A stretch of DNA of 64,000 nucleotides from Sphaerosporella brunnea. Its lineage: Eukaryota; Ascomycota; Pezizomycetes; Pezizales; Pyronemataceae. A program made the position numbers and the translations under genes. A model generated the notes under the pieces. That model searched no databases. It saw only the letters and a list, made by a program, of their open reading frames with translations, and had not been told where the DNA came from. The DNA lies in NCBI GenBank assembly GCA_008704415.1, contig VXIS01000044.1, forward strand, positions 124,001 to 188,000, written 5' to 3'. Shown here one piece after another: positions 1-64,000 of this stretch (position 1 is its first letter; every line of letters begins with the position of its first letter).

Positions 1-927
1 AAAAGCGGTTCCTTTGAGCTCCGCCGGCTTGGTAGCTTCCTTGGGATCGGGCTTCGGAACCGGCTTGTGCACCACAGCAGTCTTCGACTTCGGCGCGACG
101 CCGAAAACTGGCTCCTGGGGCTTCGTGGGGGGCTTGGAGGATATTGGCTTCGATCTGGGTTTCGCGATGCTGTCCCTAGAAGCAGTTCTCGAGTGGGTTG
201 GAGCTTTGCCAGGACTCTTCGGGGCTGGCGGAGTGGCTTTTGAGCTCGCGGCTTGAACGCTCAAACTCTTTGGAACAGGAGCTTTCGTGGTCTTTGTGGT
301 GGACGTAGGCTTTGTCTGTGTTTTGTTGGAAGCGGCCTCGGATTTCGATGTTGCCTTCTCCTTTTTGACGGGCTCTTTCTTGGGTGCAACTTTTTTGGGC
401 TGATCCTTTGTCGAGGCCTTGTCCTCCGCCTTTGCTGCCTTCGGAGGCGCATTTTCTTGCGCCTCCGCAGGCCTTTCCACAGGCGACTCCGCCTTTGCTG
501 CATCCGCTTCTTCAGGTTGCGGGACCAGAGACGGGTCCTCGGTCTTTGGTTCCGCGGCCTGTGCTAGGGTCTCACCCTGCTTGACCGGATCTGTGTTATC
601 CTGAGGTGTCGCGTCGCTGACCAGGGCGGGGCCGAATGGAGAATTGAGGGTGTTCACGTCTGCGACAGCCGGCGAAGAAGGGGACAGAGGTAGTTTCTGC
701 AAACCGATTCCCGTGCCATCCTTCGAATTGACGGCGACAAACGAAGTTCTGACTCGGCCCAAAGGCTTTGGTGCGGGACTCACCTCGCGATTGGCGGGAG
801 GGGTTTTCGGAGAGGCCGGTGCCGACGCGCCCTTTTCGAACATCGCCAGGAGGTTCTTGACGCCCCCGCCACCGTTCATAGGAGGTCGTGCCCCACCGAC
901 TCGGCCGGATGGCTCCGGAGAGGCCAT
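1..927 (-). CDS. Low-complexity Lys/Pro/Ala-rich protein, C-terminus cut by window edge
   Basis: I do not recognise this gene. A minus-strand frame is open from 927 to the left edge. It starts ATG-GCC-TCT-CCG (MASPEPSGRVGG) and has a short hydrophobic motif, GVKNLLAMFEKG, near residue 25. The rest is disordered and rich in Lys, Pro, Ala, Ser and Thr, ending at the edge without a stop. The frame stays open upstream of 927 to a stop near 1135 with no other ATG, and that stretch holds a similar motif (FDIISRFERR). The true start may therefore lie in an upstream exon, with an acceptor near 1060 (TTTTCTCGCAG). The motifs resemble short cytoskeleton/SH3-adaptor linear motifs, but that is only an impression. 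Codon use is GC-rich like the host genes. Confidence 0.55.
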   Translation of the reverse strand, partial: MASPEPSGRVGGARPPMNGGGGVKNLLAMFEKGASAPASPKTPPANREVSPAPKPLGRVRTSFVAVNSKDGTGIGLQKLPLSPSSPAVADVNTLNSPFGPALVSDATPQDNTDPVKQGETLAQAAEPKTEDPSLVPQPEEADAAKAESPVERPAEAQENAPPKAAKAEDKASTKDQPKKVAPKKEPVKKEKATSKSEAASNKTQTKPTSTTKTTKAPVPKSLSVQAASSKATPPAPKSPGKAPTHSRTASRDSIAKPRSKPISSKPPTKPQEPVFGVAPKSKTAVVHKPVPKPDPKEATKPAELKGTAF

Positions 928-1144
928 CGCGACTGGCTGGTGCTGCTTTGGTATTAGGCCTGTGGTGCGACGTTCGAATCTGCTGATGATATCGAATACG
1001 GCAGGTGTGCAAGTGCTGGCAGAGCCGGCGAGGGGGGTGACGGTGGTGGAAGCCTGCGAGAAAATGTTTGTTGATTTGTTTGGGACGGCGGGTTTTGTTG
1101 TGCGATGTGGAGTGGAGAGGGGCGACGACGGGGGCTACTCCTGA

Positions 1145-3185
1145 AATGTAGCTGCGCTGATTTTTTCTTAATGATAGGTGTTCAGAAAAAAACAAAAGAG
1201 GGACCCCTCGGTTTGGATGGCGGGAGTACTTGTATATGGGGACTTACCTGTGTTTTGCCGGGGAGGGTGGGTTTATCTAATTTCCAAACAGCTTTGCTGG
1301 TTTCCGACCAGTGGTGGCGGCGGTGGGTGGGTGGGGGGGGGAGGGTTGGGGTGTTGGTATGGTTTCAGGAGAAGTTGATTATGTCCCAGGCCTTCGATAG
1401 ATCGGAGGAATCCCAGGAGCCCAGCAACTAAGCGACACTGGGAATTGCAAAGGGAAGGGCTCCTGCAGCTGGGAAGGAGCGAGGAGTGAGGGAGGAAGGG
1501 GTAGTAGAGTAGAGGGTTCGGGAAGGACCAGAGGGGGAATAGAGACAAATTATGGAAATAGGAGCAGCAGCAGCAGCGGAAGTAGACGATAGTGCAGCAG
1601 CACGACGGCAAAGGATCGGATTGATTGATTACTCCGTGGGAAGAGAAAAGAGAATCGAAACGGCGGCTGGTAAGCAACTCAGGCACTTCAGACGAGGAAA
1701 GGAAACAAAAGGAAACAAAGGCTTCGAAAGGCGGGTGGGCTGGGATGGCCGTGGTGGGGGCGTGGGTTTAATAGATGGGATGTCTGAGAGCGACTGGACC
1801 GGAGTGGGACGGACTTGATTGACTGATGGCTGGCGAGAGAGGAAGCAGAAGAATTGACGACCACGACGCCTTACCCCCCATCCCGATCAGGCGGCAGGCC
1901 ACTTGGGACTGGCACAGGACACACACCAACCACGAGGAGAATTCGAAGAAGAAGTTCACCGTCTCTATGTAATTCACTCTAGCCATCATCACCATCACCC
2001 GCTTTGTTAGCGGGCGGCTAGGAAAGCCAGGCAGTTGGAACGCCTCCTTCCTTCCTGCCTGCTCAACGCCGCCCAACCAACCACCAATAAAACCAACGTG
2101 CGACGAGAATATCCACATGTACCGCGCGCCGCCCTTGACCGCCGCCACAGATGCGCTCTGAACTGGAGTACATGCGAGGGAGGGAGAAATAATAGAGGCG
2201 GAGGAAGAGGCAGAATTAGCCACGCATATACGTATACTTGCATGTGCAGTCACTTCTTTTCTTATGCGCGCGATCTGAATACGGGGCTATGTACGAGTAC
2301 ATGCAGGTACCAAACTGTCAAGCAGCCTGCAGCAAGCTGCAGCAATTCTTTTTTTGCGGAAAAACCTGCGGATAAGAATAGAACAGAATACCTGAATCTT
2401 CCGGATACACACAGCAACTTATTTGCAGATGTGAGATTTTCTTTCTTACATAACTTGCTTGCTGAGCTGATGCTGCGCCATGCACTTTGTGTTCCGCCTC
2501 ACCCCCTCGTACAAGCCACAGCCTGAGGTTGGTGGTCGTAGGTGTGTGTTCGTATCGCGCGAACTGAGCTGGCTGTGATGTTGAGTGCTAAGCGAGATCC
2601 GACGGCCTTCCCGCACCGTTTCGCAAGAATGGTGACTGGGTCAGGGTTCCGATTTTAGACAGGCTGCATTGATGACCAGCATCTACTGCCATAAGCACCA
2701 CCATTGTTGAGTTGTCATCATGACATCCTCTCTGCAAAGGTTCGTCATCATCATCTCTCACGGCATAGTACTTGTGGACTTTCGAGTACCGTATTTTTTT
2801 GTAACGAAAGGCGGAGCGCCTTATGCAAAAGTTAAGATTTTTCCGCGAGGGTTAGGGCCCAAGATGAGTTAGGTATGAGTGACACGCGATGACTCGAAGG
2901 ACTCGGTGGAAGTGGAGAAAGGATTATCTCAGGAAACAGAGGGAGGATAAAAGGATAATGAGTTTTTCGATTGCCGGGCACTGGAAGGCCAGTAGGTTGT
3001 AAGGTTTCTTTTTCTTATGGAGGGTGCGCCCTACCAAAAAGCCAGCCTTTCGCTCCAAAAAATACGGTAATCTTTCCGAATTCCTTCTTTCTGATCCATC
3101 CTCCATTTGGACATGCAGTAGCAACGTTGGTTTATATACTAACGATGAGCTGTGCATTTGGTCAGCTAGGCAAACATTGGTATTA
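1145..3185. other. Gene-free stretch
   Basis: No frame here has protein-like composition or convincing splice signals. It holds G-rich runs (1325-1345), a GCA/CAG-rich patch near 1563-1600 and CTGCAG-rich sequence near 2320-2345. It presumably carries the upstream region of the left-edge gene and the 3' flank of the oxygenase gene. Confidence 0.5.
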
Positions 3186-4332
3186 CTACATTTCGATAGC
3201 CCTCGTCTTCATCGTGAGGCCGTCATTCGGCCCCTTATCCTTCTCCATCGCTTCCTGTTCCTTGAGCCTCTTCTCCTTCTCCCGCTGGAACGCCTCCATA
3301 ACCAATTCCTTGACTCTTCCCTGATAATCTTGAGCCCCACCCCCATCATCAGCACACGCTTCCACACAATGCATGGGTTATCTGGAGGAGAAGACTTACA
3401 AGCCACACCCCTCTCCTTCTCGGGGTTCAAGACGCCCTGACTGTACACTCCAGCCTCCAGATTTCTCTGAGCGCCCTCACAAAGCTCAAAGTCCTCGAGA
3501 GCAACCTGTCTCACGAAGCTAAAATACTTTTCAAACTCCTCGTCGGTTCCCTCGTGGTAGTAGTCAAACTCCATCCTGCTAACCCCCGGCTCTTCGGTCG
3601 GGCAGGTGCGGAAACTACTCATCCCCCCGCCGTAAACGTTGAGTGTGCACACGGGGAAGAAGTAGAGGAAAAGGCCGTCGTCCGGCTTGCTGGGATCCGC
3701 AATGTGCCGGCAGAAGTTTGTGTATGGCTCGACCGAGTAGAAGGTGGGTGGGTACAGCGCGGAAAAGGTCGGGTGGGTGTACACGCAGTGGAGACACTCT
3801 TGGTATCCATCGATCCTTGTTAACCACTCCATCAGCAGGCTTGGACCAGGGAAACGAGAGGGGGGGGGGGAAGAGGGATACATTGTTTTCCAGTTGAAAT
3901 GGCCCTCGTAGCTGATACTCCTGCGGTAGCGCAGCCGCGTGAAATCGACACGATCAACCAGCGGCTCAAGGTTTGGGAAGAAGTCTTTGAACTCTGGAGC
4001 TTCATCCGAGAGTGTTGCGAAAAGCAGCCCGCTCGCTGTGAGGTACGTACGTAGCGGTGAAGATGTGTCTGCGATATAGGCTTTGATGCCATTCTCTGCG
4101 GTGTTGGTTATATAGAACCGCACTTGCGCAAGCTCGTAGAATACTTTTTCCTCCGGCACGGAAAAGCGGATTACTGGACCTAGAAGGTGCCAGGCCTATG
4201 GAATGTCACTCTTTGCAATTGATGGGGGATATTGTGTGTGAGTGGAGGAACCCTAAGAAAGATCGATTGCCGCTCGAGGGCATAGAGAGGCTTGCTGCGG
4301 AACCAGGAGGCGGGGAGAGTCGTGATTACCAT
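3186..4332 (-). CDS. Ring-hydroxylating oxygenase alpha-subunit-like protein lacking the Rieske domain
   Basis: Four exons: 4332-4252, 4195-3882, 3815-3400 and 3328-3186 (introns of 56, 66 and 71 nt), 317 aa. The catalytic half is clear: FNWKTMIDGYQECLHC followed by YTHP, the usual 2-His site for mononuclear iron, then a downstream acidic segment (LEDFELCEG) and the family tail QRNLEAGVYSQGVLNPEKE. The N-terminus is also family-like (TLPASWFRSKPLYALERQ...AWHLLGP). Between them the sequence goes from FYITNTAENGIKAYI straight to TASGLLFATLS. The 60-80 residues that normally carry the C-x-H...C-x-x-H [2Fe-2S] ligands are absent, and no intron or other frame supplies them. Members of this family (choline monooxygenase-like) are usually about 390-430 aa. 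The first donor (GTTCCT) is weak. A TATA-like TATAAAAA lies upstream near 4395. It is either a decayed gene or a protein with a changed role. Confidence 0.75.
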
Positions 4333-5790
4333 TGCTGAGGATAGCTATTTCGTGTTTGTTGAGCCCGTGAAAGGTGCGCGGTTGAAGATTTTTATATCCT
4401 CAATTCACAGCACCCGTACACCAGCATAGTTCCCGGCGCGGAGGTGGACAAACGACGATCAATGCCAGATAACAGCCAAGGGTGCATGCAGTGGTGCTGG
4501 ATGAATTGCTCACGAAGCATGCTTGCTGCACCGAACCGAAACTGCAAAGCAGTATACTAAGTACTTGCGGCTGCATGGCGATCGCGATGAAGTTACGGCG
4601 GCAACATTTATTGGTTCCTGGAGATCAGTGCATATGCAGCCGTGCTCAGGAATATTTTGCCTACTACAGTAAGGTGATCGGAGTAAAGCCGTCCTAGCTA
4701 CAGTAGCTGCTGGAATTTCAACATTTCCATGCATGGCTGCCGCCGCATTCAACCACTTGCTGCAAAGCTACCACGTCTTTCTTCGTGCTATGTACTCTAT
4801 TATATACGTGCTGCCTGTGGTAAAAGCCCCATATACATGCTTCTACTTGTATCCACGGAAGGGCATAGGTACATTTACCCACTTTTTCCACCAGCTCGCA
4901 GTATCTGGTTGATAGAACAAAAAATAAATTTCAAACAACGTGAACAGCAACAAAACTACGTCATATGCATAGCCATGAATTCATTCCGCAACCCACACAG
5001 CACCCACCCAAGTCACAAGACTAAAAATACAGCTCATTGGTCTGTAGAATACGTTTCAGATTAACGCCAGTCAAGTCTTCGCAGCCGCCGTTCTCAGTGC
5101 AGGCGTGGGGTATTCGGGCTGGATCTCACTCATGCTGAGGACGTCTACAGAAGTGTGGCGTGTTTTCTGTGCGCCTACACATTATCTACCCTCTCTGTGC
5201 AGGTAAAGAGTAGGTATATTATACGTACCTATAAACACATATAGTACCGGGAGCGTGTCCACCGTGCGATTTCCAGACACCAGGGCTCTTGACCTGTTTT
5301 CCAACCCTTTGATCCAGAACAGCGTCAGGCCCTCGAAATCGCACTACCCAGTCTTACGAAATTCAAAGTTAGGTTCTCCTTTTCAGTCCCAGACTTCTCT
5401 CAAACCTCCCCACACTCCCACCTTACGCCTACAACCTACCAATCAAACTCCTTTGCCCCATTTCATCGCCAGCCGACATTCCAAGGTACTTAGTGGAATA
5501 TCCATCAAGCACACGTACGAGCAATATGGCCTCACTCCCCCTAGAGGGGGTGACGAGAAGTTCTACGTGAAACTCGCCACGCACATCGTAGACCACGGCT
5601 GGTTGACGGTGTACCATCCGATTAAGAACGGTACACCGCAGCAGTGGTCTGCGGTGCATTTAATGATTCGGAGGTGCACATCAAGTTCCTGGCCTTGTAC
5701 CAGGGACTCATGAGCTCAACGTGGTGGTGAAGGGAAACCTTCTCAACTTTGGGAACTCAATGCTTTCCCTTACCATACCTGCTGGGCTCC
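4333..5790. other. Intergenic; one unassigned open frame
   Basis: No gene is supported. A plus-strand frame from 5255 to 5713 lacks an ATG and is low-complexity in its first half. Its second half (DEKFYVKLATHIVDHGWLTVYHP) reads like a fragment of a real protein, continuing in another frame to about 5760. I could not assign it. Confidence 0.35.
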
Positions 5791-7090
5791 CTAAAGCCTT
5801 TCCTTGCGACCGGCCCTTCGCTGAGCCCTCCGCACCGCATTTTCGCTCGATTCAGCAAGTGGAATATCCTCCTCCACCTCCTCCGCCTCCTCCTCAACCT
5901 CCATCACAGAGTCCAGACCACGCATTAGGTAATCCACCTCTCGCTCCACCTCACCGTCTTGTGCCTCTGTGACGTCCTCATCGCGCCTAGCCCTTCGCTT
6001 GCCCTTTGCAGCCGCAGGATTGGCCGCTTTTGCCTTGCCTTTACCTTGCCTTTGCTTCTGGGTAGCAAATCTCGAGGTAGAGACAACTTTCCGGCTTGAT
6101 TTCCAAGGCCTTTTGCGAGAGGGAACCTGTTTGAGCTCGGCTTCACGGATTCCCAGCCGTGCTTCAAGAGATAGACCTTCCGAACTGAGATCCTTAATCA
6201 CCTCTTGAGCCTCCTTCGTAGGAGTTGGTTCTCGAGATGCAATCTGCTGCACCACCGTCATGAACTGTTCCACAAGGCGTGGAAGGGGTCGCAGGCCTTC
6301 TTGGGGTGACGGGAATGTCGTGTGCTTGCGAAAAATTAACGCAAGCTGGGGGTGGGTGAGGACCCGCTCTCGACTCAATCGCCGCCCAGCCTTTTGTCCA
6401 ACCGTTGTCAGTCAAGTAGAAGGCAGTACCGGGGCGGATATCAGGATCCTTGTGCCACCCATATAGTGTTTCTCACCAGCATATGTAAAGGCTGGGAGAC
6501 GCTTGCCTGTCACGTTGATACACTCAATCAACGTCACCCACACGCGGTTTCCCTGTTGAGTCTTTTGCGGTGTTTTGACCCTCGTCCGAGCGACCACCAA
6601 TTCGTTCTTCTTGTCGCCTTGCCCCATCATGAACCCCTTCTCATCCATGTTCCACATGTTTTCCGGCTGGATCTTGTTGGGGTTGTCCCCCACGCCGGTT
6701 CACGATCTCAAGTGCCATCTGCCGCACCTCCTTATGCCTTGGTGCAAACCCCAACGCGTCCCTATCCTCACTCCAGCATACCATTTCATTCTCCTCCTCT
6801 GGGGTCAGGGTTTGCTCATTCTGGTGGGCTTCTCTGGCTGGGCGGGTGCGGCCGGAGAGGCGGTTTCATATGGCTCCCCAATGGTTTGCCACATGCTTTA
6901 TCTTCGCCTCTGTATGCTCTTCAAGATCCTTGAGTGCTTTGGCTATTCTCTCCTCCCGATCCCCGTACTTTTCGGCCTTTTTATTGCGTCATTGTGGCAT
7001 CGCAAGGGTGGTGTTGTTCAGGTGCGTTGCGACTGGCTGTCATAACCCGTGCAGCCATGCCCAACCGCTGCGCCGTCGACGATACTGTAG
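5791..7090 (-). mobile_element. pogo-type DNA transposon relic, internally deleted
   Basis: Read on the minus strand, three blocks of a pogo/Fot-type transposase follow in order. The N-terminal segment (about 7050-6694) is shared with the copy at 19422-19870. A DDE_1 fragment (6693-6412) contains NMWNMDEKGFMMGQGDK and GNRVWVTLIECINVTGKRLP. The C-terminal tail (6378-5791) contains VVQQIASREPTP and a basic then acidic end, shared with 13115-13740. Frameshifts and stops separate the blocks, so no intact transposase remains. The 5' end matches the 19.9-kb copy as far as CGACGATA near 7083. No inverted partner was found at the 3' side. Confidence 0.75.
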
Positions 7091-8072
7091 AATTAGTCTA
7101 CCAGACGTAGTGCATAGGACTATTTGAGATGGAAGAAAACCCGCCCCGCACCTTTCGTTTTGACCAATAGAAGGATCCGGCGGGAGTTGGGTTTTTGAGC
7201 TAGGTGCTGCCGGCAACTGGGTGCATGCGAAGATTCGTTTTATGGGTTCGCTGACGGCCGTTAAGCAGAGCTCCAGCTGCTTTGATTCTGAGGTTCGCAT
7301 CCCGAATTCTAAATATCTGCTGCTCCGGGTCCCCAAATCACCTCTTCGCATCCACCCGGTGCCGGCAGCACCAACCTTAGAAACTGAAATCCTGCCGAAT
7401 CCTTCTAATACACCAGCAATAACCGTCGTAAGTGATAGCCCATAGTTGGTTCAACAACATGGCTTCCAACTCGGCCGCCCGCAGTCCGGCGCAAATCCTG
7501 GATTCAACCAGGCTGGAACGTGTGTTGCAGCCGGTGCACGAATGGTAGCCCTGACGAACCAATTCTGGAGGATAGGTCCCATGGCGAGCTGCAAGAGAGG
7601 GTGAAGGGGATGAAGCAGTTATGTGCCACTGGAGATTATCCTGAGTTACAGCTAGAAAACTTTTAAAAATATCCATGCCCTTCCGTAGGTCTGCGCTGCC
7701 ACCATTACTGCTAGTAATAACAACTGATCACAACTGATCACCCAAAAATTGCGCCTAGCAATTATCCAACAGCTGCAGTTTTACCTCGCTCTCAGGATTC
7801 ATTACCATATGCTGTAAAGTAAGTAAGCCGCAGGAATCGCCGCTGTGAAGAAAGCTTCCAAGGTGAGTGGGTGATGTTTGCTTAACTGGTGGAGAAGTCA
7901 TCACAGCTCTCGGATCCTCTAAGCAGTGAGCTTGGTAGATTTGCACGTGGTTGCCTTCGGCTGTGTTTCATGTGGTTGCGTTGGCTGCAAGTCATCATCA
8001 TATCTAGCCGAAGATCACAACTCAAACCGGAAGAAATAGAAATACGACAATGGAAGCCTTCCCGTCGCTCTA
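7091..8072. other. Gene-free stretch between transposons
   Basis: Several open frames occur but none has domain-like sequence or splice signals. It contains a short direct repeat (CAACTGATCA twice near 7723-7741). It looks like degraded repeat DNA. Confidence 0.4.
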
Positions 8073-8236
8073 CTCGTGCCAAGGTGACTAACATCACCCC
8101 CGGTCGCTCGCAGGCTCGCTCCGAGGGGCACTCACAAGTGAGTTGCCAGACAGTCCAACAATACCAACGATAGAATTTTTCGACCGCCGCCCCATCGACC
8201 GCCACCACCACTATCACGACCGAAACCATGCAGCAG
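8073..8236 (+). repeat. Left long terminal inverted repeat
   Basis: Matches the reverse complement of 9296-9497 with small gaps. It includes GTGCCAAGGTGAC, the ACTCACAAGTGAGT palindrome, and the leader and start codon of the transposon ORF. Confidence 0.8.
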
Positions 8237-8321
8237 GCATAGTCTTATGCATCTCAGAATTACATGGAAACACATAGAATATAGAATATAGAATTACATG
8301 CGTTCAGTCTTGCACTGCTTG

Positions 8322-9302
8322 CTACGCTTCGCCCATTTCCTTCCTACACTTCGCCCGTTTCCTTCCTTCCTTCCGAACCTCCACACACAATGCCTTCATG
8401 AGCTTCTTCCGAGAAGAAGATGCCAGAATCTTCTTTCTACTCTCCTTCACAGCATCAAGAAATCGTTTTCTCTCTGCTTTTGCAGCTCTCTTGATGGCAG
8501 TCTGCGCACGCTCCAGTGCTTCTCGTGCCTTTTTCGCCTCATCCTCATCCCTCCGCACCACCATGTCGCGCGCCTCCTCGGCATACAAAACGCCGCCACG
8601 CTGAAGATGCGTACGCTTGGTTCGCTTGCGCCGAATCGCTTCTGCTTCTTGGGTCGCCTTGATCTCTGCAGCTGCTTCAGCACCAGCGTGTGCTTGCGCC
8701 AGCCCTCCATTCAGTGCAGTCTTAAGTCTACGCTTCAGACTTGGTGTCATTCCTTCAAGGTGACAGACTTCGTTGTAAACAGACTGGAATTGACGCTTCA
8801 AAGACCGTATAGTGAGAGGTACTTCTGGTGCATCAGGCGGTGGAGGTGTTGTAGGTGGTCCGGGCGGTGGATCGTGCGCGAGCTTTCTGTCGATGTCCAT
8901 GGTATTCGCTTTCACGACATAGTATTTGGGGTGACGGTCCAGAAAACGCTGGGCCCAGTGTTCGCCAACAACTGGAGGTTCGGTGTCGGGGTCGGTGTGC
9001 TCGCGCGCCAGAATGTGGTTCGCACAGCTGGTGACCATCTTCATGCGAGCTTGAGCACCGATAGCATCCAATCGATCAAGATACATGCAGACAGCAAGTT
9101 CTTGGGCCTCTGTCAGCCTCTTATTCGGCCCGGGCAGATCGCTTTTAGCTCGTCGACCGTTCCATCGAGCTCGAAGTCGTTGTTCTGGAAGGTTGAACTC
9201 GCGAGCTGCAGCGGCGATGTTGACTACATCTCTCTTCCGAAGAACCTCGATTGCAGCTTGGATTCGGGTCTCGACGGACTTATAGGACTCAGCTTGCTGC
9301 AT
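8322..9302 (-). CDS. CENP-B/pogo-like HTH protein lacking the DDE catalytic domain
   Basis: 326 aa, starting at ATG 9302 (MQQAESYKSVETRIQAAIEV). Residues about 10-60 form a psq-type helix-turn-helix (VVNIAAAAREFNLPEQRLRAR). Residues about 65-135 match the second, Tc5/CENP-B-type HTH (KRLTEAQELAVCMYLDRL...GEHWAQRFLDRHPKYY). Where pogo transposases enter the DDE nuclease, this protein passes through a Pro-rich linker (PPPGPPTTPPPPDAPE) directly into the Arg/Lys/Ala-rich coiled C-terminal tail. The frame is uninterrupted, which is unusual for a dead copy. It may be a defective element product, a regulator or repressor of related transposases, or simply young. The frame extends upstream to 9428 without another ATG through a His-rich stretch. 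Confidence 0.7.
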   Translation of the reverse strand: MQQAESYKSVETRIQAAIEVLRKRDVVNIAAAAREFNLPEQRLRARWNGRRAKSDLPGPNKRLTEAQELAVCMYLDRLDAIGAQARMKMVTSCANHILAREHTDPDTEPPVVGEHWAQRFLDRHPKYYVVKANTMDIDRKLAHDPPPGPPTTPPPPDAPEVPLTIRSLKRQFQSVYNEVCHLEGMTPSLKRRLKTALNGGLAQAHAGAEAAAEIKATQEAEAIRRKRTKRTHLQRGGVLYAEEARDMVVRRDEDEAKKAREALERAQTAIKRAAKAERKRFLDAVKESRKKILASSSRKKLMKALCVEVRKEGRKRAKCRKEMGEA

Positions 9303-9497
9303 GGTTTGGTCGTGATAGTGGTGGTGGCGGTGGTGGTGGTGGTGGTGGTGGTGAAAATGGGGTCGATGGGGCGGCGGTCGAAAAATTCTATCGTTGGTCT
9401 TAGTGACTATTGTTGGACTGTCTGGCACTCACAAGTGAGTGCCCCTGGGAGCGAGCCTGCGAGCGACCGGGGGTGACGTTAGTCACCTTGGCACGAG
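9296..9497 (-). repeat. Right long terminal inverted repeat
   Basis: Partner of 8073-8236. It is longer because it keeps a CAC-rich (His-rich if translated) stretch that is deleted from the left copy. Confidence 0.8.
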
Positions 9498-9499
9498 TA

Positions 9500-9614
9500 C
9501 TGCATAAACTCGCGAACAAGAGACTGGGGCTAAGTCACTGCGCCATGTGGCAAAGTCACTAAGCCTACATGGCGCAGTGACTTAGCCCAGTCTCTTGTTC
9601 GCGAGTTTATGCGG
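9500..9614. mobile_element. Foldback MITE with TA target duplication
   Basis: A near-perfect hairpin: arms of about 48 bp (outer ends CTGCATAAACTCGCGAAC and its complement) around an 18-nt loop. TA flanks it at 9498-9499 and 9615-9616. The loop region CCATGTGGCAAAGTCACT recurs in the MITE at 44995-45087, so they are related. No coding capacity. Confidence 0.75.
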
Positions 9615-9742
9615 TATCGGGGCCGAATGGAATAATTAGCTATCCGAATTGAATGTTTTGGTTCTATCGTTGCCAAATAGACCGTTGCCGGGGTCCTTAC
9701 CCCCCTATTCAATGGATCTATACAGCACGAATAGGTAGATGG

Positions 9743-9784
9743 TTATTTGTTGCAATAGAACATTATTTGTTGCAATAGAACATT
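9743..9784. repeat. 20-bp tandem duplication
   Basis: TTATTTGTTGCAATAGAACA occurs twice head to tail, with no associated gene. Confidence 0.7.
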
Positions 9785-10025
9785 GAGCTATTCGATAGCG
9801 ACGGGAAAGCCCCCATAGCGGTCATCATCCCTACTTTATGCAAGGCTCCAAGCCCACCCCGCCAGACGCGATCCTCGGTACCTTCGCCCATCCCCAAACC
9901 TAGTGTTCGAAAGTACTCTTCCGATAAACAACCACCTGGACGCTATACGCAACATCTCCGGCGGACTTCGAAGCACTCGCCTTCTAGCACTACCGCATTG
10001 AGCTGATTGATTCTGACGATGAGAA

Positions 10026-10082
10026 CCTTGATCGGCGAACGGGTGCCGGTCTGTGGCTTAAGGAAGCGTTCGCCGATCAAGG
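10026..10082. repeat. 16-bp inverted repeat (hairpin)
   Basis: CCTTGATCGGCGAACG at 10026-10041 pairs exactly with its complement at 10067-10082 across a 25-nt loop. Function unknown; it could be a transposon remnant. Confidence 0.6.
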
Positions 10083-12023
10083 ATTTGGGATCGCACTGAA
10101 CGGTGCCGCTACGGGTAATTAGCGAAGATCCTGCTGCGTTGGGTACGTAGTACTAGTTACTCTGGAAAAGATGAAGGTCATGAAAAGGCGATTTATGGGG
10201 GTGGATTCCAGATCTTGAGCCCCAAAGTCTTTCTCTCTGAGCTGCTCACTCTTCAAGTTAGAACCCCAGAAAACAAAAATAAAGAATTCTCCACCCGGAA
10301 ATCAATTCGCTGTGGTGGTGGTGGTCTGTGCCTGCCTGCAAGCACACGTGCCGCAGATGTTTAATTGCCATGCATGCAATTTCGCTAGGCACGCTCAGCT
10401 TCATTTAGCCTTTACCTATTACGCAGTCATTTAGTGAGCACGATCTACAGCCCCCAGGTACACAAGGGCGCGTCTGGGTGCTTTGGGCAACAAGAACGCT
10501 AAAGTTTCTACATTGGGCGTTAGAACAGCAACCTTCGCCAAACAGTGGTACACCGTTCCGTTTTCCAAGGTTCGGTCGTGGTTCCTGGCCGTTGTCACAC
10601 ACAATTCTCGGCATCCAAACGCACCCTGTCGCCCAGCCAGGGCGGGTGCTTTCCTAATTGCCGCCGATCCCCGTCCCCGCCGGGTCAGGCTGAGCCGCAA
10701 TGTTTTGACAGTCAACAATAGTGGTTGCAGCCAACTAGATAGGATTATGATGTTTGCAATTGGGCGGGCTCGGAAGCGAAGCGCACGTAGGGATCGATAA
10801 TTACAGTTCAATTAGGTACGTTTCTGTACGTGACTTAAGCTTAGGTAAACTTACACTGTAGATTATTGCCCAAGGGATACATATAAAGTGGCCCTCTTCG
10901 AATTCCGACTCGGAGTGCCTACCACAGCCTAAGCCCATTCAAATTAACAAAATGCCTCGCCACCCGGACCGGTACCATAAAATTCAGGCCAACTTTGAAA
11001 TACGTGATGCAAAGCAAGGTGCAAAGGCAAGACCGGTATCTAAGCAGTTGGACGACATCCACATCGTTGCTCGCTGTCACTGTTGTGCCCAGAAATACAA
11101 AGTGTGCCTTTTCATCAGGGAAGCACTGCGCAAACCTAATGTCAGCACGTAGCCAGTTTGCCAAATACAGGAGCCGTCAAGACGCTTTCCGTCGCCAAAG
11201 CCATATCTGGGCACTGGCAAATGATGTTGTCAATTTCTGAGAAGGAATGACCCCCTTTGCACCGGCTCTTGCTGAGCTTGCCCTCAAGCTCCTTCACACA
11301 CTCTGTACCCTCGAAGCGGTCATTTTCTACTAGGAACTTGGTCCACGAAAAAAAGCGGAATCGCCTCACAGCGGAGCGCGCAGACAAGCTATATAGCTAT
11401 CCTACATCCACGTAAATACTGGTAGGCACATTCTGAATCGTTCCTTTAGGCAGCCACGTAGGTGGGACCAGGTTGAAGAAGAACAGTTGCTAGAAATTGA
11501 GGAGGAATTGATAGAACTCGAAGATGAGTTTGTGTGGATGGCCCTGGGTTCGGTGTAAAGACCAGGCGCGGTGCCGGTCGGAGCGACGTCGAAGAAAGTC
11601 AAAAAAAAAACGCTCGAATCATGAGCCGTCACCCGATCTCAGCGCAACTCTAAATGTTTCAGTGTCGCAGGGTGATTCGCTGCGTAGCACTCGGCTTTGG
11701 ATGTTCATGATCACAGAAGGGATGGATCGTTTTGGGCCGTGCACTATGAAGTCGGGAAACAGCAGACGCAAAAAGTGATCTGTTTTCAACTGTGGCTGGT
11801 ATTATGTAGTATATCATCATCATCGCCCCATAAAGTGGCATAACTAACATGTATGATGTATTCCATACTTAAAAACCCCATCATGAATCCCCCTTCAAGT
11901 TGAAACTTTACATTCAACCTTTAGCTGGGCCCGGCGAGTTTGTCGGCATAGCTCGTCAATTGTCAAGTTGAAAGCCTCTCGCTCAAAGTACATAAACCCC
12001 CCCCACCTCCCTCTCGCAACCAC

Positions 12024-12054
<31 letters not shown>

Positions 12055-12056
12055 GC

Positions 12057-12515
12057 ATGGACGGCCGCACCCTCTTCGGCACCAGCCGCTTCCGCTGCAG
12101 CTTCTGCGGCTACAAAACCTCCTTCAGCACGACCACCTGCAGCAACCCCGCCTGCGGCCGCCGCATCCGCCCCGAAGAATGGCGCTACCAACTAGCCTCC
12201 TCCCTCTCCCCGGGTCCGCCCTGCCACGTCGCCCGCCACAGGATTTGCCTCGAGGGCTTCGACGACGAGAAAGCTGCGCGGTCGTCGGCAAAGTATTTGA
12301 CCAAGAAGCAGCGGGAGGCGATGAAACAGAACCCGGTTGAAGCTCTGAGGTGGGTGGCTGAGCCTATGATGGATTATCCGCTTGGTCCGCGCAGCAGGGA
12401 AGAGCCGGATGGGTCTTCGTGGCATTTGCCCGAGGTTGAGGGGGAGACCAGGAAGTTTGAGATTGACGAGTTGGCGGAGACGGGGTTGGGGAGGTTGTTG
12501 GAGTGGGAGTATTGA
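12057..12515 (+). CDS. Small zinc-ribbon-like hypothetical protein
   Basis: 152 aa, single exon. The start follows a leader with about ten CAA repeats (12026-12054), a context typical of translated fungal mRNAs. Residues about 14-33 contain CSFCGYKTSFSTTTCSNPAC, a C-x2-C-x9-C-x4-C set that could bind one zinc ion. The middle is charged (KKQREAMKQNPVEALRWV) and the C-terminus is acidic (ELAETGLGRLLEWEY). I do not recognise a named family; the shape is that of small fungal proteins of unknown role. It stands alone between two transposon-rich regions. Confidence 0.65.
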   Translation: MDGRTLFGTSRFRCSFCGYKTSFSTTTCSNPACGRRIRPEEWRYQLASSLSPGPPCHVARHRICLEGFDDEKAARSSAKYLTKKQREAMKQNPVEALRWVAEPMMDYPLGPRSREEPDGSSWHLPEVEGETRKFEIDELAETGLGRLLEWEY

Positions 12516-13080
12516 TTGCGTTGGAATACGGGTTGTTTTGGCCCAACTTGAGTATGGACTACTTACCTAAAGTACTTTGTTGATGCTTTCTCTGTTTGAA
12601 ATTGGACGATGCTTCCTTGCTGGAAGTGATGGTTTAAGCATGCTTAGTATACTCTACATTTCGCGCTCTGTGCCGCCATCACCGTCACGATCTCTGGCTG
12701 TCTAAAATATTCGTGCTTCTTTCTCCGTGTGCGTCCTAGCATAATATCCGTGCTGGCAAGCGCGGCATCTGTTGTTATGGTGTCCGTTAAATATCACCCA
12801 CAACCAACAACACCATTCTCCCTATTCCATTGGAACTCCACAACAAGCCATGGGGTGTACCACCAGCACACGCGACGGCTCGATGCCACCGACCATAGTT
12901 TTAGGGTCATTGTTATTCCTGAATTTCGAACTTCGAAGGAATATCCTTCAGCCACTTGACGCTGAGGTATTCGCTCCCCTCGACCGCCGTACGATTCAAC
13001 AGTGTGCCACTCGACACTCCACTGGAAAAAGCAGAGTTTCTTCCTATGCGTGAGAGTGCAAGAGTGACAGTTGAAAATAT
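12516..13080. other. Intergenic
   Basis: No gene or clear repeat seen between the zinc-ribbon gene and the pogo half. The left inversion breakpoint proposed for the DRG2 locus should lie near its right end. Confidence 0.4.
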
Positions 13081-13977
13081 CAAGTCAGCTTGGGCTGCCT
13101 GCGGCACCCTTTAAACCGACAGTGGGTCCTCACCCACCCCCAGCTTGCGTTACTTTTTCGCAAGCACACGACATCCCCGTCACCCCGAGAAGGCCTGCGG
13201 CCCTTGTGGAAAAGTTCATGACGGTGGTGCAGCAGATTGCATCTCGAGAACCAACTCCTATGGAGGAGGCTCAAGAGGTGATTAAAGATCTCAGTTCGGA
13301 AGGTCAATCTCTTGAAGCACGGCTGGGTATCCGTGAAGCCGAGCTCAAACAGATTCTCTCTCTCGCAAAAGGCCTTCGAAATCAAGCCGGAAAGTTCTCT
13401 GTACCTCGAGATTTGCTACCCAAAAGTTCCTCCATGAGGCGCGGGTAGCCCGGGAGCCCCCACCCCCCCAAAGTGCGCAAAGGCAAAGGTAAAGGCAAAA
13501 GCGGCCAATCCTGTAGCTGCAAAGGGCAAGCGAAGGGCTAGGCGCAATGAGGATGTCACAGAGACACAAGACGGTGAGGTGGAGCGAGAGGTGGATTACC
13601 TAATGCGTGGTCTGGACTCTGAGATGGAGGTTGATGAGGAGGCAGAGGAGGTGGAAGAGGATATTCCACTTGCTGAATCGAGTGAAAATGCGGTGCGGAG
13701 GGCACAGCAAAGGGCCTGTCGCAAGGCCGGGCCTTAGGGAGTCATGGGGGGGGTATGGTAGGGGGGATACCTGGTTCATGAAGTATCACTCGCTGGGTTT
13801 TCGTCTTTTTTTCGGGAGTTTGGAGTTGTTTCTTTCGACTATATGCAATCATCGCACTTGCTCACTTTGCTCTCAAATTTTCAGGTTGGTTTATGGGGTA
13901 TTGCGATATGCATTCCTTTGATGTGGTGGCGAACCCGTCGCCGCGACTTGTGCACAACAGGCCCAACGTCGACGCTA
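13081..13977 (+). mobile_element. pogo element, 3' half (C-terminal tail plus 3' end)
   Basis: From about 13115 the sequence matches the tail of the copy at 6378-5791: CCTCACCCACCCCCAGC, VVQQIASREPTP, then the Lys/Arg-rich and acidic stretches, with a C-rich frameshift near 13455-13480 and a stop near 13735. The end near 13945-13977 (TGCACAACAGGCC..CAAC..CGACGCTA) resembles the complement of the 5' end at 19855-19906, so it is probably the inverted terminal repeat. It lies directly before the acceptor of a DRG2 intron. With 19422-19906 it makes one split element. Confidence 0.65.
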
Positions 13978-14009
13978 AGGAAGAGCTGAGCTCATGTCCT
14001 CGGTGCTAG

Positions 14010-14850
14010 ATGCACGAATAACGCTGGTCGGATTTCCTTCGGTGGGAAATTCCACACTGCTCTCCAAAATCACCAAGACCAAGCCTGCGGTTGCCTCGTA
14101 CGCGTTCACGACGCTGACCGCGATCCCGGGAGTGATGGAGTACGGAGGGGCGGAGATCCAAAGTCTTGATTTGCCCGGTATTATTGAAGGCGCCTCGGAG
14201 GGAAAGGGCCAGGTCATCTCCGGGGCTAAGACGAGTGATCTGATTGTGATGGTTTTGGACGCGGCAAAGAAGGCGGAGCAGCGAGCGTTGATCTTCATAC
14301 CACCATCTCCTCCTTCAGATAGAGGTTTTGCGGCTTTTTGTGGGGACGGATTCCGACCGCCTCCAGCTCCTTCTCCAGCAACTTTATGTCGCCGCCGAAG
14401 AACCTGGACGAAAGTGAGCTCGCCATCACTGCCTCGGGTGAGAGTCTGTGATTGACGTATGAGGTGTAGATGATCTACAACATCCTCCGTGACTACAAAT
14501 TGCTCAACTGCGAAGTCCTGGTACGAGACGAAAATTGTACAGTTGACAACTTAACCGACGTGATCATGGCGCCACACCGGAAATACATGAAATGTCTCTA
14601 CGTCTACAACAAGATCGACTGCATCTCCCTCTCCTACTTCAATACCCTCGTGCGAGAACCGCGCACAGTTGTCATGTCCGGCGAACTCGACATCGGAATT
14701 GGTGCCATCGTCGCGCCTGGGAGGAGTCTAATCTTCTCAGGATATACACAAAGAGGAAGGGAGTGGCACCGGATTTCTCGGAGGCCCTCATTGTCTGCCA
14801 GAATGCTACCATCGAGTGGGACCAAATCATCCCGTGGCGAATGAGGATGT
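14010..14850 (+). pseudogene. DRG2/Rbg2-type GTPase, 3' part (broken)
   Basis: DRG GTPases bind GTP and act with translating ribosomes. An intron acceptor (GGTGCTAG, ending 14009) opens an exon reading [20 protein letters not shown]. The P-loop Lys of GFPSVGKST is Asn here. TTLTAIPGV and [10 protein letters not shown] (G2 and G3) follow, but an RGR normally seen after GKG is missing. At 14288-14381 a 94-bp segment is inverted. After it come SPPKNLDE, an intron-like GTGAGC...GTGTAG, then MIYNILRDYKLLNCEVLVRD and CLYVYNKID (G4 NKID). A frameshift near 14715 moves the rest (LLRIYTKRKGVAPDFSEAL) into another frame and the C-terminal TGS domain is absent. The retained intron argues against a retrocopy. 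The 5' exons are at 20147-19925 on the other strand. Confidence 0.85.
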
Positions 14851-15424
14851 GGTCAGTATCGTATCAAAATAATATCACTCTGAAATTACAGATAGAATTG
14901 TTCTACAAACTGAAGCGATTGAGTGCTTCTTTGTTTTGGTAACATTGACCTCCCGGCAGAGTACTTGCTGCGACGACGCCTGAACATTTATGAAGGCCGA
15001 AGTGGTGGCCAGTCAGCTAAAACTTCATTCCTTTAGTTGGGTCCCTCCCTGAGCACGCGGGAATCCAGATGTAAAAGTATCTGCGCACAGTTTGGGGAAT
15101 CTAGAGTCAATTTGGGTCATACGGGAGCACTCGGAATTGCAAGTTGAAGCAGGGGTTCTCTCTGGTGGATGGAACACTTCCCGCAGGGGGCACCGCCATA
15201 TTTTGTAAGTTGACCCATCGCTAGATGTCGTACCTGTCGCTATTTTGACCTGATGAGTCCTAAATTCCTGCGGGATGTCTTCCAGTGTTCCAAATCCAAC
15301 TCCTTCCAAACCACTTCCAATATTAAAATGCGCATGACTCTGTGTGGTGGCCAAAATCGGTTGCACAGCAGCTGCCTCGCCTTCAGCGCTGCAGCTACCT
15401 ACCTACCTAGGTAGGTACCTCATA
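14851..15424. other. Intergenic
   Basis: No supported gene. A minus-strand frame (15366-15025) lacks an ATG and has no recognisable family. A TACCTACCTACCTAGGTAGGTA palindrome-like block lies at 15395-15417; CCTAGG-centred palindromes also occur near 21810 and 44940. Confidence 0.4.
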
Positions 15425-15617
15425 CCGTAAAAACTCACTTATAAGAGACCCCCAGATTTGGTTAGCGGCAAATAATTGCCTTATAGGGAAACTTTTGAGC
15501 TTACCAAGGAGGGTTTTTGTTTTTACTGGCTTCCTTTTGGAGACATCAAATTCCCTATAAGGCAATTCTGTGCCGCTAACCAAATCTGGAGGGGTCTCTT
15601 ATAAGTGAGTTTGACAA
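15425..15617. mobile_element. MITE with TA target duplication
   Basis: 193 bp, TA at 15423-15424 and 15618-15619. About 65-bp imperfect inverted arms share AACTCACTTATAAGAGACC and AGATTTGGTTAGCGGC. The left end begins CCGTAAAAACTC, like the CCGTATAATCTC end of the large element at 45532. No coding capacity. Confidence 0.75.
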
Positions 15618-15727
15618 TACTTACCTAGGCAGCAAACATCTCTCCTCCCCTCACCAACAGCTTTCGTTGCGGCTAAAATTAACAGCTACCGCTCATCTCG
15701 ACCCCAGAGTAAAATCGCTTCCCGGCA

Positions 15728-16756
15728 ATGTCCATTCCTGCAGGCTCCTACATCATTCGTAGCCTCAATAACGACTATGTTCTCCACCGCAGCACCACGG
15801 GACACATCGAGACATGCGAGCGGGACGAGGAGGCTATGCGTGAAGCGTAGACTTTCTGGATCGAGCCGATCCCGGAGCTTGCAACTGAAGGAACCGGAGA
15901 GGAAGTCATGTACCAGATCACTCACATCGCGTCTGGGGAGATGCTCAGTGGCGACCCAGTCGTGAAGACAGCGGACGATTCGGGGACGTTGACGGCTATG
16001 TGGCAGTTCCGCAGAAAAGATGTGGGCAAAGATGGCGGGTAAGTACACCTAGGAAATATCATGTATCGTTCTTGGTTGTTGAACTAAGTTTTCCTTCCTC
16101 GACAGAGAGTACTATAATATTGTCAACGGCTCTGGTCATGGTATTAATGTTTCTGGGGGTGTCTCTGTGCGCAAGCAGGAAAGCGCGAATCCATGCCAGA
16201 TCTTCGAGCTCATTATTCCGTACATTCCCATCTCTACATTATTTACTTTTGGAAAGAATCCAGACCTGACATAGGTACGCACTTCAGGGTGACTGCGATA
16301 CCATGCGGCTGGCATCAAATCCAGAACGTAGCCACCGGCTACATCCTAAGTCATACCTACTGCACATCACCGCCGCAGCTCATATCCCAGGCTTTACCGC
16401 CGCAGTTTCCTTCCAACTACGGTGAATCCTGGGGAACGCAATGGGCCTTCATCCACGCCAACGAACTGGTAGGGAAGTTGGAGTATAGGAAACGGAAGTA
16501 CTTCGTCAAGAACCGCCTAACCAGCGGCCACCTGCAAATAAAGAGAACCGGCACAGTTGCGTGCATCAAGAATCGGAGTGCCGCGGGCCTCTGCGAACTT
16601 GATCTCGACCACGACCAGAACTGGCAAATCAAAATGAATCACCCAAGAACTAGGCGATTGCTTGAGCAGCATATTCAGACCACCGCCGCGGGTGGATCTG
16701 TGGCGGTTGCAAAGAGCAAGCAAGCGGATCCGAGACGTAGCTGGAACTTTGTGTGA
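15728..16756 (+). pseudogene. Beta-trefoil (ricin B-like) lectin gene with an in-frame stop
   Basis: Paralogue of the gene at 17420. Exons 15728-16038, 16106-16219 and 16288-16756 keep phase throughout. An in-frame TAG sits at codon 41 (15848-15850), just before TFWIEPIPE, where the paralogue reads TWWIEPIPE, so it is a point change. The repeated carbohydrate-binding-type blocks are visible: GSYIIRSLNNDYVLH, EYYNIVNGSGHGI, and IPCGWHQIQNVATGYILSHTY against IPVGWHHIKNVATGHILKHTY in the paralogue. The second intron (16220-16287) is absent from the paralogue. Apart from the stop the gene is open, so loss is recent or the stop is polymorphic or read through. No signal peptide, so probably cytosolic like many fungal lectins. 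Confidence 0.6.
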
Positions 16757-17419
16757 GCCTCCCCTCCCGGCTTTAGGACAAACACAGGTTTGCTGATAAT
16801 TTGGGGGATGATGGAATAGGCCAATGAGGAATGTTGATGCCGCTGTTACGCAGTGATTAGCCGCAAAAAGCGGGCAAAGATGCCCAATAATCTCTGCCAG
16901 CTGGGATCCGAATACACTGGTATCTACTCTAGAGTAGGCTGTCAATCGTCAGATATAACGGTGTGATGTCTTGAATGCTTTATCATGAAGTAGTAGCGCT
17001 TATGCAAAGCTCATTTTCAATACATACAGATTATGACCATGAATATTCTTAGGCGGCGTTTGGGTGCAAGGTAAGAACGCCGAGTTTTTAAGTGATGCTC
17101 CGCGGCGTTGTGGCGCATGAGTGTTTGGTGACATCAATCCCCAACCCTGCGATTGCAGTTTCTCCGGACTCATCAGAGCCTACCCGTGCCAGTTCTGTCC
17201 ATAACTTGTACGTTGTTTCTCGGAGTTTCAAACAGTGTGGCGTTCCGTCTTCCAAAGTCCGTCCCACGTCGTTGCTCCCACACAAAAAACCTGTCCACCC
17301 GCAGGTTACACAGCAGCAGCAGGAGGAAACAAATATCAGCACTTCCCCACACCATCTCCACACTTCTCACTGGTGAGAAATTCCAACGTTACAAAACCAA
17401 TCCCCACCACACAAAACAA
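16757..17419. other. Spacer between the lectin paralogues
   Basis: Contains the 3' flank of the first copy and the promoter and leader of the second. A pyrimidine/CA-rich leader (about 17340-17419) precedes the ATG. No other gene seen. Confidence 0.45.
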
Positions 17420-18435
17420 ATGCCAGAAACTATTCGGGCAGACGCCTACCTCATCCGCCATGCAGCAACAGGTCAAGTCCTTCACATGTCTGGCAATGAG
17501 AGCAGGGTGACCTGCGAGCCGCGCGACGAGAATTCCCCGAACGCAAGGGAGAAGCAAACATGGTGGATCGAGCCCATCCCCGAGCACGAGGTCGGGGAGA
17601 AAGATGACGCTCTCTACACCATCACCAACATCGCTTATGAGCAGTCTTTCGACGCTCAACAGCTTGCAAAGCAAAAGGGGAATATCAAGATGTACAAATC
17701 CCACGGGGCACCGTGGCAGCTGTGGAAAATCGTCAGAATAACCGACAGAAAAGATGGGTAGGTAAAACTGCGATCATACATAGATGCATTGCATGATTGT
17801 GGGCTTATATAAACGATTTTTCTGGGAACAGCGAATTCTATCAAATCCTTAGCCTATCTTGCGGACTTGCTATCGACAAAGTCACACAAGCGAAAGGAGC
17901 CCCCGTTCACTTTTGGGAGCCTTGCACCGAAAACAGCAACCAGGTGTGGGAGCTGGTCATCCCCATCTGTTCCATCCCCGTAGGTTGGCACCATATCAAA
18001 AACGTAGCCACAGGGCACATCCTCAAACACACCTACCCAAGCTCGCCGGTGAGACTGGGGCCCCAAACCTTCAACACAGTAAGCTCGAACCACTACCAAA
18101 CCTGGGGAACCCAATGGGCCATAATCCAGGGGCATGAATACAGCGGAAATACCAGCCAGTGGACTTTCGAGATCCGTAACCGGCTCTCGGGCGGGTATCT
18201 ACGCTGTGTGCATGAGCCCAGTCAGCAACTCGGTCCCTTCGCGGGAAAGGGCGTAAATGCCTGGCAAACCACCCCGGACTGCTCAAAGCTCTGGACTTTC
18301 GATCTGGACGGTAGAAAGAAGTGGAAGATTGTGGATGAGGCCACTGGGTGCTTGCTCGCTGAGGACCCGCAGACGGGAACCCCGGTTTGCTGCAGCAAAG
18401 GGCCGGATCGCTGGAAAAGTTGGTGCTTTGTGTAG
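17420..18435 (+). CDS. Beta-trefoil (ricin B-like) lectin-domain protein
   Basis: 313 aa from exons 17420-17757 and 17832-18435 (74-nt intron, GTAGGT...AACAG). The start ATG follows CACAAAACAA. Repeats with W/I-containing cores run along the protein: ADAYLIRHAATGQVLH, TWWIEPIPEHE, EFYQILSLSCGLAIDK, GWHHIKNVATGHILKH, WTFEIRNRLSGGYLR and KKWKIVDEATGCLLAE. This is the pattern of repeated beta-trefoil lectin subdomains, probably two trefoils. There is no signal peptide or catalytic domain. Fungal lectins of this fold bind glycans; the ligand cannot be read from the sequence. It is the intact member of a tandem pair. The trefoil assignment is by pattern, not by search. Confidence 0.65.
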
Positions 18436-19421
18436 GTGTTCCATCGATCTCCCCACCTGGGTTGGCCGACCTTGGTGCTTTTGGTTTTTGGGACTGACAG
18501 TGGTCCGTTGTGAAAGTCCTGTTGCGGACTTGGACGCGGAAGTGAAGCAGGTAAGAGAACTCCTACAATGATGAGGGAGGTAGCTTCTGAAACGTTCGAC
18601 CTAGGAGAAAAATAACGCTCCCCCAAACTACATGGCCTAATTAGGCCTCCAGTAAAGCGGGTTCTGTCACGATCAATGATCTTTATGCTTGGTGTCGTTA
18701 TTAGGATATCACCGAGATTAAGTGTTTGGTTATATGTTGTGTACCAGTCCTTGTATGGGGAGGAAATCCCAGAATTTTTCGCCCACAAGCTTCCTTCAAT
18801 TTCTAGTAGCTCAGTCGCAGCACCACCCAAAGGAACGCACCCCAGAAATGTTACTCTTTGAGGCTTCCCGATCTGATACTGACATCTATTATGATAACAT
18901 CTTTCAGGGTACCTTTTGGCACATAGGATGTTGGGTACTGAAATTTTAGGGCAAAGACCTACGTTACTTTTATAACAAACGCCCAGGTTTTGTCAAACCG
19001 TGTCTCCCACAGTTTCCAGGTTCCGGCACTCCCTTTGTCGAGTTCTATTGAGGACGACATACTTGGGCTGTGTATCCGACAAAAGCAAAGGCGGCACTTG
19101 ATGACCAGAATCAAGTATTCTCTACTCGGCAACATATCAACTTCCATCGAATCATATTCGAAGTCGAAAATATGTTGAAAAACTTGTGGCATCCCCTGAC
19201 GGGTTGTATCTTGAGATTTGGGAATGCCAGCGCGGCTTGTCCCTTATCCTGCTTGTTGTTCCAGCTTGCTTCGTGATCATTGATAGCTGAGTGCCTGATA
19301 TAGTTATTTCCGTCGGCTGCTGTTCCTGTCTCTGCACGTGCGCAGATGCGGTTGCCTGGAAGCGCCGGAAACCAGAACAGAGCAATCTTGTTTGCAATAC
19401 AATACTACTGAAACTCTTTCG
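18436..19421. other. Intergenic, right inversion-breakpoint region
   Basis: No supported gene. It lies between the lectin gene and the pogo 5' half. The right end of the proposed 6-kb inversion should fall near 19400-19430. Confidence 0.4.
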
Positions 19422-19906
19422 TCATGTGAGGAGTGATTGTCCAAGATGAGAAGTCGAATGATGCACAGCGAAGTGGTCCTTTACTGTATCGACGTTCATC
19501 TCTACGACTCTATCGCGTTCCACAGCTCGGGCTACCTTTATACTGACCTCCGGGTGTCGTCTCAAGAAGCGTGCGGTGAAGTGGTCGCCGATAATTGCTT
19601 GCGGTTGTCCCCCACGCCGTTTCACGATGCCTTGGTGCGAACCCCAATGCGTCTCTATCATCAATCCAGCGTACCATTTCGATCCCCCAATGGTCTGCCA
19701 CATGCTTTATCTTCGCCTCTAGATGCTCCTCAAGATCCTTGAGTGCCTTGGCTATTCCCTCCTCCCGATCCTCGTACTTTTCGGCCTTTTTATTGCGTCG
19801 TTGCGGCAGTGTAGGGGAGGTGTTGTTGTTCAGGTGCGTTGCGGCTGGACGTCATAACCTGCACAACAGGCCAGCCATGCCCAACCGCTGCGCCGGCGAC
19901 GATACA
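19422..19906 (-). mobile_element. pogo element, 5' half (5' end plus DNA-binding region)
   Basis: On the minus strand it begins GTATCGTCGCCGGCGCAGCG near 19906, the same as the copy ending at 7083. After frameshifts it reads KKAEKYEDREEGIAKALKDLEEH, then IGDHFTARFLRRHPEVS, the CENP-B/Tc5-type HTH end that precedes the DDE domain. It stops there. The missing continuation is the reverse-oriented half at 13081-13977. It sits inside the DRG2 intron whose donor is at 19924. Confidence 0.7.
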
Positions 19907-19924
19907 CCCGGGAGCGAAATTTAC

Positions 19925-20147
19925 CTCCGGACTTGGATACATCGAATCCTGTGCCCGCTCCACCTGATTTCTCGCTGTGACCAGGCTCTAGCAGTCGCGC
20001 GCGTAGCCGCGCAAGCTTGCCCTTTAGTAGACCCAGATGGTACTCTGTGGCCTTGTTTTCCCTTTCCGTCTCGCCAGTGAGCTGGAGGACTCACTGCGTC
20101 CGCTTCATCTCCTCCTCGATCTCCTTAATCTTCTCGGCGACACCCAT
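19925..20147 (-). pseudogene. DRG2/Rbg2-type GTPase, 5' exons (separated from the rest)
   Basis: ATG at 20147 opens MGVAEKIKEIEEEMKRTQ, the conserved DRG N-terminus. A GTGAGT donor and a 33-nt gap, very short for an intron, follow. The second exon (20061-19925) reads [20 protein letters not shown] and then [13 protein letters not shown], ending at donor GTAAAT (19924). The phase (G|AT) matches the acceptor at 14010, giving SKSG-DARI. The gene stops here because the intron runs into a pogo half and then unrelated DNA. Its upstream flank is shared with CWC2, transcribed divergently, so this is probably the ancestral gene position. A truncated message could still be made. EYHLGLLK and LLEP favour DRG2 over DRG1. 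Confidence 0.85.
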
Positions 20148-20404
20148 TTTAGCGGTATTTGTGAGGTGAGGTGATCTGTCTGACTCGGGGTAGTGGAGCG
20201 ATATCTGGTGGTTCTCGGGGATGGTTCACGAGCCGTTGATGTGATGGTTTCTGGCGGGGAGGAGTCGCTTGGAGAGGTAACTATGGCTTGGCAGACCAAA
20301 TGTTTTCGGCGCGCGTTGACGTGAGTGAAGCGAAGCTGTCTGTTGCTTGCCGTTCACTCCTCCTCGCCCACCACCACCACCAACACCTGCTAACAACCTC
20401 CACC

Positions 20405-21663
20405 ATGTCCGACTCTGTCGAAGCTGCACGCGAAACATCTGCGCCAGCCGCCAAGGAATCCGGCGAGCTCACCGGAACTAATGACGACAGCGTCCCCGAG
20501 TCCAGCGCGCTGACCGCCCCCGCGAAGAAGCTCGTCAAAAAGAAGAAAAGACGTCCTGCGCGGCCGCAGGTAGATCCCGAAACCTTCAAAGGCGGCGAGA
20601 TACCGGTGCAGACGGGTACGGTCTTCAACATCTGGTACAACAAATGGTCTGGCGGCGACCGCGAAGACAAGTACATTTCGAAAGCGCACGCTGCCGGCCG
20701 CTGTAACATCGCCAAAGACAGTGGATACACCAAGGCGGACAAGATTACCGGGTCTTACTTTTGCTTGTTTTTCGCTAGGGGACTGTGCCCACGTGGAGCC
20801 GAGTGCGAGTACCTACACAGACTTCCGACTGTGCACGATCTATTCAATCCCAATGTCGATTGCTTTGGAAGGGATAAGTTTAGTGATTATCGCGATGACA
20901 TGGGAGGTGTTGGAAGTTTTATGCGACAGAATCACACGTTGTATGTGGGAAGGATTCATGTCAGTGACGACATTGAAGAAGTCGTGGCGAGGCATTTCGC
21001 CGAGTGGGGGCAGGTCGAGAGGAGTAAGCCTCCAATTGTTTTGTCTGAAATCGTGTTGGCTTTGGACAGATGGCTAACAGGGTGACAGTACGTGTCCTGA
21101 ACTCCAGAGGTGTCGGCTTCGTCACGTACACCAACGAGGCGAACGCACAGTTCGCAAAGGAGGCTATGGCCCACCAATCGCTCGACCACAACGAGATTCT
21201 CAACGTGCGATGGGCAACTCAAGATCCGAACCCCGTTGCTCAAGCTCGCGACAAACGCCGTGTCGAGGAACAGGCGGCAGCCGCAATCCGAGCGGCTCTT
21301 CCGGCAGAGTTTGTGGCAGAGCTAGAGGGCACGGACCGAGGTGCAGCTAAGAAGAGAAGGATCGAAGGAAGCTTTGGTTTGCAGGGCTATGAGGCACCAG
21401 AGGAGATTTGGTATGCGAGAGGTGAAAATGCGGTTAATCCCGCGGGTAGGATCGAGGCAGGGCAGGAACAGATGTTGCTGGAGGGGGTGCTGGAACCACA
21501 ACGGCAGCAGAAAGAAGAAGAGAAGCAGACGGGTATATTCTCAAGTTCTGCCATGCAGGCTTTGAAGGAACTGAGAGAGGGTGGAGGTGCTCGCATTACC
21601 ACGCAGAAGGAAGAGACGCCTTCTGCGGGATTGGGGCTGGACTACGGCAGTGACAGCGATTAG
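20405..21663 (+). CDS. CWC2: Pre-mRNA-splicing factor Cwc2
   Basis: 397 aa from exons 20405-21023 and 21089-21663; the 65-nt intron has branch GGCTAAC and acceptor GACAG. Cwc2 (RBM22 family) is a component of the NineTeen complex that contacts U6 snRNA in the active spliceosome. In order: an acidic/Lys-rich N-terminus, the Torus region (FNIWYNKWSGGDRED), a CCCH zinc finger (C...FFARGLCPRGAECEYLH), and an RRM split by the intron (HTLYVGRIHV; RGVGFVTYTNEANAQF). The disordered tail ends in LGLDYGSDSD. The length is usual for the family. I chose ATG 20405 over in-frame sequence from 20288, because the upstream frame is His-rich leader and CACCATG is a good start context. Confidence 0.93.
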
Positions 21664-22437
21664 ACTGCAGTCTGTATATGTATGTTTTCATTTGCTTGCA
21701 ATTTCCTTCCCTTTCCTTTCTTTTCTTTGCTAGCCGCTGTACTATACAATAATGCGCATGAAGAATTTTCTCACAAAGGTTCGTTCCCTCCATGCCTCTG
21801 GACACTTACCTAGGTAAGTACTGTAACAAAACGCGGGGTGCGATTGCTCCGCAGTGATACTGAAGCCTTCAAAGATTCCGTATTTGCCCCATGATACCGC
21901 AACATAGACAAAATACCGAATATCTAAGGACTATGATAGTAGGTAGCACTACGATAGCAATCGCACTCCCCTTTTTGCTACAGTACTTAAGCACTTGTGA
22001 ATGTTTATCTCATGTTTATACATGTTTGTTCAACATGAGGGACGCCAAGCAATCGACAACGGTTGGGTTGTTGTGTTTAGCGTGGTTGTTATGCCGAAGA
22101 TCAAAACAATAACAAAGCACATCTTCTCCGAACGACTTCTCTCCTCCTCCTCCTCCGCCTCCTCCTCCTCCTCCTCCTCAGGCCTTGAGGCAGCAACAAC
22201 CCTCATCTAACCCTCACCAAACTCCCCCTTTGACGCAACAAGGCGCATTGCCATTGTGTACTTTTGGTTCTCATGCAAAAGTAATCCCGTGATCATTGCC
22301 AGCCGCTCATTTCTCCCCACCCCCGTTTTTTTGGTCATCCATTGAGAATTCCCATTGTTGAACATCGCAACCTCAATTTTGCTGCTCCGAGTTTCGAGGG
22401 CCAGCGAAAATACAACTCTCAGCAACCCCTTCGAAAC
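21664..22437. other. Intergenic and promoter of the spindle-pole gene
   Basis: No gene. Contains a CTTACCTAGGTAAG palindrome near 21809 and a (CTC/TCC)n tract at 22140-22180, a pyrimidine-rich promoter element common upstream of fungal genes. Confidence 0.5.
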
Positions 22438-25400
22438 ATGGCCTATTACGGCGACGAGTCTGGCGACACCTTAACGTTACCAACTGTCGACCCTCCCACC
22501 TGGCACGAGCGCTCGGTTCAAGACCGTTTCCGACTCGGACGCGAACTAGCGCGCGACTTTGAGGACGCCTCATTTTCCTCCGTACCTCCTCCCGGCGCTG
22601 CAGACCAAACAGACTCTATGGACATAGCGAGAGACGCAAACGCGACCTCAACAAAGCGGATACAACCACACGTTCCCATGCGTCTCCCGGCCGGCGCTCC
22701 TCCCGGTACAATGCTCTATCATTCACCCACTATCGATTCGAAGCTTATGCATGATCATTTCATAGACTTCACGATGGCTGCCGATCACAACGACAACACT
22801 GATAGCTATGAAATTGGACGTACACGCCCGGCTGGCGCTGGCGTCAGCTTTGTCGACCCTGAAAACGATGTGTTTTCTTTTGGAGGACCCGGAAGCAGTC
22901 CGAGAAAGAACGAGGGCAGGAAATCGAACGCCGGAAGGCCCGATGATGGCTCGTCCCAGGACGGTGGAGACGGTCGAAGGCGGATCTCGGATAGGAAACA
23001 GAGGGTGCCAATCGTCGACAGATCCTTGGGTTCACCGGCGCCAACCCGAAAATCTTCGCCCCCTACTCTGAACTTTGAGCCGCACGCCGCCACCCCTAAG
23101 AGGGGTAAACGTCTGTCGTCCAGCAGCGGGGAACGTCCGTCCAAAATTGCAGACTATGTCTCAAACTCCGGCAGCGGTGGATCAAGAGCGTCGCGCTTTG
23201 TTAACCCCCCCACCACCCATCGAGACTCGGAAGAAGAGGCATTATCGGATATCGGCGCCGGTCGTGAATGGAGATTTCAGCGCATGAGTACCATGCCTTC
23301 CAGTCCGCCTCCGCGAAGGACAGATGGTCTCGACCAAGACCAGACTCAGAAGGGTGCCTCTGGTGTCATTCCCAAGTCCTTCAAGTCCACCGGAGATTTC
23401 TTGAAAGAGTTGGGCCTTGATGGTCATACCCGGACCCTCAACCTTCAAACCACGCTCCGAGCACTGAAAGACCCCGCCCCCGTTGCTCGACCTCGCACAA
23501 AGCAATCTTCTCGTGCTCAGACGACTCGGCAGCGGATAGTTGAGCCATCTTTCATGATCCCTAACATGCCCGATGTTACCGATCTTTTCGCAGGCAACGA
23601 CGTAACCCGGTTCTCCGCTAAGAACGGAGCAGCCGCTGAATCGCACGTGCCGATTGATTCTATTCCTATTCCCCAGGACACCCGGGCTATGCTCACAGCC
23701 ATGAGGCTGCTACAAGAGAAGGTTGCCGCTCTCGAGGACAGCAAAGCTGCCAACGAACACCAGGTTGCAAAGCTTGAACGGGAACTCAGAAGAGCGGAAA
23801 GCAAGTATCAGCAGGAGATCAGGCGTGCGCGCTTAGCCGAGGAGGAAATGAGACGACTTAGAAGACCGGATAGCGCCCTTGGTGGCAGCCAAGATGACCA
23901 TGCAGAGGCGGAGAGAACGAGGGTGGATTTGATGATGAACAAGCTCAGTATGTTGCTTTCGTCCCCTTTCCCCTTGTCATTGTTAATCCGTGCTTGCAGC
24001 TCTTGAATCCACCATCGCAAACCTTCGAAGTGAACTTGAGGATATCAAGCAAGAACTGCAGACTGCGAAGATTGCCCTTCGCAACATGCAGGCGGATCGC
24101 AACGAACATGTTCATGCCGTTGCCATGGCAATTGCTGCCAACGAGGATCTGAAGGCCATCAACAGAGATTTGCAGGGCCAGTTGGAACAGATGGAACAAG
24201 AAATGAGACAGGTCGAGAAGCGAACTTCGCGTCAGCGTGAAGAACACAGAACTCGGGAGGACAGACACAAGCAGAAAGCTAGGGAAGCCCGGCATGCTGC
24301 GGCGATCGCGGAGCAGGACAACAGACGGGATAGTGAGGCACAGGAAGCTCTCAGGCAGAAAGAGCAAGAGGAGCAGGAGAGAGAGGACATGGAGCGGGTG
24401 GTGCGAGAGCAACTCGAGGAAGAGCAGGAGGAACAGCGACGGGCGAATAACCGACTGGACTTTGCACGGGATGTGGATGAATATCTCAAGAGGCTGAGGC
24501 CTGATCTGTATAAGGACCGCTCTGAGCCAATCTTCGTTCCCCCGACCCCTGAACCTCGAACGACAACTGTGCAGATCGAGGGTAAGAAGAGGGTTATTGC
24601 GATGCCTCGAAGCCAGAAGAGCAGGAGACCTCTGCCCGGTGATACTTCAGAGCTTGCAGTTCTGCCTGAGCCTAAAGGAAAGGAGACAATCGCGCAGCTG
24701 CAAACTGGACGTAGAACCCCCAGGCCAGTCGAGCGCGAAATTACCATCGCTGGTCCTTCGGGCGATGCCTTTGATGACACTACGATGTCCATTACTCCCG
24801 AGGAGGTTCGTCGAATCGCCAAGGAGATCAACGCGGAACGCAAGAAGCGCAAGGCAGCCCAGGCAGCTGAGAAAGCGAAGCATAAGGAGGAGGAGCGGCA
24901 GAGGGAGCAGATTCAACAGGCTGAGCTTGCTCGACAGCAGACAACGACGCGCGATGAGCTTCCAGCAGTTCAGCCTGTATCTGCTGTTGTTTCTTCGCCG
25001 ACCAAAAAGAAGAGCCGTAAGATTCTCAAGGTGGTGTACTTGACGGACGGAGACACCACGGAGATCCATAATCTGGAGCGAGAACTTGACGGCCTGAACG
25101 TCAACGATTTTGCCGGAGCCACAGCCCAACAAACCGAAGTCAAGGGACTAGAGCCGGTAACGGAGCCAGTCATCGCTCCTCTGCAGGAGCCCGTTGTCGA
25201 GCAGTCTAAGGCCGAGGTCCCTACTCAGTCGAATGCTGCCCCAATTGTTGAAGAGGTTGTGGAAGCTGCAGCTCCAGTGTTTGAGCCGAAGCCTGCAACC
25301 GCCGTACCTCGCGTCTCATTTGAGGAGCCAACCCAGCCTTCGCTTCCCATTCATATGCATCCCATTGTCGACCATGCCGGCGAGAACCATGATCCCCGAG

Positions 25401-25934
25401 AATGTACTGTCTGCGTTAGATACGACGACCTCCGCCGTCGGGAAGAAGAGATGGCGCGCGAGAACCCTCTCAAGGATATAGATCATTCTTGCCTGTTTCC
25501 CGCGCCTGAACTCGAACCCGTTTCCAAGCGTCAGGCCGCCGGATACGAGGAAGACCCCACTCTCAGGCCCAGTGTCAACCCCCAAACTCAGTTGGAACGA
25601 GTGGTAAGACAGCTGAAGGATGAGTTCAGACATCTTAAGTTGTAAGCTTTTCCATTTGATTGCAGTAGTTGATATTGGCAAGTGTATTGATGGTATGGCC
25701 AGGATCTATCAACGCCGCAACGAGGAGTTCATGGAGCTCGATCCTGCCATCCAGAAGAAGCGCCGCAAGGCCGTGACCCGAGAGCTGAACGAGCTCGTTG
25801 CAGAGATGGATGCGAAGTCCGACCAGATTTATGCATTGTACGACGTCAACGAAGAGTTTGTCGGACGCGAAAAGGAGCGCGAAAATTATTTGGGAGAGGA
25901 GACGGAGGATCTTATCAGGTCTCTTACCGTATAA
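22438..25934 (+). CDS. PPC89/Cep57-type spindle pole body protein
   Basis: 1127 aa from exons 22438-23947, 24000-25641 and 25703-25934 (introns of 52 and 61 nt). The N-terminal 350 residues are disordered. Residues about 380-440 (FMIPNMPDVTDLFAGN...HVPIDSIPIPQDTRAML) match the centrosome-localisation segment of PPC89-like proteins. Coiled coil runs from about 440 to 640 and again near 780-830. After an acidic/Pro linker, the C-terminus HSCLFPAP...QLERVVRQLKDEFRHLKLIYQRRNEEFMELDP...RRKAVTRELNELVAEMDAKSDQIYALYDV is a Cep57-type microtubule-binding domain. PPC89 is a structural core protein of the fission yeast spindle pole body, and this protein should act there. Assignment is from segment order and recalled family sequence. 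Confidence 0.85.
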
Positions 25935-26350
25935 CGGGGGGAGGTCACTATTTCATATCCTTCAGCATTGTACGCGGGAGCAGGTGTTTTTTGCTGTGTA
26001 TTGCATATTCTTCTTGCTTTAGGTGGATCGATGGGATGTCCATTTTTTACCTCTTCTTTGACCTGCAGGTTTTTATTTTGTGCGTTTTTGGTGTTCGTTG
26101 CGCTTATTGCTTTGGTGGTTTTGTTCGGGTTGACTCTGATGCTTATGCCGCTTTACTTGGATGGGTCTCACGTGTTATAGTAAGTAAACTGATTGCATGT
26201 TACTGGAGCTTTCTGATGCCGCTATTGGATGGAGTTTGAGTTGGTGATAGGTATCTTCAGGTGGGAACGAGTGTCGTTACACAAAACCGACCCACGAACT
26301 TGCCCTCACTAACTCCAACTCCAACCACCGCCGACACCACCACCACTATC
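25935..26350. other. Intergenic
   Basis: 3' flank of the spindle-pole gene (T/G-rich) and promoter of TFB3, with a CCAACCACCGCC-type leader before the ATG. No additional gene. Confidence 0.5.
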
Positions 26351-27438
26351 ATGTCAAACGACGGTAAGAGCTTTTCTCGCACAACACCCTTATAACGCTC
26401 GCTGACACTTACCTAGATGAATACTGCCCCGTGTGCAAATCCTCGCGCTACCTAAACCCACAAATCCGCTTCCTGATCGAGCCGACATGCTACCACAAAA
26501 TGTGTGCGTCCTGCGTGGACCGCCTCTTCGGCAATGGGCCATCCGACTGTCCCGTCGCTGGCTGCGGGAAGCGGCTGCGCGCGGCTCGATTCCGCGCGCA
26601 GACGTTCGACGACATTGCGGTCGAGCGCGAAGTCGACGTGCGCAAACGCGTCAACAAGATTTTTAATCGCCGCGAAGACGAGTTTGCTACGAAGAGGCAG
26701 TGGGATGATTACCTTGAGATGGTGGAGGGCACTACGTTCGACCTTGTTAATGGAACTAAGAAGGAGGTAGAGGCAGCGGAAAAGAGATTGAGGGAGTATG
26801 AGGAGGCTAATAAAACGGTCATCGAGAGGAATGTGCAGAGGGAACGCGCTGAGGCCCTTGCGTTTATGGCTAGAGAGGAGGCAGAGAGGGAAATGCTCAG
26901 GGCCACCAGAAAGGCGGCGGAGCTGGAGACCGAGGAGGATAAGAGGGAGCTTATGCTTAGTCGCCACGCTCAGCTGGAGGCGCTGAGTAATGGCGACCCT
27001 GAGAAGGCCGAGAGGATAAAACAGAACTACATCAAGCGAGCCGAGGAGCGGAGGAGGAAAGCAAGGTTGGATGTGGAGACGGCGAAGGGCATCAGAGAGG
27101 GACGGGCGCTGGTGCTCAACTCGATGCTGGCGAAGGCTGGGGAAGAGGAGGATGAGGAGGAAGAGGAAGAGTGGGAGCCGCTTGGAAAGAACGTCTCCGA
27201 TACCAGCAAGTACTTCTCTTTGCTGGAGGAGTACCCGCGCGTCGACTGGATCGATGGTTTCGTTGCGGACCAGAAGGTCGCTGCTGGTGGATATGACAGG
27301 CAGGATTGGTACCAGAGGAGTTTGTTTGAGGCTTTTGCTGGGTTGACGGTGTTTTTGCCGGAGGATGAGGATGAGGAGGCTGCGAGCAAATCATTGCCAG
27401 ATAGGACGGATATTATGGTGGTGGATGTGCCCTCGTAA
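26351..27438 (+). CDS. TFB3: TFIIH subunit Tfb3 (MAT1-type CDK-activating kinase assembly factor)
   Basis: 344 aa. A 13-nt first exon (26351-26363, ATGTCAAACGACG) is followed by a 53-nt intron and exon 26417-27438. The N-terminal RING finger is complete: CPVCKSSRYLNP...CYHKMCASCVDRLF...CPVAGCGKRL. The MAT1 central region follows (FDDIAVEREVDVRKRVNKIFN) and then a long helical coiled segment. The C-terminus has the Pro-poor, aromatic end expected (DWYQRSLFEAFAGLTVFLP). Tfb3 links the Kin28/Cdk7-cyclin kinase to core TFIIH for transcription initiation and DNA repair. The length is close to family norm. The tiny first exon would be missed by simple ORF calling. Confidence 0.93.
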
Positions 27439-28009
27439 AGACGAGAGGAACCATTTACATCTGGGGCGCATACCTACTTTGTTTCTTTGGCGTTCTTTTG
27501 TCACAGCGAATCAATGTGCATGGCCAGTGTTTGGTCCAATGCACTCTAAGTAGAGTAGTATCTTCTGTCGAGTAGATATATCTTATACCTATTCCAGAGC
27601 GGCCACACGCACATACGCAGCCACAAACCCCTCCCCCACGCCGCAGTAGGGCCAGGGAGGCTTGTGGTGTTGTGCGGCGGAGAGGCCAGTTGTGGTTTAG
27701 TTCAGCGGGCAAAGTCAGCGGACGAGAAGAGCCAGTGGGAGCGATCTGCGCAGATAACCTCCTGCTAGGGACACTACTTGAGTCTTGAGTAGAGTACATG
27801 TATGCAGATACAAGCGTTTAGTAAGGACAGGCGCTGATGCGCTGCGGGTAGATAGATATACGCATGCGCCTCAGGGAAAGAAGAAGCCTTTAAGGCTGTC
27901 CATCGTGAACCGGGAGGAGAAATACACGAGGCGGCTCAAAGTATGACTTTCAACAACTCTCCCTTGCTCCCATCCCAAATCTCAACCACTTGAGCACCTG
28001 CACCACCAT
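27439..28009. other. Intergenic between convergent genes
   Basis: Shared 3' flank of TFB3 (plus) and the secreted-protein gene (minus). No coding frame or repeat of note. Confidence 0.5.
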
Positions 28010-28654
28010 CTAAACCCTCCTCTCCTCCCCCTCCCCCGCCCCGCTCTCCTCCGCAGGCGGGGAGGCCAAAAACTGAAAGCGTTCAATATCCGGATCCTCC
28101 GCCAGGCCAGCCGCAAACGCCTCAATAGCGCCCACATCCACATGCTGATTATACGCTCTGAGGTGTCCATATCCATTATCATACTTGGAGCCCTTATTAT
28201 ACCCAAAGCCGACCTCCACCACTGGTCTCCCCATCATCCCCTCTCCCATGTCCCCGTTCCAAATCACCTCCTTCTCCTTCTCCTCCTCCTCCTCCTTCCC
28301 CTGCTGTTGCTTACGTCTCATCGAATCGTCACCACTAAGAGGCCGGTGCCCCCGTACGAGCTTAGAAGGTTTAACCCCATACTCCGCCGCATTCGCCTCC
28401 TTGAAATTTTCGTGCGCGCGTTGGCGGTGATCGATGCCGCCCGGGTTATTGTTGACTTTGCTCTCGTACGCATTGAAGGGACGTGCGGCGAGGATGGCGT
28501 CGAGGTCGTAGCGGTGGTGCGGGTCGGAGAGGTCGCGGCCGTGGAGGCGGTGGGCGGGCGGGGCGGGTGAGGGGTGATAAAGGTTTCCTGGGGATTGCAG
28601 GTGGCAGGAGAGCACGGCCAGGGCGAACAGGGGAAGAAAGAGGTGGGAGTACAT
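28010..28654 (-). CDS. Small secreted protein, function unknown
   Basis: 214 aa, one exon. The N-terminus MYSHLFLPLFALAVLSCHLQ is a textbook signal peptide (short n-region, Leu/Ala-rich core, small residues before a likely cut after about residue 17-20). The mature part is hydrophilic. It has RHGRD-like basic and His-rich sequence at 35-50, a Lys/Glu block (QQQGKEEEEEKEKE) near 115-130, and a Gly/Tyr-rich stretch (GFGYNKGSKYDNGYG). There are no Cys pairs beyond the signal, so it is unlike typical Cys-rich effectors. I do not recognise a family. Confidence 0.65.
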   Translation of the reverse strand: MYSHLFLPLFALAVLSCHLQSPGNLYHPSPAPPAHRLHGRDLSDPHHRYDLDAILAARPFNAYESKVNNNPGGIDHRQRAHENFKEANAAEYGVKPSKLVRGHRPLSGDDSMRRKQQQGKEEEEEKEKEVIWNGDMGEGMMGRPVVEVGFGYNKGSKYDNGYGHLRAYNQHVDVGAIEAFAAGLAEDPDIERFQFLASPPAEESGAGEGEERRV

Positions 28655-29362
28655 TGTTGCTGTCGTTTGGTGTTTGGAGAAGCAGGCTGAAGGGGGGTGT
28701 TTATACCTGCTGCTGCTTGCTACACGGGAAACTCAGTGCTGAGGAGGCGAATTCCCACCTCTGTAGCTGCGGGCCGCGATCATAGACTTATGCTCGCTCA
28801 AGCTTCCAGTCCCTGACGGCCCTGAATGGGCACAAGAAAGTTTCCCGTAGCTATGGTGCATTGCGCAATCACGGATACTGTAGGATTTGAAACGTTCACA
28901 ACGATAGCCACGAGTCCAGCCCTAGGGCCAGCCGGGCATCCTCTGCAGATGTCAAGCTTAAACATTCCCACGAGTCACGGGACCCATTCCAGACCGATAT
29001 CTTTCTGACACTTTCTCTCTGCCAAGTGCAATCGCCGGCATGGACCAGGTCTAGGATGGCTCTCCGCACTTGCGATCCTTCTCCTGCCGCAGCAATTGGC
29101 CACAGATACTTACCGCAATATTCTACACACATACAATCCTCACACCCCGCATCCCATCCCATCCCCTCCATCTCATTCCTGTCGATCATCTTCGTTCGTT
29201 CGTTTTGGCAACAGCGCCTTTTTTATTCTTTTTTCCCCGCCGCGCTCCACGAAGCGCAATTGGCTCGCTTGCACAGTCCAGGAAGTGATAGTGATCTGCA
29301 AGCTCGAGCTCCCCTGGATAGCTTTCCCTGCAGTGGGCACTCACTAAATTCCCCCCCTCGCG
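28655..29362. other. Divergent promoter region
   Basis: Lies between the divergently transcribed secreted-protein and Kelch-BTB genes. CT- and CA-rich leader sequence (29100-29360) precedes ATG 29363. No gene seen. Confidence 0.5.
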
Positions 29363-31657
29363 ATGACGACCAGCAGCAGCAACAACCCAGCAACAGCAGC
29401 ACACTCGTCACCGAACATGAACCCACCGAACGGCGGCAGTAGCAGCAATACCATCGCACCACCCGACGGGGGCGCCGCGGGCGCGCGATCATCTACACCC
29501 ACAGCTCCCACGAGCAACAGCAGCGCCGGCGGCGGAGGAGGAGGAGCAGGAGGAGGAGGAGGAGGAGGAGGAGGGAGTAACCAGAACTTCTCGACGCTGG
29601 TCTCAACCATCTTGAAGACTACCGGAAAGGAGCCGCCGCCCCTCGTGGGCCCGTCTACCACCATCATCGGCGATGTCCTCTACGTATTCGGCGGACGGAT
29701 TCTGAGTAGGACCCGTCCACTCCTGTCCAACGATATGCACGCTCTCGATCTTATCACCCGCGTTTGGCGCCAGCTCGATTGTAAGGGGCAGATCCCGCCG
29801 CCAAGATACTTCCACTCGGTGTGCGCCCTTGGCGATAGCAAGCTGGTGTGTTTCGGCGGCATGTCGCCGACGAATCCGGGCGGCGCAGAGGAGAAGACGC
29901 CAGCGCCGGGCGGTGGAGGGGCAGGTCCAGATCAGAACGAGGTCCAGGTCATGAGCGATATTCACGTGTTTGATATCCCGACGTGTACCTGGACTTTCAT
30001 CCCCACGCCGAATCCGCCGGAAGGACGCTACGCGCATTGCGCTACCATCCTGCCAAGCACCGCAGTGTATACGGCGACCGGTGGAATGGCGGCGTCAGTT
30101 CAGAGTGGAGAGCGATTGGATGGGTTTGGAGGAACGGAAATGGTGGTCGTTGGTGGCCAGGACTCGGCAAATCATTACATTGAGGAGGTCAATGTTTTCA
30201 ATCTCCGCTCGTTGATGTGGACGAGTAAGAGCCCGTTGGATCGGTCTTGCGGGGCGTATAGGAGTGTTGTCGCCCCATTGGGTCATCGCTTGTCGGTGCA
30301 GCAGATTGGGATGGGAGCAGATGCGCCCGCCGGGGAGGACACGCCTGCCAATGCATCCAATAGTATCACTCCACAAAAGGACCCCGGGGCTATGCTCATC
30401 TACTCCAACTACAACTTTTTGGATGTTCGGCTGGAGCTACAGCTTCGGCTTCCGGACGGAACATTGACGGAGAAGACAATGAACGGAGTGCATTCCCCGC
30501 CGGGTCTTAGGTTCCCTAACGGCGGTATCTTGGATAACCACTTCGTGGTCTCAGGTACATACCTCACCTCCAGCAAACAAGAGTATGCGCTGTGGGCTCT
30601 GGACCTACGGACACTGATCTGGTCCCGCATCGATGCGGGGCAGGTATTCGCGCAAGGCTCCTGGAACCGGGGTGTCCTCTGGAACCGCCGAAGTTCCTTC
30701 CTCATTCTCGGCAATAAGGGGAGGTCCCTAGTAGAAGACTACAATCACCGCCGCATCAACTTCACCAACCTCTGCAAAGTCGACCTAGAAGCGTTTGGTT
30801 TGTACGAGAACTGGCGACACAACTCTCACTCAGCGGTGCAACGAACCTTTTCCCGGCCTGCTGAAGACTTTGGGCGGATGTTCATGAACATGCCCGAACT
30901 CGCAGACATGGAATTTATCTGCATGGAAGGCGAAACTATACCCGTAAACTCACGAATGATATCGAAACGTTGGGGACCATACTTCGTCGAGTTGCTAAAC
31001 TCGACAAAACATGAGCCTGATCCTATGCACCGCGCCATCTCGACGGCTACCATCACCCCGCAATCTTTCTCTGCTATTGCCGCTGCCGGGCCCCCGACTA
31101 CCGCGCAATATAACCCCCTCGATCGCCCAAGATCTCTATACTTCCCACACTGCCACTCCGTCGTCCTGGCGCTCACCGAATTCTTGTACACCGGCTCCCT
31201 TCCGCCGCCCGGGGACCCGGGCGTCATCGCGCCAATCCTATGCTCCCTCCTCCAGATCGCACGGCCTTACCGTGTAGAAGGACTACTAGAAGCAGTGGTA
31301 GAGCGTATCCACCAGCAACTCGACGGCAAGAACGCAGCAGCGGTTTTCAACGCCGCGGCTACGGCGGCCGGAAGCGGATCTGGCATCGAAGCGGTGTACC
31401 TAGACCACAAACACCCCGACGAAGACGACATCAACGGCGGTGCAGATGACGGCGAGTTGCCGCCGCTGCCCGGACAGAAGGAGGATGAGGAGTGGTGGGA
31501 GAGTGTTAATATCATTGGGTTGCAAAAGAGGGGCCTGAGGGGCTTGATGGAGGGCAGGCGGATGAGGGAGCGTGGGAAGAGTCTTGGTGGACGAGCGGGT
31601 GAGGGCGGAAGTAGTACTACTACTACTACGTTTGGAGGACTCCCACAGCAGGGATAG
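29363..31657 (+). CDS. Kelch-repeat and BTB protein (Ral2/Mds3-like)
   Basis: 764 aa in one exon. Residues 1-75 are Ser/Asn/Gly-rich, including a run of glycines encoded by GGA repeats (29530-29577). Residues about 95-390 hold Kelch-type blades: GDVLYVFGGRILSRTRPLL, DLITRVWRQLDCKGQIPPPRYFHSV, LVCFGGM, MVVVGGQDSANHYIEEVNVF and LRSLMWTSKSP. The C-terminal 250 residues contain a BTB-like domain (DMEFICMEGETIPVNSRMIS; LTEFLYTGSLP; LLQIARPYRVEGLLEAV). Fission yeast Ral2 and yeast Mds3 share this Kelch plus BTB layout and act in Ras signalling and nutrient or pH control of development. The exact orthologue cannot be fixed from reading alone. The final stretch has an (ACT)n Thr run. Confidence 0.8.
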   Translation: MTTSSSNNPATAAHSSPNMNPPNGGSSSNTIAPPDGGAAGARSSTPTAPTSNSSAGGGGGGAGGGGGGGGGSNQNFSTLVSTILKTTGKEPPPLVGPSTTIIGDVLYVFGGRILSRTRPLLSNDMHALDLITRVWRQLDCKGQIPPPRYFHSVCALGDSKLVCFGGMSPTNPGGAEEKTPAPGGGGAGPDQNEVQVMSDIHVFDIPTCTWTFIPTPNPPEGRYAHCATILPSTAVYTATGGMAASVQSGERLDGFGGTEMVVVGGQDSANHYIEEVNVFNLRSLMWTSKSPLDRSCGAYRSVVAPLGHRLSVQQIGMGADAPAGEDTPANASNSITPQKDPGAMLIYSNYNFLDVRLELQLRLPDGTLTEKTMNGVHSPPGLRFPNGGILDNHFVVSGTYLTSSKQEYALWALDLRTLIWSRIDAGQVFAQGSWNRGVLWNRRSSFLILGNKGRSLVEDYNHRRINFTNLCKVDLEAFGLYENWRHNSHSAVQRTFSRPAEDFGRMFMNMPELADMEFICMEGETIPVNSRMISKRWGPYFVELLNSTKHEPDPMHRAISTATITPQSFSAIAAAGPPTTAQYNPLDRPRSLYFPHCHSVVLALTEFLYTGSLPPPGDPGVIAPILCSLLQIARPYRVEGLLEAVVERIHQQLDGKNAAAVFNAAATAAGSGSGIEAVYLDHKHPDEDDINGGADDGELPPLPGQKEDEEWWESVNIIGLQKRGLRGLMEGRRMRERGKSLGGRAGEGGSSTTTTTFGGLPQQG

Positions 31658-32024
31658 TGAGTTGCGTAGCGGAAGTCTGTGTAGTTTGTGGTGTGGTTTT
31701 TTTTTTTTTTTTTCATCCGCTTTATTTTGCGTAAATTATTGAGCTTTTGGTTTTTGCAGTTTTTGTCCATCTACTCTATTTGTTCGGGATGCGGGACGAT
31801 ATATCACGGCGGGGGTTGAGATACTTAAGTACTTACTTTTTGTGTTGTATGTCAAATAGGAGATGAAGATAAACGTGTGGAGGAGAAGAAGCAATTTGAG
31901 GAACTTCTAGACACGTACCATCACTCGCATCTATAGTAAATCCTCAGCATACCATACCAAAACAAACAACAGCGCGGTATCATTACTAACATGCCAAACA
32001 TCAATGCCAACACGACTCACTACG
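31658..32024. other. Intergenic between convergent genes
   Basis: Contains a T homopolymer at about 31699-31713. No gene. Confidence 0.5.
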
Positions 32025-33185
32025 CTAACCCTCCCCCTCCAACCACGCGCCCAGCCGCTCCTCGACAACACCCAACGCCTTCTCCCCCCAAAAATGCGTA
32101 GCCCCTGCCACCTCCACGCCCTCAAACACAAACTCGCAGCTTCGCATCTTCTCCGCCCACCGCCGGTACTTCCGCACTCCAGTAAACACATCGTCGTCTC
32201 CCCACGCCACAAAAACTTTCTTCGCCGCACCCGCACCCGCCTCTGCTGCGGAAACGGGATCAAGCACACTCCTGCCACCGCCACCCAACAGCAGCAGCGA
32301 CGACACCGGCGGCAGCGGCGGGGAGACCAGAAGATAGCTCAACCGCACGGCGACCTCCTCCCAGCGCCGCAGCTCCTGCAGCTGCGCCTCCGCCGGCGGC
32401 GGCGGCGGCAGCTGCGGGGATCGCACGCCAGAGTAACTAGTGCGCGCCGCGGCCACGGAATGCACGTCGCCCCAGCAGCGGGCGCTTTTGATGCCGGCGG
32501 CGAGGGCAGTGGCGTACGCGGGCGTCGGCGGGGAGCGCAGCGTCTCCAGCAGGTATTGCGCGTGCACACTTGACGCCGCGGCGATCAGCGCGCCGTACGA
32601 GTATCCCGCTGCCAGGAGGTGCGCTTCCTCCTGCTGCTGTTGCTCCCCCTCCCCCGACGAGCCGGCGAGGGAAACAAGAAATGCTAGCGCCCACGCCGCG
32701 ACAGCCGCATAATCTTTGCGCTCGGCGCTGCCCGTCCAGCTGGTGTGGCCGCGCGAATGCCCGACTCCGCGGAAGTTGAAGAGGACCACGATGTAGCCGC
32801 GGCGCAACAGGATCGCTGCGAGGCGCTGCACTACCGCGTCGTTGAGGCTGCCGCCGAGCGGGCCGTACGGGTGTGCTATCACTGCTGCTTTCCGGCTGGT
32901 AGTGGGAACCGGCGAGGGAACGAGAAGAAGCGTTTCGAGCGGTGTTGAGTCGTGCAGTGACGGTATGAAGAGGTTTAAGGCTGTTGATGGCGGCCGGTGG
33001 TGCATATCGTGCGCGGTGCTGGCTGCCCTCAGAGGGCAGCGTCGCCTTGGGATGTGAGTTAGATACATGTAGCATGTCTCGTACGAGCCTAGGGTTAGGG
33101 CTGGAAGCAAGCATGTGAAAGCGACGGCCACGCTGCGTTTGGACATCAATTCATGGTCTTGTCCACTATCTACCACATTCCCCAT
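32025..33185 (-). CDS. Alpha/beta hydrolase
   Basis: 386 aa, one exon. Fold landmarks are in order: AAVIAHPYGPLGGSLND (strand and oxyanion region, 120-136), VVLFNFRGVGHSRG, the nucleophile elbow AAGYSYGALIAA (G-x-S-x-G, about residue 195), the acid in VFVAWGDDDVFTG (about 330), and the base His in GATHFWGEK (about 362). So a Ser-Asp-His triad is present. The substrate cannot be told; relatives are generic dienelactone-hydrolase/peptidase-like enzymes. ATG 33185 is the first in frame. A second Met at residue 15 begins MSKRSVAVAFTCLLPALTL, which looks like a membrane anchor or signal and may be the real start. The middle (QQQQEE, PPPPPA) is low complexity. Confidence 0.75.
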   Translation of the reverse strand: MGNVVDSGQDHELMSKRSVAVAFTCLLPALTLGSYETCYMYLTHIPRRRCPLRAASTAHDMHHRPPSTALNLFIPSLHDSTPLETLLLVPSPVPTTSRKAAVIAHPYGPLGGSLNDAVVQRLAAILLRRGYIVVLFNFRGVGHSRGHTSWTGSAERKDYAAVAAWALAFLVSLAGSSGEGEQQQQEEAHLLAAGYSYGALIAAASSVHAQYLLETLRSPPTPAYATALAAGIKSARCWGDVHSVAAARTSYSGVRSPQLPPPPPAEAQLQELRRWEEVAVRLSYLLVSPPLPPVSSLLLLGGGGRSVLDPVSAAEAGAGAAKKVFVAWGDDDVFTGVRKYRRWAEKMRSCEFVFEGVEVAGATHFWGEKALGVVEERLGAWLEGEG

Positions 33186-33482
33186 AAGCAGACAAAAAAG
33201 ACGTACAACGTGTTAAACAATATCCCTTGCGAACCCGCTAAACCTACAAAAAGAGAATAAAATAGAGCACAACTCAAAGCCGTATGCGCCCCTCAGTAAG
33301 CCCTAGGAATTTATACAAGAAATCGAAAAACAGAACGCCAGTACAGGTACCCGCTAAAAATATAAGTAAAGCAGAAATTGTACCCTTCACCTCTCCTTAT
33401 GACATTTGGTGAGATTCGCGGAAGGTGTTGAGAGACGCGCACCACCGAATAAAGTACCAAGCTTTGTGAGCTCACGCCTAGC

Positions 33483-36064
33483 CTATTCCGGCCTCCAGCT
33501 TCTAACCAGAGGACTCCCAACTTTGGGCGCAAACTGCATGCTCTTTCGCTTGGCTATGCGGATTCTCTCGAGGATGACTGGGTTCGTCGTCGAGTAATCG
33601 CATCTAGGGGTCTCCGGATCCTGACTAGGGTACGATTTCGTAGGAGTCTTGGGCTCAACGGTCTTGGGTGGCGACTTCTTCCCCCGAGGAGGCGACTTGT
33701 GACCCGTGAGCTGAGCGACCAGTTCCTCCGTCCGCTGCGGATCCATAGACTTGCGACGCTATACAACCGTTAAACTCCAATCTTTCAACAAGGCGACACC
33801 GCATAACATACCTTGTTTCCTCCGCGGGGGGTAGCATCCAAGTCAATGGCATACGCGCTCTCATCTAGCCATTCGTCGCGCCGAGCACACTGAATCACCC
33901 ACATCAGTGCCACGCAGGAAACCAGTGCACCAGCAGCCTTGACTTTCGCCAGGGTTCTAGGAGAGCCGTCCTTGAACACGACATGGGTGATGCCAACTTT
34001 CCCAGGGGTAGCAGAATCGGGGTTCCAGTTCCACTGCTTGAGGACCTTGGCTCCCATGCATCTAAGCATCTTCGAAAAGGTTTCGCAACAGTCGCCACCG
34101 TCGTTGGTGTACGCGTCAACATAGACAACTGCTCCCGCCAGCACTGAGCTAGGATTTTCCTCAGTGCCCCGCCGCCTGTGCTGGGCCTCCGATGCGAGAG
34201 TAACATGATGATAGGGGGAAATGCCTGGGCCGAAAACATCGTCGTCATCCGAATGAAACTTCACGGGTACCTTCATCTCCGGTGCTGGCACTTCGGAGTA
34301 GCCAACGACCACATCCCTGTTGTCCTCGTTCAGGAGCACGGGATCAACAGGAACATCGTCCCAAGTGTGAAGCGTCTTTGCAGGATTGCTGATTGAAGGA
34401 GCAATTTCCTGTCCGAAACCACGACTGGCATCCTCGGATGCCTGCTCTATCTTGCTCGGGCTGGTCACGACTTGCTGGGGTGGAACATTTTCAGAATCGC
34501 AGTCCATTTCATCGTCTTCATCAAAGCCAAAAAGGCCGAAGCTACTGCCACCCTCGCTTGGACTGCGATGCTTGTTGGCTGGCGTGGATGCCGGTGCCTT
34601 GGGTGTTGGGCTAGTTTGGGCTGGAGACTCGTCATCATCCATAGAAAGATCCCCATCCCGATCAATCTTTGATTTGGCTTCCTGGAGCTCAACCGATGTA
34701 GGGCGCTTCCGAGAGTCTATTAGAGACTTGATGAATTCGTTCGAGCTCAAGGAAGGCGAAGACGAAGGGGCAGTAGAGTCGTGGAAAATAGCATCCTTCA
34801 TGCTATAATCTGCGCTTTTAGGGGGATTTGCCTCAGCCTCTTCCCTCTTTTGTTTAATAGAAGCCAAAAGATCCCTGAATGCCTTCGGGGGATTGCTAAT
34901 CTTGATGGTTTTTCCCTTGGTAGCTTCCTCGGGAATGTCCTTGACTGGGCCTTTCTTCGAGGCAGCCTTCTTTTCCAGAATTGGGATGGATCCAAAAACA
35001 TCACCACGGTTGTCAGCGGCGACTCGAATGACAGTATCCGAGAAAGGATCATCATATGCATCCATAGAGTACTTGAGCGAAGATCCTTTCGTCAGGGGTT
35101 TCGAAGTGGGCGTGCTCAGAGCTGGCTTTCCGGGTCTTCGAGCCGGCGAAGAAAGGGCGCTGGGCTTCGAAGGGGATGTCTGCGACAGTGTGGATTCCGC
35201 CATCTTGTTTGGAGACTGAGGGAACCTCCTCGCCGGTGTACCAAATATACCTGAAGGCCTTGCAGCAATATCCTTCGCGCCGAGCAAAAGATCTGCTCCA
35301 TCAATAGCGTTCCTCTTCGTGGGACTCGGAAGTGGTCGCCTTGGCTTCTCAGCCAATCGGGGGGATGTAGGCCACAAAAGCTCATCCTCCATATCCTCTT
35401 CTTCAACTGTGTACACTCTCTTGGGCCTTTGAGCTTTCATCGGAGACAGATTAGGGAGAGCAGGAACCGGTTCCGCGTAAATACCCGTAGTCGGCTGTTG
35501 GATTTTCGTCCTCGGGATTCGCTTGGGCTTCACTGAGAGGGCACCCATCGATGTCGACATGAGGACATCCGTTTCCTCGTCCTCATGGTCCGGCTTCGGT
35601 TCCGACGGTCCGGCCGATGGCGATGCGTTCTCCTTATCCGCCGTCTTCGTTCCGGGGCTTGGAGCGAAAGTGACCTTCTTGTGGGTCAACGTTTTCGCGA
35701 CTATAGTTTTAGCATGACAGCGCGGCTCATAGGGTGAGAATCTCATGTTACCAGTGCGTCCCGAGCGCCTGGGAGCAGCTGATAATCCGGCATTAGCAGC
35801 GGTACTCCTGGTCCTCGTGGTGGTCTTCTTGGGTGCTGCTGCCGCGGCTGGAAGTTTTGCGGGAACGAGTACCGTCCGGGTAGTGGTCTGAGCAGGCTCC
35901 GAACGAGAGTTGTTCGCCAAGGACGCCTCCGTGAGCGCTTTACGCCTCGTACTCGCAGCCGTGCTCCTAGTTGTTCGAATCGGGCCTATAGACGTTTTGA
36001 CAGCCAATTCTCCAGCTTGGGAGCGAGAACGCGTGAGGTATCGTCTCGGCGGGTGTTCCGCCAT
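33483..36064 (-). CDS. BRCT-domain protein (microcephalin-like arrangement)
   Basis: 842 aa from exons 36064-33812 and 33758-33483 (53-nt intron, GTATGT...TATAG). The first 620 residues are disordered and Ser/Pro/Lys-rich with many SP/TP sites, suggesting CDK phosphorylation. An acidic segment (FGFDEDDEMDCD) follows. One BRCT domain lies at about 660-755 (AGAVVYVDAYTND...MLRCMGAKVLKQWNWNP...VGITHVVFKDGS...CVALMWVIQCARRDEWLDE). The tail has RRKSMDP and KRKSMQFAPKVGSP. The single BRCT with WNWNP and GITHVVFKDG is the pattern I associate with microcephalin-type chromatin and DNA-damage proteins. I start at 36064 because the in-frame upstream sequence to 36286 is not protein-like. Confidence 0.8.
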
Positions 36065-36476
36065 TGTGGAGGGAACTGAACCGTTGCGAGCAAAAAAATT
36101 GTTTGAGTCTTGGGGAGCTTTCAGCGGTGGGAAAAAAGAAATAGACTGGACTGGATCGCGAGAAGAGAAACAGGGAGGGAGAAGATGACCGGGGGAGATG
36201 CGAATTGTTGTCTTGTAAACAAGCGAGGCGCCGCGTGTTGCCCTGACAACTGTCAATGCGAAGGGATGGCTTGGCATCTGCCGCAAGCGATTGACTTTCT
36301 CGGTTGGGGCTGGAAGAGCCGAGGGGTTAGGGTTGCGGCTGGTGCGGGTGCTGGATTAGGCTTAGTAGTTTATTTTGAGCCGCAGTCACCAGTTATGTCA
36401 TCGCGGGGTTCCCGCTGTCTAACCTTGCCACGTCATGATCCACATTCCTTCAACTCCCGCTCAAGCTTCTCAGAGC
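36065..36476. promoter_or_regulatory. Bidirectional promoter region
   Basis: 412 bp between the divergent BRCT and NudC start codons. No TATA box at usual spacing; no repeat. The plus-side leader ends TCTCAGAGCATG. Confidence 0.45.
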
Positions 36477-37154
36477 ATGTCCGATACCAACCAGCCCGAC
36501 CCCGCCGCCGAAAAGGCTGCCCGCGAAAAGGAAGCCGCTGAGCAAGCTGCCCTCCCTTACACCTGGAGGCAGACCATCGCCGATGTCGACCTCTCCGTGC
36601 CCGTTCCTCCCGGAACCCGTGGACGGGATCTCGACGTTGTCATCGGTTCCAAAAAGCTCAAAGTGGGTCTGAAGGGTAAAGATCCTATCATGGAGGTCCG
36701 TTTTCTTCTAGCACATGATTCATACCTCCTCAAAGACTCAACTCAAATAAATCCGCCAGGGTGACCTTCCCAAGAACGTCCGTGCCGACGAGTGCACCTG
36801 GTCCCTCGAAGACCAGAAGTCAGTCGAGATCCACCTCGAGAAAGTCAATCAAATGGAATGGTGGGCCCACGTCTTGACGCACCACCCCAAGATCGACACG
36901 TCCAAGATCAACCCAGAGAACTCGAAGCTGAGCGATTTGGACGGCGAGACCAGGGCTATGGTTGAGAAGATGATGTGGGATCAGAGGCAGAAGGAGATGG
37001 GAAAGCCCACAAGCGACGAGCAGAAGAAGATGGACCTTCTGAAGAAGTTCCAAGACCAGCATCCCGGTGAGTCGTCAACTTAGCAGTTGAGAAGTGCGGA
37101 TATGGTTGCTGACATTGTGTAGAGATGGACTTTTCCAACGCAAAGATTGGTTAA
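36477..37154 (+). CDS. nudC: Nuclear movement protein NudC
   Basis: 185 aa from exons 36477-36695, 36760-37066 and 37123-37154 (introns of 64 and 56 nt). After a charged N-terminal helix ([17 protein letters not shown]) comes the CS (p23-like) domain: [69 protein letters not shown]. The family C-terminus follows ([24 protein letters not shown]...[16 protein letters not shown]). NudC is an Hsp90-linked co-chaperone that supports dynein and LIS1 function in nuclear migration. The last coding exon is only 32 nt. Length and order are normal for filamentous fungi. Confidence 0.93.
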
Positions 37155-38125
37155 ATGATTTTATATCTTTAGCAACCAAATCTAAGCTTGATCTTTTTAG
37201 AGTACATTCCACAGTTTTCTGTGCATGCTTCACTTTATGTCGCTCGTTCTATCAGTTCCAAGGTTCGATTGGGACATCTCAACCACTACAACCCCAAACA
37301 ACTCCCAGGATCACAACTCTGCCGCCAAAATTTCTAGAGAAAAGACAGGGGTGGAGGCTATTAGTAAGAGGGGGAGCGGCCAAAGGCAAACTAAACCTGG
37401 GGGGAGCGGCCAAACCAGAGGTAACGAATGAGTCCCTATGATATAACCCCCCCCCTCAATGAAACCGGACAAAAGTATCGCTGTCCCATCTCCATGAAAT
37501 AGAGTCATTAGATCAGTAGGAACTGATCATCCTTGCGTAAATATACTAGGCTGCCATACTCTTTTGCCGCGTTTTACAGCAAGTAGAAGCGTATGAAAAT
37601 CTACGGCTACACAGTTAATGGACCAGATTCTTCAGCGCACACCGCTTGAATTTGCACCAAAGGCACAAACACAGATTCCATTTGCATACAATCAATAAAA
37701 ACCCAAAACCGCGATCCATCAAGTCATACAGCTTCCCAACAGATTACAACAATTTCCTTTCCCCCATTTGCACACAGTCCCATCCCATTCCAAGACCCAA
37801 GAACAAAGGAAAAGGAAAGCAAAACCCAAAAGGACATAATCCGACATAAGAGAGGTAGTTCCCATTTCCGGGAACGAAAAGAAAAAAAAAAAAAAAACCC
37901 CCAACAAAAACCGGAGCAAAAGCCAAAAGCCACGACATAAACGACAAGAGAAAAAAAACAAACCCCAAAAATAAAAATAAAAAAGGATCCCATCGAGAAC
38001 CCACGATACACGCTTATGCAAACAGACAAGCATAAGCTGTAAAATCGTTGCATCGTGTCATCCAATCGTGAAAATAACCCAAGAGAATAAGCGGAAAGAA
38101 ATCCATCAAAACCGTGAAATCGCCA
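37155..38125. other. Intergenic between convergent genes
   Basis: A-rich on the plus strand, with A runs at 37870-37886 and 37951-37958. Open frames here are low-complexity shadows. No supported gene. Confidence 0.5.
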
Positions 38126-41100
38126 TCAAGTCAGCATGCTCGTAGCAACGCTTCCCTCAAAACCCTCATCATCCTCTTCCACATCGACACCGATACCCGA
38201 ATCACCATAGAGGCCAAGTCTCCTCTTCTTAGTCCTGAACGCTCCTGAGGCGAACCGACTCTTGTTGCTGACAGGACTCAGCGGCCGCTTGGGGTACTCG
38301 ACCTCTTGCGAGGACGAAGCGCTAACGTCAGAGTGTACCCGCTTCTTACTCTCCCGCAACTTGAGCTCACGCATATACTGTCCCTTGTGGTCCCCTATAC
38401 GGCTGTAAAACCGTTCTGCCTCCTGTTGAACCCGCTCGAACGCTTCCATACCCTTTTCACGCTCGGTCTCGAGGTCCTGTTCGAGTTCATGCTTTTCCTT
38501 CTCGAGATGCACGACCTGAAGCTCGAGTTTGCGCTTGTCGTTTTCGTGAACGGTGATTTCAACTCTGAGCTGTTCGATCTGCTGCTTTTTCTCGTCCACC
38601 AACTTGCGGAGAGCAGCATTATCGGCCTCAAGTTCAGACTTCGTGCGAGCCAACTCGTTCTCCGATACCTCAAGATAAGCCTGGACTTGCTCTTTCTGAG
38701 AACGTAGAGAAGCGATGTTTCTGTTGACTTCCTCGACGTAGAGTTGATGTTCAGATTCTTCGAGTTTGAGACTCTCTTCAAGCTCAGCCTCCTTCTCTTC
38801 AGCATCGTCAAGCCAGTTTTTATAGTCGGAAACCTCTCGCTCAAGTCCGCCGATGCGTTCTTCGTGATGCTGGATTATTTGCTCGAGACGGATCTTTTCC
38901 TTGCCCGCATTGAAGAGTGCGTTTTGAAGCTCACGTTCGAGGTCTTGAATCCTAGCCTCCATGATCTTCTTTTGGGATGCGTTGTGACGTTTGAGCTCCT
39001 CAATTTCAATGGCTAGACCCTCGATCTCTGCAATGCGTTCCCCGAGCTGGGCATCGAGCTTCTTCGCTAATGCGTTCGCCTCGGCAAGCTTAGTCTCGTA
39101 TTCGTGGACAAGGGCTTCCTTCTCCTCCTGCGCATTTTCAAGGTCGACCTCAAGTGCAGCGATTTCAGTGTCCTTGCGGGCCTCCGTCTCGCGAAGTTCC
39201 TGCTCAAGATCCGCAATTTTACCATCCGCTTTGCTGATCCGTATTGTCAACTCGTCAACCTCGATCTTTTGAGAGCTCTTGAGCTGCGCGATCCGCTCGT
39301 GAAGTTCCTGGACCTGGTCTTTCGAACCGGCCACGACGCCCTCCAGTGAGCTGATCTGGGAAGCATGTTCTTCAATGGTGGTCGCAAGTTGAGATTCAAG
39401 GTGGTTCTTGCCGAGAACAGCTTCGGCCAACTTGTTCTCGACTCCAGCAACAGCAACCATTTTCTCATGATGAGCCTTTTGGAGTTCCTCTCGATGAGAG
39501 GCGGCTTGCTCCTCGAGGCGCTGACGAAGCTCCTCTTCCGCAGACTTTCGCACGTTGATTTCTTGCTCCAATTCATCAATCTGCATGCGATCCTCCTGAG
39601 CAGCGGCATTGAGTTCCGCGATCTGCTGCGCCGCATCGGAAAGTCGTTCACGAGTAGCGTCACCGTCAGCTTTAACATCGATGAGCTCTTTGTCGACACT
39701 AGATTTCTGGACCTCCATATCCTCCAGTCGGGCTTCGAGGTTCCGGATAGTGGCGTTCTTGTCATTGATGTCCTCTTCAAGTTCTTGCAACTTGTCCTCG
39801 AGACTGTTGATTTGCTTGGCAACGGCGAGAACGTACTTTTCGACAAACGCTGGAAGATCCTCCTTTTTGACCGATTCCCCATTGACGTAGGTAGCGATAT
39901 CGTCCAAGAATCCGTCCAGATCCACGGCGTGTCTCCGTTCGGCATCGAGATCGGATTGGAGAGCTGTGGCATTGTCCTTTGCAATGAGCAACTTAGCATC
40001 AAGTTCCGAGATGAGAGCACCGAGAACTTGAAGCGCATGGTCATTACTTCCCGTCCAGGCGAAGTCTTCCAGGTTGTGGTTGGCAAAATGAGAGTCTTGG
40101 AGCTGACGGCGTCGGTTATAGAGATTTTCGATCCGTTTTCGTACGTCCTTGAAGCGATCGGTCAACTTTTCGATCGCCTCCTCCGGAGTGATTCTTCCAT
40201 CGCCATCTTGAGCGAGGATGCGGATCTTGTCCTCCAACTGGCGCCTGAGGCCCTCACTCTCCTCGGCATGGTTTTTGGCCATGACCAGTTCGGTGAGCAC
40301 CTCATCAACGGCCATATCCAGCGGCTGGGATCCATCAATATATTGTTGGATCTTTTGTACGATGATGGACTGCTCGTCTTCGACGGTTTTTGCCTGCCGG
40401 ACATGACTTTCGATCTTCTCACGGAGAATAGTCAACTCTTGGAGATATTTTGTGTTGGCGGAGGTCGAGTCGCGTAGAGATTCCTCGAGAGACGCGGCTT
40501 TATCTTCCAGGCCCTTGATGGTCTCCCTGAGCGAAGTGTTGTCTTTTTGCGCAATTTCAATCACCTGTTCCAAGTTGGCAACTCGGGATTTGTAATCATC
40601 AATTTCCTGGCGCATCAAGGATTTTTCTGCCTGAAGGGCTTCAATCTCGTCTTCCAAAGATACGATGCTCTCTTTGAGATCTGCACTCTGTTCATCCAAG
40701 TCCGCCTTCTCCCCCTGCACAACTCGGATGGCCTTTTTAGACGCCTCCACCTCGGCGTGCAGCTCTGCAATCTGGCGCTCCATACTTTCCTTTTCAAGAG
40801 CAGCCGCAGCCGCAGCCTGCTGGAACATCTCGATCTGCGCGTTGGACTCGGCAAGCTTTGCGCTTAGAGACTCCTTGTCGCCGGTTGCGGTCTTGAGATC
40901 AGCCTTTAGCTCCGCGATCCTGATTTCCAGTTGTCCGATATCTCGCTCGAGACTGTCCTTATCTGCGTTCGAAATGTCCGCCGCCTTCTCTAATGTGCTG
41001 ATCCGAGTTTGCAGACCGGTAATCGCCTTCTCGAACTCTTGTTTTGTCTTATCGGCTGCTTCAGCGGCTGCCCGCAATTCTGAGATAGCTGCTTCCTGAT

Positions 41101-43961
41101 AAGCGATTTTAGCTCTTAATTCCTTGGTCGCCTCGTCCGATACGTCCGATGCGGCTTGAAGGTCAGCAATGACAGCTTCTAACTGGCTTTTGTCCGACTG
41201 CAAGCGTTCGTTGGCGTTTTTCAGAGCGTCGTTGATCTCATCTAAACCTAAAATCTTCTTGTCTTTGACATCGAGAGTCGTCTCCAACTGGTCAATGTCA
41301 ACCTCTAATTTGGAGTTTTCCAACTTGAGGTCTTCAATTTGATCCTCTCGATCCTCAAGATCGGCTCGAAGTTTTCCTCTCTCAACTTCCAAAGTCTCGA
41401 TTTCCTCGTCCTTTTCATCGAGCTGTTCCTTGGCGAGTCGAAGCTCATCCTTGAGGTTGTTGACTTGCGAATCGAAGTCAGAGACACGGACGGTAAGTCC
41501 ACGCAATTGTTCACTCAAGTCCTCAATCGCCCGGTCCTTGTCAGCCACCTTCTCTTGCCATGCGACGTTCTCGTGCCGCAGGCGCTCGATTTCTCCCGTC
41601 AGCGCCTGTATTTGCTGGCGGGAGCTGGATAATTCCCCTTCGAGTTCCTGCTCCAGCTCGCCTTCTTCTCCTAGTCTCTTTTCCAATTTCCCGATATGTT
41701 GACGCAGGTCCTCGATAAGTGCATCTGCATCTGCTTTGTCCTTGGTGCCCACCTCCACGGAGTGCTCAAGGCCCTTGATTGCGGCCTTGCACTCTGCAAG
41801 GGCGACTTCAAGCTCCCTCTTTTCGTGAACAACAGTGGAATGCATAGATTTCAGCTCGTCAACCTCGGCAGCAAGCTCATCAACTTTGAATTCCATCTCC
41901 TCCTTCTCCTCGTCAATGAACTCGTCGGTCTGGACTGCACCGGAGAAGACGTTTTCCAGCCGCACACCCTCCAGTTCTTCCAGCTGCGTGATCCTGGCGG
42001 CGAGACGTTCGCTGAGAGCACGGAGTTTGTCGTTCTCGTCTTGGAATGCATTGGCCTGCCGTCGAAGATCTTCAGAGTTGGCGAGATCTGTTTCGGCTTC
42101 CTCCTCAAGGTCGTGAATCTTGCGACTAAGGGTCTCCAAGGCTGACTGCAACTTCTCGTTATCCGCCTGCAGATCTGCGATCCGTGGGTCAGGTTGGGAC
42201 TCCTCCTCCTCTTCTTCTTCTTCAATATCCATAAGTTCGCCGCCGACGGACGAAGCATCGTAACCAGTGCCGGTGGCAATGGACCGAACAGACATTCCCT
42301 CGTTGAAGACGGATCCTTCCACAACAGTCTCGATTTCGACTTCTTCCTCGACCATCGTAGTCTCGTCGAATGCGACTCTTCTCGGAGGGGGACTCCGGAG
42401 CTCTTCGAGTTGGCTGTAAAGACCGCGGTTTTCTTCCACCAGAATCTGCTCCTCCGCATCATGGAATTCTTGGAACTCTTCGGCTTCTTCCTGCCATCTC
42501 CGAGCCTCCTCGGTCCGCCGCTTGATGTCCTCTCGAAGGGAGGCAATTTGTTCCTCGAGGTCGCGGATTTGCAGATCGCGGTTAGTGAGTGGCGTGGTTA
42601 CGCCGCCGTTACTGCTGGGCTGCCTCGAAAGGCGGGCGGGTGTTGTTGCTAGAGCTGGAGAAATTCGGGCCTCCGGTTCGGGAGTATGCGCGGGAGTGTC
42701 ATCAGCGTGATCGACCCCCATATCCATGCTGTCATCGTAATCCATTCCGAATCCCACGCCCATGTCAACATCTGCATGTTCAGAGTCTTCCCGCACCGCA
42801 TCCAGGTGTTCCGTTTCAGGCGCGTTCTTGGCGTCCAACAACGCCTGTTCCAAATCCTGAAGTCGTCGCTGAGAACTGGAAAGCTCAGCCCTCAATTTCA
42901 TGAGTTCCTCGCGTTGCTTGCGGCGAGCAGCACTCTCTTCTGCCTGGATATTGTTCATTTCCTCGCTTAAAGCATTGCGGCGCAGCGCCCGGATGGTTCG
43001 CCGGGACAATGCCTGCTTGAGAGGGAAGAACTGGACTTCTCTGGACACCCCCGAGGGCATCGACATTGACGTGGGTGTTCGCGCGGGTGCAGGCGCAGGT
43101 ACAACAGCCAACGTATGACGACGTTTTGACGGCTTGCTCCGTTTGCGATGAGATGCCGGAGTGGCATTCTGCGAGGAGCTGCGAGGAGCTGCACCCCCAA
43201 AGCTTCGTCTTCGAGAAGCGGAGGCCACAACGTGTGGTCCTGGATCGGACTGTCGCGACTTCTTTCGGTGCGACTTGGGCGGCGGGGTGCCCTGGACGAC
43301 TATTGTTTCCGGCAGTGAAGCCCCGTGCTGCTGCTGCTCCTCCTCCTCCTCCTCCTCCTCCCGTAGATCCCGTTGCTGTGATTGGGGCGCAGGCAGGCTG
43401 AACCGTGTGCTCTTCCTCCTAACTCTGGCAGAAGCGGTTGGTGTGCGCACAGGTGTAGCTGCCGGAGCCGAACCCACTTCGTCGTTGTTAGCAGTTGAGC
43501 TTTTCAGCATCTTCGCGACAGCGACGAAGGTTTTAATGTCGTGATTCGATGTGGCAACGTTGAGCTCGGATTTTTCCTCCGCCACGATTCGCCGTAAGGT
43601 GGGTGATGGAGTATACGTGTTGTCGCGAACGTTCTTGAGTAACCACCCGTCCGACGTAAGCTCATTGAGGGTCTGAAGCTTAAAGTTAGGAACCGAAGTG
43701 TAAGCAATTTTCACGTGCGGCGACTTACCAGGTGTGCTCGCTTCTTCCACGTTCCAGGGATGACGATGTCATTTTCCTCGCATACCGCTTCAAAGGCCGA
43801 TTCTAGATACGCACCGTTAGCCGTTCGATGCAATGGCAAAGGGGGGGCGGGGACAATGGCGTACCTATCGCCGAGAGCGGTATTGGTTGCGAAGGGTTTC
43901 TCGGGGAGAAGTTTGAGTCAATGGCGGCGAGCACCCGAACTTTGTACGGGTATGCAGGCAT
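38126..43961 (-). CDS. Very large coiled-coil protein (1907 aa)
   Basis: Exons 43961-43865, 43802-43729 and 43678-38126 (introns of 62 and 50 nt; branches GGCTAAC and CCTAAC). The N-terminus MPAYPYKVRVLAAIDSNF leads to a compact segment (FEAVCEENDIVIPGTWKKRAHLLQTLNELTSDGWLLKNVRDN). A basic disordered region with SP/TP motifs follows (to about 285). Residues about 290-1830 are almost unbroken heptad coiled coil (repeated LE/EL/IADLE units). The basic C-tail has KRPLSP and FRTKKRRLGLYGD. The length and SP-rich basic ends suggest a nuclear, spindle-pole or septal scaffold, but I cannot name an orthologue. The two short upstream exons were found by splice signals and phase, so the start rests on inference. 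Confidence 0.75.
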
Positions 43962-44994
43962 GGTAGATTTGGGTATTGGGTCGCGTTGTTGCGCGTATTA
44001 TGGTGCGTGTTATGGTGCAGTGCTGAATATGGTGGGAGGTAAATAGTAGCGGCGGTTTGGTATGATGGATATGAAAGGTGAAGACGGAGGCGTTTTTTTA
44101 AAGGCGGGAGGTGGGCAATCCAGTTTCGCAAAACAAATGACGTCGAAGCCTGGTTCGCAGGTCCAGCCAGTAAACAACTTCTCACGCTCAGTCGCCACTC
44201 ATACACACACACACACACACACACGGCGTGAGATTTGAGTTTCGACGCGGGTGGTGTCGAGTGGGGACCCTCGCCTCGCCACCGCGCGCGCGGGAACTTT
44301 TAGCGGATCGCTTGCAGGTGCGGTCGGTAAGAGGGTGCGCGGCGATGATGGAGAGGTTTCAAAAGTGGACAAAACGGTGGATGGAGAATGGGATCGAGAA
44401 GAAGAAGAAGGGGGGTGAGAGAGGGAGGGGTACTGTTGTTGTTGTCGTTGTTCTTTTCTTCCAGTTGTTCTCGGAAAAAAACAACAGCAGCAGGGAACCC
44501 GCAAGCCTTGCTGGATTTGGCGCTGGCCCGAGCGCTGCTGCTGCCCTGCTGCCAATGGAATTCCACACTTCCTATGACTCCGCCAGTGACAGTTTTGCGG
44601 TGCGTGTATGGATGATTCACATACCTACCATGTATTTCATACGGTAACTAACTGCCTGGCTTCCGTGATGCAGCGAGAGAGACAGAGCCAACGCAGCAGC
44701 GCAGCAGCGCAGCGCAGAGCAGGAAGCGAATAATTGCAGCGATTAATGATCTACATGCATGTATTGGCATGCTTCACACCAATCGTCTGTTTGTTTGTTT
44801 TTGTTTGTTGTCGACAAACAATTCATCGCCAAGCTCTGCCCTGCCACGAGATGCAATTCTTCTTCTGGAGATACTATGAATATTCCTCGCAACGCGTGCA
44901 AAATAAAATGACCCCATTGGCAAGCGTTGCTGGGTGCTACCTAGGTAGTTGTATTACAGATGGCGGGGTTCTCTCGAACAAAAGGGGGGGTATA
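43962..44994. other. Intergenic
   Basis: Upstream region of the coiled-coil gene. No other gene. CGCAGCAGCGCAG-type repeats occur near 44693-44715. Confidence 0.5.
44203..44224. repeat. (AC)n microsatellite
   Basis: Eleven AC units in a row. Confidence 0.9.
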
Positions 44995-45087
44995 CCGTAT
45001 TATCTCGGTACTAAGGCCATGTGGCAAAGTCACTGCGCTCTGTGGAGAAGTCACTTAGCCACATTGCCTATGGCCGGGATAATACGG
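44995..45087. mobile_element. Short MITE with TA target duplication
   Basis: 93 bp with ends CCGTATTATCTCGG and its near complement, TA at 44993-44994 and 45088-45089. It shares CCATGTGGCAAAGTCACT with the foldback element at 9500-9614. Its CCGTATTATCTC end resembles CCGTATAATCTC of the large element starting 445 bp to the right. Confidence 0.7.
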
Positions 45088-45531
45088 TATCAGTGCGACA
45101 GCAGCACTACCGCATATTTTGAATTTTGAAATCTACATGATTGCCAAATTAGGACCGCATTATTTGGACTTTTTGAGTGAAACAATGCGCATTTATTTCA
45201 CTTTTGCAATACGCAATGAGCATCATCAACCTCATCGTCGCCCACATCAAGGCGGCACAACGCGCAAAGCCCAAAACTGCGGGAACCTCTGTAAACGATT
45301 GTGTTGATCAAAGTAACACCCAACTCTGACACTCTCGTGACTGTAAGAGTGAGAATCGCAGCGTTATGAAACGTAAAAAACGACTTCGTGGTATTTGCAG
45401 TTCTTAAGCCAAACACTACATATTCTCATCTCGAGGAGGGGTTCCAGCGTGCGGTCGTTCAAAATACAGTAGTCAACCCCAGGCGAGGTATTTGGGGACA
45501 ATAGTGGCCGTTTCGAATGCAGAGTGCGGTA
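45088..45531. other. Spacer before the large element
   Basis: No gene or clear repeat seen. Confidence 0.4.
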
Positions 45532-45571
45532 CCGTATAATCTCATATATAAGGTACACCCCCATTTTGGGA
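45532..45571 (+). repeat. Left 40-bp terminal inverted repeat of outer element
   Basis: Identical to the reverse complement of 59295-59334; begins CCGTATAATCTC after a TA. Confidence 0.93.
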
Positions 45572-45705
45572 ATAGCGCTGTTTTTAGCTGCGCTTAACCG
45601 CAAGCAGGCTAGCGCGGCTTGGCGCTGCAACGTCGCTCCACCACTTCACAAGAGCGGGGAGAATGAATTTCAGCACCTATTGTGATCTACACATATTTCC
45701 CAACA

Positions 45706-46063
45706 ATGACCTCGATACCATCTGTTGTGTCCAATTCTGCCTGTGCAATTCCCAAAGAATTCCTCTTTTCCTTTAAGTTTTCAACTGCCTCAGCACCTCT
45801 TGAAGATAAACTACAACGGGGTTCAGCTCAACGTCCGAAGCCCAAACGGAAACCAGGTCCTCGGAAGAAGCCAATTTCTGCTGTGCCACCAAAGAAATTT
45901 GCTCCTCCACGAGTTTCACCTTCCCGCCAGCGTCAATCCTTCACCACTGCCTTTAAACTGGGAGTTCTTACATGGTGAGAGCATGGTACAGTTCAAACTC
46001 CACGTGGGAGCACTCGAGCTCCCACTCGAAACGACGTTGCAATACGTTATGGCCTGAAACAGG
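45706..46063 (+). pseudogene. Outer-element transposase, N-terminal piece
   Basis: ATG 45706 opens a Ser/Pro/Lys-rich leader (PKPKRKPGPRKKPIS) and then SRQRQSFTTAFKLGVLTW, the first helix of a brinker-like DNA-binding domain. A TGA (45976-45978) stands where the family has a second Trp. Beyond it the same frame continues EHGTVQTPRG...TRNDVAIRYGLKQ up to the insertion site of the 10-kb element at 46063/46064. The frame resumes at 56137 as VHYVNRWRQ. So the gene carries both a nonsense change and the insertion. Confidence 0.8.
46055..46063 (+). repeat. Left target-site duplication (9 bp)
   Basis: TGAAACAGG, repeated at 56128-56136. Joining the flanks at this duplication restores the outer transposase frame. 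An extra T could make it 10 bp; the inverted ends fit 9. Confidence 0.85.
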
Positions 46064-46191
46064 TGGCCTCGCATCCAGTCCCCTGGTGCCGACCGCTGGC
46101 GTGACCCAGGAATCGCTGCTACGGCGTACAACCGGTGATACGCTAGTCTAGCGCGTGAATCCCAAAACGTACTGTAAATGTTGGTGAGAGG

Positions 46192-46222
46192 GCCTGGAGA
46201 CTTCCACCTCACCAAAATCGAT
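46192..46222 (+). repeat. Subterminal 31-bp inverted repeat, left
   Basis: Begins GCCTGGAGACTTCC and ends AAAATCGAT; exact reverse complement of 55913-55943. It lies 14 bp before the DUF6589 start codon. Confidence 0.9.
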
Positions 46223-46235
46223 TCTTCCCGACAAC

Positions 46236-49034
46236 ATGCCTACTACCCGTGGAATCGCTTCGTGCATCACCGGCCAGTCAGAACAGAGTAATCCCGTTCA
46301 ACCCGGGACGCCGATCGAGGAATCCCGACATCACTCCCGGGGAGCTCAACCTGGCCCGCCAGGGCTTACACCTCTGCTATATCTCGATTCTGAAGCTCGT
46401 AGAATGGGATTCTCCTCACTTGCACAGGCCGTACTACACCAGGTTTCGGAGTCCTCAGACCTCGATCACTCTGCGCTCAAGGATTATACCGCACTCTTGA
46501 CGACAATCGTTGCGCAGAAGAAGTTCAACGCGACCATAGCAAGCTACAACAAACGATTCATGCGGGGTGTCACCCAGCTGCTTACGGACCACAGCATGAA
46601 GGAGTTAGATGTCCTCGTCGCAAAGCCTGAATCCCGATTCAATATGAAGCGTTTCACACCAGAGCATATCGAAAGCTTCAATCCCACCCTACTCCAGAGT
46701 GCCCACCAGCGATATACACCGACGTTGCACGCGATACTTCATGGTATCCTGCACAAAGACAATTCCCGACCGGCCCAAGATGATTCCCGCCGTAAACAGC
46801 GTCCCTATGATCGGGATTTGGTCGCCACCGCGGCCATCTGCATGCTATCATATGCCCGACACAGGGAATCCAACGGTCTGCAGGTGCTTACACATTTGGG
46901 CAATCAATCGATTTCAATGTGCTGACATCGGCAGGCTCTCGTGGGATATTTTCTATTCGCAAGCAATACTTCCAAGAGGACAATCGAAGTCTTGCATAGG
47001 TTTGGTCTGTCCGTCTCCTACGAGACGATTCTCAAAGCACTCCGGCACAATGCGGAAGCCTCACGAGACCAATTGCGCCGGGTAGTCAAAGAAGGCCGAT
47101 TCATGATATCATTCGACAACATGAACTTCTATCGAAATGTGCGCGATCAGAGAGCCCACAATCGGAGTCATCAAGTTAATTACACAGCCGGGTTCATCTG
47201 CGTCATGGATTGCGATTGTGGGTCCGGACCAGACTGCGAGTGCGGGGCATTGCCGGAGCGAAGTATCGATCACAAGGCGGCGAGTTTGCTCAGCTTCAAG
47301 GATTTCGATATCGATTCCGACGCCCAGATGTATCTCCATAACGCGGCCGATTATCTGTTCGGTACCGTGCTCAAGCGCCATTTTGCAAGCGCAATGAGCA
47401 AGCAGAAAGACCCGGAAACCCGTGGGCCCCGCTACTCAGTGCCGGATCCCCCTTTGGCCCATATCCGCGTCAAACAGGATCGGGCCCGGATACTGACATT
47501 CCAGACGCTGGATATGGATGAAGCGTCTATATCCGGGACAATCGATATCTTAAAGGCGCTCGTGCAGGAGCTCGGGATCGATTGTGAAGATGTGCTAGAC
47601 CGCAAGATCATGCTCCATGGGGATTACTTAACTGTGCGCAACGTAACTCGCGCTATGTTTCGGAGATCGGTTGAACCTGAACCTCTTATGCGATTCGGCT
47701 GGGTAGAGCCGATTGCTGGGTTGTTTCATCTTCAGATGAACGTGCTGAAGTTGATATTTGGGGTTTTTGAAGGAGAAGCGGCGGATCCAGGCTCTCTCAA
47801 ACGATTCAGCACTATCCTTCGCAGAAAGGGTGTTAGCAAGGATATCAAGGATTTCCACGCATGTGACGATTTCTTCAGAATGGTCCTCGAAGCCTATATC
47901 CTGGCATACTATCAGCATTATGCGGGGCTGGCATATGCCAATCAGCTGAATGCTCACCTCGAAACGAGCGATTGGCCCGCCCAAATCGCACTGGCGGTGC
48001 GCGCTGGGATTGATCCTTTCATGGTATCGCGGGTGCGTTCGGTGGCCCGCGAGTCAATCGATGCTGCCGTAGGGGTCCGCATGGAGGAGGAGCGTGCGAA
48101 ATGGGAGGTGCTTAAGGCGCAGCGGCGATTACAGCGTCAAAACGGACAATCGCTTGCAAATTTGCCCCGCAAGGATTGGAAGAACATCCAATCGAGGTTA
48201 ACCGCGGATTTGGGTGCGGGGATAAGAGACATTGTCAAAGAGAACGCCATGTTATTCCTTAATTGTGGTCTCATCTATCTCGACTTCCACGACGCATGTC
48301 GGGGAGGATTCAGTGGGCGCGTAGAGAGGTGCGTCAAGATGTTCGCAATCCTATTTGCGGGTGGGAAGCACGGCAATTACGCCGGTGAATGTATCCATCT
48401 TGTGGCGTGTTTAGCCCGTATGTGGAAACCGGAATTCAAACAAGCTTGGCTGGACTACTGCCTGATCAACCCGAACTCCAGGCCTGACATATACTGCGCA
48501 ATCGATAGGCACGGCGAAACAGTCATTCGAGAGAACAAGGACAAGGTGCGGCCGTCAGCCAATGCTAAGGATGATCGATTTTTGAGAGAGGTGGTGGCAC
48601 GCAATGTTGGATCACTCCGGGCAAGCAAGCATGTAATGGCCGAATGCACCGGGGCAACGGACTATCGAAATCGACATACGGAAGTGTCACGGACTGAGGA
48701 TATCAGCTTGATCCGCAAAAAACTGGTTGAAGCCCATGTCTTTACACACGTACCAGGGCGCGGATCTGATTCCCACCCCGCAGGCCGATTGAAGGAATAT
48801 GAAGATATCATCGGAAGCGGGTACTGTGCGATGGCCAGTGGGATTCCGATTAGTAAGTATCTGGCAAGGGCACGGTTTACATGGGATTCAGAATTGCCTC
48901 AAGAAGACGATGCGGATCTGGTTGAGGAAGCTGAATTGGATGACGGTGAACCCGGTTGTGGCGTGTATTCAACTGGGCAGAGGTTGGATGAGCCCGGGTT
49001 CAATGAAATCGATGACAGTGAGGACGAACTGTAG
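46236..49034 (+). CDS. DUF6589 protein, candidate transposase
   Basis: 915 aa from exons 46236-46883 and 46935-49034 (51-nt intron; branch GTGCTGAC, acceptor CGGCAG). The family is recognised from SFDNMNFYRNVRDQ..HQVNYTAGF, FQTLDMDEASISGTIDIL, KIMLHGDYLTVRN, RFGWVEPIAGLFHLQMN and LKRFSTILRRKGV...DFHACDDFF, all in DUF6589 order. A Cys cluster (CDCGSGPDCECG, about 309-319) could bind metal. DUF6589 has no established function that I know of. Acidic residues in conserved settings are D277 (SFDN), D446 (LHGD) and E701 (GNYAGECIHLV). This is the spacing and flavour of an RNase-H-like DDE/D nuclease, so I infer a transposase. The acidic C-terminus (EEDDADLVEEAELDDGE) is unlike a nuclease end. It faces the helicase gene tail to tail with a 23-bp gap. 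Confidence 0.85.
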
Positions 49035-49057
49035 AAGAAGCAAGAATCATATTGTAG

Positions 49058-51493
49058 CTAGCGGTCGAATCGTGGAGGTTTATACGGGATGAACTCGTAG
49101 GCAATCGGGCCGGCGGGCGTCCGAGGGGGAAATGAATGATGCCGGAAAGGCCAATTTGCACCCTCGTCGATCCATTGGACAACATTGAAGGTGCGGGGCA
49201 TCGAGGCCGATTGCATTGTCCCGGGCGTAGAATGGATTGTCCCGGGGGTAGAATGCATTGTCCCGGGCAGGGATCGCATTGTCCCGGGGGTAGGATGCAT
49301 TGTCCCGGGCGTAGAATGGATTGTCCCGGGCGTAGAATGCATTGTCCCGAGCGCAGAATGCATTGTCCCGGGCAGGGATCGCATTGTCCCGGGCGTAGAA
49401 TGGATTGTCCCGGGGGTAGAATGCATTGTCCAGGGGGTAGAATGCATTGTCCCGGGCGTAGAATGGATTGTCCCGGGGGTAGGATGCGTTGTCCCGGGCA
49501 GGGATCGCATTGTGCCGGGCAGGGATCTTTCACTCCCGTGTTGATTGGCGGTCTGGAGCAAAGCCTGACGGATACACTCCAGTAATTCCAGAGCCTTCGG
49601 CCCAATGGCGGAATTGGGTATCGAAACTTTGGGAAGAACGGCCTGCAGATCGTCGACGCTGTGGAGTGCCATACAATTGGCGATTATCAGTTCTCTTTGA
49701 GAGGCCGGGAGAATCAGATGATACGTTTCCGGCCAATGTTGCTTCAACCAAGAGTCGATTGTTTGTCGAACTGCTGTAATTGCGGCCTGGCCAGGTTTTC
49801 GAACTGCAGGGCCGCGAGGTAAAGTCGATAGCCCCGGGGCAATCGACTCAATGCACCTGACGCTCAGTGAGGCCGATACGCCATTGAGAACACAATTTTG
49901 AGCGTCGTCAGGATCCAGAAGGTAAAGCATATTGTCACAGCAGCCCGGGGCACGATTTTGGGATTCATACGCTGCTGAATCGCCAAAAGTGGCAAGCGCG
50001 GCGCGGCATCGACAACCAAGAGTATTGACATAGAAGAGCAACCCGGGGTCCAAACGCGCACAGGCCGTGTCGGTTTTACCACGCTCGGAAGGATTCTTGT
50101 CTTTGTAGAATGAGCTAATCATGTCCCTCACCCTGTTGCGACTCACGGTGTCCCCGGGAATCACTTTCTGAATGTAGTCTTGATACTGTTCGGGACACTT
50201 GGGGCCATTCGCGAGGAAGAACCGTGAGTCCGCAAAGACGATTGAGATTGCCGCAATTCGGGTATCACGCCCGGCACGGCCTAATTGCTGCCATAGTGCA
50301 GCCATGGTAACCAACTCGCTGAGTTTCCACTGCACTATGATCTTAACATCCGGGACATGGAGTCCCATTCCCGCGGCATCGGTGCAAATCAGGATTCTGG
50401 TAGACCCGTCCCGGAAGGCGTTCATGAATCGATCGCGAGTAGCTGCTTCAAGGTTCGAAGAGTAAGGTCTGATGACTGATTCTGCGCGTTCAGCCCAAAA
50501 GTGCTTGGCTCGGGCTGCAAGCCAAAGGTAGATCTTGTGGGCCTCATCTATGTTGTCGACAAAAACCATTGCTTTGTGGATTGACCATATCGGCCCCTGA
50601 CGGGATAGCAGGAAATCGAGCTTAGAGTAGTCAATCGATTGCTTAGTGGGAAGCTTAGAGACAATGTGCATGATATTCGGCCGGTCAATGCTGAGTCTGT
50701 ACAGACGGGTCCTTCCAGGCCTCAGCTGAAGCGATTGGCTGACAAAGGCCAGAACATTAGGCATAAGAGTTGCCGAGAGCGCAATGATCGGGATCGTCGG
50801 GAAATGAGCTCTCAACGCCCCGATATTGAGGTAATCCTACGTGCTATTAGCAGCCCGTACTCAGCGAGTCAGTGTAGCCATGATTCACCTTCCGGAATTC
50901 CCTCCAGCCCCAGACGAGGTGCGATTCGTCGACAGCAACTGCCTTCAAACGCGTGCAAAACTGATTGCTTCTGCCTCGTATGGTTTTCAGCCAGAAATAA
51001 GACCCGTCGCGTAACAAAACTTCGGGTGAAGCCAGGACCAAATCGAATGCACCACTGTCAACTTGATTCCAGAGGGCAGGGTTAACCATGAGGTTTTCTC
51101 GAGTCAGCTCAGCGACTCTGAAGCCTTGATCGATCACCCACTGGGCCTATTCTCTCATCCTCCAAGTCAGCTCTAGAATCCCAAACGCTGCGGGGTACAA
51201 ACCTGATCGCGGATCAACGCCAGTGTAGGTGAAACCACCAATACAATCGCTTTCTCGGAGACCGCGAGAATCGCCTGATAAACCAGACTTTTCCCGGAGC
51301 CTGTCCCAGCAATCACAATGACATCGTCGCCCCGAATGCAATCCGCTGTGGCACACGCCTGCCATGACTTCGGAGCAAATCCAAATCTCTGCTGTATCTT
51401 ATCCGCGAGTCGCCTCGGTGCCGGTGCACCTGAAGGATCGACTTCAGTCCAGGGCTGTCTCCCGGCTGTTTGGTGGATAGCCCGCTGAGTCAT
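49058..51493 (-). CDS. RecQ-family DNA helicase with a 7-residue tandem-repeat tail
   Basis: 775 aa from exons 51493-51203, 51146-50889 and 50836-49058 (introns of 56 and 52 nt). Helicase motifs: Walker A IAGTGSGKS (62-69), DESH (about 170-173, motif II) with HLVWGWREFRKDY, ALSAT (III), VFVDN (IV), ILICTDAAGMGLHVPDV (V) and QQLGRAGRD (VI). A RecQ zinc-binding-like part follows (CRCRAALATFGD...CCDNM). A linker leads to about 15 copies of a 7-residue unit of the PGTMHST type, then a short end. RecQ enzymes unwind DNA 3' to 5'. In a transposon it could process ends or aid repair of donor sites. It differs from subtelomeric TLH helicases in being inside a TIR-bounded element. Its promoter holds the same motif as the repeat tail. 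Confidence 0.88.
49214..49530. repeat. 21-bp tandem repeat inside the helicase coding end
   Basis: About 15 units, plus-strand core ATTGTCCCGGGnGTAGAATGn. It keeps frame on the minus strand (seven codons per unit). The CCCGGGACAAT core is the same as in the upstream array at 51578-52306. Confidence 0.9.
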
Positions 51494-51577
51494 GTCCTCC
51501 GTGATCGTGATGAGTATCGAATCGTTGGTTGCTCAGGGAGGCCCGGATCGCATCAACGCGTTGCGGGTTGAATTGTC

Positions 51578-52306
51578 ATTGTCCCGGGGGTTGCAGTCGA
51601 TAGTCCCGGGTTAAAGCACATTGTCCCGCGACCTCAGGGGCCAATCATTTTTGACGCGACGGGACAAAGCACATTGTCCCGGGAGTTGCAGTCGATAGTC
51701 CCGCAGCGCTAAGGGGACAAAGCACATAGTCCCGGGGGTTGCAGTCGATAGTCCCGGGTTAAAGCACATTGTTCCGCGACCTCAGGGGCCAATCATTTTT
51801 GACGCGACGGGACAAAGCACATTGTCCCGGGGGTTGCAGTCGATAGTCCCGGGTTAAAGCACATTGTCCCGCGACCTCAGGGGCCAATCATTTTTGACGC
51901 GACGGGACAAAGCACATTGTCCCGGGAGTTGCAGTCGATAGTCCCGCAGCGCTAAGGGGACAAAGCACATAGTCCCGGGGGTTGCAGTCGATAGTCCCGG
52001 GTTAAAGCACATTGTTCCGCGACCTCAGGGGCCAATCATTTTTGACGCGACGGGACAAAGCACATTGTCCCGGGGGTTGCAGTCGATAGTCCCGGGTTAA
52101 AGCACATTGTCCCGCGACCTCAGGGGCCAATCATTTTTGACGCGACGGGACAAAGCACATTGTCCCGGGAGTTGCAGTCGATAGTCCCGCAGCGCTAAGG
52201 GGACAAAGCACATAGTCCCGGGGGTTGCAGTCGATAGTCCCGGGTTAAAGCACATTGTCCCGGGACAATCAACTTTGACCCGAGGGGGTATTGGATATTG
52301 TCCCGC
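51578..52306. repeat. Three 243-bp tandem units upstream of the helicase gene
   Basis: Units start at 51578, 51821 and 52064 and are nearly identical. Each contains several ATTGTCCCG or ATAGTCCCG cores, many followed by GGG (palindromic CCCGGG), plus GACCTCAGGGGCCAATCA. The array ends 85 bp upstream of the helicase ATG and about 90 bp beyond the 3' end of the next gene, so it sits in the helicase promoter. No coding frame. Confidence 0.9.
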
Positions 52307-52393
52307 AGTGCGTGTCAACGGCGATTCTCTTTGTCATTCGCAAACCTCATGCAAGAACCAACAATTCGATACAAAATTCGATTAACCACGAAA

Positions 52394-53064
52394 CTAATAA
52401 CCTCTATGGGGCCTCGGCAGCCCCAACATCACCAGGTAATCGTTCCTGATCTTTTGTATCGGGGTATTGGCTCCCCAATCGAAACCATAGAAGGACCCCC
52501 AAGGGGTCCACCGCCCAAGATCGTTCGAATCAAACGCCGACTTTCTAAATGGAGCGCTTGCGTGGGCGTCCCCCGACTCCTCGTTGACTATCTTCAGATA
52601 GCCATACCTAGGAGCATGGTCCGGGGCGGACGCCTCGTATCGTGCCCGATTGATTGCCCGGACCTGGACGTTGTATCGTCTGTACTCTGGGTCAGCAATC
52701 GTATAGTATATCAAAATCGATTGCTTGCTAACCTATTGCTTGCTATGACCTGCATTGCTGAAGGTGGATCGGACTGCATGAGGGCATGCAGTTGTTGGGG
52801 AGTCCATTTCCGCAGAAGGACTGTTGGTCTTTGCAGAAAGACGGCGTGTGAGACCGAAGCTTTTGGAGTTGCCTTAGCACCTCCTGCAGGAGCCTTTGGA
52901 GCGATTGGTGGTGCCTGAGCAGGAGGTGCTGGAGCGATTGGTGGTGCCTGAGCACCCCCAGCAGGAGGTGCTGGAGCCATTGGTGGTGCCTGAGCACTTC
53001 CGGGAGGAGCATTTGGAGCGTTTTTTGGTGTGTTAGCACTTCCAGCAGGAGCTTTAGGAGCCAT
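52394..53064 (-). CDS. Small Ala/Pro-rich protein of the DUF6589-RecQ element
   Basis: 201 aa from exons 53064-52750 and 52684-52394 (65-nt intron; branch TGCTGAC; acceptor GAG gives the phase). Residues 1-65 are tandem APPIAPAPPAGGAQ-type repeats, encoded by a GGTGCTGG-rich minisatellite (52870-53050). The C-terminal 130 residues look folded: RPTVLLRKWTPQQLHALMQSD near the intron, YRRYNVQVRAINRARYEAS, YGYLKIVNEESGD, FDSNDLGRWTPWGSFYGFDWG. WTPQQLHALMQ resembles a single Myb/SANT-like first helix, but that is weak. Unknown function. It is transcribed in line with the helicase gene, separated from it by the 243-bp array. Confidence 0.6.
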
Positions 53065-53274
53065 GGTGTATGTGTGTATGAATCGAATCCAACCTGTGGA
53101 TCGCCATCTTTAAAGGGCGTTATTGACAGCCCATCTCGAAGGTGAATTGACTATAACAAGGAAACCCAACCTGACGCCTAAAACCGATAAACCCAACCTG
53201 AAGCCTGAAACCGATACCGCACCAACAAAGAAACCGATCCCTTCCCGATCCTTCTATGAGCAATCCCCCCCTTA

Positions 53275-55807
53275 CTACGAGGACTCCTTAACATCTGGGG
53301 ATTGCTGTTGCGGGGAATCGTCTCGCCCACTAACAAACCTCGATATGCCCCGCTCTATGTTGATTCCCGTGTCGGCCGGCGCACCCTTTTCTGCCTCCAT
53401 GGACGACATAATGGCCTGCTCCTCGTCGATATCGTCGCTGAGCGCAGGGGGTCCAACGTCGCAATACCCTTGAGGTTGCCTGGAATCGCCAAGGTGAGGC
53501 AACTGCACCTCATCCTCTTCCTCCGCGTCAGAATTGGGCAGGTGCCTATCGTCGTCGGAGTAAACATCAGATGGCCCACCCATGATCGAAGCCATGCTGA
53601 CCGGCGGGGAATCGATTCGAACAGGTGTCGATCGATCTACCCGCGAGCTAGTGAGGGACGCAGGCGTTGAGTCTGCCGTGGAATCGAAACTGGAGTAGGC
53701 CCGCTGACCTACTGACGGTGTCGCGCTACGTTTTGACCATGCCCCGAAGGATGGCGATCTCGTAGTCTCCGGAACCCATTGCGGCTGCTGAGGCTGCGAC
53801 CGCCTCTGATGCTGCTGATCCCGCTGATGCTGCTCCCGCTGCTGAACCTGCGGCGGTTGCATGTGGGGCTCCCAGCCGCTGCGGTGCAGCGGTGGGGGCG
53901 GAATCGACTTTCCCGCCTGCGGATGACCCTGGGAGACATTACGGGCGACACCCCGCCTATCAGCGATTGGCGCAGGGAACTGGGCACCCGCCGCCGCATC
54001 CCGAACAGGAGTTGGAATCGCATCCAGCGGGGGGAGTGTCGGCGGTGAAATCTGCGGCATGAATCGATTCCCGCGTTGGGCTGACCATCCAGCCATTGGG
54101 GCAGGGAATTGGGCTCCCGCCGCCGCATCCCGAACGGGATTTGGAATCGCATCCAGAGGGGGGAGTGTCGGCGGTGAATTCTGGGGGATGAATCGATTCC
54201 CGCCGCGTTGTGCGGACCATCCCCGAGGGACTCTGTGCTCTGGACCAGTTTTTGCTCTCAAATCGGCGATCGCTTTGCTGTTGCGGGCCGTGTCACGATA
54301 GGACTGCTCCAGTGTCTGGCGCTGAATGCGCCATTGCTCATAGTCCCTCGTTGCCTTTTCACGGATGGCAACCAGTTCATTCCGACGGGCCATCGAAAGG
54401 ATCATCTGGCTGTCTATCCGGGCCAATTCCATAGCTATGTAATCGTCCCATAGCTGCGCCTTCTTCCAGATCGGTGCCTTCGCAAAAGCAACGGCGAAAT
54501 CAGTCACGAACTGATCTGAATCAGTCGGGATGAAATCGCCTTTTGGCGTAAACACGCCGTCATCGGGATTGTAGAACTCCGTTGGCAAATCGAAGCCGCT
54601 GAGCGGAGGAGCACCACCTCGGGTGCTTTCAGTCTCATAAATAGCCCTGAAAGCTTCCCGCTGTTCGGCAACAGTCTCCTCTGCTTGTCCCCGCGCAGAA
54701 CCAATTGCCTCCCGTGGAAATGGCAGAGCCCCGGCCAAATCCGCTTTCGATTTCAAGACGTTGTCGAAATCGAATTTTGGCGGGGGAGCGCTGTGGGCCT
54801 CCTGCCGGGCAGCCTTGAGCGATTCTAGTGGCGGCAGCGGCTGCAGCGGACGACCCGCCGTAGGAACGATTCTGGGTGTCGCCTTGAGGGCCTCGGCATG
54901 CGGCGACATAATCCTACGCAGATCGAAAATTCGCTGCTCACGGCCAATCTCTTTCTTGCCGGTCCGAGCATGGTGAGCAATGATATGGGAGCGGACCAGC
55001 TCCAGGGCGATTCGCGTGAGCTCCGCATACCACATCTCGCCCCTATCCTCACTGCTGAACCACCGGACCTGGCCATCTGCGGCCATGGGCACTCTCAAAC
55101 CACGCAGGCATAGGAGCCAGAAATCGGTGCATTGGGTCAGACCCCACTGCAAACCCGATTTTCCGTTCCACAACAACAAATCGTCGGGCTTTGCGGGGTT
55201 TGGAGGCACGCGGGAATCTCTCGATTTGCGCCGGCTACACAGCGAATCAATTAGCTATCACCAGAAAAACGATTGCCGCGGCCACTCACACAGCGCTTGT
55301 ACGGGCTTCTATCCAATCCTTTCCGGAGTCAGTCGCGATCCAGCTTTCTGCATACGCGCGCACACGCTCCAAGAAAAAGCCTTGGAACGTGTGAAAGCTG
55401 TCCTCGAAACGCTCGGACAGCTTCTGTGCAGTTTCTGAGGAATCGCTTTCGGCGAACGCGGGTAAGGTTCGCCGAAAAAGCTCCGCACGCTCGTCGGGAT
55501 TGAAATCCCGCGAGGCCGTGAACAGCTGCGCCCAGAAGTAATCCAGGCCGACTGCATAATCGTCTGCGGAGACGGCGTGGCTCAGAATGGCCGCGGAATC
55601 GGGATTGACGTATGCCTCGTAGCAGGCGTCCGACGAGGCACAGGGATCAATCGAATTGATGCCGTCACGACCGGCACGCCCTTTACGAGGGGAGACCAAT
55701 TTGGATTGACCCCGAGGGACCGTTCGTGCCTTCTTTGTGGCTTGTTGCCGTGCATCAGGAGTGGGCGAATCGCCCGTGCGCTTTGGGACTGCAGGTCGAG
55801 AAGTCAT
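53275..55807 (-). CDS. 825-residue protein of unknown function in the DUF6589-RecQ element
   Basis: Exons 55807-55290 and 55234-53275 (55-nt intron, GTGAGT...TGTGTAG, branch TAGCTAAT) add to 825 codons with phase kept. The N-terminus is basic (PDARQQATKKARTVPRGQSK), suggesting nuclear or DNA binding. A helical region follows (SADDYAVGLDYFWAQLF...ERFEDSFHTFQGFFLERVRAY). Then a hydrophobic, Trp-rich segment (LLLWNGKSGLQWGLTQCTDFWLLCLRGLRV) leads to a long helical middle (FVTDFAVAFAKAPIWKKAQLWDDYIAMELARI). The C-terminal 330 residues are disordered, with a near-exact duplication of about 40 residues (ISPPTLPPLDAIPTPVRDAA; 53965-54190) and Gln/His-rich sequence. I recognise no family. Its conservation with the DUF6589 gene elsewhere would show whether it is part of the machinery. 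Confidence 0.65.
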
Positions 55808-55912
55808 TGGTCTGGACGGGGATTTGTTGGGGGGTACACGGAAAATGCTCGGAATTGGTATGGGAATCGATTCTGAGAGAGCGAGAGGAGAATTTCGACG
55901 AGCTGGAGGAGT

Positions 55913-55943
55913 ATCGATTTTGGTGAGGTGGAAGTCTCCAGGC
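55913..55943 (-). repeat. Subterminal 31-bp inverted repeat, right
   Basis: Partner of 46192-46222; lies about 105 bp upstream of the 825-aa gene's start codon on the minus strand. Confidence 0.9.
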
Positions 55944-56127
55944 TCTCCTACGAGTTTGAAGTTTGTATAGATCCAGAATGGTTAGCGTGGAGCTAGTCGC
56001 TGCTACGCAGTGATCGCGTAGAATTAAGACCGGCTGCACCCCAGCAGTACTAACGCCTCTACGCTGTCAGGGCGAATAATCAAGCCCGGCCACACCCCGG
56101 AGTACTAGGAGCCTGGAAACGAGGCCA

Positions 56128-56136
56128 TGAAACAGG
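56128..56136 (+). repeat. Right target-site duplication (9 bp)
   Basis: TGAAACAGG, partner of 46055-46063. Confidence 0.85.
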
Positions 56137-56425
56137 TACACTACGTCAATCGATGGAGACAGGTTAGGAAACTATTTAGTGCGGTGCATTGAAACTATTT
56201 GTTAGTTTTGAGCTAACCTTTTATTGAAGAATGAGTCAACATTACTCCTTTTGAAGCCTACTCAACGAACATACCGACCCTGCCGAGGCCGGTGGCCTTT
56301 ACTTGAAGAAGCTTTACTCAAAGCTTTCGCTGCTCGGCGTGAAGAAGGAAAGATTGTCCGGAGAAGATGGTTCGAACGTTCAAGTAAAGCGCTATTCCCT
56401 ACAGTCTATCCGGAAAGCACCCATG

Positions 56426-57237
56426 TGTAACGAGGCTCTGTCTACCAGAGTGTCGTGGAATTGAACTCAGGACCTTAAGAAACTAAATCCTAAACAATAG
56501 AATTTTAAGGGCTATTCTGTCGGGTGGACACTAATGGTTCTTATTGCTGAAGATAAAGGGGTTCTCTCGGCGGAAGCAATCCTACTTATAGTAGAACGCC
56601 GCTCCAGAGACTACCGTCTCCCTGAGTAATACTCAGCCTTTACTCCTTGCTGGCTTTCCGACAGTCTCTACGACTGCGGGCGTCAGGCGCGCACAGAGAT
56701 CGCCCCACCTTCCTATGACTCACTCTTTGATTCCAAATCATGAGTCATAGACATGGGTCGCACCCGGATACCCCGCTCTGTAAGCGTTGTATTCTCGTGT
56801 TGCAGGAAGATGCTCAGCCCTATTGGCTCCATCTCCCGATCTTCTGCGTCGCATGCCCTACGCAACAACCACACTTACTATGGAGGTTCTAGGCCGAGTG
56901 ATTCTTCCCTTTTTCGGCTCTACGCCTTCCGGTTGATCACTCCTGACCCCTCCGATCGTCAGGCTAGTTCCTGGAACAGGCAGGTCAACGAAGATATCTC
57001 GGAAGAGCTCTAACAACAGCCTATACTATAGTTATCTCCGAACCGGATGCTCTTCCCAGGTAGCGTCCCACCTGAGGCACCCGATCTCCGAGTTCTTCTA
57101 TAGCGTCACTCAAGCTAGCTACTATGATCCGGAGCCACCCGGCTATCACGTGCCCTCGAGGCGATCACTATGCAGACTCTATTCTATTTCCCTAGCTGAC
57201 TACTTAGAGCACATGTCACGTGACCATACCCGTGACA
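56426..57237. mobile_element. Solo LTR of a retrotransposon
   Basis: 812 bp, begins TGTAACGAGG and ends CCCGTGACA (TG...CA type), flanked by a 5-bp duplication CCATG (56421-56425 and 57238-57242). Removal restores the transposase frame exactly. No internal genes. It contains an inverted pair CTATGACTCA/TGAGTCATAG near 56714-56750, an AP-1-like site. Confidence 0.88.
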
Positions 57238-58419
57238 CCATGTTTTCAACATGTCTCAAGGCTGGTTCGCCAAGTTTTTATCCAGAAACGAAATTGCAAT
57301 TCGCATTGTCACCAACAAAGCACAGCAACCGCCTAAAGAGTATTGCGATATGATTATCAACTTTCTCTGTTTCAACCGGAGAAATTCCCAATTGCGTGAT
57401 GGTGCAGAAGATACACTACGAGGGGTGATTACAGCGGTGGGCCGGTTTTTACTCTCGCACATTCTCAACATGGATCAAACACCACTTCCTTGGGAGTATC
57501 TAACTGGACGAACTTACGATTTCAAAGGCAATAAAACCATCTGGATTCGAAGTAAAAGGTTCGGTTGGGATAAACGTCAGGCAACAATACAACTTACAAT
57601 TTTTGCTGATGGCGTCGCACGAGTTAAGCCTCTTCTGATTTTTCGTGGGGCAGAAGAAAACAAAAAAGCACCTCGAAAGCAGGAGGAAGCCCAATACGAT
57701 CCTCGGGTGGTTGTTAAATTCAACCCTAAAGGTTACGCTAATGGTTCAATTATTCTTTTTTGGCTGCAAGAAATGCTGCTACCTGTCCTTGGTGATCGCC
57801 ACACACAGCCGGCGCTTCTAGTAATGGATCTTCTCAAGTCCCACAAGACTGACACCGTTAAAGCCTTTCTGCGAGAGCAGAACATTACACTCTCGCTTGT
57901 TCCAGCTGACTGCACTGGTCTCGTGCAACCCCTTGATGTTTCTGTAAACCGGCCTTTCAAAGATATCCTCAAACAGACCATTGATGACGAGCTGGACCAG
58001 CTGGAGTCTGCAGATGTTCCAATTGTTAAGGAGAGTGAAGTTGGAAAAATGCGGGTGATGATGACGCGCTGTGTGGGAAAAGCTTGGGAAGAGTTCTGCG
58101 CAACCCGACAGGAGGTCATTGTACGGAGCTTTCGAAGTCTAGGCCTATCACTTCCTATTGACGGAAGCTGTGATGACGAGCTATCGGTAAAAGGGTTTGG
58201 ATCTAGAGGTACTGCGGTCTGGCATTAAAGAGTGGAGGACGCGAGGATGCGCAGTGCAGGATGAGTTTTCGGATACAAGTGATTCTCAAGGCGAGGATCT
58301 TGCCTCAGCTGATGGCAGGTCTAAATTTTGACAGCAGCGATGAAAGCGGCACAGAATCTTCCCTAGGCATCCCGGACATCAACTTGATTGCGGGCGGCGC
58401 CCTCCCTCACGGCAGCGAC

Positions 58420-59050
58420 TCACTCACGGGCGGGCGACTCATCCATGGGCAGCGGCTCACTCACGGGCGGCGATTTGCTCACAGGCGGCGATTTACCCAC
58501 GGGCGGCGATTTACCCACGGGTGGCGACTTGACTGGCTCGGCGGAAGGTCCAGCAGCACCGGTGAGAGGAAGTAGAAGAGGGCGGCCAAGAGGGCGGCCA
58601 AGAGGGCGGCCAAGAGGCCGTGCTGGCAAGCAGGCAATAGGTAGCTCTTGATGCTCTTTCACTCCTAGTCTTTCCCTAACGTCTGAACGCTTGAAAAAAA
58701 CTCCAGTCACGGATGACGACTCGCTCACAGGCAGCGACTCACTCACGGGTGGCGACTCACTCACGGGCGGCGACTCACTCACGGGCGGCGACTCACTCAC
58801 AGGTAGCGACTCACTCACGGGCGGCGACTCACTCACGGGCGGCGATTTGCCCACGGGGGTGGCGACTTGACTGGCTCGGCAGAAGGTCCAGCAGCGCCGG
58901 TGAGGGGAAATAGAAGAGGGCGGCCAAGAGGGCGGCCAAGAGGCCGTGCTGGCAAGCAGACAATAGGTAGCTCTTGATGCTTTTTCACTCCTAGGTCTTT
59001 CCTAACGCCTGAACGCTTGAAAAAGCTCCGATCACGGATAATGACTCGAC
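58420..59050 (+). repeat. Minisatellite and segment duplication in the transposase 3' tail
   Basis: 18-bp units (ACTCACTCACGGGCGGCG type; Asp-Ser-Leu-Thr-Gly-Gly if translated) occur in two blocks (58420-58530 and 58715-58855). Each is followed by a copy of the same 130-bp piece encoding an AT-hook-like RGRPRGRPRGR and an IGSS end with stop. So a unit of about 340 bp was duplicated in tandem. This was probably the disordered, DNA-binding tail of the transposase. Confidence 0.75.
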
Positions 59051-59294
59051 TGGCTCGGCGCAACCTCCGGAATTCATCAGATGAAGTGACAGGCTTGTAG
59101 GAGTCAAGCGAAATTATGTAGTGCAGGACCTCTTTCCTGCTTTGAGTGACACTGAGTATGATGAAGATGATGGGGTTTGGTTTTGTTTTAAGGACGAAGA
59201 TTGAAGCGCGCGCAACGCTGTTTTTTGGCCGGCACCCCAATCTGATATTGGACTAGTTCAAAATAGGTTAGTGCGGTTTGTGAAACCGCGCTAG

Positions 59295-59334
59295 TCCCAA
59301 AATGGGGGTGTACCTTATATATGAGATTATACGG
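59295..59334 (-). repeat. Right 40-bp terminal inverted repeat of outer element
   Basis: Ends GAGATTATACGG followed by TA; perfect partner of 45532-45571. Confidence 0.93.
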
Positions 59335-59617
59335 TATTGCAATTGATGCGGCATTTTATATTGAATAAGAATTTATATTCGATTTGTCAGAATGCCGTAG
59401 CACCGCGTAATTTAGATTAATCAGGTAGCCCTATCACTGGGCTTTTTGTTACATATTACCTCTATCCAGAATCATGTTCATACGGATCCACCAACCCACC
59501 CGCCACATCACCCGCCACATCACCCGCCATATCTATTCAGACCCACCAGACGACCAAACCCACGACCAAACCCACGACCAAACCCACGACATCAATCAAA
59601 AAACTGCCGCAGCCGCA

Positions 59618-61023
59618 ATGGACAATGCCAACGACGACGACGACCATTCTCACCTCCAACAATTATCCGTACCTTCTCCAATCCCACAGGAACGAACCCT
59701 TCTCTCGCTCCCCAACGGTTAGTTTTGCTGCCCTCCACTGGAGACCTCAACACCTGACTTTCGCCAGAACTGTTGATCCAAACCCTGCAATTCCTCCCCG
59801 GTCATGACTTAGCACTCATATCGCGTGTCAACCGCCGTCTACACAACCTCACCTCCCTCCCCAAATTATGGAGCTCACTTCTTTTCTCCCTCCGCATCGC
59901 CACTCCCAGCCCGTATGAGAGCTTCAAGTCTCTGTACGGGAGCCTGCATCCGCATCTCTGGCTGGCTCCGCGGCTTTGGCATTCGGACCGACGTTTCAGC
60001 GGCCTGGTAGTCGCCACACGCTACAATCCATCGACCGGTGATATCGCGATCCACCAATTGCTAGCACCACCATGCTCATCGAGAATAAACACCTGGTCGC
60101 ACGATCCATCCGTTCTGGTCTCGACCTTCACTCTGACCGTCAAGCTATGGGCCGAGCCACTGTTAACTCTCTCCCCATTTGGACGACCGGATCCAGACAC
60201 AGGCGAGCTGACCTACCCCTCCAACCTGTCCGCCGTATCCACAACCCTGCTACGAGCCGTGCCCATTCCCCTACACACTCAAAATCCGAACATGGCCCTA
60301 TGGCCTCCATCTACTCTTCCCGCTGCAGAGCGCGCCAGGAATGTCAGCATCTCCGCCTTCAAGAGCAAAGGCCATCAACCCACATCCCTCTCGGAGGCAT
60401 GTGTCGACATCTTCCGCCTCCGAAAGCAGCTACGCTACCACCCTACGCACGAGATGTCACAAGTTGAGACCTTTTCCGCTCTGCAAGAGGAGTGGTACAC
60501 CCCAGCCCTTCCACCCCACTGAAAGGTGTGTGGGTCGGCGATTACCACCTCCACGGCATCGAGATGGTCCTATTCCTTCAGACCGCACCACATAAACTCG
60601 AGGCCGTAAAGTTGACGGGCGATATCAACGTCCCGCGCGGTGAATACACCTTCGTGGTCGATGACCTGTCGCAAGTCCTAAGGATTGCCGATGAGCCCGA
60701 ATGGCCGGGCGCAAAAATCATCAAAGCTCGTGGCCAAATTGCAGATCAGCAATTTGCGGATCGTAAGTCCTCCTCCTCGATCCAGATGCTCATGCCCCTC
60801 CCTCCAATCACTAAACAAACTTTGGGAAACAGCCCACTTCATAGACTGCGAATTCATCTGGATCAGCAACGACGAGGCCGCGTTCCACTGGATCTTCCCC
60901 GGCCCCATCGCAGACCAGCGCATCAGCAAGTTCTTCAGAATCGACGTCGACTGCTTCCTCTTCGGCGAAGGACTCCAGAAGGTTACCGACGACACCGATG
61001 ATGAGACTACTGATGATGTTTAG
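59618..61023 (+). CDS. F-box protein (one apparent frameshift)
   Basis: Start at 59618 (MDNANDDDDHSHLQQL). A 50-nt intron (59718-59767) splits the F-box, which reads LPNELLIQTLQFLPGHDLALISRVNRRLHNL. A second intron is 60763-60832. The body has WLAPRLWHSDRRFSGLVVATRYNP, and the C-terminal half KGVWVGDYHLHGIEMVLFLQT, KLTGDINVPRGEYTFVVDDL and HFIDCEFIWISNDEAAFHWIFPG. This is the layout of fungal F-box proteins with a beta-rich C-terminus, which recruit substrates to SCF ubiquitin ligases. Near 60515-60525 (CCACCCCACTGAAAG) the frame changes: one frame ends ...YTPALPPH-stop while the next continues PLKGVWVGDY. No workable intron bridges it, so there is a 1-nt indel, real or from assembly. The target is unknown. 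Confidence 0.7.
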
Positions 61024-61614
61024 ACGAGACCACTCATGATGTGTAACTGTAACTACTGTAATAGTAATATATCACAATATATCACTCGATATGATACTTT
61101 TCTTGTCTATTCTCTCCTCCCCACCTGCATTTATACACAACGGGTCGGCTAGAAATCTCATTCGCTGCTGCATCCCGTATAGTAAGTAAAAATAAAAGGA
61201 AAATGCTTATACTACATGCACACCCAAAATATGTTCTCACTCACTCACCAAAAATGGTTCGAAAGAAACATTCCCATCGGATGATGAACCGCGCACAGGA
61301 TACCAAAAAATGAGCGAGAAAGCACGCACGCAGAGCAAAGTAACACACAATTGCCTCCCCTCCCGGTTGCACTATTGCAGAAAAAAAAAAAATTGCCGAC
61401 AAAAAAAGCAGCAAAGAGAGGATCACCAGAAGCAAAGGAAAAAAAAAAGTGTAATGGTTTAAAAACATCGGCGTTAAAAAGCGGGTATATGCCTTGGGCT
61501 GGGCACCCCGAGTATGAATCCTCCGACTGGGACAGGACAAGAAAAGCAGATGAAAACAAACAAAAGAAGCAACCGAAACGCACCCGCATCCAAAGATCAA
61601 GATACCGCCCAATC
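61024..61614. other. Intergenic between convergent genes
   Basis: Contains A-rich tracts (61381-61392, 61440-61449) and no supported gene. Confidence 0.5.
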
Positions 61615-63825
61615 CTATTGCCACGCGCCGTTGGTGGGAGGTGTTTCAGTGGTAGTGTTAGATCTTGGGAACACCGGTACAGTTTCCAGAGTCTCCAGCC
61701 CACCCATCGTGCCCGTCTGCCCCGAAAAGTTCCCTTGCATTTGAGCCTGCATCTGCGCTTGCTGCTGTTGCAACATCATGCTCGCCCTGAAAGGATTTGT
61801 GCCGCCAGGAACTGACAGTGCGGATCCGCCGGTGGGCTGTGGCGAGATACCGGAGCTGCGCGCGAAGGGGTTGGTGCCGCTGCCAGCTGTCGTGGCGGAT
61901 CGTCCCACCATGTTATTCTGTGTAGGCGATGCGGCGGTGAGAATTGTTGGCGGCGTTTGCGTTGTGCGTGCGAAGGGGTTGGTCGATTTTGATTGTTTGT
62001 TGCTGCTGCTGCTGCTGAGGTAATGACGGAGTAGAGGTGCCAAACCCTCCGGTGGAGTTTGCCATCAGCATCGACTGGCGGAATGGATTGTGGCCTGTCT
62101 GTGATGGGACCTGTAGGCCCGCTGCTACTGCTGGTGGTGGTGGTGGTGGCGGTGGTGGTGGTGGCTGTTGTTGATGCTGTTGCTGCACAAACTGCTGGGG
62201 TATAGCAGGAAGCTCGGGGATAATGTGTTGCTGGTCCTGCGGTGTGTAGCCGCCAAACCAGTTCCGGTGAAATGCGACTGCACCGGTTGAGCTGGGAGTT
62301 CGCTTACTGGTTGCTGAGGGAAAGGATTATTGTTCTGTTGGTAGCCCATCGGGAAACCGCCTGTTTGGTTGGGCAACAGCTGGTGTTGGGACATCATTTG
62401 CTGCTGCGGCGGTACTCCGTACATCTGCTGCCCATAGGGATTTGCCATCATCTGCGGCGGCGCAATCCCAGTCATTTGAGATGCCATTTGTTGCTGCTGT
62501 ACTGGTTGGTTTGCAAACATTGGGGTTTGCTCCGTCTCTATGCTCTCGAAAAAGTCGATGAGATCTGGTGCAATCTTTGGGGGCTCTTTTGGTGCTGCTG
62601 ATGCAGTTGGCGTAGGTCCCATTTGTGCAGGTGCTGTCTTTGCGCCGCCAGGTTGCGGGGGCTTCGCCGCTCCTCCGTTATCCTTCGCCTCCTTCTGAGC
62701 CAAATACTGTCTCCTGTTTACATCGAAATCAGGATCGTTCAAGTATTCTTCCAGGGACGAGGTCAAGCTAGTCGGCGCATGCTTTATATTGGGGATTTGC
62801 AACCGTGTCGATGTCTCTACTCTGCGCGCCGCTTGGAGAAAATCCACCACATCTGCCGTTTGTTCGGTGAAGACCTTGTATATTCTGAGGGCCCGCTCGG
62901 CATCGTAACGTGACATTTCGAAGTAGTGTTCTGTGAGAGATGATTAGTCCTGCATTCACAATTGTACGCACAGGTGGGCTGGCTGACCAAGAACATTGAT
63001 AACGCCCTCATTGACGACATGGAAAAGCTCCAAAAGGTCCGACACCAGCAACCTGAATGCAAGTAGCGTAATTTCATTGTCCGCCTCGTCGTCCAGGAAC
63101 TGCCAGCACACCGATCAGCAACAACCTTTTGGGTAGTCCAGACCTGTATAAAATCGTGGCTTACGTTGCACTTAAGCAATGCCTTTATTTGCAACTGGAC
63201 ACACTCGACCTCCCGCAACAACCCTTTCTCGACGCTCAGCTTTCGTAGACGGCCTTGGCCATCCCGAACAAAATCCGTTCGTACATCGCCGTATGTCCTC
63301 GCGCGCTCAGTCAAGTAATTAGAGTAGTTGCGTATGTTTCGTCCTTGTATCTGTGCTGCGACGAGGTTAGCCGGGCCCTCGGAGCTGCGCCTGAATGCCA
63401 CTACGAACCGTCCGAATAGTGCGACAAAGTTATCAGCCGTGGGTTTCGCCGGAGATACGCAATGTGACATCTCGCTCCCCCTCACGCATCATGTAATGAA
63501 CGACAATCAAAGCTTAAAGACAGTCTAGACGACATCAGCACTGCCGACAAAAGACCAACTGAGCCATGATAGCCTACAGTCCATGAATTATCTCTCAGCC
63601 TATTGTTGATGGCTCTGAACACCTCCGCAATCCCCGCCTCACCCGCATGCGTCGCGATAAGAATGTGCTCGACATATTTGGCCTTCGGTGCTGCGAGCTT
63701 GTGTTTGGTAGCCCCCTACTCCGCAGTTAGCATTCCCTTCTCTGTCCCCTGATGCGACTTCCAACTGAGGTGAAGTTGGTTTTGCGACAACTGACCTTCA
63801 CCGACTTCTCGAATGAACTCGCCAT
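61615..63825 (-). CDS. ANTH-domain clathrin adaptor (YAP180/AP180-like), gene model disturbed
   Basis: ATG 63825 (MASSFEKSVK), intron 63716-63795, then the ANTH core GATKHKLAAPKAKYVEHILIA and DNSWTV. Further exons read ALIVVHYMMREGERDVTL, QIQGRNIRNYSNYLTERART, FLDDEADNEITLLAFRLLVSDLLELFHVVNEG and HYFEMSRYDAERALRIYKVF. The tail is Gln/Pro-rich with NPF motifs (HNPFRQSM, TNPFARTT, TNPFARSS, TNPFRAS) that bind EH-domain proteins. AP180-type adaptors bind PIP2 and clathrin in endocytosis. Joins 63796/63715, 63556/63512, 63459/63355, 63165/63099 and 62988/62930 keep frame. Frame breaks remain near 62262 and 61995 in the tail. Two ANTH segments (TVFKAL; AYLRRNPRLITLSHYSD) appear in the wrong frame within the proposed introns. 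Confidence 0.7.
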
Positions 63826-64000
63826 GGATCCTCTTGCGGAAGCCTCGACGTCCCTCCTCCGGCGGCCCAGGTAGTATTCTCTTCCCAGTGCGCTGGGCAG
63901 GTCGCGAATGACTTTGCCGAAGCGCGCAGCAGGACTTCCTCTCTCGCGGTACGTCACTGTCTCTTGTTTTGGCGGTGCTTTCGGTTGCGAGCCGTGTCTC

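Follow-up and report, generated by a model that had tools for sequence, protein, structure and literature searches.

A complete DUF6589-RecQ transposon of probable AcademH type in the ascomycete Sphaerosporella brunnea

AcademH is reportedly the helicase-bearing lineage of the Academ superfamily of DNA transposons, as Kojima is said to have set out in 2020. AcademX carries a nuclease of the XPG kind, and hAT elements duplicate 8 bp of their target. In the available passages of the literature, a RecQ helicase is described in Academ (PMC3627910), target duplications are given as 9 or 10 bp for AcademH and 3-4 bp for AcademX (PMC10045372), and low-copy AcademH is reported from Basidiomycota, Ascomycota and Mucoromycota (PMC10799480); the accessible text of the literature citing AcademH held nothing further on its genes.

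The element described here occupies positions 46064-56127 (+ strand; 10,064 bp) of a 64,000-nucleotide stretch of S. brunnea DNA (contig VXIS01000044.1, positions 124,001 to 188,000), called the window below. It is, very probably, an autonomous-looking and recently mobile cut-and-paste DNA transposon of AcademH type, as its ends, target duplication, empty sites and further copies suggest. It fits AcademH because the DUF6589-RecQ gene pair and the length of the duplication agree with the published features, and it shares with the AcademH of those passages its nature as a fungal DNA transposon (Ascomycota included), a helicase gene, a duplication of 9 or 10 bp and a low copy number. It also has two further genes, for an 825-aa and a small Ala/Pro-rich protein, that the AcademH passages do not mention. 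The original prediction that no described superfamily has this gene set does not survive comparison with the passages on the Academ helicase (PMC3627910) and on the 9- and 10-bp duplications of AcademH (PMC10045372). The element thus fits as a well-dissected case within an already described group and not as a new type of transposon, its class being provisionally assigned by helicase and duplication length.

The boundaries of the element are sharp. A scan of window positions 36001-64000 for 8-bp inverted ends with at most one mismatch, framed by exact duplications of 8-10 bp around the genes, returned two matches, of which the pair at 46064 and 56127 has no mismatch and the other has one. The terminal inverted repeats are TGGCCTCG at 46064-46071 (+) and the same sequence on the minus strand at 56120-56127, and they are flanked by two copies of the 9-bp target duplication TGAAACAGG at 46055-46063 and 56128-56136 (both +), identical to each other. 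The inverted ends and the duplication are thus present as first claimed, and the proposed limits needed no correction. Further inward, 124 and 180 bp from the ends, lie the two arms of a 38-bp subterminal inverted repeat (46188-46225, +, and 55910-55947, -) that are 95% complementary. The left arm precedes the DUF6589 start codon by 10 bp and the right arm precedes the 825-aa gene by about 100 bp; the repeat, lying ahead of the outermost gene at either end, is probably a transposase-binding site or a shared promoter.

The insertion lies inside another transposon, whose DDE_1 transposase domain follows downstream (57236-58228, +; domain match 7.2e-17). Paralogues of this host in the same genome provide empty sites: contig C512 aligns without a gap over 284 bp across the insertion point (94%), contains TGAAACAGG only once and keeps its reading frame open through that point; C281 aligns without a gap over 287 bp (89%); and four more paralogues, 67-70% identical, also span the point. 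This bears out the claim that a transposase gene of another transposon was disrupted and that its frame resumes when the segment is removed. The right flank of the window recurs on C310, C631 and C45, 99.89-100% identical over at least 1.76 kb and up to the element boundary: at the right end on C310 the flank is the window's own for at least 2 kb, and C45 and C631 start or end with it at the boundary, with no more than a few bases of the element's right end. This reflects either redundant assembly or true duplication. It could also suggest duplicated chromosome segments, and so a locus that is no transposon at all, where host genes, or a duplicated segment, happen to be flanked by repeats. That reading has a negligible probability in our estimate, given that the six left ends differ in their flanks, that three insertions show exact duplications of 9 bp and that empty-site paralogues exist.

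These ends come from a search of the 50.6-Mb assembly (640 contigs), in which the family of the window element has six left and four right ends. C79 carries a second complete copy, of 9,957 bp, with the duplication GGAAGAACC. The left end on C1 and the right end on C323, each near the end of its contig, have exactly 9 bp in common (CATGTAGAC) and are most simply the two ends of one insertion, so that the window, C79 and C1/C323 account for the three exact duplications. The left ends on C618, C539 and C469 have differing flanks, and their right sides are unassembled. Other copies are partial: C310 retains just the final 1,903 bp and C323 just the final 147 bp, ahead of 789 bp of different sequence, and C539 follows the window element for 2,699 bp and then departs from it. 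The two rearranged copies on C539 and C323 also have in common a stretch of non-element sequence, 98.8% identical over 514 bp (L037:4741-5253 and L040:2194-2706, respectively). Its junction with the element falls at element base 2,699 in C539 and at 9,918 in C323.

Pairwise identity among the six copies is 99.06-99.77% across their left 2.6-3.1 kb. Among the four copies that retain the anchor sequence used to compare frames, which has changed in C1 and C618, those of the window, C79 and C469 keep the full 915-aa DUF6589 frame and that of C539 is open as far as compared; the C1 copy has one stop within the DUF6589 match. Defined ends, three duplications, empty sites and near-identical copies elsewhere uphold the view of a mobile unit. 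The copies differ from their majority at 49 positions, 39 of them C-to-T or G-to-A; CpG holds 28 of these 39 changes, as compared with 28.6% of cytosines, and CpA holds four. Classical RIP is disfavoured since the C-to-T changes lie mainly in CpG and few in CpA, and the decay looks like the deamination of methylated CpG.

All four intron-bearing genes read through with intact frames, as first described. The DUF6589 gene starts with the ATG at 46236 and consists of two exons (46236-46883 and 46935-49034, +) separated by an intron at 46884-46934. It encodes a protein of 915 aa, and its exon-2 frame matches Pfam DUF6589 at E 4.2e-66. An S. brunnea protein in NCBI agrees with residues 190-830 at a rounded 100% identity. 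The same frame gave, at E up to 1, only one sub-threshold DUF besides DUF6589 and no hAT or MULE family, and exon 2 had no match up to E 1 in a sequence search of the PDB. The predicted structure resembles a DDE transposase, and its best solved structural match is Hermes, a hAT transposase; the best candidates for catalytic residues, all in exon 2, are D277, D446 and E652, which are not fully invariant. With respect to AcademH, a DDE transposase can thus be recognised at the level of the predicted fold. Most probably, DUF6589 serves helicase-bearing, Academ-type transposons as their DDE transposase, and the original assignment of the recombinase to this protein, for which the modelled fold now speaks, is probably right. 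This suggests a function for a fungal family previously without a known one. The hallmark of Starships is a tyrosine-recombinase captain of the DUF3435 family; no such Pfam family was found in eight frames scanned in the element.

The structural likeness to Hermes raises the question of a hAT- or Mutator-like element, in which DUF6589 would belong to the hAT transposases as a divergent member, with the helicase as captured cargo. We consider this very improbable: the scanned frame has no hAT or MULE Pfam family, the three insertions have 9-bp duplications as against the 8 bp of hAT, and the helicase partner is retained in divergent families.

The RecQ-like helicase, the second gene of the pair, lies on the minus strand in three exons: 51203-51493 (ATG at 51493), 50889-51146 with the DESH box, and 49058-50836 with the Helicase_C domain and a repetitive C-terminal tail. 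Of its 775 aa, the first 621 find their best PDB match in RECQ5 (1.3e-26). The element thus encodes a RecQ-type helicase as AcademH does, one that falls below the NCBI cut-off for RecQ and nevertheless has RecQ proteins as its best PDB matches. The genome has 14 DUF6589 matches, spread over ten contigs; the window family accounts for six of these contigs, and the other four (C430, C579, C467 and C24) are divergent. At three of the four divergent loci a RecQ-like match lies within 5 kb of DUF6589, the exception being C24, where none was found within that distance; in the window family, the helicase is seen in five of the six left-end copies, the contig of C539 ending first. The helicase therefore stands as the travelling partner of DUF6589, as proposed.

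A coincidence of features must also be weighed, namely a superfamily distinct from Academ in which a DUF6589 DDE transposase was independently paired with RecQ and acquired 9-bp duplications by chance. In its favour, the literature searched contains no link between DUF6589 and Academ (the term DUF6589 is absent and PF20231 occurs only in an unrelated context), and the best fold match is a hAT transposase. The type of helicase and the length of the duplication nevertheless agree with the available descriptions of Academ and AcademH, and AcademH is there reported from Ascomycota, which makes an independent origin unlikely. Within Academ, the 9-bp duplications at three insertions separate the element from AcademX, with 3-4 bp in the passages on that group; the two would share a superfamily if the assignment to AcademH holds. 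A Pfam scan of the eight frames found no nuclease of the XPG kind.

Two tandem arrays accompany the helicase gene. One has 21-bp units and lies within the 3' coding end (49164-49583), and the other is a higher-order intergenic array (51577-52305) of 95/53-bp units with a 243-bp period, between the helicase and the small gene. Words such as ATTGTCCCGGG are common to both. The contigs C1, C618 and C469 stop roughly 0.5-0.75 kb beyond the 21-bp array.

The remaining two genes are also on the minus strand. The small Ala/Pro-rich protein is modelled as 201 aa in two exons (52750-53064, with the ATG at 53064, and 52394-52684), or as 205 or 207 aa depending on the splice. The 825-aa protein is encoded by 55290-55807 (ATG at 55807) and 53275-55234, with an intron at 55289-55235; alternative splices give 809, 815 or 820 aa. 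A Pfam scan assigned it to no family, and the structure predicted through its Pyronema omphalodes relative from three sequences was uninformative (mean pLDDT 38.7). The protein collection yielded one relative each from S. brunnea, P. omphalodes (56% identity over 92% of the searched part) and a JGI source. A lack of relatives is weak evidence here, since scoring in the protein searches was limited to the roughly 8,000 candidates with most words in common. Within the genome the 825-aa gene was found only on C379, C310 and C79, all copies of the window family, and it does not belong to a general gene set of such elements as had been supposed.

A model for the transposition of this element can be sketched. 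The DUF6589 protein would bind the element ends, cut them with a DDE active site for which D277, D446 and E652 are candidates, and join the element to target DNA at cuts staggered by 9 bp; repair of the gaps by the host would then create the target duplication. The helicase may act by unwinding DNA, either at the element ends or while gaps are repaired, and the 825-aa and small proteins may be accessories. The element is a good starting point for bench tests of the role of RecQ in a cut-and-paste transposon because its frames are intact, its ends are exact and near-identical copies of it exist.

Among the divergent DUF6589 loci, C579 carries an element of 12,449 bp (97384-109832) bounded by 8-bp ends, TCCTCTCG, that match perfectly, and flanked by the duplication AGCGGTTGG; the stretches scanned at C430, C467 and C24 yielded neither. 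Six other contigs resemble the right end of the C579 element. Five of them (C124, C400, C169, C450 and C423) stop at base 398-400 of the 400-base query, and the similarity of C112 falls short of the end; the left end had no relative. The loci on C579 and C430 both combine DUF6589 and the helicase with two further genes, one of about 500 aa and one resembling 2OG-Fe(II) dioxygenases. Helicase and dioxygenase recur on C400 in the same order (end, dioxygenase, helicase). C400 (29,268 bases) has no DUF6589 match and extends 2.2 kb past the helicase match, and C467 has no dioxygenase match. The gene of about 500 aa (L044:6914-8512 and L041:7064-8536, both -), 30% identical between C579 and C430 and, in the C579 copy, without a Pfam family over the cut-off, may correspond in position to the 825-aa gene.

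The dioxygenase gene (L045:2813-4576 and L042:2788-3984, both -) is 66% identical between C579 and C430, and lies beside RecQ at C579, C430 and C400 and beside DUF6589 at the first two. It has no direct Pfam match of the Tet_JBP kind, and it matches the Coprinopsis-type Tet structure CcTet weakly, at E 0.012 alone (0.013 for a second entry); when a two-sequence profile is used, E is 0.084-0.088. A transitive link to TET/JBP runs through a protein on C631, which the dioxygenase matches by BLASTP (4e-14) and hhalign (97%) and which itself matches CcTet at 4.1e-6 and Pfam Tet_JBP, below the cut-off, at 5e-4. The C631 protein (L054:2-1630, +) contains 16 ASTAG repeats, and a second match of identical scores lies about 47 kb further along the contig. 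The Tet_JBP search of the whole genome gave four matches, none over the cut-off. The dioxygenase is not confined to DUF6589-RecQ elements, as its 40 matches, weak ones and fragments counted, spread over 24 contigs.

Fungal transposon lineages with TET/JBP genes, Helitron and IS3EU in Ascomycota, are listed in the accessible text of PMC12730594 (Kojima 2025), which also describes distantly related TET/JBP-like proteins, so that the weak scores here are unsurprising; Academ is mentioned nowhere in its main text as accessible. The C579 sister family, with C430 and C400, would resemble these lineages in its putative TET/JBP-like dioxygenase, in contrast to the window element, which has no such gene in the frames scanned. 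We speculate, giving the idea an even chance, that AcademH-type elements of Pezizomycetes are split by their accessories, the window element with its 825-aa and small genes on one side and, on the other, C579, C430 and probably C400 with a captured dioxygenase that would remove cytosine methylation from the copies and so counter silencing. The CpG-biased decay of the window family fits methylation of the elements. Judging from the sister families, an anti-silencing enzyme of TET/JBP-like kind may also have been recruited by this transposon group, and if so, one more superfamily would join the known TET/JBP carriers.

A minor observation concerns the pentamer AATCG/CGATT, which occurs 100 times in the element, 9.94 times per kb as compared with 1.71 in the rest of the window. 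The excess is absent from the C579 element and from the C430, C467 and C24 stretches (1.01-2.33 per kb). The pentamer neither attracts nor repels CpG changes, as four of 28 lie inside it and 4.2 are expected. The excess extends over coding and non-coding sequence, both strands and several frames, and codon usage is rejected as its cause: three genes, the helicase taken without its repetitive tail, each exceed the highest of 500 codon-preserving shuffles.
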